Shown one piece after another: positions 1 through 64,000 of a stretch of 64,000 bases of DNA. The stretch is from NCBI RefSeq assembly GCF_011297335.1, contig NZ_JAAOTJ010000016.1, positions 62,001 through 126,000 of the forward strand, written 5' to 3'. Source of the DNA: Catellatospora methionotrophica. GTDB lineage: Bacteria; Actinomycetota; Actinomycetes; Mycobacteriales; Micromonosporaceae. The stretch's first letter is position 1, and the number at the start of each line of letters is the position of its first letter. A program made the translations under genes and the position numbers. The notes under the pieces are model-generated. The model was given only the letters and a program-made list of their open reading frames with translations, had not been told where the DNA came from and made no database searches.

Positions 1-905
1 TCGACCACCCGGCCGTGCACGAACAGGTCCACCTGGTCCAGGCTCAGCCCGGCGACCCCGCGCCGGAACGAGGCGGCGGCGTGCATGGCGGGCTCCAGCA
101 CCGGCACCGCGATGCGCCCCGACCGGCGTACGGCCTGCGACAGGGTGAGCGTGCCGGGTCCGGCGACGTTGAAGGTGCCCTGGTGGTCCTCCAGCACCGA
201 GCGGCGCAGGATCTCCAGCGCGTCGTCGACGTGGATGAACTGCAGGCGCGGGTCCCGCCCGAGCACCGTCGGCACCGCCGGGCGGGCCAGGAACTTCAGC
301 AGCGCCGTGTCGGCCTGCGGGCCGATGAACGGGGCGAAGCGCAGCACGGTGGTGGTGACCTCGGGCCGCCTGCGGCGGAAGCCCCGCACGTACGACTCGA
401 TGTCGAGGATGTCGCGCGCGTACCCGCCCCGTGGCACGTCCCGGGGCTCGGTGTCCTCGGTGAACACGGCCGGGTCGCGGAACGAGACGCCGTACGCCGC
501 CGTCGACGAGCGCACCACCAGGCGGCGCAGCGACGGCATCTGCTGGCAGGCGGCCAGCAGTTGGAGCGTGCCGATGACGTTCTGGTCCTTCATCGCGGCC
601 CGCCCGCCGCCCTCGGCATCGGGCGAGGACATCACCGCGAGGTGCACGAGAGCTTCAGCACCGAGCTTGACCAGGGAGGACGCGCCTTCGGTCAGATCGA
701 CCCGGCGCACCGCGACATCGCGCAGCAGTGGTGCGAGCTCGTCGGGCGGATCGGCCCGGTCCACCCCGACCACCTTGTGGACCTGCGGGTCCGCGGCGAT
801 CCGGGCGGCGATGGTCGCACCGAGGAACCGGCTGACGCCGGTGACGATGACGACCCGGGGAGCGCGTGCGCGATCGGCGGCGGAGCCGTTGGCGACCGCG
901 GTCAT
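1..905 (-). CDS. NAD-dependent epimerase/dehydratase (extended SDR), 3' end outside window
   Basis: Extended short-chain dehydrogenase of the GalE/UDP-glucose-epimerase type; the substrate cannot be told. The ATG at 905 follows a GGGGAGG ribosome site. The N-terminus has a Rossmann start (VVIVTGVSRFLG), then a serine-rich segment (VRSSTAAYG) and conserved late motifs (LRFAPFIGP, FIHVDDALE, FNVAGPG). The usual YxxxK is not clear: the matching tyrosine lies in GGYARDILD with no lysine four residues on, so catalysis may be altered or absent. The C-terminus runs off the left edge. It lies downstream of bS22 and a small HTH gene, the same order as Rv0500A-Rv0500B-Rv0501 of M. tuberculosis, which supports an Rv0501-like (galE2) assignment. 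Confidence in the fold is high, in the reaction low. Confidence 0.85.
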   Translation of the reverse strand, partial: MTAVANGSAADRARAPRVVIVTGVSRFLGATIAARIAADPQVHKVVGVDRADPPDELAPLLRDVAVRRVDLTEGASSLVKLGAEALVHLAVMSSPDAEGGGRAAMKDQNVIGTLQLLAACQQMPSLRRLVVRSSTAAYGVSFRDPAVFTEDTEPRDVPRGGYARDILDIESYVRGFRRRRPEVTTTVLRFAPFIGPQADTALLKFLARPAVPTVLGRDPRLQFIHVDDALEILRRSVLEDHQGTFNVAGPGTLTLSQAVRRSGRIAVPVLEPAMHAAASFRRGVAGLSLDQVDLFVHGRVV

Positions 906-1073
906 GACGCGCCTCCCCGGGGCGGCGAAGAATGAAGAGGAGCACCGCGCCTCCCGCAGGCCGTTGGCCCGCAGCAGGTCGACGCGGGACTGCGCCCGAG
1001 CTGCCGACACCGCCGGATGAGCGCACGATGGCGCTGCGAACCGGCCCGGTGGCTCAGCGCCGGGGCGCGGACC

Positions 1074-1175
1074 TCACTTGCCGAGACGGCGACGCTGGAC
1101 GCGGGTCTTGCGCAGCAGCTTACGGTGCTTCTTCTTCGCCATACGCTTGCGGCGCTTCTTGACCACGGAGCCCAT
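1074..1175 (-). CDS. 30S ribosomal protein bS22 (AURKAIP1/COX24-type, 33 aa)
   Basis: A 33-residue, extremely basic protein ([20 protein letters not shown]...) containing about 19 Lys or Arg. This is the actinobacterial small-subunit protein bS22, first seen in mycobacterial ribosome structures and related to mitochondrial AURKAIP1/COX24. The ATG follows a GAGGGG site 7 nt upstream. It is too short for most gene finders. The neighbours (HTH gene upstream, epimerase downstream) match the Rv0500A-Rv0500B-Rv0501 order. Sequence, length and context agree, so the call is firm. Confidence 0.93.
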
Positions 1176-1330
1176 ACGGCATCCCCTCGAAGTTGACGGT
1201 GGTGGAACCCGTTCAGGGTAGCCGAGCAGCCGCGAGCGCACTGCCAGGGGTCACCGTCAGGGTGAGCCGCACTACCGAAACGCAGAAGCTCGCGCTGCGG
1301 GGCTCGCAAGCTCACTCCTCGCACTTCGCC

Positions 1331-1540
1331 CTACTGCTCCGAGAAAGCGCCCCGCAAGTACTCCTGAACCGCCTGCTCAGGAACCCGGAAAGAGCGCCCC
1401 ACCCGGACGGCGGACAGCTCCCCCGAGTGGACCAGGCGGTAGACCGTCATCTTCGACACCCGCATCAGGGTCGCCACCTCGGCGACGGTGAGGAATCTGA
1501 CCTCAGCCAGCCGTGCGTCCTGTCGTGTCGATCCGATCAT
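1331..1540 (-). CDS. Small helix-turn-helix protein, excisionase/BldC-like
   Basis: A MerR/excisionase-type winged helix of about 69 residues; almost the whole protein is the DNA-binding domain (LTVAEVATLMRVSKMTVYRL followed by VRVGRSFRVP). Such proteins bind DNA as small regulators. It is the counterpart of Rv0500A, immediately before bS22. The start is ambiguous: an upstream GTG at 1552 directly abuts a GGAGGAG site, whereas the ATG at 1540 has the same site 12 nt upstream. I prefer the ATG because a zero-spaced site is unlikely to work. The target genes cannot be told from the window. Confidence 0.85.
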   Translation of the reverse strand: MIGSTRQDARLAEVRFLTVAEVATLMRVSKMTVYRLVHSGELSAVRVGRSFRVPEQAVQEYLRGAFSEQ

Positions 1541-1638
1541 GAGCAGGCCCACCTCCTCCGGTGTGTAACAAGTACGGTACCGGGACGGTTGTTACCGATG
1601 CGAGCCTTTCGTCAAGATCGGGGCGGATCACGCGGTGA

Positions 1639-3624
1639 TCAGGCGACGCTGTGCCGGACGAAGTCGGCGCACTCGCGCTCCAGCGCCGCCCAGTCCGTCC
1701 CGAAGATCTCCTGGGCTCCGTCCTGCACCGTCACCCCGTCGTGCACCACTCGGTGGAAGAACTCCACCAGCTTCGCCTCGCCGAAGCGGTCGGCCAGGTG
1801 GGTCATGGTCAGCCCGCTGATGCCGTAGCGGGCCGAGACGACCCAGCCGGCGGTGTTCGGGGGCGGATCGGCGAACTCCACGTCGCCGTCCCAGCCGCTC
1901 TCCACCAGGCGCTTGATCGCCGGAAGGCGCAGGTAGTCGCGCACCGGGCGGCCGTTCATCCCCGCGTAGTCGGCCAGGCCCTCGTGCAGCCACCACATGG
2001 TGTCGCTGTCCTTGAACGGCCCGGCCAGCGACGACGCGTGGGTCAGCTCGTGGCGCAGCACCCCGGACAGCACCTCGGGCGTGATGTTGTCCTCGTAGAG
2101 CATCAGCTCCCAGCGCTCCACGCTCACCCGCAGCGCCACGCCGGACACCGTGTCGCCCGGGTTCCAGGTGAACCAGCGCCGCCACTCGTCCGGCCCGGCG
2201 TAGTACACGACGTACCGCGACGGGGTCGCGCCCGCGCGGGCGAACCGGTCGGCGACCTTGGCCGCCTTCTCCGCCTCGGCCAGCAGGACCGGCAGCTCAC
2301 CCGCGTACGCGGGGGTGGTCGCCACGACCGTGCGCTCACCCGCGTCGGCGACCAGCTCGGCGACCTGCCACGGATGCGGCGACGGCTGGGCGGTCACCGG
2401 CGTCCACTCGACCAGCCACGCGCGGTCGTCATGGATACGCCACCGGGTCTGCGCCCGCGCGCCCGCCTTCGCGCAGGTGGACGTCACGAAACAGGGGCTG
2501 CCGCGCAGCTCGGTCGTCCACTGCTCGCCGCCCTCGGCCGCCACCGCGGTCGGGTTGGAGGGCTCGTCGGTCCACCCCGCCACCCGCATCGCGCGCAGCG
2601 ACCGGAACTGCGTGCGCATCCCGTCCAGCACCTGCGGCGCGGTCGAGTCGACCACGGCCAGGTAGGCCTGCTCGTCACCGGCCAGCAGGGCCCGGCGCTG
2701 CTCGGTCAGGGCCAACCCGATCCGGCTCTTGATCCAGGCCTGCCGGGCGGCGAACGGGGCGTTCGGGCCGGGGCTCGGCACGCCGCTCGGCGCGGTGCCG
2801 TCGAACCGTTCCTTCAGCCACGGGAACGCCACCACGGCGACCCCGCCGACTACCAGGCACACCACCACCATGACGACGGCCACGACCGCCAGCAGCCGCC
2901 CCCAGCGCCGCCGTGGCCGCACCGGAGGCCCACTCGGGGGCCACGCCACCGGATGACCGCCCGGCACGCCCGACGCGGGATACGGCGGGTATCCGCCGGG
3001 CGTCCCGGACACCGGCGGGGCGGCAAACCCTCCACCTGGCCCGCCGGACACCGAAAAACCGCCCGGTGTCGGCGACGCGGGATAGCCACCCGGTGTCGCG
3101 GAGACGGGATAGCCGCCGGGGGATCCGCTCGTCGGGTAGCCGGCGGGTGATGCGGAGGCCGGATGACCCGCGGGCGCGGCGGAGACCGGGTAGCCGCTCG
3201 GCGGCGCGACGGGCGGCGGATAGCCGGACGGGGGCATCGGCGCGGGCGGCGGCACGAAGGTCAGGTCCGCCGCGGCCTGCGGCGCGAATGCGGCGGGCGC
3301 CAGCGTGGGCGGCTCGGCGGGTGAGGCGGCGAACGGCGCGGTCGGCGGCTCGACGTAGGCCTCCAGGCCGCCGAGCGGGACCGGACCGACCGGGGCCTGC
3401 GCGTATCCGGCCAGCGGCGCGGTGGGCTGCTCGTCGTCGGGCGGGGCGGCGGAGTGCGCGGCGGCGATCACCGCGGCCGGGGTCGGGTCCTCGTCGTCGA
3501 GCGGCAGGAGTTCGGGCGCGCTGCGCGCCCAGGGGTCGACGGCCCCCGTGCCGGTCTCGTCGGGCGAGCGTCGATCGGCGGGCGGGGGCCAACCGGCGGA
3601 AGGGTTCTCGTCCTCGGGGGGCAC
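1639..3624 (-). CDS. Membrane-anchored gluzincin-type metallopeptidase with proline-rich cytoplasmic tail
   Basis: A protein of about 661 residues. The first 250 are Pro/Gly/Ala-rich with decapeptide-like repeats (GGYPVSATP type). One hydrophobic segment (LLAVVAVVMVVVCLVVGG) follows Arg-rich RPRRRWGR, implying a cytoplasmic N-terminus and extracellular C-terminus. The C-terminal domain has RHELTHASS (an HExxH zinc motif) and about 20 residues later WWLHEGLADY, supplying the third Glu ligand of a gluzincin. A linker domain has a cysteine pair (SPCFVTSTC). The GTG start at 3624 is chosen because a TAGCCT box lies 8 nt upstream, matching the paralog at 5260; an in-frame ATG at 3696 lacks this. 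It is tandem with the paralog, 115 nt apart. The substrate is unknown. Confidence 0.82.
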   Translation of the reverse strand: MPPEDENPSAGWPPPADRRSPDETGTGAVDPWARSAPELLPLDDEDPTPAAVIAAAHSAAPPDDEQPTAPLAGYAQAPVGPVPLGGLEAYVEPPTAPFAASPAEPPTLAPAAFAPQAAADLTFVPPPAPMPPSGYPPPVAPPSGYPVSAAPAGHPASASPAGYPTSGSPGGYPVSATPGGYPASPTPGGFSVSGGPGGGFAAPPVSGTPGGYPPYPASGVPGGHPVAWPPSGPPVRPRRRWGRLLAVVAVVMVVVCLVVGGVAVVAFPWLKERFDGTAPSGVPSPGPNAPFAARQAWIKSRIGLALTEQRRALLAGDEQAYLAVVDSTAPQVLDGMRTQFRSLRAMRVAGWTDEPSNPTAVAAEGGEQWTTELRGSPCFVTSTCAKAGARAQTRWRIHDDRAWLVEWTPVTAQPSPHPWQVAELVADAGERTVVATTPAYAGELPVLLAEAEKAAKVADRFARAGATPSRYVVYYAGPDEWRRWFTWNPGDTVSGVALRVSVERWELMLYEDNITPEVLSGVLRHELTHASSLAGPFKDSDTMWWLHEGLADYAGMNGRPVRDYLRLPAIKRLVESGWDGDVEFADPPPNTAGWVVSARYGISGLTMTHLADRFGEAKLVEFFHRVVHDGVTVQDGAQEIFGTDWAALERECADFVRHSVA

Positions 3625-3739
3625 GGACGTGGAGGCTACCAACGGGTTGCTGCCACGGGTAGGGCTCACGGCCACCGAATCCGGTATGAGCGGCATGGGC
3701 GGTCAAGCCCTTCCGCCCGATTCGCCCCCTACCCGCTGC

Positions 3740-5260
3740 TCAGCGCGAGGTACGCCGCACGTAATCGACCAGATCCCGCTGCACCACGGTCCAGCTCAGG
3801 CCGAGCACCGCCGGTGCCGCCAGTGCCGCTTCCCGGCTCTGGTGCAGCACGCTCTTGAAGAACGCCATCGCCTTGGCGAACCCGAACCGGGCGATCAGCC
3901 GGTGCACCGCGAGGTACGCCACGCCGTAGCTCCCGGCCACCGCGCCCTGCGCCGTGGTCCGGCCGGGTGCCACCACGGAAAGGTCGCCCTTCCAGGTCTT
4001 GGCGAACGTGCGGACCTCGTCCAGCGACGGGTACGCCGCCGGCTTCGCCCCGTTCATCGCGGCCTCCTCGGCCAGGCCCTCGACCAGCCACCACGCGCCG
4101 TAGCCGCCGGTCGAGCCCGCCAGCGACGAGGCGTGTGTCAGCTCGTGCCGCATCATGTCGCCCATGCCGCCCTGCAGCAGGTAGTCCCCGTTGAGCACGA
4201 GTTCGTAGCGGTCGTTGGTGACCGCGTAGGCGTAGCCGCCGGCCCAGTCCGGCAGCTTGCCGCCGAACCAGCGCTCCCACTCGCGGCTGTCGGCGTAGTA
4301 GACCGGGTAGCGCACGGGCGGGCTGCCGACGGCGTACTTGTCGGCGACCTTCGCGGCCTTCTCCGCCTCGCGGAGCAGCAGCGGCAGCTGCCGCTCGTAG
4401 ACGGGGGTGGTGGCGACCACGGTGCGGGCACCGGCCAGGGCCACCAGCTCGTCGGTCTGCCAGGGCGGGCCGCCGTTCTTGTCGCCGGGCTCCCACCCCA
4501 CCATCACGGCCTTGTCGCCCTCGACGCGCCAGCGCATGACCGAGGGCGTCCGGGACTCCGAGCACGACGCGACGACGAAGCACGGCGTGCTGTTGAGCCG
4601 TACGGTCCACTCGTCCCCGGTGGGGCTCGGCTGGTAGCCGCGGTCGGTCCAGGACGCGACCTTCATCGCCCGCAGCGACCGGAACTGGATCCGCAGCCCG
4701 TCCAGGGCCGACGTCGCGGTCGGGTCGACCATCGACAGGTAGCCCTGCTCGTCCCCGGCGATCAGGGCTTTGTTCTGCACCGCGAGGGCCTTGTCGATGC
4801 GCTCCTTGACCCAGGCCTGCCGCACACTCACCGGGTCACCGGGCCGCGGGCTGGGCGCGGTGCCGGGCGTGTCCGTCCCCGCCTCGGCGAGCTGCTCCAG
4901 CACCGGCGGCACCACCACGACCGCGAGCCCGCCGACCGCACCGCAGACCAGCGTCAGGCCACCGGCGACCAGCGCGACCACCAGCCCCCAGCGACGGCGC
5001 GGCCGGTGCAGCACCGCCGGGTCCGGCCACAGCGTGGGGTACGGATACGGCACGTTCGGAACCGGCTGCGTACCCGGCACCGGCATCGCGCCCGGAGCGG
5101 GCTGCTCGGCCTGCACGACCGGGCCCGGTTGCTCGACCGGCGCGTCGGGGGCGGACCGCTGCGCGGGCACCGCCGGGAACGGCTGGATCCGCACGGCTGG
5201 GGCGGGCGCGGGCGGGATCGAGGACCCGTCAGCGGATGGGGCGGCGTCCTCGTCGTTCAC
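3740..5260 (-). CDS. Membrane-anchored gluzincin-type metallopeptidase, paralog of the neighbouring gene
   Basis: 506 residues with the same plan as the downstream gene: a shorter Pro/Ala-rich cytoplasmic tail (about 110 residues), Arg-rich boundary (RPRRRWG), one membrane helix (VVALVAGGLTLVCGAVGG), a linker domain with a Cys pair (TPCFVVASC), and a zinc domain with RHELTHASS and WWLVEGLAEE. The two align across the whole extracellular part, so they arose by tandem duplication; the proline-rich tail has changed most. The GTG start at 5260 has a TAGCGT -10-like box exactly 8 nt upstream and no Shine-Dalgarno, suggesting a leaderless mRNA. Both zinc motifs are intact, so both should be active. 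The target is unknown. Confidence 0.82.
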   Translation of the reverse strand: MNDEDAAPSADGSSIPPAPAPAVRIQPFPAVPAQRSAPDAPVEQPGPVVQAEQPAPGAMPVPGTQPVPNVPYPYPTLWPDPAVLHRPRRRWGLVVALVAGGLTLVCGAVGGLAVVVVPPVLEQLAEAGTDTPGTAPSPRPGDPVSVRQAWVKERIDKALAVQNKALIAGDEQGYLSMVDPTATSALDGLRIQFRSLRAMKVASWTDRGYQPSPTGDEWTVRLNSTPCFVVASCSESRTPSVMRWRVEGDKAVMVGWEPGDKNGGPPWQTDELVALAGARTVVATTPVYERQLPLLLREAEKAAKVADKYAVGSPPVRYPVYYADSREWERWFGGKLPDWAGGYAYAVTNDRYELVLNGDYLLQGGMGDMMRHELTHASSLAGSTGGYGAWWLVEGLAEEAAMNGAKPAAYPSLDEVRTFAKTWKGDLSVVAPGRTTAQGAVAGSYGVAYLAVHRLIARFGFAKAMAFFKSVLHQSREAALAAPAVLGLSWTVVQRDLVDYVRRTSR

Positions 5261-5308
5261 GGACGAGGACGCTACCCACCTGCGCAGCCGAGTTGATCAG
5301 CCGGACGG

Positions 5309-6262
5309 TCACTTCTTCGAGATCAGTGCCCGGCCGAAGAAGGCGAGGTTGGCGGGACGCTCGGCGAGACGGCGCATCAGGTAGCCGTACCACTCGGTGC
5401 CGTAGGGCACGTAGACCCGCACGGTGTGCCCGGCGCGGGCCAAGCGGGTCTGCTCCTCGGGGCGGATGCCGTACAGCATCTGGAACTCGAACTCGTCCGG
5501 CGCGCGGTCGAACCAGCGGGCCCGGTCCTGCGCGATGGCGATCAGGCGCGGGTCGTGGGTGGCCAGCATCGGGTAGCCCTCGCCCGCCATCAGGATGTTC
5601 ATGCACCGAACGTACGACTTGTCCACTTCCAGCGGAGCCTGGTACGCCACGTGCTCGGGCTCCTTGTAGGCCCCCTTGCACAGCCGCACCCGCGATCCGG
5701 CGGTGGCCAGCTCCCGGCAGTCGCCCTCGGTGCGGCGCAGGTACGCCTGCAGCACCGCGCCCGTGCCCGGGTGGTCGCGTCGCAGCCGGGACAGGATGTC
5801 CAAAGTCGAGTCGGTGGTGGTGTGGTCCTCCATGTCCAGGGTGACCGTGGTGCCCAGCGCCGCGGCGGCCTCGCAGATCTCCCGGGCGTTCTTCTCCGCG
5901 AGCTGCTCGTCGAAGGCCTGGCCGAGCGCGGACAGCTTCAGGCTGACCTCGGCGGTCGCCACGGTCACCGGGCCGCCGCCCTCCTTGGGCGCGGTCAGCC
6001 CGGCCTGGCCCAGCGCCGCCAGCAGCTCCAGGTACGCCTCCTTGGTGGCGTTGGCCTGGTCGGCGGTGAGAGTATCCTCGCCGAGGTTGTCCAGCGTGAT
6101 GCAGAGACCGGCGTCGGCGAGCTGCCTGGTGGTGGCGAGCGCCTCGCCGGTGCCGGAACCGGCGACGAAACGCCTGACGACGTCCCGGCTGATCGGTGCG
6201 GTCTCTACGAGCCGTTCCACCTTCTGGGATCGGGCGGCGGCGAGGATCACGGAGCGAAGCAT
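5309..6262 (-). CDS. Proline dehydrogenase (FAD-dependent)
   Basis: Oxidises L-proline to delta-1-pyrroline-5-carboxylate with FAD, the first step of proline catabolism, as a monofunctional (PruB-type) TIM-barrel enzyme of about 317 residues. Recognisable segments are LDNLGEDT, VSLKLSALG, LDMEDHTTTDSTLD, LQAYLRRTEGD, VRLCKGAYKEPEHVAY and the late barrel motif EFEFQMLYGIRPEEQ. The ATG at 6262 is preferred over a GTG at 6328 because homologs begin near LRSVILAAAR and a TACGCT box sits 6 nt upstream with no ribosome site. No P5C dehydrogenase lies nearby, so the second step must be encoded elsewhere. Confidence 0.92.
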   Translation of the reverse strand: MLRSVILAAARSQKVERLVETAPISRDVVRRFVAGSGTGEALATTRQLADAGLCITLDNLGEDTLTADQANATKEAYLELLAALGQAGLTAPKEGGGPVTVATAEVSLKLSALGQAFDEQLAEKNAREICEAAAALGTTVTLDMEDHTTTDSTLDILSRLRRDHPGTGAVLQAYLRRTEGDCRELATAGSRVRLCKGAYKEPEHVAYQAPLEVDKSYVRCMNILMAGEGYPMLATHDPRLIAIAQDRARWFDRAPDEFEFQMLYGIRPEEQTRLARAGHTVRVYVPYGTEWYGYLMRRLAERPANLAFFGRALISKK

Positions 6263-6358
6263 GAGGGCAGCGTAACCCGCGTGTGCTGACGGGCTCACGG
6301 GACTCCTGCCCGTTGTATACAAGAACACGGCTCGATATCTCGACTACCGGAGGGTTGT

Positions 6359-6619
6359 GTGAGTCGGCTACAAACGTCAGCTGTGAACTCCAACCCGCTC
6401 CGCTCCCCTGCTGTGATCATCGGTGGGGTCGTGCTGCTCGTCGCCGGTCTGGCGTGCGCGCTCGACGACGATGACGACTGCTCGAGCTCGCCCCAGCCGC
6501 AGCCGACCGTCTTCGCCGCCGGCGGCTCCGGCATCCGGCTGGCCGAACCTCCCGCCCCGACCGAGGCACTGCCCGACTCGGGCGGCTTCGGCACCCACCT
6601 CGCCTCCTGCGGCGGCTGA
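6359..6619 (+). CDS. Small membrane protein with acidic cluster, partner of ATP-grasp gene
   Basis: 86 residues from a GTG with GGAGGG 5 nt upstream. A hydrophobic helix (SPAVIIGGVVLLVAGLACAL) is followed at once by DDDDDCSSS, then a Pro/Gly-rich tail ending HLASCGG. I do not recognise a family. The cysteine after the helix could suggest a lipoprotein, but the DDDDDC context is not a standard lipobox. It ends 6 nt before the ATP-grasp gene and is surely co-transcribed with it. In enterobacteria the related ATP-grasp genes (ygiC, yjfC) sit beside genes for small cell-envelope proteins, so a functional pairing is plausible but unproven. Confidence 0.7.
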   Translation: MSRLQTSAVNSNPLRSPAVIIGGVVLLVAGLACALDDDDDCSSSPQPQPTVFAAGGSGIRLAEPPAPTEALPDSGGFGTHLASCGG

Positions 6620-6625
6620 TCGCCC

Positions 6626-7792
6626 GTGCAGCGGCACCAGGTCGAACCCCGCCCGGACTGGCGTGAGACGGTCCGGGCCCAGGGCATGCTCTACGCCGAC
6701 ACCAAGCTCGACGACGGCACCACGATCCCGTACTGGGACGAGTCGGCCTGCTACGCGTTCGGCCTGGACGAGGTGCTGCGCCTGGAGGAGGCGACCGAGG
6801 AGCTGCACCGGATGTCGCTGGCGGCCGCGCGGCACGTGGTGGAGCAGGACCGGTGGGCCGAGCTCGGCATCCCGGCCTGGGCCGTGCCCGAGGTGCGCCG
6901 GGTCTGGCGCGAGCAGCCGCCGACGCTCTACGGCCGGTTCGACCTCTGGTACGACGGCAGCGGCCCGCCGAAGATGCTGGAGTACAACGCGGACACGCCG
7001 ACCTCGCTGCTGGAGGCGTCGATCATCCAGTGGTTCTGGCTCACCGACACGCGGCCGGACCTGGACCAGTGGAACAGCCTGCACGAGCGCCTCATCGCGG
7101 CCTGGCGCAGGCTCGGCCCCGACTTCGCGCCGGGCCCGGTGCACTTCGCGTGGTCGAACCTGGAAGAGACGTTCGAGGACCTGATGACCGTCGGCTACCT
7201 GGCCGACACCGCGCACCAGGCGGGCCTGGACGTGCGGGTGACCCCGATGCTCGACATCGCCTGGGACGGGCGGCGCTTCCGGGACAGCGGCGGTGACCCG
7301 ATCAGCACGATCTTCAAGCTGTATCCCTGGGAGTGGATGGTCGCCGAGCCCTACGGGCGGCTCGCGCTGGCGCCGGGCACCCCGACCACCTGGATCGAGC
7401 CGGCCTGGAAGCTGCTGCTGTCGAACAAGGCGCTGCTGGCCGTGCTCTGGGAGCTGTACCCCGGCCACGAGCTGCTGCTGCCCGCATACCTGGACGGCCC
7501 GCGGGACATGGCCGAGTACGTCGCCAAGCCGCTGCTGGGCCGAGAGGGAGCCAATGTGCGGATCGTCACTGCGGCCGGTGAGCAGGTCACGGACGGTATC
7601 TACGACACCGGCGGGCACTGCTTCCAGGAGTTCCGTGCGCTGCCGTCATTTGAAGGCAACCACGTGGTGCTGGGTTCGTGGATCATCGATGGCGAGTCGG
7701 CGGGACTCGGGCTACGGGAGAGCACCAGCCTGATCACGGACGGTCACGCACGGTTCATACCCCACTATGTTGACACCCCACGCACGCCGTAG
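6626..7792 (+). CDS. Glutathionylspermidine synthase-like ATP-grasp protein (YgiC/YjfC family)
   Basis: 388 residues matching the C-terminal synthetase domain of glutathionylspermidine synthase. ATP-grasp features include FDLWYDG, MLEYNADTPTSLLEAS (Mg/substrate Glu and Asn), KLYPWEWM and the glycine loop LLGREGANV. The family forms an amide bond from a carboxylate and an amine with ATP. The amidase half found in E. coli Gss is absent. Actinobacteria make mycothiol rather than glutathione, so glutathione is unlikely as substrate; the true pair is unknown. GTG start; the gene follows the small membrane protein after 6 nt and precedes the CGNR gene. Confidence 0.85.
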   Translation: MQRHQVEPRPDWRETVRAQGMLYADTKLDDGTTIPYWDESACYAFGLDEVLRLEEATEELHRMSLAAARHVVEQDRWAELGIPAWAVPEVRRVWREQPPTLYGRFDLWYDGSGPPKMLEYNADTPTSLLEASIIQWFWLTDTRPDLDQWNSLHERLIAAWRRLGPDFAPGPVHFAWSNLEETFEDLMTVGYLADTAHQAGLDVRVTPMLDIAWDGRRFRDSGGDPISTIFKLYPWEWMVAEPYGRLALAPGTPTTWIEPAWKLLLSNKALLAVLWELYPGHELLLPAYLDGPRDMAEYVAKPLLGREGANVRIVTAAGEQVTDGIYDTGGHCFQEFRALPSFEGNHVVLGSWIIDGESAGLGLRESTSLITDGHARFIPHYVDTPRTP

Positions 7793-7810
7793 GTGCACTA
7801 CCTTTGTCGG

Positions 7811-8407
7811 GTGAACTTCGATGCGTACGCCCGAACGGCTGTTGATCTTGTCAACGCGCCGCTGGACGACCTGAGCCAGCTCCGCGCTGTCCTGCCGGGG
7901 CCGGACTGGATGTGCGAGGACGCCACCGAACGTGACCTGCAGGCATTCCGCAAGGCACAACGCCGCCTGCGCGAGGTCTTCGAGCACGGTGCGCACGGCC
8001 GCGAACGCGAGGCCGTCGAAGAACTCAACTCGCTGCTCGAAGCCCATCCGGTGCACCCCCGCATCTCCGGTCACGAGTCCGGGAACTGGCACATCCACGT
8101 CACCAGCCGCGGCTCCGCGGTCAGCGCCGAGTACCTCGCCGGGGCCGTCTGGGGCCTGTCGGTGTGGCTCTGCGAGTACGGCAGCGCCCGCTTCGGCGTG
8201 TGCGCCGACGACCGGTGCGGCAACGTCTACCTCGACACCTCGTCCAACAACTGCCGCCGCTTCTGCTCCGAGCGCTGCGCCACGCGCTCGCACGTCGCGG
8301 CCCACCGCGCCCGCAAGAAGGCCGCGGTGTCCGAGCTGGCCTCCCACTCCAAGGCCCAGCTCAAGCCGACCGTCCCGGCCCAGCCCACGCTCACTCCGGT
8401 CGGCTGA
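7811..8407 (+). CDS. CGNR zinc-finger protein (ABATE domain regulator)
   Basis: About 198 residues: an N-terminal stress-response ABATE-like domain and a C-terminal CGNR zinc finger (CADDRCGNVYLDTS then NNCRRFCSERC), four cysteines in a treble-clef-like arrangement for nucleic-acid binding. Very common in actinobacteria as a putative transcription factor. The GTG at 7811 (VNFDAYARTA) is chosen because TACCTT lies exactly 6 nt upstream, fitting a leaderless transcript, and homologs begin there; an earlier in-frame GTG at 7793 would overlap that promoter. The targets are unknown. Confidence 0.88.
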   Translation: MNFDAYARTAVDLVNAPLDDLSQLRAVLPGPDWMCEDATERDLQAFRKAQRRLREVFEHGAHGREREAVEELNSLLEAHPVHPRISGHESGNWHIHVTSRGSAVSAEYLAGAVWGLSVWLCEYGSARFGVCADDRCGNVYLDTSSNNCRRFCSERCATRSHVAAHRARKKAAVSELASHSKAQLKPTVPAQPTLTPVG

Positions 8408-8421
8408 CCCACCCGTCCGTC

Positions 8422-8459
8422 ACGAAGGGCCGCTTCCCTGCCGGGGAGCGGCCCTTCGT
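8422..8459. terminator. Bidirectional terminator hairpin
   Basis: Inverted repeat with 17-bp arms (ACGAAGGGCCGC... / ...GCGGCCCTTCGT, one mismatch) and a short loop, between the convergent CGNR gene and the sugar-isomerase-like gene. No strong U-tract on either strand. Confidence 0.8.
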
Positions 8460-8469
8460 CTCACGATGC

Positions 8470-9273
8470 TCAGGAGCGGGTCGGCGCCACACCCGCCGCC
8501 AGGTGCGTACGCGCGAACGCCAGCGCCTCGGCGAGGTCGGCCTCCCGGGCGGCGCGACTGCCCGCCTTGCGGGTGGCCACCTCCATCGCCACGGAACCGG
8601 TGAACCCGCGCCGCTCCAGCCCCTCCAGCAGGCGGGCGCACGGCTGCGTGCCACGGCCGGGCACCAGGTGCTCGTCGCGGCCCTCGCCGGTGCCGTCGCC
8701 CAGGTGGACGTGGGCCAGCCCGTCGCCCATCGTGTCGGCCATCTCCAGGGCGTCGGAGCGCGACGCCGCGCAGTGCGACAGATCCAGGGTGTACGAGTCG
8801 TAGCCGGCCTCGGTCGGGTCCCAGCCGGGGTAGTACGGCACCACCTGGCGGCGGCCCATGCGCACCGGATACATGTTCTCCACCGCGATGCGCACCCCGG
8901 TGTGCCGGTGGGCCAGCTTGCCCACCGTGTCGGCGAAGCCCCGGGCGTAGTCGCGCTGCCAGGTGAACGGCGGGTGCACCACGACCGTGGGCGCGCTGAG
9001 GGTGTCGGCCAGGATCACCGCGCGGCGCAGCCGCTCCTTCGGGTCGCTGCTCCAGACCCGCTGGGTGACCAGCAGACAGGGCGCGTGGATCGACAGCACC
9101 GGCACGCCGTAGTGCTGGGACAGCCCGCGCAGCGCTCCGGCGTCCTGGCTCACCGCGTCGGTCCACACCATGACCTCGACCCCGTCGTACCCCAGAGACG
9201 CCGCCAGCTCGAAAGCTGCGGCGGTGGGCTCGGGAAAAACGGACGAGCTGGACAGGAGTACGGGAACGGACAC
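8470..9273 (-). CDS. Sugar phosphate isomerase/epimerase-like TIM-barrel protein
   Basis: 267 residues of the xylose-isomerase-like/AP-endonuclease-2 TIM-barrel superfamily: [10 protein letters not shown] near the start, [58 protein letters not shown], with metal-ligand candidates Glu, Asp and His in the usual strand ends. The substrate is not known. It is the counterpart of Rv0498, next to the Ppx/GppA gene as in mycobacteria. The GTG start at 9273 has TACCCT 7 nt upstream, again a leaderless arrangement. It starts only 20 nt past the stop of the upstream ppx gene, so this promoter lies around that gene's 3' end. Confidence 0.85.
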
Positions 9274-9293
9274 GTTGTCCAGGGTAGCCCCGG

Positions 9294-10220
9294 TCAGCCC
9301 GCCGAGAGCTGATCCAGGCGCGTCAGGATGACTCCCTCACGGAGCGCCCAGGGGCAGATGCGCAGCTCATCGACGCCCAGCCAGCGCATTGCGGCCTCCG
9401 CCACAACCGCTCCGGCGAGCAGCTGATGAGCCCGGCTCGCGCTGACTCCGTCCAGTTCGGCCAAACCTGCCGACGGGATCCGCTGGATGAAGCCGCGCAC
9501 CTGGTGCAGGCCCTGCAGGGTGAGCGCGCGCGGCGCCCACAGCCCGTCGCCGCTGGGCGCGGCGCCCGCCAGCCGGGCCAGCGACCGGAACGTCTTCGAG
9601 GTCGCCGCGGCGATCTCCCAGCCCTTCAGCCCGTCCAGCTCCCGGTGCATGAGCTGCTCGTCCACGTAGGACTGCAGCGCGGCCAGCTCGGGCGCGCCCG
9701 GCGGGTCGGCCTTGAGCCAGCGGCGGCTCAGCCGTCCCGCGCCCAGCGGCAGCGACACCGCCACCGTGGGCTCCTCGTCGATGCCCGCCGCGATCTCCAG
9801 GGAGCCGCCGCCGATGTCGAGCACCAGCAGGCGGCCCGCCGACCAGCCGAACCACCGGCGCACCGCGAGGAAGGTCATCCGGGCCTCGTCCTCGCCGGAG
9901 AGCACCCGCAGCTCGACACCGGTCTCCTCGTGAACCCGGCGCAGCACCTGGGCGGAGTTGGTGGCGTCGCGGACAGCCGAGGTCGCGAACGCCATCAGCT
10001 CCTCCGCGCCCTGCTGCTCGGCCGCGGCCTTGGCCTGCTCGCACGCCTTCACCAGCGCGTCGGACCCGGCGATGGTCAGCTCGCCCGCCTCACCGAGCTG
10101 CTCGGCCAGGCGCAGCCGCTCCTTCTGGGAGTGCGCGGGCCACGGATGCGCGCCGCGGTGCGCGTCGACGACCAGGAGATGAACTGTATTGGATCCGACA
10201 TCGAGGACACCAAGCCGCAT
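9294..10220 (-). CDS. Ppx/GppA family phosphatase
   Basis: 308 residues of the ASKHA (actin-like ATPase) fold, Ppx/GppA family: [19 protein letters not shown] (phosphate-1 loop), [21 protein letters not shown] (phosphate-2 loop), then the C-terminal lobe. The family removes phosphate from polyphosphate or pppGpp. The size and the missing C-terminal HD domain match mycobacterial Rv0496 (exopolyphosphatase on short chains). ATG start with a TAACGT box 6 nt upstream and no Shine-Dalgarno. Divergent from the Rv0495c-like gene across only 43 bp. A link to phosphate control is plausible given senX3-regX3, phoU and pst in the window. Confidence 0.9.
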
Positions 10221-10263
10221 GCGCCTACGTTATCGGTGCCCGCCATCGCCGTAGGCTGGGATC
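10221..10263. promoter_or_regulatory. Compact divergent leaderless promoter pair
   Basis: The 43-bp gap between the ppx and Rv0495c-like start codons holds two -10 boxes facing outward: TAACGT (minus strand, 10232-10227) and TAGGCT (plus strand, 10252-10257), each exactly 6 nt from its start codon. Neither gene has a ribosome site. Confidence 0.65.
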
Positions 10264-11094
10264 GTGGAGCATGAGGGCGAGACCGCGCTGGACTTCCCGC
10301 GGGAGTGGATCGAGTTCGCCGACCCGGCGGATCCGGCCCACCTGATCCGCGCCGACCTGACCTGGCTGCTGTCGCGCTGGACCTGCGTGTTCGGCAGCGC
10401 CTGCCGGGGCATCATCGCCGGGCGCGAGGAGGAGGGCTGCTGCTCGCACGGCGCCTTCTTCACCGACGCCGACGACGTCAAACGGGTCAAGGCCGCGGTC
10501 AAACGGCTGGACAAGGACACCTGGCAGCACCACGTACGCGGCTTCGAGAAGTGGACCGAGCTCGACGAGCTGCACGACGAGAAACCGGCCCGGCGTACCG
10601 CGATCCAGCACGGCCCCGACGGCGAGGAGGGCCCCTGCGTCTTCCTCAACGACGCCGACTTCGCCGGTGGCGGAGGCTGCGCCCTGCACGCCCAGGCGCT
10701 GCGCGACGGCGTGCACCCGCTGACCTACAAGCCCGACGTGTGCTGGCAGCTGCCGATCCGCCGGGACCAGAACTGGGTCAAGCGCCCCGACGACACCAAG
10801 ATCCTGGTATCGGTCATCGGCGAGTTCGACCGGCGCGGCTGGGGCGCGGGCGGCCACGAGCTGCACTGGTGGTGCACCTCGTCCCCGGACGCCCACGTCG
10901 GCGCGGAGCCGATGTACGTCAGCTACGCCCCCGAGCTCACCGCTCTGGTCGGCGAGCAGGCGTACACGAAACTGGCCGAGGTGTGCGCCGACCGGGACAA
11001 GCGCGGCCTGGTCGCCGAGCACCCCGCCACGGTCGAGGCGCGCCGCCGCACGCCGCTCAAACTCATTGCCCGCCCGGCTAACCTCGACTCATAG
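10264..11094 (+). CDS. Conserved cysteine-rich protein, Rv0495c family
   Basis: 276 residues. The function is unknown, but the protein is conserved in actinobacteria beside ppx. Cysteines are spaced as CVFGSAC, GCCSHG, GPCVFL, GGGCALH, DVCWQ, and a later HWWCTSS, which suggests a bound metal or iron-sulphur cluster. It has no membrane segment or signal peptide. The GTG start at 10264 has TAGGCT 6 nt upstream. It is followed 16 nt later by the Doc toxin-antitoxin pair, which looks like an insertion downstream of the conserved gene. Confidence 0.8.
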
Positions 11095-11110
11095 GACTTC
11101 GGAGGCACCC

Positions 11111-11290
11111 ATGAGCGACGAGCAGCTACGCGGGCGGCAGGCCCCCGCCACGCCCGCGATCGACGACGAGGAGCGCCTGGCCGCGCTCGACGACGTCGAC
11201 GAGATCGAGCCCGGCCCGGACGGCTTCGCCGCCGCCGTTGACGAGATCATGGGCGCGCACCAAGACCTGCTCGCCCGGCTCGCCCAGTGA
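11111..11290 (+). CDS. Putative antitoxin of a Doc-type toxin-antitoxin pair
   Basis: 59 residues, strongly acidic (DDEERLAALDDVDEIEP), ATG preceded by GGAGG with 5 nt spacing. Its stop overlaps the Doc start by GTGA, the coupling typical of type II toxin-antitoxin operons with the antitoxin first. I see no Phd/YefM or ribbon-helix-helix signature, so it may neutralise Doc without binding DNA, or be a distant antitoxin family. The function is inferred entirely from position, size and charge. Confidence 0.65.
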   Translation: MSDEQLRGRQAPATPAIDDEERLAALDDVDEIEPGPDGFAAAVDEIMGAHQDLLARLAQ

Positions 11291-11670
11291 GCGAGGTCTA
11301 CGTCCCGACGTACGCCGACGTGCTGGCGATCGCCGGCCGGCTCGGGGTCGCCGTACGCGATCCGGGGCTGGTCGAGTCGGCGGTGGCCCGCCCGCGCAGC
11401 ACCGTGTTCGGCGCGGACGCCTACCCGGACCTGTGGACCAAGGCGGCGGCGCTGCTCCAGTCGCTGACCCGCAACCACGCCTTCGTCGACGGCAACAAGC
11501 GCATCGGCTGGATCACCGCCACCGCCTTCCTCACCGTCAACGGCGCGGTGACCCGCCGCCGCCTCGCCGCCCTGGACCAGAACGCGGCCTACGACCTGGT
11601 CATCGCCGTCTGCACCGGCACCCTCACCGACATCGACGAGATCGCCGCCGCCCTCCGCGCCCTCTTCTGA
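11287..11670 (+). CDS. doc: Doc-type Fic-domain toxin (death-on-curing family)
   Basis: 127 residues, the size of Doc, with the Fic active-site motif NHAFVDGNKRIGW (HxFxDGNKR). Doc toxins phosphorylate EF-Tu and stop translation; the DGNKR loop is intact, so activity is expected. The N-terminal VPTYADVLAIAGRLG and RSTVFGADAYPDLWTKAAALL also fit the family. GTG start, overlapping the putative antitoxin by 4 bp. A palindromic terminator follows 16 nt after the stop. Confidence 0.85.
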   Translation: MSEVYVPTYADVLAIAGRLGVAVRDPGLVESAVARPRSTVFGADAYPDLWTKAAALLQSLTRNHAFVDGNKRIGWITATAFLTVNGAVTRRRLAALDQNAAYDLVIAVCTGTLTDIDEIAAALRALF

Positions 11671-11686
11671 GCCGCCACCGCGACGC

Positions 11687-11742
11687 GGTTTCGGGGAAAC
11701 TGCGGTCACCGGTCGCCCGATAGCCGCGGTTTCCCCGAAACC
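11687..11742. terminator. Bidirectional palindromic terminator
   Basis: 19-bp arms (GGTTTCGGGGAAACTGCGG and its complement with one mismatch) separated by 18 nt, between the convergent doc gene and the sigma-factor partner gene. Each arm also contains GTTTCGGGGAAAC, itself nearly self-complementary. Confidence 0.75.
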
Positions 11743-11749
11743 GGCCTTA

Positions 11750-12604
11750 CTACATCGGGCCGTCGACCGGCGGGAGTTCGCGCTGGGTGTAGCCGGGGGG
11801 GATGGTGGCCGTCAGCGGCTTCAGCGACTCAGAGGTGCGGGGCTGCCAGGTGAATTCCAGGCGGTTGCGGGCGTCACCGTCGGGGGTGTGCTTGACCGTC
11901 TCGCGGCGTACGGCGCGGTAGGTCTGGGCGTCGACCCACAGGTCGTCGGAGCCGTCCTCGAAGGTGAGGCGCAGGTGCAGAACGGCCTGGCCGTCCAGGT
12001 CCGCCGGACCGACCAGGGTGTAGCCGTCGCCGCGCTGGAGCGCCGCGCGCAGCTCGCCGGGGGTGCTGCCCGCCGGGCCGGGCGGCCGCTGGCCGTTGAG
12101 CGGGCGTTCGAGGAGCACGTAGCTCCGGTCGCCGTGGAAGACCTGCGTCATGGTGAGCTTGTCGTCGCGTACCAGCTGCCAGAGGTCCATCGTCACCGTG
12201 CCGCCAGGGGCCCGCAGCTCGGTGATGCGGGAGTCGCCGGTCTGCTGGTCGAACCACCACTCGCCGTGCTCGGTCCGGCCCTGGTGGTCCACCGTCGAGA
12301 CGACGTGCTGCAGGTCGTCGGCGGCCAGCGCGGCGACGGCCCGTTCCTGCACCATCGCCACGGTCAGCAGCTCCGGCGCGGGCCGCGGGCCCGGCTCGAC
12401 CGGCGCGACGGGTGTGCCGCCCAGCGCCGTCATCGCCACCGCGACGACCGCCGCCAGGGCGAACACCCCGGTGCCGGACGCCATGGCCGCGGTGCGCCGC
12501 CGGTTGCGCCGGGCCGCCCGGTCCAGCAGGTCCGCGCTCGGCTTCAGGTCGGCGGTGTGCTCGCGCATCCCGGCCGACAGCTCATCTTCCCAGTTCATGG
12601 TCAT
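11750..12604 (-). CDS. Membrane protein encoded with ECF sigma factor (anti-sigma-like)
   Basis: 284 residues. A short cytoplasmic N-terminus (about 40 residues, DRAARRNRRR) leads to one membrane helix (GVFALAAVVAVAMTAL), then an extracytoplasmic domain of about 220 residues resembling LolA/LppX-like folds (LWVDAQTYRAVRRE). Its ATG overlaps the sigma gene stop by ATGA, so translation is coupled. Such partners in actinobacteria often act as anti-sigma factors or as sensors. There is no HxxxCxxC zinc anti-sigma motif. Anti-sigma activity is inferred from position only. Confidence 0.75.
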   Translation of the reverse strand: MTMNWEDELSAGMREHTADLKPSADLLDRAARRNRRRTAAMASGTGVFALAAVVAVAMTALGGTPVAPVEPGPRPAPELLTVAMVQERAVAALAADDLQHVVSTVDHQGRTEHGEWWFDQQTGDSRITELRAPGGTVTMDLWQLVRDDKLTMTQVFHGDRSYVLLERPLNGQRPPGPAGSTPGELRAALQRGDGYTLVGPADLDGQAVLHLRLTFEDGSDDLWVDAQTYRAVRRETVKHTPDGDARNRLEFTWQPRTSESLKPLTATIPPGYTQRELPPVDGPM

Positions 12605-13119
12605 GCTCCGATCCGCAGTGGGGAGTCGTCGAGAGCCCAGGCGGCCGTGATCTCACGCAGCCGGGCCAGGCCGCGCGAGGCGCTGGATTTCACCGTGCCC
12701 ACCGAGCAGCCCAGCACCGCGGCGGCCTCGGCTTCGCTGAGCTGCTCCCAGTAGCGCAGCACCAGCACCGCCCGCTGCCGTGGCGGCAACTGCGCCAGCG
12801 CCTGCACCAGCGCGTGACGCAGCGCGAACCGCTCCGACCCGTCCGGGTGGGCCGGTGGTTCGACGGTCGCGACGACCTCGCGCCGGCGCAGCCGCCGCCG
12901 CCAGCTGTCCACGGCCAGGTGGTACATGGTCCGGCGCAGGTAACCCTCCGGGTCGCCGTCGACCCGCCGCCAAGCCCGCATCAGGCGTTCCAGGGCGGCC
13001 TGGAGCAGGTCCTCCCCGGCGGCGCGACCGCCGCTGAGCAGGGTCGCCGTGGCCAGCAGGGCCGGGCCACGATCCGCGACCAGGTCCGCCAGCCCGGCGT
13101 ACGCGTCTGGTGACCGCAC
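12601..13119 (-). CDS. SigE-family ECF RNA polymerase sigma factor
   Basis: 172 residues with sigma region 2 (GEDLLQAALERLMRAWRRVD then YLRRTMYHLAVDSWRRR) and region 4 (LPPRQRAVLVLRYWEQLSEAEAAAVLGCSVGTVKSSASRGLARLRE), the layout of extracytoplasmic-function sigma factors. The GTG start at 13119 follows GAGAGGAG with 5 nt spacing; an upstream in-frame start at 13203 would lie in poorly conserved sequence. Coupled to the membrane protein downstream. The promoters it recognises cannot be told here. Confidence 0.9.
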   Translation of the reverse strand: MRSPDAYAGLADLVADRGPALLATATLLSGGRAAGEDLLQAALERLMRAWRRVDGDPEGYLRRTMYHLAVDSWRRRLRRREVVATVEPPAHPDGSERFALRHALVQALAQLPPRQRAVLVLRYWEQLSEAEAAAVLGCSVGTVKSSASRGLARLREITAAWALDDSPLRIGA

Positions 13120-13180
13120 AGGCTCTCCTCTCGTCGCCCACCAAGGACGACGCGGCCCGCGTGAAGGTTGACTCCCCCGC

Positions 13181-13214
13181 AAAAAAAGCTCCGCCCGTGG
13201 CACCGGGCGGAGCT
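13181..13214 (-). terminator. Intrinsic terminator of regX3
   Basis: Minus-strand hairpin AGCTCCGCCC / GGGCGGAGCT with an 8-nt loop followed by a run of seven U, 16 nt after the regX3 stop. A textbook factor-independent terminator, rare in such GC-rich DNA. Confidence 0.9.
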
Positions 13215-13230
13215 GCTCAGATCAGCCGGT

Positions 13231-13914
13231 TCACGGCTCGAACTTGTACCCCAGGCCACGCACGGTGACCAGGTAACGCGGCGTCGACGGCTCCGGCTCG
13301 ATCTTCGAGCGCAGCCGCTTCACGTGTACGTCCAGGGTCTTGGTGTCGCCGACGTAGTCCGCGCCCCACACCCGGTCGATCAGCTGGCCGCGGGTCAGCA
13401 CCCGGCCCGCGTTGCGCAGCAGGAGCTCCAGCAGCTCGAACTCCTTCAGTGGCAGCTGCACCGGCGCGCCGTCGACGGTCACCACGTGCCGCTCCACGTC
13501 CATCCGCACCGGCCCGGCGGCCAGCGTGCCGCCCGTCACCTCGACCACGTCGGTGGTCTGCCGCCGCAGCACCGCCCGGATACGGGCGACCAGCTCGCGC
13601 GGGGAGTACGGCTTGGTCACGTAGTCGTCGGCCCCGATCTCCAGCCCGACCACCTTGTCGATCTCGCTGTCCCGCGCGGTGACCATGATGATCGGCACGT
13701 GCGAGCGCTGCCGCAGCTGTCGGCACACCTCGGTGCCGGACATCTCCGGCAGCATGAGGTCGAGCAGCACGATGTCCGCGCCGGTGCGGTCGAACTCGGT
13801 GAGCGCGGCGGTGCCGGTGGCCGCGACGGACACCTCGAAACCTTCCTTGCGCAGCATGTACGACAGCGCGTCCGAGAACGACTCCTCGTCCTCGACGACC
13901 AGTACGCGGGACAT
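13231..13914 (-). CDS. regX3: Response regulator RegX3 (phosphate starvation, OmpR/PhoB family)
   Basis: 227 residues, the exact length of mycobacterial RegX3. Receiver domain with acidic pocket VVEDEE, phospho-acceptor Asp52 in LLDLMLPEMSG, Thr79 region MVTARD and Lys101 in YVTKPYSPREL; C-terminal winged helix (LPLKEFELLELLLRNAGRVL, DTKTLDVHVKRLRSKIE, TVRGLGYKFE). It activates phosphate-uptake genes when phosphorylated by SenX3. The ATG at 13914 follows AAAGG with good spacing, so the upstream GTG is not used. The PHO boxes before senX3/phoU and pstS are the expected binding sites. Confidence 0.95.
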   Translation of the reverse strand: MSRVLVVEDEESFSDALSYMLRKEGFEVSVAATGTAALTEFDRTGADIVLLDLMLPEMSGTEVCRQLRQRSHVPIIMVTARDSEIDKVVGLEIGADDYVTKPYSPRELVARIRAVLRRQTTDVVEVTGGTLAAGPVRMDVERHVVTVDGAPVQLPLKEFELLELLLRNAGRVLTRGQLIDRVWGADYVGDTKTLDVHVKRLRSKIEPEPSTPRYLVTVRGLGYKFEP

Positions 13915-13939
13915 CACGCCCACCTTTCGCAGTTGCCAG

Positions 13940-15373
13940 TCAGCCGGTCTGTGCCGGTCGTGCGGGGTTCGCAGCCGCCGCGGGGGTCGCGTCCTCGGCT
14001 GCGAGGTCCACGGCGTCGGCCGTGTGGTTCACGTCTGCGGTGATCTGGTGCCGGGCTTTCTCCGCACCCGGCACCGGTGCCGCATCGATCTCAAAGGAGG
14101 CAGGTAGCGGAAGCATCGCCTCCGGGGGGCGGGCAGGTAACCGGAGGGTGAACGTCGAGCCTCCACCCAGGCGGCTGCGCACGTCGACGCGGCCCCCGTG
14201 GTTGGTCGCGATGTGCTTCACGATGGCCAGGCCCAGCCCCGTGCCGCCGGTCGCCCGCGAGCGCGCCTGATCGGCCCGGTAGAACCGCTCGAACACCCGG
14301 TCCAGGTCCCCCGGCCCGATGCCGATGCCCTGGTCGGACACGCTGATGTCGACCCGGTCACCCTCGGCCAGCGCGCTGACCACGACCGCCGAGTGCTCGT
14401 GCGAGTACGCCACCGCGTTCTCGACGAGGTTGCCCAGCGCGGTCGCGAACTGGTTGTCGTTGCCGTACACGGTCAGCCCGCGGGTGCCGACGACGACCAG
14501 CTCGATGTGCTTGGCGGCCGCGTTGGTGCGGGCCCGGTCCATCGCCTCGGCCACCACCCCGTCCACCATGACCGGCTCCGGGTCCGGCAGCCGCTCCGCA
14601 CCCTGCAGCCGGGACAGCTCCAGCAGCTCCGACACCAGCCGCCCGAGCCGCGTACTCTCCCGCTTCATCCGCTCCGCGAACCGCCGGCTCGCCGCCACGT
14701 CTTCGGCCGCCTGGGCCGCCGCCGCCTCCGGGTCGGCCGGCTGCTCCGGCGCGGGCTCGGTGGCGTCCAGCAGCGCCTCCGACAGCAGCTGCAACGCGCC
14801 GATCGGCGTCTTCAGCTCGTGACTGACGTTCGCCACGAAGTCCCGCCGCACCCGCTCCACCCGGTGCGCGTCGGTGACGTCGGCCGCCTCCACGCACACC
14901 AGCCCGCCGCCCACCGCCACCGCGCGCAGGTGCACGCCCAGCGGCTGCGACTCGCCCAGCTCGCGGCCACGCGGCAGATCCAGCTCCACCTCGCGCGGCA
15001 CGCCCGTGTGACGCACCTGACCCGCCAGCGTACGCAGGATCGGATGCGCCGCGATCGTGCCCGGCACCGCACTGGCCCGCAGCATGCCCATGGCCCGGGC
15101 CGCCCGGTTGGCCAGCACGACCTGATCGCCGCCGTCGAGCAGCACCACGCCCACCCGCAGCGCGTCGAGACTCTTGCGGCCCAGCCCGGCCAGCGGATCA
15201 CCGGTCGCGGGCGCACCCAGCCCCGACGGCCCGAGCGTGTTCACGGCACTCGACGCACGCTGCCGTGCCAGGTAGCGGGACAGCAGCACACCGGCCGTCA
15301 GGCCCAGCACGATGCCGACGGCGATCGCCAGCGTGAGCGTGCCACCATCGAGGGGCGCTGCCAGTACCTTCAC
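13940..15373 (-). CDS. senX3: Sensor histidine kinase SenX3
   Basis: 477 residues. N-terminal membrane helix (TLTLAIAVGIVLGLTAGVLL, residues 12-31) with almost no extracellular loop, PAS-like domain (LRVGVVLLDGGDQVVLANRA), HisKA with phospho-acceptor His185 in DFVANVSHELKTP, and HATPase with N box (NLVENAVAYS), G1 (ISVSDQGIGIG) and G2 (GGTGLGLAIVKHIA). Partner of RegX3, 25 nt downstream. Mycobacterial SenX3 is controlled by PstSCAB and PhoU rather than by direct phosphate sensing; all of these are in this window. A C-terminal tail of about 60 residues, Ala/Pro-rich, extends beyond the usual end. Divergent from phoU. Confidence 0.94.
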   Translation of the reverse strand: MKVLAAPLDGGTLTLAIAVGIVLGLTAGVLLSRYLARQRASSAVNTLGPSGLGAPATGDPLAGLGRKSLDALRVGVVLLDGGDQVVLANRAARAMGMLRASAVPGTIAAHPILRTLAGQVRHTGVPREVELDLPRGRELGESQPLGVHLRAVAVGGGLVCVEAADVTDAHRVERVRRDFVANVSHELKTPIGALQLLSEALLDATEPAPEQPADPEAAAAQAAEDVAASRRFAERMKRESTRLGRLVSELLELSRLQGAERLPDPEPVMVDGVVAEAMDRARTNAAAKHIELVVVGTRGLTVYGNDNQFATALGNLVENAVAYSHEHSAVVVSALAEGDRVDISVSDQGIGIGPGDLDRVFERFYRADQARSRATGGTGLGLAIVKHIATNHGGRVDVRSRLGGGSTFTLRLPARPPEAMLPLPASFEIDAAPVPGAEKARHQITADVNHTADAVDLAAEDATPAAAANPARPAQTG

Positions 15374-15458
15374 GTTGCGATCGTAGGTCAGATCGATCAG
15401 CCAACGTTCTCGTACAAATCATCTGTAAACTGGGCGTATACGGCATTGGTTGCACAGT

Positions 15459-15497
15459 GTTCACCGTCGCGCCCATTCCCGTTCACCGGCGTTCACC
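15459..15497. promoter_or_regulatory. PHO box between senX3 and phoU
   Basis: GTTCACC occurs at 15459, 15481 and 15491, with a degenerate unit at about 15470, giving direct repeats spaced 10-11 bp on one face of the helix. This is the actinobacterial PHO-box pattern bound by PhoP/RegX3-type regulators. It lies in the 188-bp divergent region, so it could control phoU, senX3-regX3 or both. Confidence 0.8.
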
Positions 15498-15561
15498 TTC
15501 CGGCCGCGCACGCCGCCTACCGTGAGGCAGACCCGACCCCCATCGTTACTGGAAGTGATCA

Positions 15562-16200
15562 ATGCGCGAGGAGTTCCGTGCCGACCTGCTCGAGGTCGGC
15601 CGCCTGCTGGTCTCCATGGCCGAGGCGGTCCGCACCGCGATGAGCGCGGCCACCACCGCCCTGCTCAGCGCCGACAAGGAGGGCGCCGAGCGCGTCGTCG
15701 CCCGTGACGAGGAGATCAACGCCCTGTTCCGCGCGGTCGAGGAGAAGGTGCTCCGGCTGCTCGCGCAGCAGGCCCCCGTCGCCTCCGACCTGCGCATGGT
15801 GATCACCTCCCTGCACATCGGCACCGACCTGGAGCGCATGGGCGACCTCGCCGAACACGTCGCCAAGTCGGCCCTGCGCCGCCACCCGGCCGTCTGCGTA
15901 CCCGCCGAGCTCACCGGGGTCTTCGGCCAGATGGCCAACATCGCCGACCGCATCGCCGGCAAGATCACGCTTGTACTCGCCTCCCGCGACATCGAACGCG
16001 CCGCCGAACTGGAGCGCGACGACGACGCCATGGACGAGCTCGAGAAGGCCCTCTTCGAGAAGCTCCTCAACACCGAGTGGACCCACGGCGTCGAAGCCGC
16101 CGTCGACGCCGCCCTGCTCGCCCGCTTCTACGAGCGCTACGCCGACCACGCCGTCAACGCCGGCCGCCACGTCATCTACCTCGTAACCGGCGAATCCTGA
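15562..16200 (+). CDS. phoU: Phosphate signalling protein PhoU
   Basis: 212 residues forming two repeated three-helix bundles, with the metal-binding PhoU motifs in each half (DLRMVITSLHIGTDLERMGDLAEHVAK and the second copy ending ARFYERYADHAVNAGRHVIYL). PhoU links the state of the Pst transporter to SenX3 so that the kinase stays off in high phosphate. Divergent from senX3 with PHO-box repeats between. ATG at 15562. Confidence 0.95.
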   Translation: MREEFRADLLEVGRLLVSMAEAVRTAMSAATTALLSADKEGAERVVARDEEINALFRAVEEKVLRLLAQQAPVASDLRMVITSLHIGTDLERMGDLAEHVAKSALRRHPAVCVPAELTGVFGQMANIADRIAGKITLVLASRDIERAAELERDDDAMDELEKALFEKLLNTEWTHGVEAAVDAALLARFYERYADHAVNAGRHVIYLVTGES

Positions 16201-16269
16201 CCTCCCCACCCGACCCACCCGCCCGCCCCGCCCCCGCGACCACGTGGCCCCGGGACGCACCGCCTGACG

Positions 16270-16332
16270 TAGACGCTGGCCTATCTCATCGAATTTGAGC
16301 GCCATTTTTTCGATGAGATAGGCCAGCGTTTA
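16270..16332. repeat. 63-bp palindromic repeat, family A, copy 1
   Basis: 24-bp arms beginning TAGACGCTGGCCTATCTCAT, 23 of 24 paired, around a 15-bp centre. Identical total length to copies at 17397 and 23023. It lies 55 bp past the DUF559 stop, and with copy 2 brackets that gene. Confidence 0.9.
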
Positions 16333-16387
16333 TGCGATTCGCGAGCGGAAACGGCTCCGGTGGGCTGCTGCGGGTTAGACGCGGCGG

Positions 16388-17299
16388 TCAGGTGCATCGC
16401 GATCGGTGGGACATCATCTGGGCCACCTCGGCACGCACTGCGTCGGGCTCGCGCAGCAGACGGGCGCCGGTGAATCGCACAACAGTGAACCCCATCGCGG
16501 TCAGCGCCGCGTCGCGCCGGAGGTCACGTTCACGGTCGCGGAGCGAGGAATGGTAAGCCGTTCCGTCCAGCTCGATGTTGAGTCCTGACTCGTCATCGAG
16601 GATGTCCAGGTAGACAGCACGTCCCCCCAACATGACCTGCACCTGCCTGCGCAGTCGCGAGAACGCCCGACCATGGAACACCCGGTCGTATCCCCACAGC
16701 TCCAGGGGACTGTGACAACCAGCGGCCAACCGTTCCAGCAGTTGCGCCAGGTGGCGACGGCCGGCCAGGCGGGGCGTTCGTTGCAGTTCTTCGGCCAAGC
16801 GTTCAGGCGTTGTCATCCGGCTTGAGACTGCGGTGATCGCCGGAGCACGCCTGGCGTCACCGTGAAGCAGCGGCCAGCTGTCCACGATCGCCGCCTCCAA
16901 TCGAACGACGGGAAGCCCGGCCCGCGTGACGACGCACGGCGGTTCGACGGTGAAGTCCTCACGGCGATGGACCTTGACGCCGAGTGCGCCGCGCAGATGA
17001 CGAGAGTCGCCGGTGAGCAGATGAATCCACGAGTCGTCCGGCACCGGCAGCCCCCACACCCGCAGGGCGGACAGGTGACTCACCGCCACGGGCGGCCCGG
17101 CGTACACGAGCGCTGCCCTCAGCACTACTTCCCAGTCGTCCAGTGCTTCAGGCAGCAGGAACGTTCGCGGCAGGGGTCGCGTCACGTGGCCCGCCTGCAC
17201 CGCATACGCGAGAACGTGCTCATGGAGAGCGCCGGTGAGGGCGGCCCGCGTGGACAGACCCGCTCCTGCGCGCATCAGTTCGTTTAGTTCGGGGCGCAT
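16388..17299 (-). CDS. DUF559 (Vsr-like nuclease fold) protein with AbiEi-like N-terminal region
   Basis: About 303 residues. The C-terminus (YLDILDDESGLNIELDGTAYH then RERDLRRDAALTAMGFTVVRFT) is a DUF559 domain, related to very-short-patch-repair endonucleases of the PD-(D/E)xK fold; Asp and Glu of the active site are visible. The N-terminal part (HLSALRVWGLPVPD, HRREDF) resembles AbiEi-type antitoxin proteins. Such genes are common, variable accessory genes in actinomycetes. The start at 17299 is my choice; the frame stays open to an ATG at 17392. The gene is bracketed by two 63-bp palindromes and has lower GC at codon position 3 than its neighbours, suggesting acquisition as a unit. Confidence 0.78.
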   Translation of the reverse strand: MRPELNELMRAGAGLSTRAALTGALHEHVLAYAVQAGHVTRPLPRTFLLPEALDDWEVVLRAALVYAGPPVAVSHLSALRVWGLPVPDDSWIHLLTGDSRHLRGALGVKVHRREDFTVEPPCVVTRAGLPVVRLEAAIVDSWPLLHGDARRAPAITAVSSRMTTPERLAEELQRTPRLAGRRHLAQLLERLAAGCHSPLELWGYDRVFHGRAFSRLRRQVQVMLGGRAVYLDILDDESGLNIELDGTAYHSSLRDRERDLRRDAALTAMGFTVVRFTGARLLREPDAVRAEVAQMMSHRSRCT

Positions 17300-17396
17300 T
17301 CCGGCAGCGTCGGCGCTCGACGATGTCCGGTCCACCAGTCGCCGGTGATCTGTGGACGACACGCGCGTTATCCACAGGGCCGCCATCGCCATTCCA

Positions 17397-17459
17397 TAGA
17401 CGCTGGCCTATCTCATCGAAAAAGTGGCCCTCGAATTCGATGAGATAGGCCAGCGTCTA
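17397..17459. repeat. 63-bp palindromic repeat, family A, copy 2
   Basis: Perfect 24-bp arms (24 of 24 paired) around a 15-bp centre; same arm sequence as copy 1. It sits just upstream of the DUF559 reading frame. Confidence 0.92.
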
Positions 17460-17506
17460 TACAAAGCGTGGCGAGGCGAGGCGAGGAAGGCGGGGCGGGA
17501 ACGGAG

Positions 17507-17535
17507 CGCGCCGCCCCGTGTGGCGGGGCGGCGCG
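17507..17535. terminator. Hairpin terminator after the sugar transporter operon
   Basis: Perfect 12-bp GC-only arms (CGCGCCGCCCCG / CGGGGCGGCGCG) with a 5-nt loop, 22 bp past the stop of the second permease gene. Confidence 0.75.
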
Positions 17536-17557
17536 TGTGGTTCGGGTGGTGCGGCGG

Positions 17558-18502
17558 CTACTTGAGGGTGGCGCCTGTCAGGCCGCTCTGGACCTGGCGG
17601 TGGAAAATGAGGTAGACGGCGAGGATGGGGAGCATGGCCAGGGTCATGCCCGCGAACAGCCGCGCGAAGTCCGTCTCATATCGCGCGTTCGTGGCCAGTT
17701 CCAGGAGCCCCTGCGTCAGCAGCCGCTTGTCCTCGTCCTTCATGATCACCGTGGGCAGGATGAACTGGTTCCACTGCCCGATCACGTTGAAGATCCCGAT
17801 CCCGATCAACCCGGGCTTCGCCATCGGCATCATCACCTGGAAGAACAACCGCACATGCCCGGCCCCGTCCACCGACGCCGCCTCCGCGATCGAGCTCGGC
17901 AGCGTACGGAAGAACGCGTGCAGGAAGAACACCGTGAACGGCAGCGAGTACGCCACATACACCAGGATCAGCCCGAGGTGCGTGCTCAACCCGATGACCT
18001 CACCCAGCCCCAGCGCGTTGGCCACGTTGTCGACCGTCAGGTACAGCGGCAGGATTCCCAGGTAGATCGGCATCGTCAGCCCCGCGACGAACATCCAGTA
18101 CACGGCCCGGTTACCCCGGAACGGATACCGCGCGAGCACGTACGCCGCCATCGAGCCGAGCAGCATCGTCAGCCCGACGCCGCCGATGAGCACGAGCACG
18201 GTGTTGAAGAAGAACTCGCCGATGTGCCCCTTGGTCCAGGCGCGCCCGAAGGCGCCCCAGAGCCACTGGTCGGGCAGTCCCAGCGGGTCGTTGATGATCT
18301 CGGTGTCGGTCTTGAACGACTGGATGACGGCCCAGATCAGCGGGATGGTGACCAGGGCGCCCCAGATGAACAGGAAGCCGTGCGAGAAGACGTTGAAGAC
18401 GCGGCCGGTGTCGCCGGTGTCCTTGGCCGCGGGCTTGGCGGGCGCCGGGGCCGGGGTGGGCTCGGGCGTCGTGGGCGCGTCGGTGGTCGCGAGGTGAGAC
18501 AT
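17558..18502 (-). CDS. Carbohydrate ABC transporter permease (NgcG/MalG type)
   Basis: 314 residues with a Pro/Ala-rich cytoplasmic N-terminus (TPEPTPAPAPAKPA) and six membrane helices of the MalG family. The coupling-helix signature EAASVDGAGHVRLFFQVMMPM (EAA motif) contacts the ATPase. Last gene of ngcE-ngcF-ngcG, 11 nt after ngcF. No ATPase gene is present; in streptomycetes the shared ATPase MsiK serves such importers. The likely substrate is N-acetylglucosamine or chitobiose, judged from the binding protein. Confidence 0.88.
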   Translation of the reverse strand: MSHLATTDAPTTPEPTPAPAPAKPAAKDTGDTGRVFNVFSHGFLFIWGALVTIPLIWAVIQSFKTDTEIINDPLGLPDQWLWGAFGRAWTKGHIGEFFFNTVLVLIGGVGLTMLLGSMAAYVLARYPFRGNRAVYWMFVAGLTMPIYLGILPLYLTVDNVANALGLGEVIGLSTHLGLILVYVAYSLPFTVFFLHAFFRTLPSSIAEAASVDGAGHVRLFFQVMMPMAKPGLIGIGIFNVIGQWNQFILPTVIMKDEDKRLLTQGLLELATNARYETDFARLFAGMTLAMLPILAVYLIFHRQVQSGLTGATLK

Positions 18503-18513
18503 CGTGTTGCCCC

Positions 18514-19527
18514 TCAGAACTCGAGCTTGTCGCGGCTGCGCGTGATCCGCAGCTGGGCCGCGGCGAACAGGAGCGTCAGGATGGCGATGGAGACGCCCAT
18601 GGCGCAGGCGAACGCGAAGGAGTCGAACCGGGCGGGCCGGAACGCGTTCGACATCATGTAGGAGCTCATCACCTGGCTGGCGTCGTTGGGACCGCCGCCG
18701 CCGGGGCCGGGGGTCATGCCGACGACCAGGGCGTAGAAGTCGAGTGCGGCGATGCCGAGGTAGACCCAGGCGACGGAGACGTGCTCGCGCAGCAGCGGCA
18801 GGGTGACCCGGAAGAACGTCTGTACGCGGGTGGCGCCGTCGAGCGTCGCGGCTTCGAAGATGTCCTTGGGGATCGACTGCATCGCGGCCGAGAAGAGGAT
18901 GAGGTAGAAGCCGACGCCGCCCCAGATCGCGATGAGGATCAGGCAGACCAGGACGACGGGCGCCTCGAAGACGAAGTTCCCGATGTGGATCGGCGGGAAG
19001 ACGGAGTCGGACTCGGCGAGGAACAGCAGCGGCTTGTCCTTGTCGACCAGGCCGAGCTTCATCAGCAGCGAGTTGATCATACCGCCGTCGTTGCTCTGGA
19101 ACACCCGGCGCCAGATGACGGCGACGATGGCGATCGAGAGCACCTGCGGGAAGAAGAAGATGAACTTGTACACCGACGAGCCGCGCACGCCGCGTACGCC
19201 GGCCTTGTCGCCGCGCCCGCCGACGTTGAGCATGAACGCGAAGAACAGCGCGAGCAGGATGGTGACGACCGGGTAGACCGTCAGCACCACGACGTTGTGG
19301 CCGAGCGCCCGCAGGAACACGTCGTCGGAGAACAGCTCCACGTAGTTGCCGAAGCCGACATACGAGTAGTCCGGGCTGAAGCCGGAGAAGTCGGTGACGG
19401 AGTAGTACGCCGTCTGGCCGTACGGGTAGAGGACGTACACCGCGTACAGCACTATGGGGGCGACGAGGAACCCAAAGATGAAGCGGGCTCTGCCGAACGA
19501 CATGGTCGGAAGTCCTTTGCTGGCCAC
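18514..19527 (-). CDS. Sugar ABC transporter permease (NgcF/MalF type)
   Basis: 337 residues with an N-terminal helix (FIFGFLVAPIVLYAVYVLYP) and further helices of the MalF family. The EAA motif is EAATLDGATRVQTFFRVTLPLL. It forms the membrane channel with NgcG. It lies 49 nt downstream of ngcE, with a hairpin in the gap that probably lowers permease expression relative to the binding protein. ATG at 19527. Confidence 0.88.
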   Translation of the reverse strand: MASKGLPTMSFGRARFIFGFLVAPIVLYAVYVLYPYGQTAYYSVTDFSGFSPDYSYVGFGNYVELFSDDVFLRALGHNVVVLTVYPVVTILLALFFAFMLNVGGRGDKAGVRGVRGSSVYKFIFFFPQVLSIAIVAVIWRRVFQSNDGGMINSLLMKLGLVDKDKPLLFLAESDSVFPPIHIGNFVFEAPVVLVCLILIAIWGGVGFYLILFSAAMQSIPKDIFEAATLDGATRVQTFFRVTLPLLREHVSVAWVYLGIAALDFYALVVGMTPGPGGGGPNDASQVMSSYMMSNAFRPARFDSFAFACAMGVSIAILTLLFAAAQLRITRSRDKLEF

Positions 19528-19540
19528 AACTGGGGGGTGG

Positions 19541-19567
19541 GGCGGGGCCGATCGAACCGGCCCCGCC
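19541..19567 (-). terminator. Intra-operon hairpin between ngcE and ngcF
   Basis: 10-bp perfect arms (GGCGGGGCCG / CGGCCCCGCC) with a 7-nt loop, just after the binding-protein stop. Such hairpins usually give partial termination or 3'-end protection of the binding-protein mRNA. Confidence 0.65.
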
Positions 19568-19576
19568 CGTGCGCGA

Positions 19577-20998
19577 TCAGGAAGCCTTCTGCTTCACGAT
19601 CTTGTCGTCCTTGGCCACCTCGTCGGCGGCCTTCTGCACGGCGGCCTGGAACGCGGCGGCGCTGCTCTTGCCGGCGGCCAGGTCGGTCGCGGCCGCGAAG
19701 ACCGCGTTCTGCAGCGGGACGTACCAGCCGGCGTAGCGCCAGTTGATGACCTCCGGAGCCGCAGCGGCGACCTTGGAGGCCGACGACAGGGCGCTGGAGA
19801 TGGTGAGGCCGTCGGCCGCACCCTTCACCACGGGCAGCGACTTGGTGAGCTCGGCGAACTTGCGGGCCTGCTCCTTGCCGAGCATCATGCGCAGGAACTC
19901 CTGGCCACCGGCCGGGTTCTTGGCCTTGGTGGGGACGACGAAGCCCTCACCGGGAGCCGCGTGCACGGTGCCGTACTTGGTCTTGTCCGAGGAGGACAGG
20001 TCCCACGGCGGGGCGACGGCCAGCTTGACCGACGCGGGCAGCGTCTTGGCCATCTCGCCCTCGAGCCAGGAGCCGCACCAGATGAACAGCGCCTTGCCGT
20101 CGAGCACGGCCTGCTGGGTGGTGGTGTGGTCCAGGCCGGACGCGCCCGCCTGGATCCAGCCCTTGCTGGCCATCTCCGCGATGCGCTCGGCGGCGACCTT
20201 GACCGCGTCCTGCTTCCACGCGTCGGGCTCCAGGTTGTCGATCTTGAGGATCGCCTCCTTGCCGCCGACCTTGTAGATCCACTCCGTGATCACGTTGTGG
20301 ATGTACCAGGGGTGGATGCCCTGGAAGGTGTACGCGGCGATGCCCTTCTTCTTGGCAGCCTCCGCCAGGGTGGCGAACTCGTCCCAGTTCTTGGGGACGG
20401 TGAAGCCCTCCTTCTGGAAGAGCGCCTCGTCGTACCAGTGGCCGTAGATGGAGTACGCGTAGTTCAGCGTGTACATCTTGCCGTTGAACGTGCCCTCCTC
20501 CACGACGCCGGCGACGAGGGTGTCGCGCACCTTGACCTTGGGGTCGTCGTAGCTCGGCGCGTCCAGCAGCGCGGTCAGGTCGACCAGCTGGCCACCCTGC
20601 ACGACCGGGCCGACCGGGATGGTCTCCGGCGACGAGTTGTTCAGCACGTCCGGCGGGTTGCCGCCGTAGAAGCGCGGCTGGTAGTCGGTGAGGATGGTCT
20701 TGGAGAACTTCAGGTCGACCTTGCTACCCGGCCACTTGGCCTCGTAGGCGGCCACGTCGAACTTGGCGTAGTCCTCGCCGAAGCCGCCGTTGAAGAACAC
20801 GGTCTCCAGCGGCTGCTTGTCACCGACGCCGAACGGGTTGGCCTCGGTCTTCTCGCCGGTGGTGCCACCGTTGCCGTCCTCGCTGGCGCAAGCCGCCAGG
20901 GCACTGAAGGCGGGGGCGGCAAGCAGGCCGACGGCAGCGGCCCGGCGCAACACGGTGCGGCGGTTCAGCTCCGACGGGCTGTCGGGGGTTACGGTCAT
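19577..20998 (-). CDS. Extracellular sugar-binding lipoprotein (NgcE-like, N-acetylglucosamine/chitobiose)
   Basis: 473 residues. The ATG at 20998 follows GAGGAGA with 6 nt spacing. The leader has a twin-arginine-like pair (LNRRTVLRRA), hydrophobic core and lipobox LAAC with Cys37, so it is exported and lipidated. The mature part is a cluster-B solute-binding protein; the start (SELNRRTVLRRAAAVGLLA) and WYDEALFQKEGFTVPKNWDEF, FIWCGSWLEGEM match the NgcE group. It delivers sugar to NgcFG. The RpiR-type regulator upstream supports an amino-sugar role. The open frame upstream of 20998 is Arg-rich and unlikely to be translated. Confidence 0.88.
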   Translation of the reverse strand: MTVTPDSPSELNRRTVLRRAAAVGLLAAPAFSALAACASEDGNGGTTGEKTEANPFGVGDKQPLETVFFNGGFGEDYAKFDVAAYEAKWPGSKVDLKFSKTILTDYQPRFYGGNPPDVLNNSSPETIPVGPVVQGGQLVDLTALLDAPSYDDPKVKVRDTLVAGVVEEGTFNGKMYTLNYAYSIYGHWYDEALFQKEGFTVPKNWDEFATLAEAAKKKGIAAYTFQGIHPWYIHNVITEWIYKVGGKEAILKIDNLEPDAWKQDAVKVAAERIAEMASKGWIQAGASGLDHTTTQQAVLDGKALFIWCGSWLEGEMAKTLPASVKLAVAPPWDLSSSDKTKYGTVHAAPGEGFVVPTKAKNPAGGQEFLRMMLGKEQARKFAELTKSLPVVKGAADGLTISSALSSASKVAAAAPEVINWRYAGWYVPLQNAVFAAATDLAAGKSSAAAFQAAVQKAADEVAKDDKIVKQKAS

Positions 20999-21216
20999 GA
21001 CAATCTCCTCGTACGAGATATCGCGGCGCGTCGGGCCCATCCGGCGCGTCGCTGCACTTCGATCTGGTGTTGCGCTTCCCCGGGGAGACCGGGAAACGTC
21101 ACGCCGCGGGACGTGACCAGATACCGCAGCGGTGCGTCGCTTGACGTCGCCGCGTCTACCGGCACGAATGCGCCGGAGTCTGTGGAACGGCCGAGGGCCG
21201 TCAGGGTGGACATCAC

Positions 21217-22119
21217 TCACACCACCTCCCGGAGGCGGTGGCCGGCGACCGCCTGGGCGGTGCGCTGGAACGCCGCGTGCGCACGCTCGTGGGTGCGCTG
21301 CGCGACGGCGATGTACAGCAGGTCGAGCACGACGAGCTGCGGGTGGCGGGCCGACAGCGAGTCCGGCCGGAACGTGGTGGCCTGCGTCGCCGTGGTCAGC
21401 ACGACATCGGCGACGTCGGCCAGCGGCGAGCGCGGGAAGCTGGTGAGCGCGACCGTGGTCGCGCCGCGGCTGCCGGCCTCGGCGACCATCTCGATGGTCT
21501 CCCGCGTCTGGCCGGAGTGCGAGATGCCGAGCGCGACGTCCCCGGCGCTGAGCAGGGCGGCGCTGGCCAGTCCGTTGTGCACGTCGGGCCAGGACCAGGC
21601 GGCGATCCCGATGCGGTGCAGCGAGAACTGCATCTCCGCACCGACCAGCGCCGACCCGGAGGCTCCGTAGATGTCGACGCGCTCGGCCCCGGCGATGGCG
21701 TCGGCGGCGCGCTCGACCTCGACCAGGTCGGTCATCGCGGCGGTGTCCTGCATGGCCCGGGTGTCGGCGGCCATGATCTGGCCGAGTACGCGCTCCAGCG
21801 GGTCGCCCGGCTCGATGGCCCGGCCGATGTCGACGGCCCAGCCCGCCGAGCGCGCGGCGCGACCGGTCTCGCCCGCGATGGCGAGCCGCAGGTCGGCGTA
21901 TCCCTCGAAGCCGACCGCCCGGCAGAACCGGGTGATCGTGGCGGGCGAGGTGTGCGAGCGCTCGGCGAGTTCCACGATGGTCGCTCGGGAGGCTCCGGCC
22001 GGATCGGTCAGCACCTGCTCGGCGACGCGCCGCAAGGCGCCCGTGAACTCCGGGAGTTTGGCACGCAAACGGGCGAGCACGCTGTCCGTGCCTGCCGTCG
22101 GGTACGCGCCTCGTTCCAC
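21217..22119 (-). CDS. MurR/RpiR family transcriptional regulator (HTH + SIS)
   Basis: About 300 residues. N-terminal RpiR HTH (ATIVELAERSHTSPATITRFCRAVGF) and C-terminal sugar-isomerase (SIS) domain (VDIYGASGSALVGAEMQ, ALGISHSGQTRETIEMV) that binds a phosphosugar. It probably controls the ngcEFG genes downstream. Start: the GTG at 22119 has AGAGG 9 nt upstream; a TTG at 22128 directly abuts that site and is less likely. The 220-bp region upstream is unusually AT-rich and contains a palindrome AAGAATTCTT (22163-22172), a candidate operator. Confidence 0.88.
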   Translation of the reverse strand: MERGAYPTAGTDSVLARLRAKLPEFTGALRRVAEQVLTDPAGASRATIVELAERSHTSPATITRFCRAVGFEGYADLRLAIAGETGRAARSAGWAVDIGRAIEPGDPLERVLGQIMAADTRAMQDTAAMTDLVEVERAADAIAGAERVDIYGASGSALVGAEMQFSLHRIGIAAWSWPDVHNGLASAALLSAGDVALGISHSGQTRETIEMVAEAGSRGATTVALTSFPRSPLADVADVVLTTATQATTFRPDSLSARHPQLVVLDLLYIAVAQRTHERAHAAFQRTAQAVAGHRLREVV

Positions 22120-22339
22120 GTTCGTCAACCTCTTTTAGGAAGGAGTGTTAACTGTATGTGGAAAGAATTCTTACTTAATTTGGCGCTGTGTCAACAGTCA
22201 CGTCGGCCGTTTTCAAACCGTTACCTTGTGACATCCTTCGATGGGTGGAGGTGCCCATCGGCCATTCGGTGGAGTGAATGTCACCCGGTTATCAGGGCGT
22301 TGCGGCTCAGCCGCATGGCACATCGCGATCCCTGGCGGA

Positions 22340-23767
22340 TCAGGCGAAAGCGGGCTCGTCCGTCGCTTGTGGGGTCATTTCCACGGCGCGGATCGATGCG
22401 GCGCGCGCCTCGCGGCGGCGGGCCGTCCACAGGTGCCCCGCCGCGCCGAGCAGACCCAGCGCACCGCACGCGAGCCAGTGCCACGGACCCAGGTGCTGGA
22501 GGCTCCAGCCGCCCACCGACGGCGCGACGAAACCCGCCGCCGGGAACACGAGGAAGAAGACACCCTGGTAGCGACCGCGCAGCGCGGTCGGGGCCAGCTC
22601 AGCGATGATCGAGGCGTTCGGCGGCGCGGCCAGCATCTGACCGACCGTCCACACCGAGGCGGCGGCCACATACACCCAGAGCCGGTCGGCCAGGAAGACG
22701 GTGCTGTAACCGACCGCGAGCAGCGAGAACGCCGCCGCCAGCACGACCGCGTGCCGTCGTGCCCCGATCAGCTTCGGCACGAACAGCTGCCCGACCACGA
22801 TCATCGCCCCGCCCAGCGAGACGACCAGCCCGTACGCGGACGGCCGCAGCCCGTCGCCCTCCATCGCCAGTTGCAGGATCGACTGCCCCTGCACGGTTAG
22901 CAGCGCGAGCACGAACGTCAGGCCGACGAACGTCAGGAACACCCGGTCCCGCAGCACGACGGCGAGCCCGACCTGATCGGCGGAACGGTCCGCGGTCCGG
23001 TTGATCGGCAGCCGTCGCCAGATAGACGCTGGCCGATCACGTCGATTCTGGCTGCCCGATTCTCGATGTGATAGGCCAGCGTCTATGCCAGGAGGGGCGG
23101 CAGGCCCGGTGCCCGAGCCCGCCGCCGGGGCAGTGGGCGCCGCCGGGGCGGTGGTCGATGCGCCGACCGGGCTGGTCGCGGTGCGCTGGCGCCGGAGGGT
23201 CTCCGGCACCAGTCGCCACACCAGCAGCGCGGTCACGGCCGTCATACCCGCGTCGATCAGGAACAGGGCGAGGAAGCTGAACTCCGCGATCACCCCGGCC
23301 AGCGCGGCGGCGATCGCGCTGCCCATGTTGAACGCCCAGAACTGCAGGTTGAAGGCGCGCGAGCGGTCGGCCTCGGGCAGCACGTCGACGATGGCGGCGA
23401 CCACGGCCGGGCCGGGCAGCGAGTGCGCCAGCCCGACGGCGGCGGCCAGCGTCGCGATGAGCCAGATCGGCCGGGCCAGCCCGAGCCCGACCATCAGCAG
23501 CGCCGCCACGCTCGTGCCCGCGAGGTACGTCGCCTTGCGCCCCCACCGGTCGGCCAGCACCCCGCCGAGCAGCGTGCCGCCCGCGCCACCGGCCCCGTAA
23601 GCCCCGACGACCAGCCCGGCGACGGCGACCGACGCGCCGCGGGCCGTGGTCAGGTAGATCGGCAGCAGCAGCATGCCGAACGCGCCGACCCGGTTGACCA
23701 GCATCGCCGAGAAGAGCATCCAGAAGGTACGCGGCAGCCCGGCCACCGACTCACGAACGAACCGCAT
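22340..23767 (-). CDS. MFS transporter with a palindromic repeat inside its coding sequence
   Basis: 475 residues, 12-helix major facilitator. N-half helices from LPRTFWMLFSAMLVNRVGAF with the loop-2 motif GGVLADRWGRKATYL; C-half from VVLRDRVFLTFVGLTFVLA to the end. The central cytoplasmic loop is long (about 60 residues); a 63-bp family-A palindrome at 23023-23085 lies in frame within it and encodes roughly DAGLSHRESGSQNRRDRPAS. As 63 is a multiple of three, the frame is kept. Third gene of a three-MFS operon, 8 nt after the previous stop. ATG at 23767. The substrate is unknown; drug or metabolite efflux is likely. Confidence 0.87.
   Translation of the reverse strand: MRFVRESVAGLPRTFWMLFSAMLVNRVGAFGMLLLPIYLTTARGASVAVAGLVVGAYGAGGAGGTLLGGVLADRWGRKATYLAGTSVAALLMVGLGLARPIWLIATLAAAVGLAHSLPGPAVVAAIVDVLPEADRSRAFNLQFWAFNMGSAIAAALAGVIAEFSFLALFLIDAGMTAVTALLVWRLVPETLRRQRTATSPVGASTTAPAAPTAPAAGSGTGPAAPPGIDAGLSHRESGSQNRRDRPASIWRRLPINRTADRSADQVGLAVVLRDRVFLTFVGLTFVLALLTVQGQSILQLAMEGDGLRPSAYGLVVSLGGAMIVVGQLFVPKLIGARRHAVVLAAAFSLLAVGYSTVFLADRLWVYVAAASVWTVGQMLAAPPNASIIAELAPTALRGRYQGVFFLVFPAAGFVAPSVGGWSLQHLGPWHWLACGALGLLGAAGHLWTARRREARAASIRAVEMTPQATDEPAFA
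23023..23085. repeat. 63-bp palindromic repeat, family A, copy 3, inside an MFS gene
   Basis: Arms TAGACGCTGGCCGATCACGT... and its near complement (21 of 24 paired), 15-bp centre, total length 63 bp as in copies 1 and 2. It lies wholly inside an open reading frame. Confidence 0.9.
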
Positions 23768-23775
23768 ACCCGCCC

Positions 23776-25035
23776 TCACGCAGCCTGTAGTGCCTCGGCC
23801 CGGCGCTCGCGGGCCGGGCCCGACCAGAGCTGCCCGGCCGCCGCGACGATAGCGATCACGCCGCAGCCCAGCCACAGCGCCTCGTCCCCGAGGTGCTGCT
23901 GCACGTAGCCGCCCAGCACCGGAGCGGCGAATCCGGCCACCGACCAGGACAGCGACATCACTCCCTGGTAACGACCGCGCATGGCGGCCGGGGACAGCGC
24001 GGCGGTCAGCGTCGAGTTCGACGGCGAGTTGAGCATCTCGCCGACCGTCCAGATCAGCACGGTCAGCGCGTAGAACGCGGCCGAGTCGGCGAACGCGGTC
24101 AGCCCGAACCCGAGCCCGATGATCACCGCCGCGACGGCGAGCACCCGCGAACGGTCGTACGCCCTGATCAGTTTGGGGATGAACAGCTGCCCGGCCACGA
24201 TGAGCACCCCGTTGAGGGCGATGACCAGGCCGTACTGCTGCGCGGGGATGCCGTCGCCGGTCATCGCGATGGGCAGCGTGGACAGGTGCTGCATGAACAC
24301 GAACGAGATCAGCAGGTTGACCGCGACGAAGCCGAGGAACACCCGGTCGCGCAGCACCACGCCGATGCCCGCCCGCTCGACCGGCGCGTGCGGCGCGGCG
24401 GCGGGCCGCTCCCGGTGCGGTTCGCGCACCTTGAGCAGGATGAACAGGAACGGCGCCAGTGCTGTTCCAGCGTTGATCAGGAAGATCAGCTTCGGGTCGG
24501 CCGCAGCGGCCAGGCCCGCCAGCGTCGCGGCCACGGCGAAGCCGACGTTGACGGCCCAGTAGTTGAGCGTGAATGCGCGCAGCCGGTCCTTCGCGGGCAC
24601 CACGTCGACCATCAGCGCCTGGAAGGCCGGGCGTGACGCCTCTCCGACCAGGCCGAACAGGAAGGCGAGCGGTGCGATCGCCCAGAAGCCCTGCGCGAAG
24701 GCCAGAGCCACCAGCAGCACGACCGCACCCAGGTGGGCGACCAGCAGCGTGATCCGCCGCCCCACCCGGTCCGCGGTCACGCCGCCGATCAGGGTGCCGA
24801 TCGCCCCACCCGCCGCCCACAGACCGAGCACCAGGCCGGACCGCGACGGCGAGAAGCCCTGCACGGTCGTCAGGTAGATGGTCAGGTAGACGATGACGAA
24901 GCCGCCGGCCCGGTTGATCAGCGAACCGGTCCACAGGTACCAGTAGGTCGCGGGCAGCCCGCCCACGGTCTCGGCGAACCAGCGCCGCACCCCGCCCGGA
25001 CCGGCGGGTGTCGTCTCACGCGGCGACGGGGGCAA
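23776..25035 (-). CDS. MFS transporter
   Basis: 419 residues, 12 predicted helices, loop-2 motif GGVTADRVGRRITLL and the repeat-equivalent region in the second half. Closely similar in layout to both neighbours (WYLWTGSLINRAGGF here, WYLWTGTLINRTGAF upstream), so the three arose by tandem duplication. The start is a TTG at 25035 with a strong GGAAGGAG site 6 nt upstream, overlapping the end of the upstream gene by 20 bp; the next in-frame GTG at 24990 lacks a site. The substrate is unknown. Confidence 0.87.
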   Translation of the reverse strand: MPPSPRETTPAGPGGVRRWFAETVGGLPATYWYLWTGSLINRAGGFVIVYLTIYLTTVQGFSPSRSGLVLGLWAAGGAIGTLIGGVTADRVGRRITLLVAHLGAVVLLVALAFAQGFWAIAPLAFLFGLVGEASRPAFQALMVDVVPAKDRLRAFTLNYWAVNVGFAVAATLAGLAAAADPKLIFLINAGTALAPFLFILLKVREPHRERPAAAPHAPVERAGIGVVLRDRVFLGFVAVNLLISFVFMQHLSTLPIAMTGDGIPAQQYGLVIALNGVLIVAGQLFIPKLIRAYDRSRVLAVAAVIIGLGFGLTAFADSAAFYALTVLIWTVGEMLNSPSNSTLTAALSPAAMRGRYQGVMSLSWSVAGFAAPVLGGYVQQHLGDEALWLGCGVIAIVAAAGQLWSGPARERRAEALQAA

Positions 25036-26281
25036 GGTCGGCTCCTTCCACGGTCGGCTTCGGCTCGGTCAGGGCGCGGGCGCGGCGCTCGCGGACCGGG
25101 CCGCTGAGCAGCTGACCGGTCGCGACGGCGACGCCCAGCAGCGCCAGCACCAGCCACAGCGTCATCGGCGGCGCGTGGTCGAGCAGCATGCCGCCGAACA
25201 CCGGCGCGAAGAAGTTGGCCGCGGTGAAGCCCATCGAGGCGACGCCCTGGTAGCGGCCGCGCATCGCGGGCTGCGACAGGTCCGCGATCAGGGTGCCGTT
25301 GACGGGGGCGTTGAGCATCTCGCCCGCCGTCCAGACCACCACGGTCAGCATCAGCGCCGGAACGGTGCCCGCGATGGCGGTCGCGCCCATGCCCAGGCCG
25401 ACCAGCAGCGCCGACAGCGCCAGCACCCGGCTGCGGTTGCGCCCGGCCAGCAGCTTCGGCACGAACAGCTGGAACGCCACGATCATGATGCCGTTGACCG
25501 CGATCACGGTGCCGTAGTCGGCGGCGTCGAGGCCGCGCTGGTGCATCGCGATCGGGATCAGCTTGCAGGACTCGATGATGATCCACAGACCGAGGTTGAG
25601 CAGCACGAACGTCATGAACACCCGGTCGCGCAGCACGATGAGGATGCTTCCCTCGACCGGTGCGCGGTGCGGCACGGCCACGCCGGGCACCGCCGCCCGG
25701 ACCGGCCGGGTCTCCGGCACCCGCCAGAACACGATCGCCGCCATGGTCAGCTGGGCCGCCGCGTTGAGCAGGAACACCGTCAGGTGCGGGGTGCGCGACA
25801 GCACGCCCGCCAGCACCGCCGCGAACGAGAAGCCCAGGTTGATGGCCCAGTAGTTGAGGTTCATGCCGCGCATGCGCTTGGTCGGGCCGAGCACGTCGAC
25901 CATGGTCGCGGAGAAGGCGGGGCGGCCCAGTCCGTTCCAGAAGCCGTACACCGCGGCCAGCAGCGCGACCGCGACCGGCTGGAACACGAAGCCGAGCACC
26001 ACCGCGGTCGCGGCGAGCGCGAGGTTGGACACCAGCAGCGTGGAGCGCCGCCCCCAGCGGTCCGCGAGCACGCCCCCGGCCAGCGAGCCCAGCGCCATGC
26101 CGCCGCCGAACAGGCCGAGCACGAGCCCGGCGAAGGTGGCGGAGAAGCCGTACTCGACCACCATGTGGATCTCGAGGTACAGCATCACGAACGCGCCGGT
26201 GCGGTTGATCAGTGTGCCGGTCCACAGGTACCAGAAGATCTTCGGCAGTCCGCCCGTCGTCTGCGTCAACCAGCCCCGCAC
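25016..26281 (-). CDS. MFS transporter, first gene of the operon
   Basis: 421 residues, 12 helices, loop-2 motif GGVLADRWGRRSTLL. The GTG start at 26281 has CAGGAG with 6 nt spacing; the reading frame is open to a TTG at 26305, but that lies upstream of the ribosome site. Head of three tandem MFS genes running to 22340. No regulator is encoded within the operon; the upstream neighbour gpm is divergent across about 200 bp. Confidence 0.88.
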   Translation of the reverse strand: MRGWLTQTTGGLPKIFWYLWTGTLINRTGAFVMLYLEIHMVVEYGFSATFAGLVLGLFGGGMALGSLAGGVLADRWGRRSTLLVSNLALAATAVVLGFVFQPVAVALLAAVYGFWNGLGRPAFSATMVDVLGPTKRMRGMNLNYWAINLGFSFAAVLAGVLSRTPHLTVFLLNAAAQLTMAAIVFWRVPETRPVRAAVPGVAVPHRAPVEGSILIVLRDRVFMTFVLLNLGLWIIIESCKLIPIAMHQRGLDAADYGTVIAVNGIMIVAFQLFVPKLLAGRNRSRVLALSALLVGLGMGATAIAGTVPALMLTVVVWTAGEMLNAPVNGTLIADLSQPAMRGRYQGVASMGFTAANFFAPVFGGMLLDHAPPMTLWLVLALLGVAVATGQLLSGPVRERRARALTEPKPTVEGADLAPVAA

Positions 26282-26484
26282 ACCGCACTCCTGTAATGAT
26301 TGCAACCCCGTCTAACGCCTTACAACCTAGGCCGCCGGTACGACGGAAGTCACCCCGAATTTCACGTGGTGGTCGTCACTGCACCGCGTCGACGGCTCGG
26401 CGCCCGCTCCGCTGCGCTGCGCAGTCGTTCGCCGTTAGGGGACTGGTCACAAGGCCTTGACGGTCATCGGGAAAGATGGGCGGC

Positions 26485-27231
26485 ATGGTTGGAACACTGG
26501 TGCTGCTGCGGCACGGCTACAGCGAATGGAACGCCAAGAACCTCTTCACCGGCTGGGTCGACGTCGACCTGAACGCCCAGGGCGAGGCGGAGGCGCGCCG
26601 CGGCGGCGAACTGCTCAAGGAAACCGGACTGCTGCCCGACGTGGTGCACACCAGCGTGCTGCGGCGCGCCATCCGGACCTCCGAGATCGCGCTCAACACG
26701 GCAGACCGGTCCTGGATCCCCGTGTCGCGCAGCTGGCGGCTCAACGAGCGCCACTACGGCGCACTGCAGGGCAAGGACAAGAAGCAGACCCTCGACACGT
26801 ACGGCGAGGAGCAGTTCATGCTCTGGCGCCGCTCGTACGACACCCCGCCGCCGCCGATCGCCGACGACGACGAGTTCTCGCAGGTGGCCGACGCCCGCTA
26901 CGCGCTGCTGCCGGACGAGCTGAAGCCGCGCACGGAGTGCCTCAAGGACGTCGTCGGCCGGATGCTGCCGTACTGGTACGACGTGATCGTCCCGGACCTG
27001 CGCGCGGGTAGGACGGTGCTCGTGGTCGCCCACGGCAACTCGCTGCGCGCCCTGGTCAAGCACCTCGACGGGATCTCCGACGAGGCCATCGCCGCCCTCA
27101 ACATCCCGACGGGCATCCCCCTGCGCTACGACCTCGACGAGAACCTCCGCCCGATCACCAAGGGCGGCACCTACCTCGACCCGGCCGCCGCCGCCGAAGC
27201 CGCCGCCGCCGTCGCCAACCAGGGCCGCTAA
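26485..27231 (+). CDS. gpmA: 2,3-bisphosphoglycerate-dependent phosphoglycerate mutase
   Basis: About 248 residues. Interconverts 3- and 2-phosphoglycerate in glycolysis. Motifs are [20 protein letters not shown] (catalytic His in RHG), [25 protein letters not shown] (catalytic Glu) and [15 protein letters not shown] (second His). The residue after RHG is Tyr where most relatives have Glu or Gln. Two ATGs compete: 26476 gives a length closer to homologs, while 26485 has GGGAAAG 9 nt upstream. It precedes senX3-regX3 in mycobacteria (Rv0489-Rv0490); here the two are separated by about 11 kb of inserted genes. Confidence 0.93.
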
Positions 27232-27666
27232 CCACCAACCCAACCCAGCCCCGGCCCCGCCCGACGTCGGCCCCGGCCCCGGCCCGCCCTCATCCTGCGA
27301 CAACTCTTAAAGAGTTGCGCCCTCAGGACATGACTGAAGGCGCAACTCTTTAAGAGTTGCGCCAGTGGTGGTGGGGGTGGGGGCGACGGGGGCAGCGGGG
27401 GCTGGATGTGCCGGTGGCCGGCGGCGACGCTCACCCCCGTTAGCGTCGCCGGCCGGCCGACCGGTCTCAGGTGGCGGCCGTCCCCCAACGGCGTGGTGCC
27501 ACCCATCCCCCGGCGCATCGGCTCGGCGCCACAACCGATAAATGATCGGCTGGGCCATCCCCCGGGTTTCATCGAGCGATGCGCTTGAGAGAGACGCTAC
27601 GCCGCTGGTCAAGTGGCCGTCCAGTCATTTGCGAATCTCATTCGTAACATTGCGTAACCGCAGTCT
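27232..27666. other. Intergenic region between gpmA and LuxR-type gene
   Basis: 435 bp between convergent genes. Apart from the 59-bp palindrome at 27301-27359 I see only low-complexity C-rich and G-rich stretches and short open frames with no coding character. Confidence 0.6.
27301..27359. repeat. 59-bp palindromic repeat, family B, copy 1 (likely bidirectional terminator)
   Basis: Perfect 21-bp arms CAACTCTTAAAGAGTTGCGC... with a 17-bp centre containing TCAGGACA. Copy 2 at 59385 has the same length, the same outer 13 bases and the same TCAGGACA at the centre. Both lie between convergent genes. Confidence 0.88.
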
Positions 27667-29475
27667 CTACGATGCGCTACCGTCTCCGAGCTTCGTGATC
27701 AACTCGACCCGGGTCCGTACGCCGAGCTTGCGATAGATGCTGGCCAGGTGGGTTTCGACGGTCCGCTCGCCGAGCACGAGCGCGGTAGCGATCTCCTTGG
27801 CGGGCGCGCCGCGCAGTGCCCACGACAGCACCTCGCGCTCGCGGGCGGTCAGCCCGCCCGGCCCGGCGTCCGGACCCGACCAGGCTCGCAGGGCACGGTC
27901 GGCCGCCTCGGCCACGGCCGGGTCGACGAGCCGCCCGGCGGCCAGCGCCCGGTCGGCGGCCAACGGATCGGGCCGCCCGCGCAGGGCCGCCAGCTCCGCC
28001 GCGGCGCGTAGCGCGTACCAGCGGACGAGCGCGGTGGGGCGTCCTTCGCCCAGTGCCGCCGTCTGGGCCAGCAGGGCCACGGCACGGCTCCGGTCGCCGC
28101 GCCGGACCGCGTCGGCGGCCGCCAGGTCGTACGCCCGTACTTGCAACTCGGCGTCGCCGAGCGCGGCTGCTTCGCGTACCACCTGGTCGAGCCGACCGCC
28201 CGCAGCCAGCAGCGCCTCCGCGACCGCCCGCGGGTCTCCCCCGGCGCGGGCCAGGTCCAGCGCCCGGTCGGCCAGCTCCGCCTCGCCCAGCTCATCGGCC
28301 AGCCGCGACATCAGCCGCGCGGCCACCGAGTGCTGCTCTGGCGGCAGCCCCGACGCGGGCAGCGCCGCACAGGCGTCGCGCAGCGCACCCATCCGCACCG
28401 GGTCCCCGGGTGCCCGCTCATCCGGGTGGCCGACCTGCCCTGATCCACCGGGTACGCCGCCAGCCGCTGAACCTGCGCGCAGGGCCGGACGGCGCGCCGC
28501 TGCGCCCTCCACCGCTCCACCGCCCACCATGCCGTCTCCGGTGCCGACCGCGCCGTCCGCGACCCCGGCACGCGCTGGGCCGACGCTCGGGGCCAAGGCT
28601 CCCAGGCTCGGGCGCGGCCCCAGCCCCAGCGCCGCTGCCGCGATCAGGCCCATGTCGGACGCGCGCAGGCCGAGGCGCAGTGCGCCGGTGAGCGACGCGC
28701 GACCGGCCTCGCGGGCCGCCGCGCTGGCCGCGCCGCGCAGCCGGGCCGTGCCCGAGGCGGCGAGCAGCCTTCCAGCCTGCGCAGGAGTCCATCCGGCCCG
28801 CCCGGCGAACAGGGCGGCCTGCGCGTAGTAGCCGGCGGCCAAGTCGTACGCGCCGTCCTCGTCGGCGGCGGCCGCAGCGGTGGCCGAAGCGGCGACCGCG
28901 GCGTCGAGCCGGGCCGCTCCGCCCAGCGCGGCCGCCTCGGCGGTGTGGTGTGCCAGTTCCGGCAGGGTCGCCGCTCGGGTCCCGCCGAGCGCGCCTAGCC
29001 GGATCAGCACACCGGCGACGCGTTCGTGCAGCGCCGCGCGGCTGCGGCCGCCGAGCGTGTCGTAGCAGACCTCGCGGTCAAGGGCGCGTACGAAGCCGTA
29101 CACCTGGGGGCCCTGCTCGCGGACCAGTCCCGCCGCGGCGGCGTCGTCGAGGCCGCTGAGCACGTCCTGCTCGGGGCATACGCCCTCCAGGATGGCCAGG
29201 TCGAACTCGCGGCCGATCACGGCGGCCGCGGTGACCGTCTCGCGCGCGCCGGGCTCCAGCGCGCGCAGCGCCGCCCGCACCGGCTCGGCCAGTTCCTCGG
29301 GCCAGCGCAGCGGGAGGCGGTAGAGCCCGTCGCCGTCGGCGTCGACCTGGTCGGCGATCGCGGCCAGCACTGTCGGGTCCGCGTCGGTCCGCCGCAGCAG
29401 CTGCTCCACGAGGCGGGGCGCGACGGGGCGGCCGATGCGCTCCCGCAGCAGCTCGGCAGCCTGTCGGCGATCCAC
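27667..29475 (-). CDS. LuxR-family regulator resembling a truncated LAL protein
   Basis: About 602 residues. The last 60 are a LuxR/GerE HTH (LTAREREVLSWALRGAPAKEI, TVETHLASIYRKLGVRTRVE). The N-terminus (LRWPEELAEPVRAALRALEP, VIGREFDLAILEGVC) resembles the winged-helix region that follows the ATPase in large LAL (MalT-like) regulators, then an Ala-rich helical-repeat region. No Walker A loop is seen, so ATP binding seems lost. The GTG at 29475 follows GGGGAGG; the frame stays open to 30660, but that part is antisense to the proline-rich gene and is rejected. Divergent from the NHLP-like/proline-rich gene, which it may regulate. Confidence 0.8.
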   Translation of the reverse strand: MDRRQAAELLRERIGRPVAPRLVEQLLRRTDADPTVLAAIADQVDADGDGLYRLPLRWPEELAEPVRAALRALEPGARETVTAAAVIGREFDLAILEGVCPEQDVLSGLDDAAAAGLVREQGPQVYGFVRALDREVCYDTLGGRSRAALHERVAGVLIRLGALGGTRAATLPELAHHTAEAAALGGAARLDAAVAASATAAAAADEDGAYDLAAGYYAQAALFAGRAGWTPAQAGRLLAASGTARLRGAASAAAREAGRASLTGALRLGLRASDMGLIAAAALGLGPRPSLGALAPSVGPARAGVADGAVGTGDGMVGGGAVEGAAARRPALRAGSAAGGVPGGSGQVGHPDERAPGDPVRMGALRDACAALPASGLPPEQHSVAARLMSRLADELGEAELADRALDLARAGGDPRAVAEALLAAGGRLDQVVREAAALGDAELQVRAYDLAAADAVRRGDRSRAVALLAQTAALGEGRPTALVRWYALRAAAELAALRGRPDPLAADRALAAGRLVDPAVAEAADRALRAWSGPDAGPGGLTAREREVLSWALRGAPAKEIATALVLGERTVETHLASIYRKLGVRTRVELITKLGDGSAS

Positions 29476-29562
29476 GGCGCCTCCCCTCTCCGGGTCGGTA
29501 CGCAGCACCCCCGGTGCAGAAGTTACGTACTCGCCGCGATGTGCGCAGTCCCCTAACGGACC

Positions 29563-29568
29563 TAGCGT
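29563..29568 (+). promoter_or_regulatory. Candidate -10 box for the proline-rich gene
   Basis: TAGCGT, 58 nt before the start of the proline-rich gene, in the 151-bp divergent region shared with the LuxR-type gene. No clear -35. Confidence 0.4.
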
Positions 29569-29626
29569 GAACTCACCTCGCAACGCCCCCGCACGAACCC
29601 CCTCTCCCATTGAAAGGGAGCCTCCG

Positions 29627-30940
29627 ATGTCCCAGTTCCGCGATCTCATCGCCAGGATGGCGGTGGACCCGGAGTTCGCCCGGCACGCACGGGCCAATCC
29701 GGACGCCGTCGCCACCCAGTACGGCCTCACCGCCGACGAGACCGACCAGCTCCGCGGCCTTGCCGACGCCTCGGCGGGGGCCGGGCCCACCGCCCTGGGC
29801 GTACGCCTGTCCAAGTCCGGCATCGGCACCGGCGGCCTCGGCAGCCTCATCTCCCCCGCCGACCTGACCCCGGACCTGCCGGACCTGCCGGACGACGAGC
29901 CGACGGCCCCGCTGCCGCCCGCCGAGCCCGCCCCGGTCGCGCCGATCCACCTCACGCCCGTCGACCTGACGCCGGACGCAGAGGAGCCGCTGCCCCCGCC
30001 CCCGCTGCCGCTGCCCGAGGAGCCGCTGCCCCCGCCCCCGCTGCCGCTGCCCGAGGAGCCGCTGCCCCCGCCCCCGCTGCCGCTGCCCGAGGAGCCGCTG
30101 CCCCCGCCCCCGCTGCCGCTGCCCGAGGTCGGCCTGCACCTGCCGGACCTCGACCTGGTGCCGCTGGACCCGGACCCCGAGCCCGCGCCGATCCTGCCGC
30201 CGGTCGTCCACCTGCCGCCGGACTTCAACTTCCCGGGGCTGGACCCGGACCCCGAGCCGGACCCGATCGTCCCCCCGGTCATCCACCTGCCGCCGGACTT
30301 CGGGCTGCCGCCGTTGACGCCGGAGCCGGACCCGGGCCCGTGGATCCCGCCGATCCACCTCCCGCCGGACCTCGACCTGCCGGACCTGCCGGAGCTCGAA
30401 CCCATCCCGGACCCGGGCCCGTGGATCCCGCCGATCCACCTGCCCCCGGACCTCGACCTGCCGGACCTCCCGGAACTCGAACCGGCCGAGCCCGCCGAGC
30501 CCGCGGAACCGGCCGAGCCCGCTCCGCCGCCACCGGCCCCGGAGCCCGCACCCGAGCCCGCCCCGGCCCCGGAGCCCGCACCCGAGCCGGCCCCGGCTCC
30601 CGACCCGGCTCCCGCACCCCCCGCCCCGGCCCCCGCGCCGGTGGTGGACCCGGTGGCCACCCCGACCGAGGACGCCGGTCCGGTCGTCGTGGTCGTGCAG
30701 TCCGGCGACCCGGCCGCACCCGGGGCCGACCCCGCCCCGGCGGCCTCCCCGCAGCCGGGCGCTGTCCAGGCTTACCCGGCCGCCGCGAGCGAGAGCTCCG
30801 ACGGCATCGGCACCCAGGAGCTGATCATCGGCGGAGCGGGCCTGGCCGCGGGAGCGGTCGCGGGCGGCGTCGCCGGAGCGGTCGCGGGCAAGGTCTTCAA
30901 GTCCGATCAGGACGGCACCGAGGCGACCGCCGCGGCCTGA
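29627..30940 (+). CDS. NHLP/Os1348-like leader domain fused to proline-rich repeats and a glycine-zipper tail
   Basis: 437 residues. Residues 1-65 (RDLIARMAVDPEFARHARAN, YGLTADETDQLRGL, ALGVRLSKSG) resemble the helical NHLP/Os1348 leader of RiPP-type precursors. Residues 75-330 are Pro/Leu/Asp/Glu-rich, with four identical copies of EEPLPPPPLPLP and two of a PWIPPIHLPPDLDLP unit, then Ala-Pro-Glu repeats. The last 40 residues hold a glycine/alanine zipper (GGAGLAAGAVAGGVAGAVAG) able to span a membrane. ATG at 29627 with AAGGGAG 6 nt upstream. Next to a PqqD-like/M50 gene, so it may be the substrate of that protein. Function not established. Confidence 0.78.
   Translation: MSQFRDLIARMAVDPEFARHARANPDAVATQYGLTADETDQLRGLADASAGAGPTALGVRLSKSGIGTGGLGSLISPADLTPDLPDLPDDEPTAPLPPAEPAPVAPIHLTPVDLTPDAEEPLPPPPLPLPEEPLPPPPLPLPEEPLPPPPLPLPEEPLPPPPLPLPEVGLHLPDLDLVPLDPDPEPAPILPPVVHLPPDFNFPGLDPDPEPDPIVPPVIHLPPDFGLPPLTPEPDPGPWIPPIHLPPDLDLPDLPELEPIPDPGPWIPPIHLPPDLDLPDLPELEPAEPAEPAEPAEPAPPPPAPEPAPEPAPAPEPAPEPAPAPDPAPAPPAPAPAPVVDPVATPTEDAGPVVVVVQSGDPAAPGADPAPAASPQPGAVQAYPAAASESSDGIGTQELIIGGAGLAAGAVAGGVAGAVAGKVFKSDQDGTEATAAA
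29981..30124 (+). repeat. Four perfect 36-bp tandem repeats
   Basis: Four identical 36-bp units starting at 29981, 30017, 30053 and 30089, each encoding EEPLPPPPLPLP inside the proline-rich protein. Exact identity implies recent expansion or homogenisation. Confidence 0.95.
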
Positions 30941-30956
30941 CCGTCCGCACCAGACA

Positions 30957-31001
30957 CCGGGCAGCAGGGGTGTGCGCCCCCGTCGCACCTCTGCTGCCCG
31001 G
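30957..31001 (+). terminator. Hairpin between proline-rich gene and protease gene
   Basis: 16-bp arms (CCGGGCAGCAGGGGTG and complement, one mismatch) with a 13-nt loop, 17 nt after the stop. It would at least attenuate transcription into the protease/kinase genes. Confidence 0.75.
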
Positions 31002-31084
31002 CACACTCCCACCCATCGACGAACCCCCTGAACGGATCACCGTCGTAAAGCAGTCAGCCGAGAGCGTGCCGCCGTTCGGCCGCC

Positions 31085-31090
31085 TATGAT
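31085..31090 (+). promoter_or_regulatory. -10 box of the protease/kinase operon
   Basis: TATGAT, close to the consensus TATAAT, 42 nt before the ATG of the FHA/M50 gene and downstream of the hairpin at 30957, so genes 31133-36099 can be transcribed separately. No good -35. Confidence 0.55.
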
Positions 31091-31132
31091 TCGGCTCGCC
31101 GCACGGCTCCATACCCCTTGAAAGGCCGAACG

Positions 31133-32863
31133 ATGTTGTGCCACGCCTGCCATGTGCACCTGCGGCGGGACTACCCGTACTGCCTGCACTGCGGCACGCT
31201 CCGCAAGGGCGCTGTGGTGGAGTCGTTCGCGGCGCCGGAGCTGCGCTGGCACGACGCGGCAGGTGAGCGGGTCTTCCCGCTCGTCAAGCCGCACACCACG
31301 ATCGGCCGCGCCCCCGACAACGACATCGTGCTCGACGACGCCAGCGTCTCGCGCCACCACGCCCGGGTCGTCCGCAACGCCGAGGGCTTCCACCTCGAAG
31401 ACCTCAACTCGTTCAACGGCACCACCCTGGGCCGGCGTACGTTCCACGGCGACTGGGCCCCGCTGCCCGACGAGTCCGAAATGCACATCGGCGACATACC
31501 GCTGCGGTTCGCGCAGCCGCGATCGGCGGCGATCGGCTCCAAGACCATGGTGCGCGGCGTCGAGCACAGCATCCTGCTGCCCGCCGGTCAGCCCGAGACC
31601 GCGCCGACGGCCACCGGCCCGCTGACGGCCCGCCCCCGGCGGCGCAGCGGCTGGGCCCTCAAGCAGGTGCCGGACATGCGCGGCGACCAGCAGTGGGTGC
31701 TGCGCAACACTCGTACGGGGCAGTACCTGCAGCTCGACGAGCGCGACGTGTTCCTGTGGCACCAGCTCGACGGCGAGAACACGGTGCGCGACCTGCTCTT
31801 CGCGTACGCCCAGCAGTACGGCGAGCTGGCGCTGCCCCGCATCGAGCGGACGCTGCGCACGTTCGCGGCGCTGGAGCTGGTGCGCGGCGTGCACGGCCAG
31901 CGCGAGGCGGACAAGCCGCCGCTGCTCAAGCGGTTCGGCCAGGCCGTGCTGAGGACGCTGCTGCGCACCGAGGTGTCGGTCAAGGGCCTGGACCGGGTGT
32001 TCAGCGCGATGTACCGGTCGTTCGGCTGGCGCTTCTTCACGCGTACCGGCGTGGCGGGTCTGTGGTTGTGCATCATCGGCGGCATCTACGCGATGACCGT
32101 GGCCAGCGCCGAGCAGAACCTGTTCGACATCAACGGCGCGGGCATCTGGGGCGCGGTCGTCATCGCGGCGGGTTACCTGTTCGCGCTGATCGTGCACGAG
32201 TCGGCGCACGCGCTGGCCGTGAAGTCGTACGGCCGCACGGTCACCCGGGGCGGGTTCATGCTGATGATGGGCATGCCGTTCGCGTTCGTGGACACCTCGG
32301 ACATGTGGTTCGGCAGCCGCTGGTCGCGCATCGTGGTGACGCTGTCCGGGCCACTGTCCACCGCCGCCATCGCCGGGATGCTCGCCGCCACCGCCGCCTG
32401 GGTGCCCGTGCCGCAGGTCTCCGGCATGGCGTACCAGCTGGCCTTCGGCCTGTACCTGAACACGCTGTACAACCTGAACCCGCTGATGCCGCTGGACGGC
32501 TACCAGGCGCTCGCGGACGGGCTGCGGCTGCCGCGCCTGCGCGAGGAGGCCTCGGCCTACTTCACCAAGGGCATCTGGTCCGACCTGAAGGCGGGCCGCA
32601 GGCCCGGCATCAAGCAGATAGGCATGGCGGCGTACGGCTTCACCGCCGTCGTCGGCACCGGTCTGTTCGTGCTGCTGGGCTTCCTGGCCTGGCGCGACCG
32701 GCTCGGCGGACTCGTCGAGGAGTACCTGCCGCCCGGCATCGACGTGCTGGTCATCGTGCTGGGCATCGGCCTGATCATGTTCCCGATCTGGTACCGGCTG
32801 TTCCGCAAGCTGACCGCGTTCATCAAGTCCCGCAAGGCCGCGACTGCGGAGGTGACGGCATGA
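31133..32863 (+). CDS. Zinc ribbon-FHA-PqqD-like-M50 membrane protease fusion
   Basis: 576 residues in four parts. Residues 3-20 form a zinc ribbon (CHAC...CLHC). Residues 48-128 are an FHA phospho-threonine-binding domain (IGRAPDND, SVSRHHARV, NSFNGTTLG). Residues 176-255 resemble PqqD/RiPP-recognition domains (WVLRNTRTGQYLQLDERD, LFAYAQQYG). From residue 305 a multi-helix M50 metalloprotease follows, with HESAH at 355-359 and the third-ligand motif NPLMPLDGY at 449-457. The ATG at 31133 has GAAAGG 7 nt upstream. Its stop overlaps the kinase start by ATGA. A phospho-regulated peptide-processing or export role is inferred from the combination. Confidence 0.85.
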   Translation: MLCHACHVHLRRDYPYCLHCGTLRKGAVVESFAAPELRWHDAAGERVFPLVKPHTTIGRAPDNDIVLDDASVSRHHARVVRNAEGFHLEDLNSFNGTTLGRRTFHGDWAPLPDESEMHIGDIPLRFAQPRSAAIGSKTMVRGVEHSILLPAGQPETAPTATGPLTARPRRRSGWALKQVPDMRGDQQWVLRNTRTGQYLQLDERDVFLWHQLDGENTVRDLLFAYAQQYGELALPRIERTLRTFAALELVRGVHGQREADKPPLLKRFGQAVLRTLLRTEVSVKGLDRVFSAMYRSFGWRFFTRTGVAGLWLCIIGGIYAMTVASAEQNLFDINGAGIWGAVVIAAGYLFALIVHESAHALAVKSYGRTVTRGGFMLMMGMPFAFVDTSDMWFGSRWSRIVVTLSGPLSTAAIAGMLAATAAWVPVPQVSGMAYQLAFGLYLNTLYNLNPLMPLDGYQALADGLRLPRLREEASAYFTKGIWSDLKAGRRPGIKQIGMAAYGFTAVVGTGLFVLLGFLAWRDRLGGLVEEYLPPGIDVLVIVLGIGLIMFPIWYRLFRKLTAFIKSRKAATAEVTA

Positions 32864-34470
32864 CTCAACCCGACATGTGGACCGTGCCCGGATATGTCGA
32901 GATCCGGGAGCTGGGGCGCGGCGCGTCCGGGCTGGTCGTGCTCGCCGAGCACGAGGCGACCGGGGTCAAGGTCGCCATCAAGTACCTGGCCGAGCACCTA
33001 CGTGACGACGAGAACTTCATCCGCTCGTTCCGGGCCGAGGCCCGCGTCATGTCCGAGGTCGAATCCCCGCAGGTCGCCCGGCTGTACGAGTACATCGAGG
33101 CGCCCGGCGGCGCGGCGATCGTGATGGAGCTGGTCGACGGCGTCGCGCTGCGCGCGATCCTGCGCGAGCAGGGCCCGACCGAGCCCGAGGCCGCCCTGGT
33201 GGTGCTGAAGGGCTCGCTGCTCGGCCTGGCCGCCGCCCACGAGCGCGGCGTCGTGCACCGCGACTACAAGCCCGAGAACGTGCTCGTCAACGGCGAGGGC
33301 CAGAGCAAGCTGGCCGACTTCGGCATCTCCGCCCGCAGCGGCCGCCAGGGCCCGCTGGCGGGCACCCCGTCGTACATGGCCCCCGAGCAGTGGGCCGGTG
33401 CCCCCGCGAGCCCGTCGACCGACATCTACGCGGCGACCGCCACGTTCTTCGAGTGCCTGGCCGGGCAGCCGCCGTTCCGCGCCCCCGGCGACCTCCAGGG
33501 CCTGCGCCGCCAGCACGAGCATGCTCCGGTCCCCGTGGAGATGGTCCCCGAGGCGGTACGCGGCCTGGTCCGCCGTGGCCTGGCCAAGGACGCCAAGCAG
33601 CGTCCCAAGGACGCCACGACGTTCCTGCGCGAGCTGGAGGCCGTCGCCGGGGCCGGTTACGGGGCCCAGTGGGAGGAGGAGGGCCGCAGCAAGCTGGCCC
33701 GCCGCGCACTGCTGCTGGCGCTGCTGTTCCCGCTGGCCGCCGTGCAGGCCCAGGCGACCGCCATCGGCACCACGATCCTAGGCATGTCCCGCAAGGCGTT
33801 CACCACGGCGGCCAGCATCACCGCCCTCGTACTGGTCCTCGGCGGCGCGGGCGCGGCCGCGGCCCTGTGGCCGACCGCCAGCACCCCGACGCCAGAGCCC
33901 AGCGCCACCGCGGCCGAGTCCCCGTCGCCGATCCCGTCACCCTCGGAAAGCCCGTCGCCGAGCCCGTCCCCCTCACCAAGCCCGTCGGCGGAGCCGTCGC
34001 CGTCCCCCTCGGACGAGCCGGAGCCCAGCCCCAGCCCGAGCCGCAAGCCGTCCCCCTCGCCGTCCCCGGCGAACCCGGTCGCGACCGTCACGGCCTTCCT
34101 CCGGCCGAGCACCTGCTGGTGGGTCAAGGAGGCGTGCGCCGGCACCGCGCCGAACGCCGCCGCGCGGGAGTCCCGCACCTTCGTGATCGTGAACACCGAC
34201 CAGCCGGGCAGCTACCGCTACACGCTGCGGTTCACCGCGATCAACTACAACAACATGCCGATCGACACGATCCCGCAGAAGACCTTCGTGGTCACCGGAA
34301 CCACGGACAGCCAGAGCAAGACCGTCTCCACCGTCGTCGACATGAGCGGCCTGCTCTACTGCGGCACCCAGATCCGGGTGACGATCGAGACCACGCGGGG
34401 TGGCCCGGCCATTCCCACGAAGGTCTACTCTGCACCCATCATTCAGAACGCTGACTGCATCATCGGCTGA
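32860..34470 (+). CDS. Receptor-type Ser/Thr protein kinase
   Basis: 536 residues. PknB-type kinase domain (11-265): glycine loop LGRGASGLV, Lys41 in VAIKYL, catalytic HRDYKPENV (Asp135), DFG at 153-155 and APEQW, all intact. A membrane helix (ITALVLVLGGAGAAAAL) follows at about 322, then a Ser/Pro linker (SPSPSPSPSPS) and an extracellular domain of about 125 residues with cysteines (STCWWVKEAC, LLYCGTQ, NADCIIG); no PASTA repeats. Start overlaps the protease stop; GGAGG 7 nt upstream. A likely partner is the FHA domain encoded upstream. Confidence 0.93.
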   Translation: MTQPDMWTVPGYVEIRELGRGASGLVVLAEHEATGVKVAIKYLAEHLRDDENFIRSFRAEARVMSEVESPQVARLYEYIEAPGGAAIVMELVDGVALRAILREQGPTEPEAALVVLKGSLLGLAAAHERGVVHRDYKPENVLVNGEGQSKLADFGISARSGRQGPLAGTPSYMAPEQWAGAPASPSTDIYAATATFFECLAGQPPFRAPGDLQGLRRQHEHAPVPVEMVPEAVRGLVRRGLAKDAKQRPKDATTFLRELEAVAGAGYGAQWEEEGRSKLARRALLLALLFPLAAVQAQATAIGTTILGMSRKAFTTAASITALVLVLGGAGAAAALWPTASTPTPEPSATAAESPSPIPSPSESPSPSPSPSPSPSAEPSPSPSDEPEPSPSPSRKPSPSPSPANPVATVTAFLRPSTCWWVKEACAGTAPNAAARESRTFVIVNTDQPGSYRYTLRFTAINYNNMPIDTIPQKTFVVTGTTDSQSKTVSTVVDMSGLLYCGTQIRVTIETTRGGPAIPTKVYSAPIIQNADCIIG

Positions 34471-34485
34471 GAAGGACGCGCTGCG

Positions 34486-36099
34486 GTGACCGACACCATC
34501 GGTGGCAAATACACCCTGCTGGATGCGGGGCGGGCCGGACGGCTCGGCACGTGGCACACGGTGTCCACAGCGGAGGGCAAGCAGCGCGGCGCGCTGCGCC
34601 TGGAGGACCGGGGCCTGACCGACCCGGCCGCCGCCCAGCGCCTCGCCGACGCCGTCAGCGGACAGGCCCGCCTGCGCGTGCCCGGCCTGCTCAACGTCAT
34701 CGACCAGGTGACCGAGGGCAGGCACAGCTGGCTGATCACCAACGCCGCCCCGTCGCCGACGGTCGCGCAGGCGCTCGCGGCCGGGGTGACCCTGCCGCCC
34801 GCCGTGGCCGCGCTGATCGCCACCGACACCGCGCAGACGCTGCTCAAACTCCACTCGGGCCAGCTGGCCCACGGCGAGCTGAACGCCCACGGCGTCGTGA
34901 TCAGCGCCGGTGGCGCGGCCCTGCTGGCCGAGGCCGGCTACGGACACGCGGTGCTCGGCACGACCCCCGGCCCCGGCCACGACGCCGCAGGCTGGTCACG
35001 CCTGCTGGCCCAGCTCGCCGACGCCTGCCACGACGCGGTCACCCAGCAACTGCTGCGCCAGGCCGGGCAGCAGGCCGAAGCCGTCGGCGGCAGCGCGGGC
35101 ATCACCGCCGCCCTGACCACCCTCAGCGGCGCGGCCCAGCAGATCACCGGCTTCGGCGACCGCGCCGCACTCAAGTCCCTCGCCGCCCGGATGCACCCGC
35201 TCGCCACCACGCCGGTGTCGGCCTCGCCGATGTCCGCTCCGCCCGTGTCCGCGCCGCCCGTCTCGGCCCCACCGGTCGCCGCGCCGCCGGTCTCGGGTCC
35301 GCCCGCCTTCCCCGCCCAGCAGCCGTGGGCGGCCGCACCGGCCTTCCCGCCGGGGGCGCCCGCTGGCGTCCCAGCCGCCGAGGAGACCGTGCAGCTGGCC
35401 GGAGGTTCGCACTCCGGTCCACCGCCGCAGCCGCCCCGCACCGCGCCACCGACCGCCGTCATGCCCGTGGTGCCGCCGGACGGGGCCACCCGCATGGGCA
35501 ACCGGGCCGCCGAGGAGCAGCGCAAATCCGGCGCGTACCAGGTGGGCCGGGCCGCCCCGCCGCAAGCTCAGCAGCCGCAGCAGGACGTGAACCTGCGGTT
35601 CGGGCAGGGCGTGCCGCCCGCGCCGCCCGCCTGGCAGATGGCCGCCGCGCAGGCCGCCCCGCCGCCCCGACCCAGGAAGACCGTCGGCAAGCGCATCGCT
35701 GCGTTCTTCAGCGCGCTGACCACGGTCGCCCTGCTGGTCATCGCGGGCTACGTCGGCTGGAACTGGTGGCAGGAGCGCAACAACGCCGTCCAGGTCACCA
35801 AGGTCACCGTCACCCCGGTCGTCCCGCCGACCACCGCCGAGTGCAACGTGAACGTCGACGTGGTCGGCCTGATCGAGACCGACGGCCAGGCCGGCGTCAT
35901 CACGTACGAGTGGCTGCGCAACGACGGCGAGACCTCCGGCGCGCTGGAGCAGGCCGTCAAGGACGGCACGCGCAGCGTCCAGGTCCACCTGTTCTGGCGC
36001 TTCCAGGGCAAGGGCACCCGCGAAGCCGAAGCCACCCTGCGCATCCTCAAGCCCACCGTCATTCAGGGTTCGTCGAAGTTCACCTACTCCTGCAAGTGA
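34486..36099 (+). CDS. Receptor pseudokinase with extracellular beta-sandwich-like domain
   Basis: 537 residues. The N-terminal 230 follow the kinase pattern (GGKYTLLDAGRAGRLGTWHTV; LAHGELNAHGVVIS in place of HRDxKPxN; LAEAGYG in place of DFG), but the catalytic Asp, the DFG Asp and a clear VAIK lysine are missing, so it should bind rather than phosphorylate. A Pro/Ala-rich linker with repeats (SAPPVSAPPV) leads to a membrane helix (TTVALLVIAGYVGWNWW) and an extracellular domain with two terminal cysteines (AECNVNV ... TYSCK). GTG start 15 nt after the active kinase, with AAGGA upstream. It probably regulates or scaffolds the kinase. Confidence 0.82.
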   Translation: MTDTIGGKYTLLDAGRAGRLGTWHTVSTAEGKQRGALRLEDRGLTDPAAAQRLADAVSGQARLRVPGLLNVIDQVTEGRHSWLITNAAPSPTVAQALAAGVTLPPAVAALIATDTAQTLLKLHSGQLAHGELNAHGVVISAGGAALLAEAGYGHAVLGTTPGPGHDAAGWSRLLAQLADACHDAVTQQLLRQAGQQAEAVGGSAGITAALTTLSGAAQQITGFGDRAALKSLAARMHPLATTPVSASPMSAPPVSAPPVSAPPVAAPPVSGPPAFPAQQPWAAAPAFPPGAPAGVPAAEETVQLAGGSHSGPPPQPPRTAPPTAVMPVVPPDGATRMGNRAAEEQRKSGAYQVGRAAPPQAQQPQQDVNLRFGQGVPPAPPAWQMAAAQAAPPPRPRKTVGKRIAAFFSALTTVALLVIAGYVGWNWWQERNNAVQVTKVTVTPVVPPTTAECNVNVDVVGLIETDGQAGVITYEWLRNDGETSGALEQAVKDGTRSVQVHLFWRFQGKGTREAEATLRILKPTVIQGSSKFTYSCK

Positions 36100-36105
36100 C
36101 CTGTC

Positions 36106-36147
36106 AGCGCTGAGCCCACCCGCCGTCCAGCGGGTGGGCTCAGCGCT
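36106..36147. terminator. Bidirectional terminator, perfect 18-bp arms
   Basis: AGCGCTGAGCCCACCCGC and exact complement with a 6-nt loop, between the pseudokinase gene and the convergent small genes. It closes the kinase operon. Confidence 0.9.
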
Positions 36148-36338
36148 CAGATGTCGCCGTCCAGCAGATCAGCGAGAATCAACTGCTCCACTGCGTACGC
36201 CCATTCGGGGCAGCGGCTGCGCCGACAGTGCACGCACATGTCCGTGGCCGGATCGTCCCCATGGACGGTGATGGCCTCCCAGTACCGTCGCGCCAACTCA
36301 TCCGGGATCGGGGCGTGACCCTGCGCGGGGCCGCTCAC
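36147..36338 (-). CDS. Small cysteine-containing protein (63 aa), unknown
   Basis: 63 residues, MSGPAQGHAPIPDELARRYW start, with MCVHCRRSRCPEW giving a CxxC plus Cys and a His that could bind a metal. No family recognised. Its ATG overlaps the stop of the upstream membrane-protein gene by ATGA, so the two form a coupled pair. They diverge from a Scr1-type regulator whose operator-like repeat lies between, so co-regulation is likely. Confidence 0.7.
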   Translation of the reverse strand: MSGPAQGHAPIPDELARRYWEAITVHGDDPATDMCVHCRRSRCPEWAYAVEQLILADLLDGDI

Positions 36339-36562
36339 ACGGACACCGCCTCGGCGTCAGCCCGGTGCCGGACGAGCCGGGGCGATTGGTCGCGCATGAC
36401 CTGCTCACGCGTTACGCGGTGCGAGCATGCACCGCAGACCGCGCCGACCGCCCCACCGCACGACGAGCACCAGCTCGCCGCGTGTCCGCGTAGTGCCCAA
36501 CCGGCCAGCATGGCCAGCAGTACGACCGCGCCCAGCCCAGCGACGGCCAAGTAGACTGCCAT
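36335..36562 (-). CDS. Small membrane protein with zinc-ribbon-like tail
   Basis: 75 residues from an ATG with TAGGAGG 6 nt upstream (a longer frame to 36616 is rejected). N-terminal membrane helix (MAVYLAVAGLGAVVLLAMLA), then WCSSCGGAVGAVCGACSHRV: two CxxC pairs 9 residues apart, a zinc-ribbon pattern, and a charged tail. Unknown function; coupled with the 63-residue protein downstream, also cysteine-bearing. Confidence 0.72.
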   Translation of the reverse strand: MAVYLAVAGLGAVVLLAMLAGWALRGHAASWCSSCGGAVGAVCGACSHRVTREQVMRDQSPRLVRHRADAEAVSV

Positions 36563-36719
36563 GAACCACCTCCTATGGAGTTGTGGGGGAGGCGGGGCGT
36601 CGGGGACCAACCACACAGCCCCGCCTCCTGCTTTTCAGCGCATCCTTGATGCGCCGACTGTCACATATGGACGGTGGAGCCAGTGTGCCGCATGTAATCT
36701 GCACACGGCAACCCAATCA

Positions 36720-36740
36720 TTGGACTCCTTTACAGTCCAA
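36720..36740. promoter_or_regulatory. Candidate operator of the Scr1-type regulator
   Basis: Dyad TTGGACT-N7-AGTCCAA, 23 bp before the regulator ATG and just upstream of a CACAAT -10-like element, in AT-richer DNA. Position and symmetry fit an autoregulatory site for a dimeric HTH protein, perhaps also acting on the divergent small genes. Confidence 0.55.
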
Positions 36741-36763
36741 CGGATTCGCTGCACAATGTCCTG

Positions 36764-37600
36764 ATGCCTCCCAGCCCTACGGCCATTCGTCGACGCGTTG
36801 GCTACAGACTGCGCGAGCTGCGCAACCGGGTTGGTATGACCACGATCGAAGCCGCAGCAGTCATCGGCGGGTCCGACGCCAAGATCAGTCGACTTGAGCG
36901 TGGCTTGACGCCGCTTCGTCCAGGCGATGTCCTACTGCTTCTCGACTGTTACGGCGGAATCGAGCGTGACGAGCGAGACCTGCTCGTGCAGCTCGCAGGC
37001 GATTCCGGCCGCCGAGGCTGGTGGCAGGCTTACGAACTGCCCGAATGGTTCAACCTGTACATCGGCCTCGAAAGCGCCGCCTCGTCGATCTCCAACTTCG
37101 AAACGCTACTGATTCCCGGCTTGCTCCAGACAGCCGATTACACCCGAGCCCTGGTTCGCCAGGCACAGCCCACCGCCACGGCGGAGCGCGTAGATCGCAT
37201 AGTTGACGCGAGGCTGAAACGCCAGGGTCGGCTGACCGGGGATGATCCCATCCGACTGCGTGCAGTCGTGGGCGAAGCGGCATTGCATTGCGTGGTCGGC
37301 ACTCCCGACGTCATGCGCGCGCAATTTGCACAGCTCGCCAGGCTCAGTGAGTCACCGAACATCGAACTCCGCTTGGTTCCGTTCAGCTCACCCGCGTACG
37401 CACCGTATGGACGACCTGTCGTCATCCTGGACTTCCCCGAGCCCAGCGACCCGGGACTGGTTTACTTCGATCACCTCGGTAAGGGCGTGTACGTTGAGGA
37501 GGAGGCGCACATTGCCACCCATCGACAGGCGTTCGAGATGCTGGTCGGGGGCGCGTTGAGCACCGAGGACTCCGCCCGGCTTTTCGCTGATCGAGGATGA
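36764..37600 (+). CDS. XRE-family HTH regulator with Scr1/DUF5753 sensor domain
   Basis: 278 residues. N-terminal XRE HTH (GYRLRELRNRVGMTTIEAAAVIGGSDAKISRLERG) and C-terminal DUF5753 domain (WFNLYIGLESAASSISNFET, LIPGLLQTADYTRAL, LRAVVGEAALH). Such proteins pair with DUF397 genes by the hundred in actinomycetes; WhiJ, which affects development in Streptomyces, is the best-known member. ATG start, overlapping the DUF397 gene by ATGA. Codon use is less GC-biased than the flanks, consistent with mobility of these modules. Confidence 0.9.
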   Translation: MPPSPTAIRRRVGYRLRELRNRVGMTTIEAAAVIGGSDAKISRLERGLTPLRPGDVLLLLDCYGGIERDERDLLVQLAGDSGRRGWWQAYELPEWFNLYIGLESAASSISNFETLLIPGLLQTADYTRALVRQAQPTATAERVDRIVDARLKRQGRLTGDDPIRLRAVVGEAALHCVVGTPDVMRAQFAQLARLSESPNIELRLVPFSSPAYAPYGRPVVILDFPEPSDPGLVYFDHLGKGVYVEEEAHIATHRQAFEMLVGGALSTEDSARLFADRG

Positions 37601-37800
37601 TGGACGTGTTCGAGAACGTCGTGTGGAAGAAAAGCAGCCGCAGTGACGGTCAGGGTGCCAACTGCGTCGAGGTCGCCGTCTCACCGGACGCGGTTGGGGT
37701 AAGGGACAGCAAGGACAGGGATGGGGCCACGCTCGCATTCACTCCGGACGACTGGGCAGCCTTCCTGACCGGGATCAAGTCCGGCGAATTCGACAGCTGA
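37597..37800 (+). CDS. DUF397 protein
   Basis: 67 residues with the family pattern: NVVWKKSSRSDGQGANCVEVA near the start, then VGVRDSKDRDGATLAFTPDDWAAFL. Partner of the Scr1-type regulator, translationally coupled to it by an ATGA overlap. The pair has been compared with toxin-antitoxin modules, DUF397 being the one that may counter the regulator. Two ATG codons in a row at 37597. Confidence 0.92.
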   Translation: MMDVFENVVWKKSSRSDGQGANCVEVAVSPDAVGVRDSKDRDGATLAFTPDDWAAFLTGIKSGEFDS

Positions 37801-37807
37801 GTCGATC

Positions 37808-38323
37808 ATGCAGGTGAACCTCGTACAGGGTGACATCACGCGCCAGGAAGTGGACGTGATCGTCAACGCGGCCAACTCGTCGCTGCTCGGCGGCGGCGGC
37901 GTCGACGGTGCGATCCACCGCAAGGGCGGCCCGGAGATCCTCGCCGAGTGCCGTGCGCTGCGCGCATCCCATTACGGCCGTGGCCTGTCCACAGGTCAAG
38001 CAGTCGCCACCACTGCGGGCAAACTCCCCGCCCGCTGGGTGGTGCACACAGTCGGCCCCGTCTACAGCGCCACCGAAGACCGCTCCGAGCTGCTACGCGA
38101 CTGCTACCGCAACGCGCTACGGGTGGCCGACGACCTGGGCGCCCGAACCATCGCCTTCCCCCTGATCTCGTCTGGCGTATACCGCTGGCCGATCGAGGAC
38201 GCCGTCCGCCAGGCCCTCGGCGTCCTCGACCACGCCGAAACGAAAATCGACCAGGCCACCCTCGTCCTCTTCGACGCCCCTACCTACAAAACCGCCCTCT
38301 CCGCGCGCGGAATCCCTGCATGA
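37808..38323 (+). CDS. Macrodomain protein (O-acetyl-ADP-ribose deacetylase type)
   Basis: 171 residues, a single macrodomain of the MacroD/YmdB class: LVQGDITRQEVDVIVNAANSSLLGGGGVDGAIH holds the catalytic Asn and the GGGGVDGAI loop, and FPLISSGVYRWP the second phosphate loop. It removes acetyl from O-acetyl-ADP-ribose or ADP-ribose from acidic side chains. ATG at 37808, 7 nt after the DUF397 stop. Its own stop codon lies inside a palindromic repeat (38319-38385). Confidence 0.92.
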   Translation: MQVNLVQGDITRQEVDVIVNAANSSLLGGGGVDGAIHRKGGPEILAECRALRASHYGRGLSTGQAVATTAGKLPARWVVHTVGPVYSATEDRSELLRDCYRNALRVADDLGARTIAFPLISSGVYRWPIEDAVRQALGVLDHAETKIDQATLVLFDAPTYKTALSARGIPA

Positions 38324-38385
38324 TCGCCGTTTGCGGTCAAACCCTCGTTTCACACCACAGATTCTGACCACAGACAGCGATCATG
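38319..38385. repeat. Palindromic repeat, family C, copy 1
   Basis: 21-bp arms CATGATCGCCGTTTGCGGTC... with 18 of 21 paired, 25-nt centre, 67 bp in all. The left arm contains the macrodomain stop codon. With copy 2 (38683, also 67 bp) it brackets the small gene 38393-38677. Confidence 0.82.
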
Positions 38386-38392
38386 TCCGGCG

Positions 38393-38677
38393 TCAGGACA
38401 CCGGGCCGTAGTCTCCGCTGGTCTCACCGGCGAGAACCGCGTGCAACTCGGGGTCGGAGTGGGCCTCTGCGGTGTGCCGCCATGCGCTGAGCAGCACCGA
38501 TAAAGCAGGCATGTCTCCGAAGTCACCGGAGGTGGTGACGAGTTCCTCGGCAAACTCCCTGACGGCCGAAGCGGGCAGAAAACGCACCCAGGGAAGCGCT
38601 CGCGGCAGCAGTTCCGCGACCACCTGCGGGTCGCGACGAGCGATCTCTGCCAGAAGGCGGGCAGGCGTGTACGGCAT
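38393..38677 (-). CDS. Small protein of unknown function between two palindromes
   Basis: 94 residues (MPYTPARLLAEIARRDPQVV start), predicted mostly helical, no membrane segment, slightly acidic; ends GETSGDYGPVS. No family recognised. The ATG at 38677 has only a weak GCAGGT ahead; the frame remains open through the adjacent palindrome to 38758, which I consider untranslated. The gene fills the space between two family-C palindromes, opposite in strand to the macrodomain gene, and looks like an inserted cassette. Confidence 0.6.
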   Translation of the reverse strand: MPYTPARLLAEIARRDPQVVAELLPRALPWVRFLPASAVREFAEELVTTSGDFGDMPALSVLLSAWRHTAEAHSDPELHAVLAGETSGDYGPVS

Positions 38678-38682
38678 ACCTG

Positions 38683-38749
38683 CATGATCGCCGTTTACGG
38701 TCAGGATGTGGAGTCCCGCCCCAGGTTTTGACCGCAAACGGCGATCATG
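38683..38749. repeat. Palindromic repeat, family C, copy 2
   Basis: 21-bp arms CATGATCGCCGTTTACGGTC... with 20 of 21 paired, total 67 bp like copy 1. It starts 6 bp upstream of the small gene and ends 29 bp before the cobC stop. Confidence 0.88.
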
Positions 38750-38777
38750 GCAAGCCAACGACGGGCTGAGAGGCGGG

Positions 38778-39839
38778 TCAGTAGATCGCGTGGGCGAGCG
38801 CGGCCACGAAGGCGTCGCTGGTGGGCTCGTCGCGGACGGCGATGCGGAGCCAGTCGGGGCCCAGGCCGGGGAAGGTGTCGGCGCGTCGGACGGCGTAGCC
38901 CGCGTCGCGCAGGCGGGCGCGTACGCCCAAGCCGCCGGTGACCTTGAGGAGCACGAACGAGCTGGCCGGGGTGCCTGCGACGGCCACCTCGGGCAGTTGC
39001 CGCAGGGCGGTGAGCAGGTGCTCGCGGCGGGCGGTCAACTCGTCAGCGATCGCCTCCTCGGCTGCGACGGCCGCCGGAGTGGCACACGCGGCAGCGGCGG
39101 CGAGCGCGGGCGTCGACACCGGCCACAGCGGCTGCACGGCGGCCAGCCTGCGCACCAGGTCCGGTGCGGCCAGCAGGTAGCCGACGCGCAGCCCGGCCAG
39201 TGCCCAGGTCTTGGTGAGGCTGCGCACCACCACGAGGCCGGGCAGGTCGCGGCGGGTGGCCAGGGAGTGCGGCTCGCCGGGGATGGTGTCGGCGAACGCC
39301 TCGTCGACGACGAGGATGCGGCCTGGCCGGGCGAGCCGGGCGACCGTGTCGGCGGGGTGCGCGACCGAGGTGGGGTTGGTCGGGTTGCCGAGCAGGACCA
39401 GATCGGCGTCGTCGGGCACGGCGGCGGGGTCGAGCGTGAACGGTTCGGGCAGCAGGACTCGGGTCACCCGGTGCCCGGCGGCCAGCAGCGCCGCCTCCGG
39501 CTCGGTGAACTGGGGGTGGATCACGACGGGGTGGCGGACGTCGCGCAGTCCCTGGGCGAGCAGCGTGAACGCCTGGGCGGCACCGGCGGTGAGCAGCACC
39601 TCGCCGGGTTCGCGGCGGTGCCGGGCGGCGACCGCGGCACGTGCTGCGGTGCCGTCGGGGTATGCATCCAGGCGGGTCAGTGAGTCGCGGATCGCGGCGG
39701 CGAGCCAGTCGGGCAGCGGGGCCTGCCGCACGTTCACCGCGAGGTCGATCAGTCCGTCGCCGACCTCGGTGTCACCGTGGTGGCCGAGGTCGTAACCGTC
39801 TCCCACCGGTTTGCCCGATGCCGCCGTCGTCGCCGTCAT
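38778..39839 (-). CDS. cobC: PLP-dependent aminotransferase-like CobC (Rv2231c type)
   Basis: 353 residues, fold-type I PLP enzyme of the histidinol-phosphate aminotransferase/threonine-phosphate decarboxylase group: LLTAGAAQAFTLLAQGL, LLGNPTNPTSVAHP, ILVVDEAFADTIPGE, and Lys in VRSLTKTWALAGLRVGYLL. In cobalamin synthesis this class makes (R)-1-amino-2-propanol phosphate for the CobD step. The ATG at 39839 overlaps the cobD stop by ATGA. Last gene of mshA-ybjN-cobD-cobC. Confidence 0.88.
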   Translation of the reverse strand: MTATTAASGKPVGDGYDLGHHGDTEVGDGLIDLAVNVRQAPLPDWLAAAIRDSLTRLDAYPDGTAARAAVAARHRREPGEVLLTAGAAQAFTLLAQGLRDVRHPVVIHPQFTEPEAALLAAGHRVTRVLLPEPFTLDPAAVPDDADLVLLGNPTNPTSVAHPADTVARLARPGRILVVDEAFADTIPGEPHSLATRRDLPGLVVVRSLTKTWALAGLRVGYLLAAPDLVRRLAAVQPLWPVSTPALAAAAACATPAAVAAEEAIADELTARREHLLTALRQLPEVAVAGTPASSFVLLKVTGGLGVRARLRDAGYAVRRADTFPGLGPDWLRIAVRDEPTSDAFVAALAHAIY

Positions 39840-40816
39840 TTCCGCTGCTCCATGGCGTGCAGTGTCAGGAAGGTGCCCTTCCTTCGGGTCCAGCGGGTGA
39901 GGACGGCAAGGGCCGCCGTCAGCAGGCCGATAGCGGCGGAGAGCGTCGCGGCGCGGCGAATGTCGCCGCCTCGCGGGGTGGGGCCGTCGCCGAGGACGGG
40001 GCGGGTCTCGGAGCGGCCGAAGTAGACGTTGGTGCCGCCTAGGCGTACGCCTAGGGCGCCGGCGAAGGCGGATTCGCACTGGCCGGAGTTGGGGCTCGGG
40101 TGGGCGTCGCCGTCGCGGTGCCAGATGTGGGCGGTGCGGGCCGGGGAGCCTGACACCAGCGGCGCGGCCGCCACGGCCAAAGCGGCGGTGAGGCGGGACG
40201 GGAGCAGGTTGGCGGCGTCGTCGAGGCGGGCCGACGCCGTGCCGAAGCGGGCGTATCGCGGCGAGCAGTGCCCGACCATGGCGTCGAGGGTGTTCACGGC
40301 GCGGTAGCCGACCAGGCCGGGCAGCCCGGCGAGCGCGCCCCAGACCAGCGGCGCGACCTCCGCGTCGGAGGAGTTCTCGGCGATGGACTCGACGGTCGCG
40401 CGGGCGAGCCCGGCTTCGTCCAGGGCGGACGGGTCGCGGCCGCACAGGTGGGACAGCCGGGCGCGGGCTGCGGGCAGGTCGCCGCGTTCCAGCGCCCCGG
40501 CCATCAGGCCGCCTTCGCGGCGCAGGCTGCGGCCGCCGAGCACGGCCCAGGTCCCGGCCGCCACCAGTACGCCGCGCAGCACCGGACGGTTTCGGGTGGC
40601 CCGCTGGGCGAGCACCGCCGCCGCCACCGGCACCCCGACGGCCAGCGCGGTGAACGCGGCCCCGGCCCGCCGCGAGTCGGCGTACGTGTACCGCTCCACG
40701 AGCTGCGCGTAGTTGCCGAATCCGGCGACCGGGTGCAGGCGGCGCGGGTCGCCGAGTGCCGCGTCGAGCGCGACTCCGGCCAGCATGCCCAGCGCGTCGG
40801 CGCGCCGGGAGGTCAC
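39836..40816 (-). CDS. cobD: Adenosylcobinamide-phosphate synthase CobD/CbiB
   Basis: 326 residues, integral membrane protein of the CbiB family: LDAALGDPRRLHPVAGFG near the start, GGRSLRREGG, LCGRDPSALDEAGLARATVESIAENSSDAEVAPLVWGALAG, VNTLDAMVGH, and FAGALGVRLGGTNVYFG. Joins aminopropanol phosphate to adenosylcobyric acid. The GTG at 40816 overlaps the upstream YbjN gene by GTGA and the stop overlaps cobC, so all three are coupled. No cobalamin riboswitch precedes the operon. Confidence 0.93.
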   Translation of the reverse strand: MTSRRADALGMLAGVALDAALGDPRRLHPVAGFGNYAQLVERYTYADSRRAGAAFTALAVGVPVAAAVLAQRATRNRPVLRGVLVAAGTWAVLGGRSLRREGGLMAGALERGDLPAARARLSHLCGRDPSALDEAGLARATVESIAENSSDAEVAPLVWGALAGLPGLVGYRAVNTLDAMVGHCSPRYARFGTASARLDDAANLLPSRLTAALAVAAAPLVSGSPARTAHIWHRDGDAHPSPNSGQCESAFAGALGVRLGGTNVYFGRSETRPVLGDGPTPRGGDIRRAATLSAAIGLLTAALAVLTRWTRRKGTFLTLHAMEQRK

Positions 40817-41364
40817 CGGCCGGGTTCCGGGAGCACGTCGGTGCCGGTGTCGAGGACGGCCTCGTCGCCGGGGGCGAGTGGTTCGTCCATGAGGTGGCGG
40901 AAGGCGCGCAGGTTGTCGGTGGGTTCGCCGCGGCTGATCCGCCAGCGCCACTCGCGCTTGATGGCGCTGCTGAAGCCGAGTTCCAGCAGGGTGTCGAAGG
41001 ACTCGTCGGCGGCGGTCAGCACCGCTCCGAGCAGCCGGTCCAGCTCCTGCGGGGTGACCGCGCCCAGCGGCAGGCGGCCGGTCAGGTACACGTCGCCGAC
41101 GGCGTCGACGGTGAACGCGACCCCGTACAGCTTGGCGTTGCGGCGCAGCAGCCAGGCCCAGACGGCCTCGCGGTTCTCGTCGGGCTGGCGTACCACGAAC
41201 GCTTCGACGCGCAGCGCGTGCTCGCCGACGATGAGGTTCACGTTCGTCTTGAGCTTGTGCGTGCCGGGCAGGGTCACCACGTACGAGTTCTCGCCGGTGC
41301 GGTCCAGGGGCAGCTCGGCGCAGGCCTGCTCGATGAGCGCGCAGGCTTCGGCGACCGTGGTCAT
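40813..41364 (-). CDS. YbjN domain protein (Rv0487-like)
   Basis: 183 residues with a YbjN/type III chaperone-like fold: ENSYVVTLPGTHKLKTNVNL, LRVEAFVVRQPDENREAVWAWLLRRN, LYGVAFTVDAVGDVYLTGRLPLGAVT. Function unknown, though the gene follows mshA across actinobacteria (Rv0486-Rv0487), as here after 15 nt. ATG at 41364. Confidence 0.88.
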   Translation of the reverse strand: MTTVAEACALIEQACAELPLDRTGENSYVVTLPGTHKLKTNVNLIVGEHALRVEAFVVRQPDENREAVWAWLLRRNAKLYGVAFTVDAVGDVYLTGRLPLGAVTPQELDRLLGAVLTAADESFDTLLELGFSSAIKREWRWRISRGEPTDNLRAFRHLMDEPLAPGDEAVLDTGTDVLPEPGR

Positions 41365-41379
41365 GGGACTCCTAGGAGG

Positions 41380-42672
41380 TCACCACCGGGCACAGCCGGC
41401 GAGTTCGAGCTGCCGGCGGGACCGGTGCTCGGTCATCGCCTCACGATAGACGTCGAGCAGCCGGGCGGTCGTGTGGTCCCAGGAGAAGTCGTACGCGTGC
41501 GTGACCGCGCCCAGGGCCAGCTCGTCGCGGCGGGCGGGCTCGGCCAGCAGCCGGTCCAGCACCCGCGCCCAGTCGGCCGCGCCGTGGCCGTCGACGAGCA
41601 CCCCGCTGACCTCGTCGCGTACGGCGGTGACCAGGCCGCCGACGGCGGCCGCGACCACGGGCGTGCCGCAGGCCTGGGCTTCCAGGGCGACCAGGCCGAA
41701 CGACTCGTTGTGCGACGGCACGGCGACCAGGTCGGCCGCCCGGTACACGTCGGCGAGCCGGTCTCCGGCCTGCGGCGGCAGGAAGCGCACCCGGTCGCGT
41801 ACGCCCAGGGTCTCGGCCAGTTCGATCAGCGAGGTCGGGCGGTCCAGGCCGGAGCCGCTGGGGCCGCCGACGATCAGCGCGATCGCGTCGGGGTCGCGCA
41901 GCTCGGACAGCGCCCGGATGAGCACGTCGGGGGCCTTGAGCGGCTGGATGCGGCCGACGAATGCGATGATCTTCGCGCGGGCGGGCAGGCCGAGGCGGGC
42001 ACGGGCCGCGAGGCGGTCGCCGGGGCGGAAGCGCTCCAGGTCGACACCGGGCGCGACGACGGCGACCCGTTCCAGCGGCGCGTTGTAGAGGTCGATCAGC
42101 TCGCGGGCCTCGGTCGGGGTGTTCGCGACGAGCCGGTCGGACTGCTCGACGACCTGCTCCTCGCCGACGACGCGGCCCATCGGCTCGGCCCGGTCGCCCT
42201 CGGCCAGCTGCTTGTTCTTGACCTTGGCCAGGGTGTGCGCGGTGTGCACCAGCGGCACGCCCCAACGGTCCTTGGCCAGCCAGCCGACCTGGCCCGACAG
42301 CCAGTAGTGGGAGGCCAGCAGGTCGTAGTGGCCGGGCGGGCGGGCGGCTTCTATTCCGAGCACGCCGTGGGTGAAGGCGCACAGCTGCGCGGGCAGATCC
42401 TCCTTGGCCAGGCCCTCGTACGGCCCGGCGCTGATGTGGCGGACGGTCACGCCGGGCGCGAGTTCGGCGCGCGGGGGCAGATCGCCGCCGGTGGTCCGGG
42501 TGAGGATCTCGATCTCGATACCGGCCTTGGCCAGCCGTTTGGACACCTCGACGATGTACACGTTCATGCCGCCCGCGTCCCCGGTGCCCGGTTGGTGGAG
42601 CGGGGAGGTGTGCACGGAGAGCGTGGCGATCCGCCTGGGCAGCCCCTGGGGGAGGGAACGAGAGTTCACGTG
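41380..42672 (-). CDS. mshA: D-inositol-3-phosphate glycosyltransferase MshA
   Basis: About 430 residues, GT4 family. Transfers GlcNAc from UDP-GlcNAc to inositol 3-phosphate, the first step of mycothiol synthesis. Motifs are [21 protein letters not shown] (acceptor loop), [15 protein letters not shown], and the nucleotide-sugar site [23 protein letters not shown]. The start is uncertain: the GTG at 42672 gives a normal length, but no clear ribosome site; the frame is open further upstream across the divergent promoter to 42828. The next genes are ybjN, cobD and cobC. Confidence 0.94.
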
Positions 42673-42769
42673 TCGATCAACATCAGTCAGGGCCGGTGTC
42701 TTCCCGATCCGGGGGTGATGAGCGTCGCAGCCCGGATGATGGGACGTCGCGACGCCTAAGATGCTGCTC

Positions 42770-43516
42770 ATGTCGTACCAGAAGATCGCCGTCGTCTCCG
42801 GGGCGTCCAGCGGCATCGGCGCCGCCACCGCCCGACACCTCGCCGCCGCGGGCTACCACGTGCACGCGCTGGCCCGGCGCACCGAGCGGGTCGAGGCGCT
42901 CGCCAAGGAGATCAACGGCACGGCCGTGACCTGCGACGTCACCGACGACTATGCAGTCGCGGAGTACGCGGCGACCGTCGACCGGGTGGACCTGCTGGTC
43001 AACAACGCGGGTGGCGCGGTCGGCGCGGACACCGTGGCCAACTCCAGCATCGCCGACTGGCAGGCGATGTACGACGTGAACGTGCTCGGCACGCTGCGCC
43101 TGACCAAGGCGCTGCTGCCCGCGCTGATCGCCTCCGGTGCAGGCACCGTGGTCACCGTCAGTTCGACGGCCGGGCTCATCGTGTACGAGGGCGGCGGCGG
43201 TTACGCGGCGGCCAAGCACGCGCAGACCGCCCTGGTCGAGACGCTGCGCCTGGAGCTGTGCGGTGATCCGGTCCGGGTCGTGGAGATCGACCCCGGCATG
43301 GTCAAGACCGACGAGTTCGCCCTCAACCGCTTCGCCGGCGACGCCGCCCGCGCCGCCTCCGTGTACGCGGGCGTCGAGAAGCCGCTGACCGCCGACGACA
43401 TCGCCGCCTGCGTCACCTGGTGCGCCGAGCTCCCCCACCACGTCAACATCGACCGCCTCGTGGTCCGCCCCCTGGCCCAGGCCGCCCAGCACAAGGTCCA
43501 CCGCGTCGGCGTCTGA
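42770..43516 (+). CDS. Short-chain dehydrogenase/reductase (Rv0484c-like)
   Basis: 248 residues, classical SDR: cofactor loop [23 protein letters not shown], Ser and Tyr-Lys catalytic set in [26 protein letters not shown], then [15 protein letters not shown](H) is likely, given the Arg pair in [12 protein letters not shown]. The substrate is unknown. The ATG at 42770 has TAAGAT 7 nt upstream (leaderless); the ATG at 42761 overlaps that box and is rejected. Divergent from mshA, as in mycobacteria. Confidence 0.9.
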
Positions 43517-43519
43517 CCG

Positions 43520-44290
43520 GTGAAGCCGCAGGGGGAGATCACGCGCGGGACGACCAATCCGAACCGGCTGCGGCGGGTGGACCGGTGGATCGCGTGGTGG
43601 TGCGGGCGGGCGCTCGGTGCGGCCGTGGACCCGCTGGTGGTGGACCTGGGTTACGGGGCCACGCCGATCACGGCGGTGGAACTGCGGGCGCGGCTGGCGC
43701 GGGTGCGGCCGGACGTGCGGGTGACCGGGCTGGAGATCGATCCGGCGCGGGTCGCGGCGGCTCAGGTGGCCGCGGACCCGCCGGGGCTGACGTTCGCGCG
43801 GGGCGGGTTCGAGCTGGCCGGGCTGCGACCCGTCGTGGTCCGGGCCTTCAACGTGCTGCGGCAGTACGACGAGAGCGCCGTGCCCGCCGCGTGGACCACG
43901 ATGACGGCCGGGCTGGCCCCGGGCGGCTGGCTGATCGAGGGCACCTGTGACGAGCTGGGCCGCCTCGCCGCCTGGGCCGCGCTGCCCGCCGGGGCGGCCG
44001 CCCCGGCCACGCTGACCCTGGCCGCGAAGCTGTCCACCCTGGAGTCCCCGGCCACGTTCGCCGAGCGCCTGCCCAAGGCCCTGATCCACCGCAACGTGCC
44101 CGGCGAGCCGGTGTACGACCTGCTGCGCGCGCTCGACGAGGCCTGGCGGCACGCCGCCCCGCTGGCTGTCTTCGGCCCGCGCCAGCGCTGGCTGGACACC
44201 GTCTCGCGCCTGAAGGCGGCCGGCTGGCCGGTCCTGGACCGCCCCGCCCGCTGGCGCCTCGGCGAGGTCACCCTGCCCTGGCCGGGCTGA
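43520..44290 (+). CDS. Class I SAM-dependent methyltransferase-like protein
   Basis: 256 residues. Motif I is VVDLGYGATPITAVEL, motif II region VRVTGLEIDPARVAAAQ, then VVRAFNVLRQYDES and LAPGGWLIEGTCDELG. The substrate is unknown. GTG at 43520, 3 nt after the SDR stop, so the two are one transcript. The gene is typically found near murB in this group of organisms. Confidence 0.82.
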   Translation: MKPQGEITRGTTNPNRLRRVDRWIAWWCGRALGAAVDPLVVDLGYGATPITAVELRARLARVRPDVRVTGLEIDPARVAAAQVAADPPGLTFARGGFELAGLRPVVVRAFNVLRQYDESAVPAAWTTMTAGLAPGGWLIEGTCDELGRLAAWAALPAGAAAPATLTLAAKLSTLESPATFAERLPKALIHRNVPGEPVYDLLRALDEAWRHAAPLAVFGPRQRWLDTVSRLKAAGWPVLDRPARWRLGEVTLPWPG

Positions 44291-44341
44291 ACGCGGACCG
44301 GAGGATGATCCCTTCCCGGTTGGCCGGTCGTTACGTCCGTT

Positions 44342-44500
44342 ATGAACCTAATTGGGGAGTTCGTAGCACTGTCGTCGCACAGCCGACAGCAGCTCACCGT
44401 GCAGTCCAGCCCGCCGTTCCTGCTCGGGATTGGGCTGCTGGTGCTCGGCATCGTCCTGCTCGTGCTCGCGTTCGTGCTGGCCCGGCGGTCCGCCGAATGA
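44342..44500 (+). CDS. Tiny membrane protein (52 aa)
   Basis: 52 residues: short polar N-terminus (MNLIGEFVALSSHSRQQ), one long helix (FLLGIGLLVLGIVLLVLAFV) and a basic end (LARRSAE), so the C-terminus is probably inside. Its stop overlaps the next tiny gene by ATGA, which supports both being real. Family unknown. Confidence 0.6.
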   Translation: MNLIGEFVALSSHSRQQLTVQSSPPFLLGIGLLVLGIVLLVLAFVLARRSAE

Positions 44501-44592
44501 ATCGCGGCGACCTGATCCGCCTGGTCGTGCTGTTCGTGGTGTGCGGAGGACTCGGCTGGCTCGCGGGCGGCAGACGCCGTCCGCACCCCTGA
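44497..44592 (+). CDS. Tiny membrane protein (31 aa)
   Basis: 31 residues, MNRGDLIRLVVLFVVCGGLG followed by WLAGGRRRPHP: one short hydrophobic helix capped by arginines on both sides. Overlaps the preceding tiny gene by ATGA. It ends 16 bp before the convergent murB stop. Evidence is the coupling and the helix pattern only. Confidence 0.5.
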   Translation: MNRGDLIRLVVLFVVCGGLGWLAGGRRRPHP

Positions 44593-44608
44593 CCGGCACC
44601 GCGCCGGG

Positions 44609-45664
44609 TCAGAGTTCGCAGCCGACCAGGACCGGCTCCGGGCGCAGCGTGACACCGAACCGCTCGTGCACCCGGTCCCGGATCTCCGTGGCGAGTTCCA
44701 GCAGCTCACCGGTCGTGCCACCGCCGCGGTGCGTGAGCGCCAGGATGTGCTTGGACGAGATCGCCACCGGCCCGCGGGCATAGCCGCGCTCGAACCCGGC
44801 CCGCTCGATCAGCCACGCCGCGCTCACCTTCATCACCCCGTCCACGCCCGGCCAGGCGGGCGGCTCCACGCCGTCGAACCGCCGGGACAATTCGGCGTAC
44901 GCCGCGGCGCTGAGCACCGGGTTCGTGAAGAACGAGCCCACCGAGTCGGTGTCCGGGTCACCCGGGTCGAGCACCATGCCCTTGCCCCGGCGCAGTTCCA
45001 GCACCGCCGCGCGCACGTCGGCCAGCGGCACCCGGCCGTTCTCCCCGACCCCGAGCAGCCGGGCCAGCTCGGCATGCCCCACCGGGCCCGACAGCGGGTC
45101 GCGGCGCAGCCGGAACGTCACGTCAAGCACCACCCAGCGGTCGGTGTACTTGAACACGCTGTTGCGGTACTCGAAGCGGCAGTCGGCGGGGCTGAACACC
45201 ACCGTCTCGCCCTCGGTGCGGTCGTACACCGTCACCGCCTCGATCGTCTGCGACACGTCCTGCCCGTACGCCCCGACGTTCTGGATCGGGGTCGAACCCG
45301 ACGCCCCCGGGATGCCGGACAGGCACTCGATGCCGGACAGGCCGTCGGCGACCGTGCGGGCGACGCAGTCGTCCCACGGGTGACCCGCGGCGACCCGCAG
45401 CGACACCGCGTCGCCGTGCTCGCCGACGACCTCGACCCCGCTGGACCGGACCAGCAGCACGGTGCCGGGGAAGCCCACGTCGCCGATGACCACGTTGCTG
45501 CCCCCGCCGAGCACCAGCAGCGGCTCGGCGGACCGGGCGGCGGCGTGCACGGCCGACACGATGCCGTCCGCGGACTCGGCCGTGACCAGCCGTCCGGCCG
45601 GGCCTCCCAGCCCTAGGGTGGTCAGGTCGGCGAGCGCGTGGCGGGCGGGACTATTGTCAGACAC
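44609..45664 (-). CDS. murB: UDP-N-acetylenolpyruvoylglucosamine reductase MurB
   Basis: 351 residues. Reduces UDP-GlcNAc-enolpyruvate to UDP-MurNAc with FAD and NADPH in peptidoglycan synthesis. Motifs are TTLGLGGPAGRLVTAES, LVLGGGSNVVIGDVGFPGTV (FAD), GIECLSGIPGASGSTPIQNVGAYGQDV, and SVGSFFTNPVLS with the proton-donor Ser. Type I MurB by its C-terminal lobe. Counterpart of Rv0482. Start codon at 45664 precedes SDNSPARHALADL. Confidence 0.95.
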   Translation of the reverse strand: MSDNSPARHALADLTTLGLGGPAGRLVTAESADGIVSAVHAAARSAEPLLVLGGGSNVVIGDVGFPGTVLLVRSSGVEVVGEHGDAVSLRVAAGHPWDDCVARTVADGLSGIECLSGIPGASGSTPIQNVGAYGQDVSQTIEAVTVYDRTEGETVVFSPADCRFEYRNSVFKYTDRWVVLDVTFRLRRDPLSGPVGHAELARLLGVGENGRVPLADVRAAVLELRRGKGMVLDPGDPDTDSVGSFFTNPVLSAAAYAELSRRFDGVEPPAWPGVDGVMKVSAAWLIERAGFERGYARGPVAISSKHILALTHRGGGTTGELLELATEIRDRVHERFGVTLRPEPVLVGCEL

Positions 45665-45731
45665 GTCACCACACTAGTGCCGCCACTGATCCCGAATGAC
45701 CAGGTGGGGAAGACGCGATGAGGACGAGGCC

Positions 45732-46490
45732 ATGAGAGCTCACGGCAGCAAGGAACTGTGGCTGGACTCGCTGCGCGCTGACGCGGCCGCGTTCCGGGCC
45801 GTCGCCGGCGAGGCCGAGCTGACCGCGATCGTGCCCACGTGTCCGGACTGGACCGTGTTGAACCTCGTGCACCACCTGGGCGGGGTCTACCGCTGGGTGC
45901 GCAGTTTCGCCAGCCGGGGCATCACCAGCGCCCCCGACCCGGCGGCCCGGCGGCACGACTACCCCGGCGCGGACGAGACGCTGACCTGGTTCGACGAGGA
46001 GTGCAAGAGCCTGGTCGAACTGCTCGACGCGCTCGACCCGCACATGCCCGCCTGGAACTGGGCCCCGCAGGCGAAAACGGCCGACTTCTGGCACCGCCGG
46101 ATGGCCCACGAGACCGCGGTGCACCGCTGGGACATGCAGATGTCGCAGGGCCTCGCCGAGCCGCTGGACGACCGGCTGGCCGTCGACGGCATCACCGAGG
46201 TGCTGGACAGCTGGCTGCCCGCGGGCCGCCGCAAGGGCCCCACCGACCGGTACGGCGTCGTGCAGCTCACCGCGCCCGAGGAGGGCCAGGAGTGGTTCAT
46301 CCGGCTGCGCGGCGAGGGCATCGCCCTGCTGGACACCGACACCCTGCTCGACGCCGACGGCCCGGACACCCGCGTGCACGCGTCCGGCCCGGCCAGTGAC
46401 CTGATGCTCGCCCTGTGGGGCCGGATCGGCTTCGACACGCTGGAGGTCAGCGGCGACGAATCGCTGCTGACCAGCCTGCGCACCGGCTGA
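45732..46490 (+). CDS. Maleylpyruvate isomerase family mycothiol-dependent enzyme
   Basis: About 252 residues of the DinB-like MDMPI fold: WLDSLRADAAAFRAVAG, VPTCPDWTVLNLVHHLGGVYRWV, FWHRRMAHETAVHRWDMQ (the metal-ligand histidines) and a C-terminal domain ending ALWGRIGFDTLEVSGD. These enzymes use mycothiol as cofactor or substrate, which fits mshA nearby. The start is the ATG at 45732, within GATGAGGACGAGGCC; an upstream in-frame start at 45696 is possible. The substrate is unknown. Confidence 0.85.
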   Translation: MRAHGSKELWLDSLRADAAAFRAVAGEAELTAIVPTCPDWTVLNLVHHLGGVYRWVRSFASRGITSAPDPAARRHDYPGADETLTWFDEECKSLVELLDALDPHMPAWNWAPQAKTADFWHRRMAHETAVHRWDMQMSQGLAEPLDDRLAVDGITEVLDSWLPAGRRKGPTDRYGVVQLTAPEEGQEWFIRLRGEGIALLDTDTLLDADGPDTRVHASGPASDLMLALWGRIGFDTLEVSGDESLLTSLRTG

Positions 46491-46501
46491 GCGGCACACC
46501 G

Positions 46502-47500
46502 ATGCCCCGGCCGACCCTCGAACAGGTCGCGCAGCGGGCCGGGGTGTCCCGGGCCACCGTGTCGCGCGTCGTCAACGACTCCCCCACCGTCGCCGAGTCG
46601 ATCCGCACCGCGGTGCGCCGCGCCATCGACGAGCTGGGGTACGTCCCCAACCAGGCCGCGCGCAGCCTGGTCACCCAGCGCACCGACTCGTACGCGCTGA
46701 TCCTGCCGGAGAGCCCGTCCCGGGTCTTCTCCGACGACCAGTTCTTCCCCGGCATCATCCGCGGCGTCAGCCAGGAACTCGACTCCGCCGACAAACAGCT
46801 CGTGCTGATGGTCGCGGGCTCGCAGGCCAGCCACGACCGCATCGAGCGGTACGCGCTGGCCCGGCACATCGACGGCGTGCTGATCGCCTCGATGCACGGC
46901 GCCGACCCGCTGCCCGGCACGCTGGCCCGGATGGGCATCCCGGTGCTGTGCGGCGGCCGCCCGCTCGGCCAGGTCCGCGTGCCGTACGTCGAGGTCGACA
47001 ACGTCAACGGCGGCCGGATGGCGGTCCGCCACCTGCTGGAGACCGGGCGCACCCGGATCGCCACGATCGCCGGACCGCAGGACATGGTCGCCGGGATCGA
47101 CCGGCTCACCGGATACCGCGAGGAGCTGCGCGGCAGCGACCGGCGCTCGATCGTGGCCGTCGGCGACTTCACCCGCGACTCCGGCGCGGTCGCCATGCGC
47201 CAGCTCCTGGAGGACGACCCCGACCTGGACGCGGTCTTCGTCGCGTCCGACCTGATGGCACACGGGGCGCTGCAGGCGCTGCAGTCCGCGGGCCGCCGCG
47301 TGCCCGACGACGTCGCCGTGATCGGCTTCGACGACATCGCGCTGGCCCGCTACACCGAACCCCCGCTGAGCACGGTCCGCCAGCCCATCGTCGGCCAGGG
47401 CCGCGAGATGGCCCGCCAGCTCCTGCGCCTGGCCGCCGGCGAGGACATCGCCGACAGCGTCATCCTCCCCACCGAACTGGTCATCCGCGGCACCACCTGA
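46502..47500 (+). CDS. LacI-family transcriptional regulator
   Basis: 332 residues. N-terminal LacI HTH (PTLEQVAQRAGVSRATVSRVVND, hinge ELGYVPNQAARSL) and a periplasmic-binding-like effector domain (VDNVNGGRMAVRHLLETGRTRIATI, VIGFDDIALARYTEPPLSTV). The ligand is probably a sugar, but no sugar genes are adjacent, so the targets lie elsewhere. ATG 12 nt after the mycothiol enzyme stop; a bidirectional hairpin follows. Confidence 0.92.
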   Translation: MPRPTLEQVAQRAGVSRATVSRVVNDSPTVAESIRTAVRRAIDELGYVPNQAARSLVTQRTDSYALILPESPSRVFSDDQFFPGIIRGVSQELDSADKQLVLMVAGSQASHDRIERYALARHIDGVLIASMHGADPLPGTLARMGIPVLCGGRPLGQVRVPYVEVDNVNGGRMAVRHLLETGRTRIATIAGPQDMVAGIDRLTGYREELRGSDRRSIVAVGDFTRDSGAVAMRQLLEDDPDLDAVFVASDLMAHGALQALQSAGRRVPDDVAVIGFDDIALARYTEPPLSTVRQPIVGQGREMARQLLRLAAGEDIADSVILPTELVIRGTT

Positions 47501-47561
47501 ACGGACGCTCGCAAAGGAAGGGCGAACGCGCCGCCGTGTGCGACGCGGGGCGAAGGCCGGT

Positions 47562-47629
47562 CAAGATCTGTTTTTGTGGACGCTAGCCGCCCCTAGAGCG
47601 GCACTCAGCGTCCCCAAAAACAGATCTTG
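47562..47629. terminator. Bidirectional terminator with U-tracts in the stem
   Basis: 23-bp arms CAAGATCTGTTTTTGTGGAC... with one mismatch and a 22-nt centre, between the convergent LacI and EEP genes. T5/A5 runs lie within the stem. AT-richer than its surroundings. Confidence 0.8.
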
Positions 47630-47660
47630 GGGGGTGTGACCGCCGGGCGGAAACTGGTCG

Positions 47661-49772
47661 TCAGCGGAGGGTGAGGGTGGCCAGGATCGGGAAGTGGTCG
47701 CTGGAGGTGACGCCGTTCAGGACCGCGAAGTCGGTGAAGGCCAGCTGCGGGGAGCCGAAGACCCAGTCGACGCGGTTGGTGGGATGGTCGGTCGGGGAGG
47801 TCCAGGCCGCGCCGTGGCCGGTGACGTCCTGCGCCGAGACCCAGCCCGCGCCGGTGAACGAACGCTGCTCGGGCCAGCTCGGCCAGAAGTTGAAGTCGCC
47901 CGCGACCAGCGTCGGCACGGCCGGGTCGACCTGCGCCACCAGCTCGTCGATCTGCGCCAGCCGGGTCGGCGTGTTCGGCTTGCGGTGCGTCAGGTGCGCG
48001 GTGATCACATCGAGGCTGCGGCCATCCAGGCCGAGCGTCGCCTTCAGGTAGGACCGCCCCATCGGACCCTGCCCGTACGGCAGCGAACCCGTACGCACAC
48101 CGCTGATCGGCAGGCGGGTCAGCAGCAGGTTGCCGAACTGCCCGTCAGCGGCAGGTGACCAGACGAACGGCATGCCCAGCTCGCGGGACAGGTACTCGGC
48201 CACGTCCACGCCGCCGCCGATGGCCCACCCCCGGCTGACCTCCTGGAGCACCACCACGTCCGGGTTCACCGCCCGGATCGCGTCGGCGAGCTGGCGCGGG
48301 TTCGCCCGCCCGGTGGCGTCGTCCCGCCCGTACTTGACGTTCCAGCTCAGCACCTTCACGTCCACGGTGCCGGCGACGACGGGATCGGTGGTGGGCGGCC
48401 GGGTCGCGTACATCAGCGCCGGTCCCAGCAGCGCCAGCACGAGCACGCCGGTGGCCGGGGACGGACGCGCGACGAGCCCGCGCAGGTCGATGCGCCAGCC
48501 GCCCGGGTGCAGGGGCCGCCGCCCCATCCCGGCGAAGCCGAGGGCGACCCCGAGCGCGATCAACAGCCACCTGTTGTCGAACGGCAGCGGCATGTCGTAG
48601 TGAACCTGGAATAGCAGCACGGGCAGGACCCAGACGAGGCCGTACGCCCAGTCGCCCCGGTTGCCGGGGGCCGCGGTCGCCCGTGCGACGGCGACGGTGG
48701 CCGACAGCTGCGTGAGGGCGATCCCGAGCAGCACCCATGGCCCGGTCCCCCACCAGGCCAGGACGAGGCCGCCGACCATACCGGCGAGCGCCGCCGAGCC
48801 CGCGATCCAGTGGTCGGGCTCCGGGATCGCGTTCGTGCCGCCGTGCAGCGTCAACCGGCGCACCAGCTCGATCGCGACCAGCAGCACCACGATCAGGACC
48901 GCGACGCACAGCTGCAGCGCGACCCCCGACTGCGACGCCGCGAACGCCGGATTGCCCAACGTCGTCGTCCACAGCGCGAGGTAGCCGCCCAGGGCCCAGG
49001 TCCGCCCGGTGCCAGCCGCCCCAGGACTCCCCGTCTCCGCACCGGCACCAGTCTCCCGACCGGTCTTGGCGTCCGTCGCCGCATCGGTCGCGCCGCCGAG
49101 CGGGCCGCCAGTCTTGGCCGCCGTAGCGGCAACGGTCAAGTCGTCGCGCGGGTCGCCAGTCGCCCCACCGGACTTGGCCGCCGTAGCGGCGGCGGTCAAG
49201 TCGTCGCGCAGGCCGCCAGTCGCCCCACCGGTCTTGGTGTCGGTCGCGGCAAAGGTCGCGTCGCCGCGCAGGTCATCGGTCGGACGGCCGATCACCAGGA
49301 GGAGCAGCACCAGGACCAGCGCCGTCATCCCCAGGCGGGACGGCAGTTGTCCCCAGGCCGGGTCCCAGGTGACGGTCAGCGAGCGGATGCACAGATCGAC
49401 CACGCCACCGGCGAGCAGGCCGACGGTGGCGGTCACCGGGTCGGCGGCGCGCCGCACCGTCAGCGCCAGCGCGGCCATGGCGAGCACCGCCCCGGCCGCC
49501 GTCAGCGCCAGCGACAGCCCGAACACCTGACCGGCCGACCAGGCCAGGACCAGCCCTGCCGTCGTGGCGGTCAGCAGCGGGATCCGGCTGGGCACGCGCG
49601 GCGCCGCCATCACGAGCACGCCCGGCACAGCGAAGATCGCGAGGGCGATCAGGGCGGCGTTGACGATGCCGACCGGCCCGGCCAGCTGGTCCAGCAGCGG
49701 ACCGCAGGCCCGCAGCAGCTGGGCGGTGACCGCGAACAGCAGCGCGACCAGGGCGAGGGACCTACGTGACAC
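47661..49772 (-). CDS. Membrane-embedded endonuclease/exonuclease/phosphatase (EEP) family protein
   Basis: 703 residues. Residues 1-150 and 240-430 hold about ten membrane helices; between them lies a polar loop made of tandem repeats (AATAAKSGGATGDPRDDLT type). The C-terminal 240 residues are an EEP catalytic domain: VLSWNVKYG, VVVLQEVSRGW, VITAHLTHRKPN, LVAGDFNFWPSW, RVDWVFGS, SSDHFPILA, with all the metal and His/Asp residues present. Related to bacterial membrane-linked phosphodiesterases or phospholipases; the substrate is unknown. The domain is likely extracellular. Confidence 0.85.
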   Translation of the reverse strand: MSRRSLALVALLFAVTAQLLRACGPLLDQLAGPVGIVNAALIALAIFAVPGVLVMAAPRVPSRIPLLTATTAGLVLAWSAGQVFGLSLALTAAGAVLAMAALALTVRRAADPVTATVGLLAGGVVDLCIRSLTVTWDPAWGQLPSRLGMTALVLVLLLLVIGRPTDDLRGDATFAATDTKTGGATGGLRDDLTAAATAAKSGGATGDPRDDLTVAATAAKTGGPLGGATDAATDAKTGRETGAGAETGSPGAAGTGRTWALGGYLALWTTTLGNPAFAASQSGVALQLCVAVLIVVLLVAIELVRRLTLHGGTNAIPEPDHWIAGSAALAGMVGGLVLAWWGTGPWVLLGIALTQLSATVAVARATAAPGNRGDWAYGLVWVLPVLLFQVHYDMPLPFDNRWLLIALGVALGFAGMGRRPLHPGGWRIDLRGLVARPSPATGVLVLALLGPALMYATRPPTTDPVVAGTVDVKVLSWNVKYGRDDATGRANPRQLADAIRAVNPDVVVLQEVSRGWAIGGGVDVAEYLSRELGMPFVWSPAADGQFGNLLLTRLPISGVRTGSLPYGQGPMGRSYLKATLGLDGRSLDVITAHLTHRKPNTPTRLAQIDELVAQVDPAVPTLVAGDFNFWPSWPEQRSFTGAGWVSAQDVTGHGAAWTSPTDHPTNRVDWVFGSPQLAFTDFAVLNGVTSSDHFPILATLTLR
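49111..49275. repeat. 60-bp tandem repeats inside the EEP gene
   Basis: Close to three imperfect copies with an exact 60-bp period (for example CAAGTCGTCGCGC at 49137 and again at 49197), encoding a 20-residue loop unit between membrane helices. Confidence 0.88.
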
Positions 49773-49781
49773 GGGTGGGGC

Positions 49782-50546
49782 CTACTTCTCGATGGACAGG
49801 CCGAGCGATCGGCGGGCGAGCAGCGTACCGCCCGCGACGGCGGCCGGCATGATCAGCACCGCGCCCAGCGGGATCAGGAAGCAGCAGAACACCGCCACGC
49901 CGAAACCCAGCGCGCTGGCCCGGTGCCTGCGCAGCGCCACCCGGCGGTCCGGCAGCCGCAGCCCGCGGCGGTTGAACGCGACAGCGACGAGTTCCAGCGC
50001 CAGGAACCAGCCACCGACGAACGCGCCGATCACCGGGACCACCGTCTGCCCGACGACCGGGATGAAACCGCCCGCGAGCAGCGGAATCGCGATCATCAGC
50101 GACACCGCCAGCAGCCGCAGCGCGTCGAAGATGCTGCGTCGCAGCTCCTGGTGCCAGGGCAGGTCGACCTCGTTCGGCACGCCGCCGAAGTCGTCCTCGA
50201 CGGCCTTGCTGATCGCCTCGTAGAACGGGTCGCCGATCAGCAGCGTCACCGCGGTGTACGACACGATCGCGAACAGGCCGCTCGCCCCGACGATGGCGAT
50301 GCCCGCGAAGAGGCGCACCGACGAGCGCAGGTCGGCCGACCAGTCGTCGGCGAACCAGGTGACCGTGCCGGACAGTCCGTCGAGGTTGTAGAACAGCAGC
50401 GTGAACAGCCCCACGAACAACAGCAGGCTCAACACTGCGGGGATCAGCCCCAGCAGGATCAGCCGAGGGCTGCGTACATAACGCCCGACGCCCCGCAGGA
50501 GCAGGCGTACGCCGACGAAGAACTCTGAGAACGCTCGACCTGCCAC
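49782..50546 (-). CDS. EI24 domain membrane protein (CysZ-like)
   Basis: 254 residues: EFFVGVRLLLRGVGRYVRSPRLILLGLIPAVLS at the start, four or more helices and the conserved DPFYEAISKAVEDDFGG. The family includes the sulfate transporter CysZ and eukaryotic EI24; the role here is unknown. The GTG at 50546 has TAGGCT 8 nt upstream and no Shine-Dalgarno; the open frame further upstream is rejected. It lies 9 nt before the EEP gene, with which it may be co-transcribed. Confidence 0.85.
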   Translation of the reverse strand: MAGRAFSEFFVGVRLLLRGVGRYVRSPRLILLGLIPAVLSLLLFVGLFTLLFYNLDGLSGTVTWFADDWSADLRSSVRLFAGIAIVGASGLFAIVSYTAVTLLIGDPFYEAISKAVEDDFGGVPNEVDLPWHQELRRSIFDALRLLAVSLMIAIPLLAGGFIPVVGQTVVPVIGAFVGGWFLALELVAVAFNRRGLRLPDRRVALRRHRASALGFGVAVFCCFLIPLGAVLIMPAAVAGGTLLARRSLGLSIEK

Positions 50547-50604
50547 GAACGGGGAGCCTAGTGGACGGTGATGACAGCCGTAAGGGCCGGCGTCGCGCGC
50601 GGGG

Positions 50605-51498
50605 TCAGCCGTTGAGGAAGCCGGAGACGCGTTCGCGCAGGTCGGCACGCTCGTGCCAGAGCACCGAGGGCCGGTTGTAGATGTGCAGGGTGGCGTCGGG
50701 CAGCACCGAGGCCAGTTCCTCGGCGACCGAGGCCGGGTGCAGGTCGTCGCCTATGCAGCCGATGACCAGCACCTGGGCGCTGACGTCCCGGAGCAGGTTC
50801 ACGTCCGGCACGGGCACCTGGTCGGGCAGGGTGAGCAGGCCGCTGCTCAGACCGGTGTTCATCAGGGTGTTGAGGCGCTGGCGCACGTACGCCCAGCCGG
50901 ACGCCCCGTTGCGGGCCGACGGCGGGATCTCCTCGACCACGGCGTTGGCCACGGTCGGCAGGTCACCGCTGTTGATCGCCTCCAGCAGGTTGACCAGACG
51001 GCGGCGGGCCGCCTCCGGCCGCCGCCGGTCGAGCACGGCGGGCAGGAACAGCACGACCTTCTCGAACCGGTCGGGCGTCTCGGCCAGCAGGCGGCACAGC
51101 GCGCCCGCGCCGAGGCTCACCCCGAGGGCCCGGGTGGCGCCCGCCATGTCGGCGATGGCGCGCAGGTCGCGGGCCAGGTCGCCGTAGTCCCACGCGCCGC
51201 GCGGCGAGCTGGACTCGCCGTGCCCGCGGAACTGGAAGAAGACCCGCTTGCCCGTCACGGCGCTGCCCAACGGCCGGGTCTCGGCGATGCCGTGGCCCAG
51301 GCCGTGCGCGAACACGGTGACCGGCTCGCCGACGCCGGTGCTGAGCCGTTCCAGCTGTACGCCGTGCGGCGTGTCGACGATCTCGGTGGGCAGGGCGGGC
51401 GGGGCGGGGCGGCCGGTGTTCGGAGCGGAGTTGCGCGGCTTGCCGAGGCGTCGGGGGAATCCGTCCGGCGGGGGCGGCCAGCGCAGATCGTTGATCAC
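50605..51498 (-). CDS. Alpha/beta hydrolase
   Basis: 297 residues: VTVFAHGLGHGIAETRPLGS, QFRGHGESSSPRGAWDY, nucleophile elbow GVSLGAG (Ser), acid region CIGDDLHPASVAEEL and a likely His in SVLWHERADLRE. The HGLGHG replaces the usual HGxxG oxyanion motif with small change. The substrate is unknown. GTG at 51498, 4 nt after the DUF2516 stop. Confidence 0.87.
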   Translation of the reverse strand: MINDLRWPPPPDGFPRRLGKPRNSAPNTGRPAPPALPTEIVDTPHGVQLERLSTGVGEPVTVFAHGLGHGIAETRPLGSAVTGKRVFFQFRGHGESSSPRGAWDYGDLARDLRAIADMAGATRALGVSLGAGALCRLLAETPDRFEKVVLFLPAVLDRRRPEAARRRLVNLLEAINSGDLPTVANAVVEEIPPSARNGASGWAYVRQRLNTLMNTGLSSGLLTLPDQVPVPDVNLLRDVSAQVLVIGCIGDDLHPASVAEELASVLPDATLHIYNRPSVLWHERADLRERVSGFLNG

Positions 51499-51502
51499 TA
51501 AA

Positions 51503-51790
51503 TCACCAGGGTCCCTCGGCGGCCTCACGCAGACCGCGGCGTACGTCCAGCAGGTAGTACGCGGCGAGGCCCGCACCGACGTAGGCGAAGATCCCGAGTG
51601 AGGTACTGACGAGGGTCAGCAGGCTGACGAGCCCGATCACGGCCAGCCAGCCGATCTTGGGCATGGTGCCGATCGCCGGGAACATGCCCTTACGCCGGAT
51701 CACGCAGTCGACGAAAGCCCACAGCAGGAATCCCATAATGAAGATCCACAGGACCGTGTCGATCCCGTTCCTGATAGTTAAGGCGACCAT
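51503..51790 (-). CDS. DUF2516 membrane protein (Rv0476-like)
   Basis: 95 residues, three predicted helices (TVLWIFIMGFLLWAFVDCVI, WLAVIGLVSLLTLVSTSLG, AYVGAGLAAYYLLDVR). Unknown function; conserved after the HbhA-like gene (Rv0475-Rv0476). ATG at 51790 with TAAGCT 7 nt upstream, a leaderless start, so it has its own promoter, 110 nt past the HbhA-like stop. Confidence 0.88.
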   Translation of the reverse strand: MVALTIRNGIDTVLWIFIMGFLLWAFVDCVIRRKGMFPAIGTMPKIGWLAVIGLVSLLTLVSTSLGIFAYVGAGLAAYYLLDVRRGLREAAEGPW

Positions 51791-51900
51791 GGGTCACAGC
51801 TTAGAACCATCGGGCCCGCCATCCCAGCGGTGACGACGCCGGATACGCCTCGTCGCGGCGCGCCGACCCGGTGATCGGCGTGCCGCGACGAGTGCGGTGG

Positions 51901-52431
51901 TCACTTGGCGGAGCGCGGCGGCTTCTTCGCGGCGGGCTTCGCGGCCGGCGGCACATCCTCGGCCTTGGTCTCGGCCGTGGCCTCGGCCTTGGTCTCGGCG
52001 TGCGCCGTGTGGCCGTCCTTCGACTCGGTCTTCGGCTCGAAGCCCGGCGTCGGGGCCTGCTCGGTGAACGCCTGCTCGCCACGGGCGACCAGTGCGTCGT
52101 AGAGCTTGGTGGCCTTCTCCGCCGCGGTCTGGGTGCCCGCCACGATGCTGTCGCGGATCTGCGCCGCGTCGACCTTGGAGGTGAACTCGGCAGCCTTGCC
52201 GGTGGCGAAGGCGCCGTACTCGTTGGCCTTGGCCTTCCACTGCGGCACGTCGGCCTTGGTGGCCTGGTCGGCCAGCTCCGCGGCCTTGTCACGCAGCTTG
52301 TCGGCCAGCTCCGGCAGCTTGCGCAGCTGCGCGTACGCCATGTCGCCGACCCCCGCCGCCGCGTAGAACGCGCTCGGGTAGGTGCGGTCGTCGGACCTGT
52401 CGGACTTGCTCGACGTCTGGGTCATGGTCAC
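51901..52431 (-). CDS. HbhA-like (heparin-binding hemagglutinin family) protein
   Basis: 176 residues: a helical, coiled-coil-prone region (AYAQLRKLPELADKLRDKAAELADQATKA) and a low-complexity tail (AETKAEATAETKAEDVPPAAK) ending in AAKKPPRSAK. In mycobacteria the lysine-rich tail of HBHA binds heparan sulfate and the protein also affects lipid bodies; here the tail is shorter and mixed acidic/basic, so adhesion is doubtful. GTG at 52431 with AGGAGG upstream, overlapping the XRE gene stop by GTGA. Context matches Rv0474-Rv0475. Confidence 0.8.
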   Translation of the reverse strand: MTMTQTSSKSDRSDDRTYPSAFYAAAGVGDMAYAQLRKLPELADKLRDKAAELADQATKADVPQWKAKANEYGAFATGKAAEFTSKVDAAQIRDSIVAGTQTAAEKATKLYDALVARGEQAFTEQAPTPGFEPKTESKDGHTAHAETKAEATAETKAEDVPPAAKPAAKKPPRSAK

Positions 52432-52868
52432 TGTTCCTCCTGTGCCTGCTGCCGCACGGCCTTCTTGACCGCCTTCTTCACCGCCGGCTTCCTCGCCGTG
52501 GCAACGGTCTGCTCCGCCGGGTCGGCGGTCTCTTCGGCGCGCGCGTTCTCGCGTACGAACGTCTCGTAGATCTGCGTGAGTGATTGTTTCTGCGCGACCG
52601 TCAGCAGCGGGTCGGCCGCGACGGCGGTCGGCACGCTCTGATGGTCGTCAGACCCGAGCAGCCCGGCTTTGAGGTACATGGCCGGGGTGGAGACCCGCAG
52701 TGCCGCAGCCAGCTGGGCCAGCACCTCGGCGGACGGCTTGCGCAGCCCGCGTTCGATCTGGCTGAGGTACGGATTGCTGATGTTGGCCTGCTCGGCCAGC
52801 TGCCGCAGGGAAATACGGGCGTTCTCCCGCATATCCTTGATGAAGGCACCGATGTCGGGACTCTGCAC
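52428..52868 (-). CDS. XRE-family regulator (Rv0474-like)
   Basis: 146 residues. HTH ARISLRQLAEQANISNPYLSQIERGLRKPSAEVLAQLAAAL near the N-terminus and a Lys/Ala-rich tail (KPAVKKAVKKAVRQQ). The GTG at 52868 has TAGCTT 7 nt upstream; the open frame to 52904 runs through that promoter and is rejected. Coupled to the HbhA-like gene, which it may control. Confidence 0.9.
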   Translation of the reverse strand: MQSPDIGAFIKDMRENARISLRQLAEQANISNPYLSQIERGLRKPSAEVLAQLAAALRVSTPAMYLKAGLLGSDDHQSVPTAVAADPLLTVAQKQSLTQIYETFVRENARAEETADPAEQTVATARKPAVKKAVKKAVRQQAQEEQ

Positions 52869-53019
52869 GCCCACCAAGCTACCCACGACCGCTAGCAACA
52901 GCAAGCATATTGCTAACTCCCCGCTAGCGACTTACACCACGCCCCAAATCGCCCACCCAACCCCATATCCCCCAAACCACCGCACCACACTCCCCGCCAC
53001 CCGCCCGACCCACCGCGAT

Positions 53020-53080
53020 GATCGCCACTTGAGGTCAAAAGGTGGGGCGTGACCGCACTTCCTGACCTCAAACGGCGATC
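53020..53080. repeat. Palindromic repeat, family C, copy 3
   Basis: Arms GATCGCCACTTGAGGTCA / TGACCTCAAACGGCGATC, 16 of 18 paired. Shares GATCGCC and GGTCA with the copies at 38319 and 38683. Confidence 0.75.
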
Positions 53081-53094
53081 TTGAGCGTCTGACA

Positions 53095-53245
53095 CGGCGG
53101 GGCGCGGGGCGCGCCGGGGCGGGGCGGGGCGGGGCTAGACAGGACGCGGCGCGGCGGGGCGGGACGCGGCGGGGGCGCGGGACGGGGCGGGGGCGCGGGA
53201 CGGGGCGGGGCGCGGGACGGGGGCGGGGCGGGGCGCGGGGGGTTG
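53095..53245 (+). repeat. G-rich low-complexity tract
   Basis: About 150 bp of GGGGCGGGGC- and GGGACGGGGC-type runs with almost no A or T. Many four-run G motifs on the plus strand could form G-quadruplexes. It ends at the asparaginase stop. Confidence 0.85.
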
Positions 53246-54193
53246 TTACCAGAGGGGGTGGAGGGCGCCTACGGGGCGGCCGCCGCCGAGGAGGCGGGGT
53301 TCGGCGAGGGTGGGGACGTCGGCGGTGACGCCGAGGCGGCGCAGGGCGGTGATCATGATGGGGCCTCGGGCACGGGCGGCACCGTCGTCGATCTTGACGG
53401 CGACCGCGCCCTTGCCGGGTACGGCGGCGGCCCAGACGCCCTCCGCGCCGACCTTGCTGACCAGGCCGGGAACGGCGCGCATGAGCTGGGCGTCCTCGCG
53501 GTTGGTGCCACTGACCAGTTCGGGGTATGCCCGCATCGCGTCGGCGACCGAGCGCTCCAGCGAGCCGGGCACGCCCTCGGCGAGCCGGTGGAACGCGGTG
53601 GCCAGGCCGGTCAGGGACAGCGCGAGCACCGGCGCGCCGCACCCGTCGACGCCCATCGCGGCCGCGGACTCCCCCGCGAACTCCTCGATGGTCTCGTTGA
53701 GGCGCTGCTGCAGCGGGTGGTCGGCCTGGACGTAGTCCTCGGCGCTCCAGCCAGCGGCGCGGCAGGTGAGCAGCATGCCGGAGTGCTTGCCGGAGCAGTT
53801 CATGTAGACCCGCTGCGGGGTGCCGCCGCTGGCGATCTTCGCGGCGTCGTCCAGGGGCAGGTCGGGCGGGCAGCGCAGGGCCGCCTCGGTGAGCCCGCCG
53901 CTGCGCAGCAGGGCACGTACCCGGGCGATGTGGAAGTCCTCGCCGTAGTGGCTGGCCGTGACCAGTGCCAGGTCGGCCGGGTCGGCCAGGCGCAGCCCGG
54001 CACGCAGCATGCCGATGGCCTGCATGGGTTTGTTGGACGAGCGCGCGAAGATCGGGCCCGTGACGTCACCCGCCGACGCGACCGGGTTGCCCGACGCGTC
54101 CAGGACGATCACCGACCCGCGGTGGCCGCCCTCGACGAAACCACTGCGTTCCACCTCGACGAGCGGTACGCCGCCCTCGTAAACCTTGCCCAT
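53246..54193 (-). CDS. Asparaginase (asparaginase II family)
   Basis: 315 residues of the thermolabile/R. etli type family: VEVERSGFVEGGHRGSVIVLD, SSNKPMQAIGML, VTASHYGEDFHIARV, MNCSGKHSGMLLTCRAAGW, GVDGCGAPVLALSL. Hydrolyses L-asparagine to aspartate and ammonia, with Ser and Lys (SSNKP) and Cys residues at the active site. Cytoplasmic, no signal peptide. ATG at 54193; BKACE gene 29 nt upstream on the same strand. Confidence 0.9.
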   Translation of the reverse strand: MGKVYEGGVPLVEVERSGFVEGGHRGSVIVLDASGNPVASAGDVTGPIFARSSNKPMQAIGMLRAGLRLADPADLALVTASHYGEDFHIARVRALLRSGGLTEAALRCPPDLPLDDAAKIASGGTPQRVYMNCSGKHSGMLLTCRAAGWSAEDYVQADHPLQQRLNETIEEFAGESAAAMGVDGCGAPVLALSLTGLATAFHRLAEGVPGSLERSVADAMRAYPELVSGTNREDAQLMRAVPGLVSKVGAEGVWAAAVPGKGAVAVKIDDGAARARGPIMITALRRLGVTADVPTLAEPRLLGGGRPVGALHPLW

Positions 54194-54222
54194 GGTAAGG
54201 AACGCTACCGGTGTTTCACATT

Positions 54223-55059
54223 TCAGCGCGGCGGGATCCCCAGGAGGTTGCGTGCCTCACCCGGCGTCAGCGGCGGCCGCTGCGCCAACCGGGCGAATGC
54301 GGACGCGCGTGCGACCAGCTGGGCGTTGGACTCGACCGGCTGGCCCTTGGCGTAGGTGACCGTGTCCTCCATGCCGACCCGCAGGTGGCCGCCCGCACCG
54401 AGCGAGGTGAGCAGCACCGGCAGGGTGAACCGGCCGATGCCGGTGGCCGAGAACGTGGTGCCGTCGGGCAGCTCGCGCAGCGCCTGCTGGCAGGCGACCA
54501 GCGCGGCGGGGGTGCCGGGCATGCCGCCGGGCACGCCCATCACGAAGTCGACGTGCACGTGCCCGCCCGCGGGCAGGCCGTGCTTGTCGAGCAGGCGCTG
54601 CAGCGCCCACAGCTGACCGAGGTCGAAGATCTCGTACTCCGGCACGACACCGCGTTCCTGCATGCGGGTGTGCAGGCCGACGATGAACTCCCAGCGGTTC
54701 ATGAAGACGTCGTCGCCGAAGTTGACGGTGCCCATGGTGCAGCTGGCCATGTCCGGGCCCGCGTCGAGCACCGCCAGCCGGGCGGACTCCGGGTCGTGCA
54801 CGGAACCGCCGCTGGACAGCTGCACGATCAGGTCGGTGCTCGAACGCAGCGCCGCGACGGTCTCGCGCAGCCGGACCGGGTCCAGGCTCGGCTGGGCGTC
54901 GTCGTCGCGGATGTGCACGTGGATCACGCTCGCGCCGACGGCCTCGCACTCCTTGGCGGTGGCGACCAGCTCGTCCAGGGTCACCGGCAGGGCGGGGACG
55001 TCAGCCTTGGCGGATTCCGCGCCGGTGGGCGCGACGGTGATCAGAGTGCCGTTCGTCAT
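54223..55059 (-). CDS. BKACE family beta-keto acid cleavage enzyme
   Basis: 278 residues, TIM barrel: LITVAPTGAE, ASVIHVHIRDDDAQPSLD (zinc His pair), LIVQLSSGG, MASCTMGTVNFGDDVFMNR, VHVDFVMGVPGGMPGT, HLRVGMEDTV. The enzymes condense a beta-keto acid with acetyl-CoA to give acetoacetate and a new CoA ester; the first characterised member is Kce of lysine fermentation. The substrate here is unknown, but the thiolase gene at 57622 could process the acetoacetyl product. Confidence 0.9.
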   Translation of the reverse strand: MTNGTLITVAPTGAESAKADVPALPVTLDELVATAKECEAVGASVIHVHIRDDDAQPSLDPVRLRETVAALRSSTDLIVQLSSGGSVHDPESARLAVLDAGPDMASCTMGTVNFGDDVFMNRWEFIVGLHTRMQERGVVPEYEIFDLGQLWALQRLLDKHGLPAGGHVHVDFVMGVPGGMPGTPAALVACQQALRELPDGTTFSATGIGRFTLPVLLTSLGAGGHLRVGMEDTVTYAKGQPVESNAQLVARASAFARLAQRPPLTPGEARNLLGIPPR

Positions 55060-55079
55060 GCGCGCATCCTGTCATATTT

Positions 55080-56150
55080 CTAGTCAGGGTCGATAGAGGC
55101 CGAAGATTCTCCCGCAGTCAGGGGGGTGTCACCGGAAATATTGCGCTTCACGACCGCGAGTGCGATCGGCCCGAGTTCCGCATGCCGGGCCGAGGTGCCG
55201 ACGAATCCGACGGTACGGCCGTTCGCCGTGATCTCGGTGCCGCGCACGGGGAGTTCGTCGGTGGCGATGCCGTCCAGGTGCAGCAGGCGCAGGGCGCGGG
55301 GCGGCTTGCCGAGGTGGTGCACGCGGGCGACCGTCTCCTGGCCCCGGTAGCAGCCCTTCTCCAGGTGTACGGCGGCGGCGGTCAGGTCGACCTCGGACGG
55401 CAACGTCCGGTGATCGGTGTCGACGCCGACCCGGGCCTGCTTCGCGGCGGCCCGCACCGACTCGTACGCCCACAGCCCGGCGGGCGGCACGTCCAGGGTG
55501 GCCAGCGTGGCCGCGGCGGTCCCGGCGGGCAGCAGCAGGTCCAGCACGGGCAGGTCGCCGAGGGAGTGCCTGCGGACGAAGCCGCCGCCGGGCAGCGGGG
55601 TCAGCGCGTACACCGTGGTCGGGCGGGGCGGCAGGGCGCCGGTGGCGAACTTGGGGCCGGGCACGTCGAGCACGTCCGGTTCGGCGGGCACCGCGATGCC
55701 GAGCTTCGCGGCGGCGGCCAGTGCGCCGGGGCCGGTCAGGCTGTGTACGACCAGATCCGCGGGTTTGATCTCGACCTGGGTGAAGAAGCGCATCCGGGTC
55801 AGGAAGGTCACCAGCGTGTCGACCGTGCCGGGCTCGACGTCGACCCAGAGCGTGCCGTCGAGTTCGGACACCCACAGCTCGTGCTCGATGTGCCCGTGCG
55901 GAGACAGCACCAGCGTGCGGGTGCCCTGGCCGTCGGCAAGCGCGGTGAGGTGCTGCGAGGTGAGGTTGTGCAGGAAGCTCAGCCGGTCCGGGCCGGTCAG
56001 CGCCAGCACGCCGCGATGCGAGCGGTCCACGATCCCGGCCGCGGTCAGCAGGGTGCGCTGCTCCCGGTTGGGGTCGCCGTGGTGGGCCGCGACGGCGGCG
56101 TCGGCGGAGTCCGGGTCGAAATGGCCCATCAGCACGGTCGTACCCATCAC
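55080..56150 (-). CDS. ygfZ: Folate-binding protein YgfZ
   Basis: 356 residues, aminomethyltransferase-like fold. Key motif KGCYRGQETVARVHHLGKPPR with the conserved Cys; also VLALTGPDRLSFLHNLTSQH. YgfZ uses tetrahydrofolate and supports iron-sulphur enzymes. The start is the GTG at 56150, which overlaps the fur stop (GTGA) and has GGGAG 6 nt upstream. Co-transcribed with fur, a sensible link of metal regulation and Fe-S repair. Confidence 0.9.
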   Translation of the reverse strand: MMGTTVLMGHFDPDSADAAVAAHHGDPNREQRTLLTAAGIVDRSHRGVLALTGPDRLSFLHNLTSQHLTALADGQGTRTLVLSPHGHIEHELWVSELDGTLWVDVEPGTVDTLVTFLTRMRFFTQVEIKPADLVVHSLTGPGALAAAAKLGIAVPAEPDVLDVPGPKFATGALPPRPTTVYALTPLPGGGFVRRHSLGDLPVLDLLLPAGTAAATLATLDVPPAGLWAYESVRAAAKQARVGVDTDHRTLPSEVDLTAAAVHLEKGCYRGQETVARVHHLGKPPRALRLLHLDGIATDELPVRGTEITANGRTVGFVGTSARHAELGPIALAVVKRNISGDTPLTAGESSASIDPD

Positions 56151-56569
56151 GCACAGCTCCCGCATAGTCCGAACAACGCCACGTGCCCGATGTCCATCCG
56201 GAAGCCGCGCTGCGACAGCAGCCGCTCCGCGAGCGGGGCCAGCTCGCTCTGCTCCAGCTCGGTGACCGTGTCGCAGTTGCGGCAGACCAGGTGCACGTGC
56301 TGCACGACCGCCGCGTCGTGGTACGTCGGCGCGCCGTGCGACAGGTGCACGTGGGTGACCAGCCCGAGCTCCTCCAGCAGCTCCAGGGTCCGGTACACGG
56401 TGGTGATGTTCACCCCCGAGGCGACCTCGCACACGGCGGCGTGCACCTGTTCGGGGGTCGCGTGGACGAGCTGGCGCACGGCGTCGAGCACCAGCTGCCG
56501 CTGGGGGGTGAGCCGAAGACCGCGATCACGCAGCAGTTCGGCCAGCTCCGCGGAGCCTTGTTCGGGCAT
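56147..56569 (-). CDS. Fur-family metal-responsive repressor
   Basis: 140 residues. Winged helix (LRLTPQRQLVLDAVRQLVHATPEQVHAAV, NITTVYRTLELLEELGLVTHV), metal site HVHLVCRNCDTVTEL (His and CxxC) and a second CxxC in GLCGSC. Both CxxC pairs suggest a structural zinc; Zur or Fur cannot be separated by eye. ATG at 56569 has a perfect TATGAT -10 box 6 nt upstream, so it is almost certainly leaderless. Divergent from the aminodeoxychorismate lyase-like gene. Confidence 0.92.
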   Translation of the reverse strand: MPEQGSAELAELLRDRGLRLTPQRQLVLDAVRQLVHATPEQVHAAVCEVASGVNITTVYRTLELLEELGLVTHVHLSHGAPTYHDAAVVQHVHLVCRNCDTVTELEQSELAPLAERLLSQRGFRMDIGHVALFGLCGSCA

Positions 56570-56708
56570 CGTCCGATCATAGTTCGCCACGCGGAAGCGC
56601 CCCGCGCCCGCGCACGGTGACGCCGAACGCACCACCGGGGGCCGGGCGCGGGCGCGGCGATCAAGGTGGGCGGGAGCGGCGGACACCGGGCCGCGTAACA
56701 TTCCGGCC

Positions 56709-57590
56709 GTGGTGCAGCCTGTTCTCGTGGTCCAGGGCCTTGGCGTGGTGCCGGCCGACACTCCCGTGCTCCGTGCCGACGACCTCGGTGTGCTGCGCGG
56801 CGACGGCGTCTTCGAGACCATGCACGTACGGCCCGACGGCCGGGGCGGCGTGCAGCCGTGGCTGCTGGACGAGCACCTGGCCCGGATGGCCCGCTCGGCC
56901 GCCCGGATGGAGCTGGCCCTGCCCGCCGAGGCCGCCCTGCGGGAGCTGGCCGCGCTGGCCTGCGCGCAGTGGCCCGCCGAGGTCGAGGGCGCGCTGCGGC
57001 TGACCTGCACCCGCGGCCCCGAGGCGAGCGCCGCCAGCGGCGGCCCGGTCACCTGCTTCGCGTCGCTGAACCCGATCGGCGCGGCGACCCTGGCCGCGCG
57101 CCGCGACGGCATCACCGTCACCACCATCTCGCTCGGCTACCCGGCCGACGCGCGAACGTCGGCCCCGTGGCTGCTCGGCGGCGTCAAGTCGCTGTCGTAC
57201 GCGATCAACATGGCCTCGCAGCGCTGGGCGCTGGCGCAGGGCGCCGACGACGCGCTGTGGGTCTCCCAGGACGGATACGCCCTGGAGGGCCCGACCTCGA
57301 CGCTGGCCTGGCTCGACGGGGACGTCCTGTGCACGGTGCCCGTCGAGCCGACCGGCATCCTGCCCGGCACGACCGCCCGGCACCTGCTCGACCACGCCGC
57401 CGACCTCGGCTGGACCGCCGCCGAGCGCATGGTGACCCCGGCCGGGCTGGCCGCCGCCGACGGCGTGTGGCTGCTGTCCAGCGTGCGCGGCGTCGCCGAG
57501 CTGCGCTCGATCGACGGCGTCGCGTCGGCCCCGTCCGCGCACACCGGGAACCTGCTGGGCTACCTCGGCTTCCCGAGCCTGGGTTACTGA
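56709..57590 (+). CDS. Class IV aminotransferase, aminodeoxychorismate lyase-like
   Basis: 293 residues, PLP fold type IV: LRADDLGVLRGDGVFETMHV, VKSLSYAINMASQRWALAQGADDALWV with the PLP Lys in GGVKSLSY, ALEGPTSTLAWL, and VEPTGILPGTTARHLL. Probably converts aminodeoxychorismate to p-aminobenzoate for folate (PabC type), although branched-chain or D-amino acid transaminases share these motifs. GTG at 56709 with TAACAT 7 nt upstream. A link to folate would fit YgfZ next door. Confidence 0.82.
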   Translation: MVQPVLVVQGLGVVPADTPVLRADDLGVLRGDGVFETMHVRPDGRGGVQPWLLDEHLARMARSAARMELALPAEAALRELAALACAQWPAEVEGALRLTCTRGPEASAASGGPVTCFASLNPIGAATLAARRDGITVTTISLGYPADARTSAPWLLGGVKSLSYAINMASQRWALAQGADDALWVSQDGYALEGPTSTLAWLDGDVLCTVPVEPTGILPGTTARHLLDHAADLGWTAAERMVTPAGLAAADGVWLLSSVRGVAELRSIDGVASAPSAHTGNLLGYLGFPSLGY

Positions 57591-57621
57591 ACGATCCCTC
57601 AGGTGACGTAGCCTGCGGAGC

Positions 57622-58797
57622 ATGACCTCGCAGGCGTATCTCATCGACGCGGTCCGCACCCCGTTCGGCCGCCACAAGGGCGGGCTTTCCGGCGTACGCA
57701 CCGACGACCTCGCGGCCGCGCCCCTGGTCGCGCTACTCAAGCGGCACCCCGACCTGGACCCCGCGCTGATCGAGGACGTGATCCTCGGTGACGCCAACGG
57801 CGCCGGCGAGGACAACCGCAACGTGGCCCGCATGGCGGCCCTGCTCGCCGGGCTGCCCGCCACGGTGCCCGGGGTGACCGTCAACCGCCTGTGCGCGGCC
57901 GGCGCGGAAGCGATCGTGCAGGGCTCCCGGGCCGTCCGCGCGGGCGACCTCGACCTGGTCATCGCCGGTGGCGTCGAGAGCATGAGCCGCGCCCCGTTCG
58001 TGATGGCCAAGCCCGACACGGCCTTCCCCGGCGAGGCGAAGCTGTGGAACACGCAGCTCGGCTGGCGTCTGGTGAACCCGCTGATGCCCGACGCGTGGAC
58101 CGTGCCGCTGGGCGTCGCCGCCCAGCAGGTGGCCCACGAGTTCGGCATCGGCCGCGAAGCCCAGGACGCCTGGGCGCTGCGCTCGCAGCAGCGGGCCGCC
58201 GCCGCCTGGGCGCAGGGCCGCTTCGACGACCGGGTGTTCGAGGTCAACGGGGTCACCCGCGACGAGTCGGTGCGCCCCGACACCAGCGCCGCCGCGCTCG
58301 CCAAGCTGCGCCCCGCGTTCACGCCCGACGGCACGGTCACCGCGGGCAACTCCTCCCCCGTCAACGACGGCGCGGCCGCGACCCTGGTCGGCTCGGCGGC
58401 CGCCGTCGAGCGCCTCGGCGTACAGCCGCTCGGCCGCATCGTGGCCAGCACCGTCGCCGGAGTCTCACCGGAGCGCTTCTCCACCGGACCGGTCCCCGCG
58501 ATCCGCGCCCTGCTCGCCAAGGCGAAACTCGGCTTCGGCGACATCGCCGCCTGGGAGCTGAACGAGGCCTTCGCCGCGATGGTGCTCAGCTGCCTGCACG
58601 AGCTGCCGGAGATCGACCCGGAGCTGGTCAACGTCGACGGCGGCGCCATCGCGTACGGCCACCCGCTCGGCGCGTCCGCGCCCCGCGTCGTCATGGACCT
58701 GTGCCACACGCTGCGCCGCCGGGGCGGCGGCTACGGCATCGCGGCGGCCTGCATCGGCGTCGGCCAGGGACAGGCGGTGCTGGTCCATGTCGAGTAA
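57622..58797 (+). CDS. Thiolase (acetyl-CoA C-acyltransferase)
   Basis: 391 residues. Acyl-accepting Cys91 in VNRLCAAGAEA, GGVESMSRAPF, NGVTRDESVRPDTS, WELNEAFAAMV, the GHPLGAS loop and C-terminal CIGVGQGQA with the second Cys. Cleaves 3-ketoacyl-CoA or condenses acetyl-CoA; chain-length preference is unknown. Overlaps the NUDIX gene by 11 bp. Confidence 0.92.
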   Translation: MTSQAYLIDAVRTPFGRHKGGLSGVRTDDLAAAPLVALLKRHPDLDPALIEDVILGDANGAGEDNRNVARMAALLAGLPATVPGVTVNRLCAAGAEAIVQGSRAVRAGDLDLVIAGGVESMSRAPFVMAKPDTAFPGEAKLWNTQLGWRLVNPLMPDAWTVPLGVAAQQVAHEFGIGREAQDAWALRSQQRAAAAWAQGRFDDRVFEVNGVTRDESVRPDTSAAALAKLRPAFTPDGTVTAGNSSPVNDGAAATLVGSAAAVERLGVQPLGRIVASTVAGVSPERFSTGPVPAIRALLAKAKLGFGDIAAWELNEAFAAMVLSCLHELPEIDPELVNVDGGAIAYGHPLGASAPRVVMDLCHTLRRRGGGYGIAAACIGVGQGQAVLVHVE

Positions 58798-59368
58798 CCC
58801 GTTCGACCTGCTGCCGCCCGAGCAGCGGGCCCGGTTCGAGGCGCTGGCCCGCGAGTTCGCCGCGTCGGGCCGCGAGCCCGCGACGCCCCGCGAGGCGTCC
58901 ACCGTGGTGCTGATCCGCCCCGACCGCACGATCTTCCTGATCCGGCGGATGCGGGCGATGGCGTTCGGCGGCATGTGGGCGTTCCCCGGCGGCTCCCTGG
59001 AGGCGGGCGAGACCCCCGCCGACGCCGCGGTCCGCGAGATCGAGGAGGAGACCGGGGTGACCCTGCTCCCGGCCGCGCTGACCCCGTGGCACCGCTGGCT
59101 GACCCCCGTCTTCGAGCCGCGCCGCTTCGACACCTGGTTCTTCCTCGCCGCCATGCCCGACGGCCAGGAAGCCGCCCTCCCCGAGTTCGAAGCCGACCAG
59201 GCCCGCTGGCTGACCCTGGAGGACGCGATCACCGAACACGAGTCCGGCGACCTCCCGATGCTCCCGCCCACCCTGGTCACGCTGCGCGAACTCGCGGCCT
59301 ACCGCTCGGTCACAGACATGCTGACCACCCACCGAGACGTGACCACTCCCTACATGCCCACCCTCTGA
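58787..59368 (+). CDS. NUDIX hydrolase
   Basis: 193 residues with the full Nudix box GGSLEAGETPADAAVREIEE followed by ETG (GX5EX7REUXEEXGU). The N-terminal LPPEQRARFEALAREFAASG helix and the total length suggest the NUDT19/CoA-diphosphatase-like group, which would fit a thiolase partner, but this is inference. ATG at 58787 inside the thiolase gene end; translation is coupled. Confidence 0.88.
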   Translation: MSSNPFDLLPPEQRARFEALAREFAASGREPATPREASTVVLIRPDRTIFLIRRMRAMAFGGMWAFPGGSLEAGETPADAAVREIEEETGVTLLPAALTPWHRWLTPVFEPRRFDTWFFLAAMPDGQEAALPEFEADQARWLTLEDAITEHESGDLPMLPPTLVTLRELAAYRSVTDMLTTHRDVTTPYMPTL

Positions 59369-59384
59369 CCCACCCCACCCGCCT

Positions 59385-59443
59385 CAACTCTTAAAGACTC
59401 GCGGCCTCAGGACAGTCCTGAGGCCGCGAGTCTTTAAGAGTTG
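59385..59443. repeat. 59-bp palindromic repeat, family B, copy 2 (likely bidirectional terminator)
   Basis: 29-bp perfect arms starting CAACTCTTAAAGACTCGCGG around a single base, so the real loop is a few bases wider. Same length, outer 13 bases and central TCAGGACA as copy 1 at 27301. Between the convergent NUDIX and pstB genes. Confidence 0.9.
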
Positions 59444-59466
59444 TCGCAGGGGTGGGGCCGGGTGGG

Positions 59467-60318
59467 TCAGCCGAAGCGGCCGGTGATGTAGTCCTCGGTC
59501 CGCTTGTCGGAGGGGTTGGTGAAGATGCGGCCGGTGTCGTTGAACTCGACCAGGCGGCCGTGGCGGACGCCGGCCTCGTCCAGCTCCGCGGTGAAGAAGG
59601 CGGTGTGGTGGCTGACGCGGGCGGCCTGCTGCATGTTGTGGGTGACGATCACGATGGTGTACGTGCCCGCCAGGTCGTGCATCAGGTCCTCGATCTTGCC
59701 GGTGGCGATCGGGTCGAGCGCGGAGCACGGCTCGTCCATGAGGATCACCTCGGGCTTGACCGCGATCGCGCGGGCGATGCACAGCCGCTGCTGCTGGCCG
59801 CCGGACAGGGCCAGGCCGCTGGTCTTCAGCTTGTTCTTGACCTCGTCCCACAGGGCCGCGCCGCGCAGCGCCTGCTCGACGCGGTCGTCCATGTTGTCCT
59901 TGATCCCGTTGATCTTCAGGCCGTACGCCACGTTCTCGTAGATGGACTTCGGGAACGGGTTCGGCTTCTGGAAGACCATGCCGATACGACGGCGCACCTG
60001 GATCGGGTCGACGTCGGGGGCGTACAGGTCCTGGCCGTGGAACGTGATCTTGCCCGCCACCCGGGCACCCGCCACCAGGTCGTTCATCCGGTTGAGCGAG
60101 CGCAGCACGGTGCTCTTGCCGCAGCCCGACGGGCCGATGAGCGCGGTGATCTGGTGCTCGCGGACCGCCATGTTGGTGCCCCGTACGGCCTCGTAGTTGC
60201 CGTAGAAGACGCTGACGTTCTCCAACTGCATCACCGGCGTTGCGGATGCGACGGGCATGGCTGGCACGGCTCCCGGAAGAAGGGTGGACAGGGTGAAGTC
60301 GCTGCTCATGGTGGTCAT
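59467..60318 (-). CDS. pstB: Phosphate ABC transporter ATP-binding protein PstB
   Basis: About 283 residues. Walker [22 protein letters not shown]-loop [20 protein letters not shown], signature [15 protein letters not shown], Walker [15 protein letters not shown]-loop [11 protein letters not shown]. Powers phosphate import by PstSCA. The start is uncertain among TTG 60324, ATG 60318 and ATG 60309; all lie around the pstA stop. The N-terminal extension ([18 protein letters not shown]) is longer than usual. Confidence 0.95.
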
Positions 60319-60320
60319 CC

Positions 60321-61235
60321 TCAACGTTCCTTGATGGCGAAGCGGCTGGAGATCAGGCGGGCCACGACGGTGAACACGAGCACGATCACCATCAGCGTGA
60401 GCGCCGCGCCCCAGGCACGTTCCTGTGCCGCCGGGAACGGCTCTCCGGCGTTCTTGAAGATCTGCGCGGCGAGCGTGGTGTTGGCCCCGTCGAGCGTCCA
60501 GTTCGAGGTGAAGATCGTGCCGGCCACCAGTACGACCGGCGCGGTCTCGCCCGCGGCGCGCGCGATGGCGAGCATCACGCCGCTCACGATGCCGGAGATC
60601 GCCGCGGGCAGCACCACGGAGACGGTCGTCTTCCAGCGGCGGGCGCCGAGCGCGGCGCTGGCCTGGCGCAGCTCGTCGGGCACCAGGCGGAGCATCTCCT
60701 CGGAGCTGCGGATGATCACCGGGAGCATCAGGCAGCCCAGGGCGAGCGCGGCCGCGAAGCCGGACTGCTCCTTGACGATCAGCACGTACGAGACGTAGAT
60801 GAACAGGCCCATGACGACCGAGGGCACGCCCGTCATGACGTCGGCCATCGTCCGGATGAGCCGGGCCAGCGCGTTCTGCTTGCCGTACTCGTTGAGGTAG
60901 ATCGAGCCGAGCACGCCCAGCGGGATCGCCATGGCGGCCGCGGCACCGGTGATGAGCAGGGTTCCCGCGACGGCGGGGCCCATGCCACCTCCGGCCCGGC
61001 GGGCCGAGTTGGGGATGTCGTCGATGATGAAGTCCCAGTCGAGCACCGCGATGCCGCGGCTGGTCACGTGGTAGATGACCAGGCCCAGCGGGATGAGCGC
61101 GATCAGCAGCGCCAGCCCCATGAGGCCCTTGCTGAAGCCGTCGGTCATCCGGCGGCGCAGCGGCAGCGCCGAGCGGCGCAGGTCCGCCGGCACCGGCGCG
61201 GCAGCGGCCGACGGGCGAGTAGCGGTGGTCGTCAT
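60321..61235 (-). CDS. pstA: Phosphate ABC transporter permease PstA
   Basis: 304 residues, six membrane helices after a 40-residue cytoplasmic N-terminus. Typical segments: [56 protein letters not shown] (coupling helix), [15 protein letters not shown]. The ATG at 61235 overlaps the pstC stop by ATGA. Confidence 0.95.
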
Positions 61236-62218
61236 GCCGACGCTCCCCTCATCCGGATCTCCGCCCGGCGTACGACGAATCGGGCGACCAGGTTGACCAG
61301 CACCGTGATGACGAACAGCACCACGCCCATGCCGATCAGCGCGGCGGTGAACTCGCCGGTGGACTCGCCCCACTGGTCGACGATGATGGCCGGCAGCGCG
61401 TAGCCGCTCTCGAAGACGTTCGCGGCGATCTGCACCGAGCTGCCGATGACCAGCGCGACCGCGATGGTCTCGCCCATCGCGCGGCCGAGGCCGAGGATCA
61501 CCGCGCCGACCACGCCGCCGAAGCTGTGCGGCAGCACCGCACCCTTGATCATCTCCCAGCGGGTGGCACCGAGCGCCCAGGCTGCCTGCTTGTCGGAGTC
61601 CGGCACGGTCGCGAAGACCTCGCGCGCGATCGACGTGATGATCGGGACGATCATGATGGCCAGGATCAGCCCGGCGGTCATGAAGGTACGGCCGCTGCTA
61701 CGCGGCTCGCCGAACAGCGAGCCGAGCACCGGCACCCCGCCCAGCACGTCATGCATCCCCTGGTACACCGGCACCAGGGCGGGCGCGACGACCAGGATGC
61801 CCCAGAGGCCGAAGACCACCGAGGGCACCGCGGCCAGCAGGTCGATGAGCGTGACGATGGCGGTGCGGACGCGGCGCGGCGCGAGCTCGGTCAGGAACAG
61901 CGCGATGCCGATCGAGACGGGGACCGCGACGATCACGGCGATGGCGGAGACCACGACCGTGCCGTACAGGAAGGCCAGCGTGCCGTAGACCGGCTTGGCC
62001 GGGCCGTCGCCGTCGGGATCGTTGGGGACCCAGCTCGAACTGGTGAAGAAGTCGGCGGAGAAGGCCGGATAGGCCTCCTTCACCATGGTGATCAGGATCA
62101 ATGCCAGGATCACCAGCACCGCGAAGCCCGCGGAGACGCACAAGGCCCAGAAGAGCCGGTCGGCATGCCTGCCGCGGTCTTTCCGGGTCAGCTGAGCGGT
62201 TTTGTCTAGGACTGTCAT
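61232..62218 (-). CDS. pstC: Phosphate ABC transporter permease PstC
   Basis: 328 residues, six helices. [38 protein letters not shown] (coupling helix) and [15 protein letters not shown] identify PstC. ATG at 62218, 89 nt after pstS, with a hairpin in the gap. Confidence 0.95.
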
Positions 62219-62246
62219 CTCTACTCCGGGGGGTGGCCTGGCGAGG

Positions 62247-62282
62247 CCGGTGCGGCGAGTCCTTCCGGACCCGCCGCACCGG
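62247..62282 (-). terminator. Intra-operon hairpin between pstS and pstC
   Basis: Perfect 11-bp arms CCGGTGCGGCG / CGCCGCACCGG with a 14-nt loop. Likely gives more pstS mRNA than pstCAB mRNA. Confidence 0.7.
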
Positions 62283-62307
62283 GGGTGGTGCTCAGGTCAG
62301 ATCAGCT

Positions 62308-63381
62308 TCAGCTGACCTTGTCCAGCTGGGCGAGAGCCTTGGCCTGCAGCTCCGTCGGCAGCACGGCGTAGTTCACCTCGGCGGCGATGGCCTTGCCGTC
62401 GGTCAGCACGTACTTGACGAAAGCCTTGACGAGCTCGGCCTTCTTCGGGTCGTCGTACTTCGGCTTGACCAGCAGGTAGGTCGGCGCGGTGATCGGGTAG
62501 GTGGCAGCACCGGCAGCGTTCAGCGGGTTGAAGGTCAGGTCGTCCTTGACCTCGGCGCCGGCGAGGGCCGCGGTGGCGCCCTCCAGCGTCGGGAGAACGT
62601 ACTGGCCGTCCTTGTTCTTGATAGCGGCGAACGGCAGGCCCGAGTCCTTGGCGTCGCTGAGGTCGATGTAGCCGATGGCGCCGTCAGCAGCCTTGACCAG
62701 CTGCGCCACACCGGTGTTCTTGGCACCGGCCTGGGTGTCGGCCGGCCACGCGACGGTGTCGCCGCTGCCCAGCTTCCAGTCGTCGGGCGCGGCCGCGGCC
62801 AGGTACTTGGTGAAGTTGCTGGTGGTGCCCGAGCCGTCCGAGCGGTGCGCCACGGAGATGGCGGTGGCCGGCAGGGTCACACCCGGGTTGTCGGCGGCGA
62901 TCTCCGGCGCGTTCCAGGTCTTGACGGTGCGCTGGAAGATCTTCGACAGGGTGACCGGGCTGAGCTGCAGCTTGTCGACACCCTTGAGGTTGTACGCCAC
63001 GGTGATCGGCGCGGCGACCGTCGGGATGTAGAGGTAGGAACCGGCCGGCACGCCGTCGGTGTCCTTGACCGTGCTGTCGGTGCCGGCGAAGTCGACCAGG
63101 CCGGAGCCGTACTCCTTCTTACCCGCGCCCGAGCCGATCGAGTTGTACGTCACCTTGAAGTTCGGGGCGGCATCCTTCAGGGAGAGGATGACCTCCTGGT
63201 AGTAGGTGTTCGGGAAGCTCGCGCCCGACGCCTTCAGTTCACCGGTGATGGAGGCCAGGCCGCCGGCGGCGCTGGCGGAGGGGTCGGTACCCGGGTCGCC
63301 CTTCGAGGAGCAACCAGCAAGAGCAAGCGCAGCGACCGCGACGCCTGCGAAAACGCGCCGAGAGAGCACGGTACGGTTCAC
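62308..63381 (-). CDS. pstS: Phosphate-binding lipoprotein PstS
   Basis: 357 residues. Signal peptide (NRTVLSRRVFAGVAVAALAL) with lipobox LAGC, so membrane-anchored on the outside. Phosphate-binding loops GASFPNTYYQ, YNSIGSGAGKKEY, FAGTDSTV and HRSDGSGTTSNFTKYL. First gene of pstSCAB. GTG at 63381 with GGAAGG upstream. The PHO box lies about 90 bp upstream. Confidence 0.96.
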   Translation of the reverse strand: MNRTVLSRRVFAGVAVAALALAGCSSKGDPGTDPSASAAGGLASITGELKASGASFPNTYYQEVILSLKDAAPNFKVTYNSIGSGAGKKEYGSGLVDFAGTDSTVKDTDGVPAGSYLYIPTVAAPITVAYNLKGVDKLQLSPVTLSKIFQRTVKTWNAPEIAADNPGVTLPATAISVAHRSDGSGTTSNFTKYLAAAAPDDWKLGSGDTVAWPADTQAGAKNTGVAQLVKAADGAIGYIDLSDAKDSGLPFAAIKNKDGQYVLPTLEGATAALAGAEVKDDLTFNPLNAAGAATYPITAPTYLLVKPKYDDPKKAELVKAFVKYVLTDGKAIAAEVNYAVLPTELQAKALAQLDKVS

Positions 63382-63471
63382 TTCAGGGGTGCCTTCCTAG
63401 TCAGGGATTACAGGCCGTCACCGGCCTGACCCCGACATTGCACGGCTGAGGTAGCCGGTTCTCCCGTCCCA

Positions 63472-63489
63472 GGTGAACGCAGGGTGAAC
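63472..63489 (-). promoter_or_regulatory. PHO box upstream of pstS
   Basis: Two exact GTTCACC direct repeats on the minus strand, 11 bp apart (63489-63483 and 63478-63472), the same motif and spacing as between senX3 and phoU. Expected site for RegX3/PhoP-type activation. Confidence 0.85.
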
Positions 63490-63548
63490 AGGCAAAACAG
63501 GACCGGTGTCGGCTCCCTCAGCAAGGCGTGGCCAGCAAGTGAACGCGA

Positions 63549-64000
63549 TCACACAGCCCCGTCGAGGTCGGCCAGGGACAGGCCGCCACCCGGCCGTACC
63601 GTCGCGATCAGCGCGAGGCTGCCGTCCCGTACGTCCCACACCAGCACCCGCTGTCCCGCGCCCGATGGCGCGCCCGCTCCGCCCGCACAGCGCAGCAGCA
63701 CGCGCCGCCGGTCGAGCCAGCCCAGCAGCGTCAGGTCGCCGGTCACCTCGATGTCGGCCGCCAGCATCCGCAGCACCCGGGCCGAGCCGGGTTCCAGTAC
63801 GGCCACCGCGATCCCGGCCCGCCAGTCGGCCCGCACCGGCAGCCCCATCGGCTCGCAGAGGCGCGCCACCAGCCCGCCCGTACCCGCGACGGCGAACCCC
63901 GGCCCGAGGAACGGGCCGAGCCGCCCGGCGCCCGGCCCGCTGACCGCGACCGTGCCCTCGCTCTGGTCGCGGCCGTCGAACTGCCACGTTCGCACGCGCG
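63549..64000 (-). CDS. C-terminal part of an unrecognised protein, 5' end outside window
   Basis: An open frame of about 150 residues running off the right edge, with no frame break (VSGPGAGRLGPFLGPGFAVA, GDLTLLGWLDRRRVLLRC, RVLVWDVRDGSLALIATV). The repeated short strands and VWDVRDGSLALI hint at a beta-propeller-like protein; no family can be named from this fragment. It lies upstream of pstS on the same strand, with the PHO box between, so it is not part of the pst operon. Confidence 0.6.
   Translation of the reverse strand, partial: RVRTWQFDGRDQSEGTVAVSGPGAGRLGPFLGPGFAVAGTGGLVARLCEPMGLPVRADWRAGIAVAVLEPGSARVLRMLAADIEVTGDLTLLGWLDRRRVLLRCAGGAGAPSGAGQRVLVWDVRDGSLALIATVRPGGGLSLADLDGAV

Follow-up and report, generated by a model that had tools for sequence, protein, structure and literature searches.

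The window (64,000 nucleotides of a Catellatospora methionotrophica contig; coordinates refer to its forward strand unless stated otherwise) contains four neighboring genes that, judged from their sequences, are a conserved actinobacterial set: a leader-bearing repeat protein (29627..30940), a membrane protease (31133..32863), a receptor Ser/Thr kinase (32860..34470) and a receptor pseudokinase (34486..36099). A LuxR-type regulator of about 600 amino acids with a C-terminal HTH (27667..29475 on the reverse strand, with a GTG near 29475 as putative start; GerE, PF00196, 1.8e-16) diverges from the leader gene and reads leftwards to 27667, as a preliminary description of this locus had reported. 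An opposite-strand upstream homolog of this regulator (35-100% identity, E ≤ 4e-69) is present in all 15 Micromonosporaceae loci of the window's FHA type with enough upstream DNA; 10 Streptomyces loci gave only weak matches (25-30% identity, E 9e-14 to 2e-06). The tight spacing noted earlier for the protease, kinase and pseudokinase genes does not extend to the substrate gene, which is set more loosely, 192 bp upstream of the protease gene in the window; in 7 Streptomyces loci this gap shrinks to 8-18 bp. The 192-nt gap (z = -3.5 versus shuffles) contains a strong hairpin with 16-nt arms (30957..31001), possibly an attenuator or terminator, which is absent from the output of a terminator scan that requires a U-tract.

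The putative substrate (437 amino acids) consists of a leader, acidic Pro-rich repeats and a C-terminal hydrophobic glycine zipper. Profile searches agree with the earlier assignment of its residues 1-65 (29627..29821) to the NHLP/Os1348 leaders: NF038399 ('Os1348 family NHLP clan') matches the whole protein at 7.8e-07 (29.1 bits) and its first 79 residues at 3.5e-08 (33.4 bits), both below the curated cut-off of 40 bits, and all 28 leaders that were aligned reach E ≤ 0.01 with it (best 5.8e-11). The leader ends in a conserved R-x-[SN]-[KRQ], here within RLSKSG, and its residues L34 and R60 are conserved as well. No Pfam model matches the whole protein at E ≤ 1. A match of the leader to PDB entry 8vd6 in the profile list was judged spurious, and its other PDB profile matches are weak (nitrile hydratase alpha, 0.017; the 85-residue 'nitrile hydratase alpha chain' 6lk7, 0.047). 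The perfect repeats and glycine zipper noted earlier correspond to a Pro-rich 36-bp unit present in 4.1 copies with 100% matches (29981..30128) and to a hydrophobic glycine-zipper-like segment at residues 399-417 (30821..30877).

The leader is the part common to the 30 leader proteins compared, 29 of which have a body (254-739 amino acids; the protein of locus L084 is bodiless). These bodies are rich in Pro, Gly or Asp repeats, always acidic, almost free of Cys (absent from 29 of the 30 proteins) and hypervariable behind the same leader, and the substrate class is defined by the leader and not by proline repeats. The proline-rich protein, the partner named in the preliminary description, was dropped as the defining one, since the same leader heads Gly-rich or Asp-repeat bodies elsewhere. 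At least two DxDxDG-like repeats, which occur in many extracellular proteins, were counted, without a chance control, in 12 of the 30 leader proteins, and one substrate (locus L064) has a TSP_3 match below the cut-off (0.0062). Neither an N-terminal signal-like hydrophobic stretch in the substrate nor an exporter gene was noticed.

The protease has the zinc ribbon-FHA-PqqD-like-M50 architecture first ascribed to it, the zinc ribbon being recognized from a CxxC pattern, with no significant Pfam match. The FHA domain (residues 55-120, 31295..31492; Pfam 4e-15) has phosphothreonine-binding residues R59, S73, H76 and N95 that are invariant in 15 of 15 aligned homologs, and the disordered stretch right after it (pLDDT <50 at residues 131-170) includes Thr138 (codon at 31544..31546), invariant in the same number of sequences and a second candidate phosphosite. 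A PqqD-like RRE domain follows (residues ~174-250, 31652..31882); its similarity to PqqD was borne out by the Pfam profile at 2e-4 in the window protein (22.0 bits, below the curated cut-off of 23.4) and at E ≤ 0.01 in 15 of 15 homologs (best 1.1e-4). The M50 match is weaker (0.0048, 16.7 bits; cut-off 27.2), and the active-site stretch from HESAH (residues 355-359) to NPLMPLDG (residues 449-456; 32195..32500) conforms to the HExxH and NPxxx[LV]DG motifs kept in 15 of 15 aligned homologs. Residues 179-525 align to the daptide leader peptidase model NF041824 (3.9e-41, 141.5 bits; cut-off 300), a similarity that places the RRE-M50 half among the relatives of that peptidase. With a protease structure model of low quality (pLDDT 63.7, pTM 0.37), fold comparison gave no confirmation of the RRE and M50 domains: among the matches listed, the fold search returned FHA folds only, and RRE and M50 folds were absent. 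In this low-confidence model the RRE comprises three strands followed by three helices (pLDDT mostly 62-80). Its only natural proteins among the PDB profile matches listed are PqqD (3g2b, 0.037) and TbiB1 (0.82); the designed beta-trefoils at the head of that list match one short repeated motif and were judged spurious.

The kinase (Pkinase, 2.1e-44), whose start lies in an ATGA overlap at 32860, comprises a kinase domain, a hydrophobic segment, a Pro/Ser-rich linker and a variable ectodomain (34093..34467, type A here). Its description as an intact receptor kinase coupled by this overlap was confirmed, with the VAIK Lys (K41), H133-R134-D135 and D153-F-G all in place and invariant in 19 of 19 aligned sequences. 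Catellatospora sister strains differ by block replacement of the ectodomain, the exchanged block measuring about 380-430 bp. A reading in terms of silent ectodomain cassettes was dropped: a type B query had no match in the window's genome (a search run without a positive control), and in fetched loci of more than 9 kb the ectodomain types match at the kinase gene only.

The pseudokinase (537 amino acids) has a dead kinase domain, a disordered linker, one membrane helix and a conserved all-beta ectodomain. Its designation as such was sound: HGE takes the place of HRD, with loss of both DFG and the beta3 Lys (alignment read by eye), H-G replaces H-R and DFG is absent in 15 of 15 homologs, and the predicted structure shows a kinase fold. 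Pfam Pkinase is insignificant in the window protein (0.36; no Pfam match at 0.01) and just 2 of the 15 homologs are matched by Pfam kinase models at E ≤ 0.01; the pseudokinase profile matches PknA at 8e-11. MviN was not matched in Pfam, and one long membrane-type helix is predicted. Thr335 (codon at 35488..35490) is the sole invariant Thr (15 of 15) of the 157-residue linker, which is otherwise poorly alignable around it; by analogy with mycobacterial PknB-MviN-FhaA, phosphorylated Thr335 is a candidate FHA ligand. A second conserved linker motif, [LV]RFGxG, lies near the membrane (35593..35610; 15 of 15).

The 28 distinct FHA-type loci (protease gene pairs all ≤97.1% identical in DNA; same-strain duplicates among loci L036-L048 and L056-L075 counted once) extend from Catellatospora to Streptomyces and share one gene order; 15 of them were used for the protease alignment, 15 for the pseudokinase, 19 for the kinase and 20 for the ectodomain comparison. 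The leader gene is present in 22 of 22 loci with sufficient upstream DNA, the kinase gene in 28 of 28, and the pseudokinase gene in 26, the other two loci being cut off. The genes, whose co-occurrence the preliminary description had put forward for survey, are found together across genera and families. In 121 Micromonosporaceae genomes, 67 encode both a leader and an RRE-M50 protein, 7 only one of them and 47 neither, counts that include a cNMP-like sister branch; the Fisher p of 2.8e-25 overstates independence because the genomes are related. In 60 of 72 RRE-M50 genomes, a leader is encoded on the same strand no more than 5 kb from the RRE-M50 gene, 12 of the 72 have none inside 10 kb, and 34 of 99 leader matches, among the matches listed, are more than 10 kb from any RRE-M50 gene. 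The 5 of 150 Streptomyces genomes with an FHA-type protein are the same 5 that have a strong leader match, and the leader is always upstream.

The sister branch, in Micromonosporaceae, has the same RRE-M50 core, but the FHA domain and separate kinases of the window type give way to a cNMP-like region and a fused C-terminal part. In three of its loci (L049, L051, L052), a small zinc-ribbon gene separates the RRE-M50 gene from that of a neighboring leader protein; in more distant RRE-M50-cNMP loci (L050, L053-L055, L085-L087), a strong leader was not found in the stretch fetched, the best scores being 0.0017 (L085) and 0.0018 (L086). No name was found for the Micromonosporaceae RRE-M50-cNMP proteins.

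By analogy, each half of the set resembles a known cousin. The daptide pathway is encoded by genes for an oxidative decarboxylase, a PF00202 aminotransferase, a methyltransferase and a DUF-RRE protein, and leader removal is attributed to an intramembrane peptidase that depends on its RRE (PMC10036551). Like the daptide protease (NF041824; MpaP), the window protein joins an RRE to an M50 membrane protease that would act on a leader-bearing ribosomal product (PMC10036551); unlike it, the window protein scores below the model's cut-off and has an additional zinc ribbon and FHA domain, its putative substrate is protein-sized with an NHLP leader, and its partners are a kinase and a pseudokinase. 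Daptide pathway enzymes are absent among the 10 flanking window proteins that were profile-scanned, and the aminotransferase at 38778 belongs to PF00155, not PF00202. The leader domain is shared with NHLP/Os1348 leader peptides (PMC2887384, PMC7726476), but here it heads a protein of 254-739 amino acids in 29 of 30 cases. The other half recalls mycobacteria, in which PknB phosphorylates the MviN pseudokinase in the tail after its dead domain, thereby recruiting the FHA domain of FhaA (PMC12599244, PMC11898655; title of PDB 3oun). As in PknB-MviN(Rv3910)-FhaA, an active receptor kinase, a membrane pseudokinase and an FHA protein are combined (PMC12599244, PMC11898655); in contrast to it, FHA and RRE-M50 protease are parts of one protein, proteolysis would be the output, and the pseudokinase lacks a lipid II flippase (MurJ/MviN) as fusion partner. 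The earlier statement that no such system had been described holds for the set as a whole, of which no description was found in the open-access literature among the matches listed. The main text of PMC12710340 contains no mention of M50, FHA, NHLP, kinase, metalloprotease or nitrile hydratase.

The sequence evidence covers the domains, the state of the active sites, gene order, co-occurrence of leader and RRE-M50, the invariant Thr residues and ectodomain replacement. The explanation preferred here, with a probability of roughly 55%, is a signal-gated system in which a leader guides membrane proteolysis of a long, acidic, repetitive protein destined for the cell surface or the space beyond it. 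The earlier proposal, a membrane complex that would process or export the proline-rich protein under kinase control, is thereby partly supported. Capture of the NHLP leader would fall to the RRE of the protease, and the M50 domain would cut at or just past the end of the leader, near R-x-[SN]-[KRQ], releasing the body or clearing it for the surface. An outside cue would be sensed by the receptor kinase, which would phosphorylate Thr335 (pseudokinase), Thr138 (protease) or both, and the FHA domain of the protease would bind the phosphothreonine, so that the protease would be docked on the receptor pair and switched on or off. In this scheme we infer leader binding, cleavage and its site, phosphorylation and its sign, and export or the final location of the substrate. 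DxDxDG-like repeats and acidic, near-Cys-free bodies were counted toward a surface or extracellular location. Counted against the scheme were the lack of a noticed exporter gene or signal-like stretch that would provide a route of export, the low quality of the protease model and the scores of the window proteins, which stay under the curated cut-offs for NHLP, daptide protease, PqqD and M50. The 7 one-partner genomes, the RRE-M50 genomes without a nearby leader, the leader matches far from any RRE-M50 gene and the more distant cNMP-type loci without a strong leader also weigh against it.

Alternatively, nothing may reach the surface: the kinase, pseudokinase and protease may together act as a sensor that has the leader protein, a scaffold in the cytoplasm or membrane, degraded or relocated inside the cell. 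That export genes were not noticed, that disordered acidic bodies could act as scaffolds and that the variation of the kinase ectodomain is sensor-like all agree with this possibility, but the DxDxDG/TSP3-like repeats of several substrates suggest, weakly, an extracellular site, and we consider it rather improbable. Regulated intramembrane proteolysis, in which M50 would cut the C-terminal glycine-zipper helix instead of the leader and shed a membrane-anchored repeat protein, is also unlikely. Of 19 Micromonosporaceae substrates of the FHA branch, 18 have a hydrophobic C-terminal segment rich in small residues, a plausible M50 substrate, but it is found in none of the 7 Streptomyces and none of the 3 cNMP-branch substrates examined, although M50 motifs are kept where checked, and the element common to all is the leader. 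Adding the bodiless L084 protein and L065's second copy gives the 12 of 30 leader proteins that lack the helix, which disfavors it as a universal M50 site.

A third possibility is that the leader protein is a RiPP precursor from which RRE-M50 would remove the leader after modification, yielding a modified peptide. NHLP leaders, RREs and daptide-type proteases all stem from RiPP pathways, but neither RiPP-modifying enzymes nor ABC exporters were detected among the 10 flanking proteins scanned (window locus only), and the 29 acidic bodies of protein size, with Cys almost lacking, make a peptide product highly improbable.

If the preferred scheme of leader-guided proteolysis is correct, the leader/RRE recognition code extends from peptide natural products to whole proteins, and receptor kinases can control a membrane protease that recognizes it. 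More tentatively, the set may represent a new actinobacterial leader-dependent pathway for maturation and surface delivery of protein-sized acidic repeat or Ca-binding matrix-like proteins, built of RiPP parts (NHLP leader and RRE protease) without a RiPP. The modules controlling it would be interchangeable: FHA plus kinase and pseudokinase in one branch, a cNMP-like region in the other. Recognition loci under diversifying selection show block replacement of the kind seen in the Catellatospora kinase ectodomain, so surface maturation might be tied to self/non-self or contact sensing; the block replacement points to a polymorphic bacterial receptor. The locus would also offer a concrete test case for joint roles of pseudokinases and FHA domains outside cell-wall synthesis.

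A mobile element reading was dropped, the protease having no match at 1e-20 among 72,556 plasmid records. In a PADLOC search at E ≤ 1e-5, the substrate and the protease had no anti-phage defense match, and matches were confined to the kinase (best PD-T4-6, 2.1e-65), the pseudokinase and the LuxR-type regulator.

The window encodes four consecutive genes, all on the forward strand: a putative substrate protein (29627-30940) with an Os1348-type NHLP leader (NF038399, 7.8e-07), acidic proline-rich repeats (one 36-bp unit of which is perfectly repeated) and a hydrophobic glycine zipper near its end; a predicted protease (31133-32863) with a zinc ribbon (by pattern), an FHA domain, a PqqD-like RiPP recognition element (RRE) and an M50 domain; a receptor Ser/Thr kinase (32860-34470) in which every catalytic residue is present; and a receptor pseudokinase (34486-36099). 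A LuxR gene diverges from the substrate gene. Key family matches of the window proteins are under curated cut-offs, and the closest named records are from Catellatospora (protease identity 80-95%). All 15 protease homologues retain FHA residues R59, S73, H76 and N95 and the M50 motifs HExxH and NPxxx[LV]DG; the structure model of the protease is poor.

Among 28 distinct loci carrying the full FHA-type protease, a same-strand leader gene precedes the protease in all 22 with enough upstream DNA; in the remaining six the contig or stored stretch stops 348-1500 bases upstream of the protease, with the substrate C-terminus still visible in three. The kinase gene follows the protease in 28/28 loci and the pseudokinase gene lies downstream in 26, the sequence running out in the other two; the pseudokinase starts 2.7-5.5 kb past the protease in L063, L073 and L046, versus approximately 1.6-1.8 kb usually. 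Tandem pairs of leader genes occur at L060, L042, L065 and L074, four loci in all. Leader and protease genes are 8-18 bp apart in seven Streptomyces loci; across 15 Micromonosporaceae loci the closest leader gene ends 113-250 bp from the protease, and the intervening DNA forms strong folds (z -3.5 against shuffles for the window's gap, the only one so compared). The LuxR gene is present on the opposite strand in all 15 of these Micromonosporaceae loci, whereas ten Streptomyces loci gave only weak LuxR matches; therefore, the core of the system is four genes.

Leader and protease also travel together at genome scale. When 121 Micromonosporaceae genomes were searched with a leader profile (matching 69) and an RRE-M50 query (matching 72), 67 genomes had both, two the leader only (weak matches), five the protease only and 47 neither (Fisher p 2.8e-25, the genomes being related). 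In 60 of the 72 genomes, RRE-M50 has a leader gene on its own strand no more than 5 kb away, upstream in 14 (the FHA-type arrangement) and downstream in 46 (cNMP-type, a sister branch; domain content was checked in fetched loci only); the other 12 comprise five without a leader match, five with the leader on a different contig and two with it 20-31 kb away. Conversely, 34 of the 99 leader matches listed have no RRE-M50 gene within 10 kb. The FHA-type protease occurs in five of 150 Streptomyces genomes, exactly those with strong leader matches (E<1e-29), located upstream; five further genomes have weak matches (5e-6 to 1e-3). A class-wide draw of 394 genomes contained the full-length protease in four, including the window, and the RRE-M50 part alone in three more.

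The RRE-M50 protein of the sister branch (about 1030-1170 aa) has a cNMP-like region (PF00027, 8e-6 and 3.2e-5 in two proteins scanned, below cut-off), a C-terminal part that is variable by eye, and the M50 motifs (present in L049-L054). Directly after its gene, L049, L051, L052 and L053 have a 71-aa zinc-ribbon gene, followed by a leader protein with DxDxDG repeats in L049, L051 and L052. Because this branch also pairs a leader with RRE-M50, there is one leader/protease pair with two alternative control modules, FHA-type and cNMP-type. Small zinc-ribbon genes (70-82 aa) behind the cNMP-type gene are located at L049:11088-11303, L051:5641-5856, L052:1187-1402, L053:5640-5855, L086:10701-10949 and L087:7097-7309, and none was seen in L050; by eye their products look like the zinc-ribbon portion of the FHA-type protease, and a Pfam scan of the L051 protein gave no match. 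A third architecture (L085:1545-4421 and L086:7852-10704) continues from RRE-M50-cNMP into an AhpC/TSA peroxiredoxin domain, called by Pfam on L086, of which L085 is by eye a near-identical relative; no clear leader protein was found at these two loci.

Thirty leader proteins were compared (19 from FHA-branch Micromonosporaceae, seven from Streptomyces, three from the cNMP branch, and the bodiless L084 protein). The 19 are rich in Pro, Gly and Asp, and 18 have a C-terminal hydrophobic segment, which is lacking in the Streptomyces substrates (bodies 42-50% Gly) and in those of the cNMP branch. Every one of the 29 proteins that have a body is acidic (net charge -21 to -104), 29/30 lack Cys, and 12/30 have at least two DxDxDG-like repeats (counted with no chance control); a TSP_3 match in the L064 substrate (0.0062) is below cut-off. 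Acidic, Cys-poor proteins with calcium-binding repeats are usually extracellular. Since the leader is the sole part common to all 30, the leader and the region just behind it are the best candidate for the recognition and cleavage site. At one aligned site, most FHA-type leaders have R-L-S-K-S-[GS] and the three aligned cNMP-branch leaders R-[AT]-N-Q-S-S. Elsewhere in the window's genome, L084:8823-9137 (G000:C23:270822-271046) encodes another leader protein, a 104-aa orphan that has the leader and the RLSKSGIGSGGLAGLL stretch and no repeat body, with no protease match in the 19 kb around it. A second leader match (open frame of 105-138 aa) is present in all eight Catellatospora genomes of the profile search, its neighbours having been inspected in the window's genome only.

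The pseudokinase has H-G at the HRD site and no DFG in 15/15 homologues, of which only two match Pfam kinase models at E<=0.01; nevertheless, its profile matches PknA at 8e-11, and its model (pLDDT >90 across most of the domain) does so in Foldseek at E 3e-09. Its 157-residue linker is disordered and aligns poorly, with one invariant Thr (Thr335, [AED]-T-x-[LM]) and an [LV]RFGxG motif kept in 15/15. Thr138 of the protease, in a disordered stretch behind the FHA domain, is also invariant. In mycobacteria, PknB phosphorylates the pseudokinase MviN in its tail, which recruits the FHA domain of FhaA (PMC12599244, PMC11898655). By analogy, the control logic here would be that of PknB-MviN-FhaA, reused without the flippase and with the protease as the recruited effector. 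The nearest known relative of the protease, the daptide leader peptidase (PMC10036551), has a family model whose cut-off the protease does not reach, and, unlike the setting of that peptidase, the scanned flanks of the window locus (10 proteins) contain no daptide genes. No description of a leader, RRE-M50 protease and kinase/pseudokinase combination was found in the open-access papers searched; the four-gene set is best read as a form of leader-guided RRE proteolysis, with real potential to prove a separate new system.

In 11 Catellatospora loci (55 pairs), kinase domains are 85-99% identical and pseudokinase ectodomains 50-98%, but kinase ectodomains lack BLAST similarity over at least 60 residues in 34/55 pairs, most strikingly L059 and L040, with kinase domains 99.3% identical and ectodomains without similarity. 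DNA comparison of four pairs revealed a single replaced block of approximately 380-430 bp between flanks 83-95% identical (window 34093-34467; same place in L040, L042, L056, L057 and L061). By similarity, type A comprises the window, L058, L059, L060, L043 and L071; type B, L056, L042 and L061; and type C, L040 and L057. Types A and B, 25-33% identical in two pairs and joined by single-linkage clustering, may be distantly related. Each is found in more than one clade of Catellatospora, and the replacement therefore looks like allele exchange. By eye, ectodomain type does not correspond to substrate kind.

In this 8.4-Mb genome, eight of the ten flanking proteins scanned have ordinary-looking Pfam matches: two MFS transporters, a histidine-phosphatase-superfamily protein, HTH/DUF5753, DUF397, a macro-domain protein, an aminotransferase (PF00155) and a GT4-type glycosyltransferase. 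The downstream HTH_31/DUF5753 regulator, DUF397 protein and macro-domain protein (36764-38323) recur by eye in several Catellatospora loci, and the two tandem MFS transporters upstream (23776-26305) likewise in several other loci.
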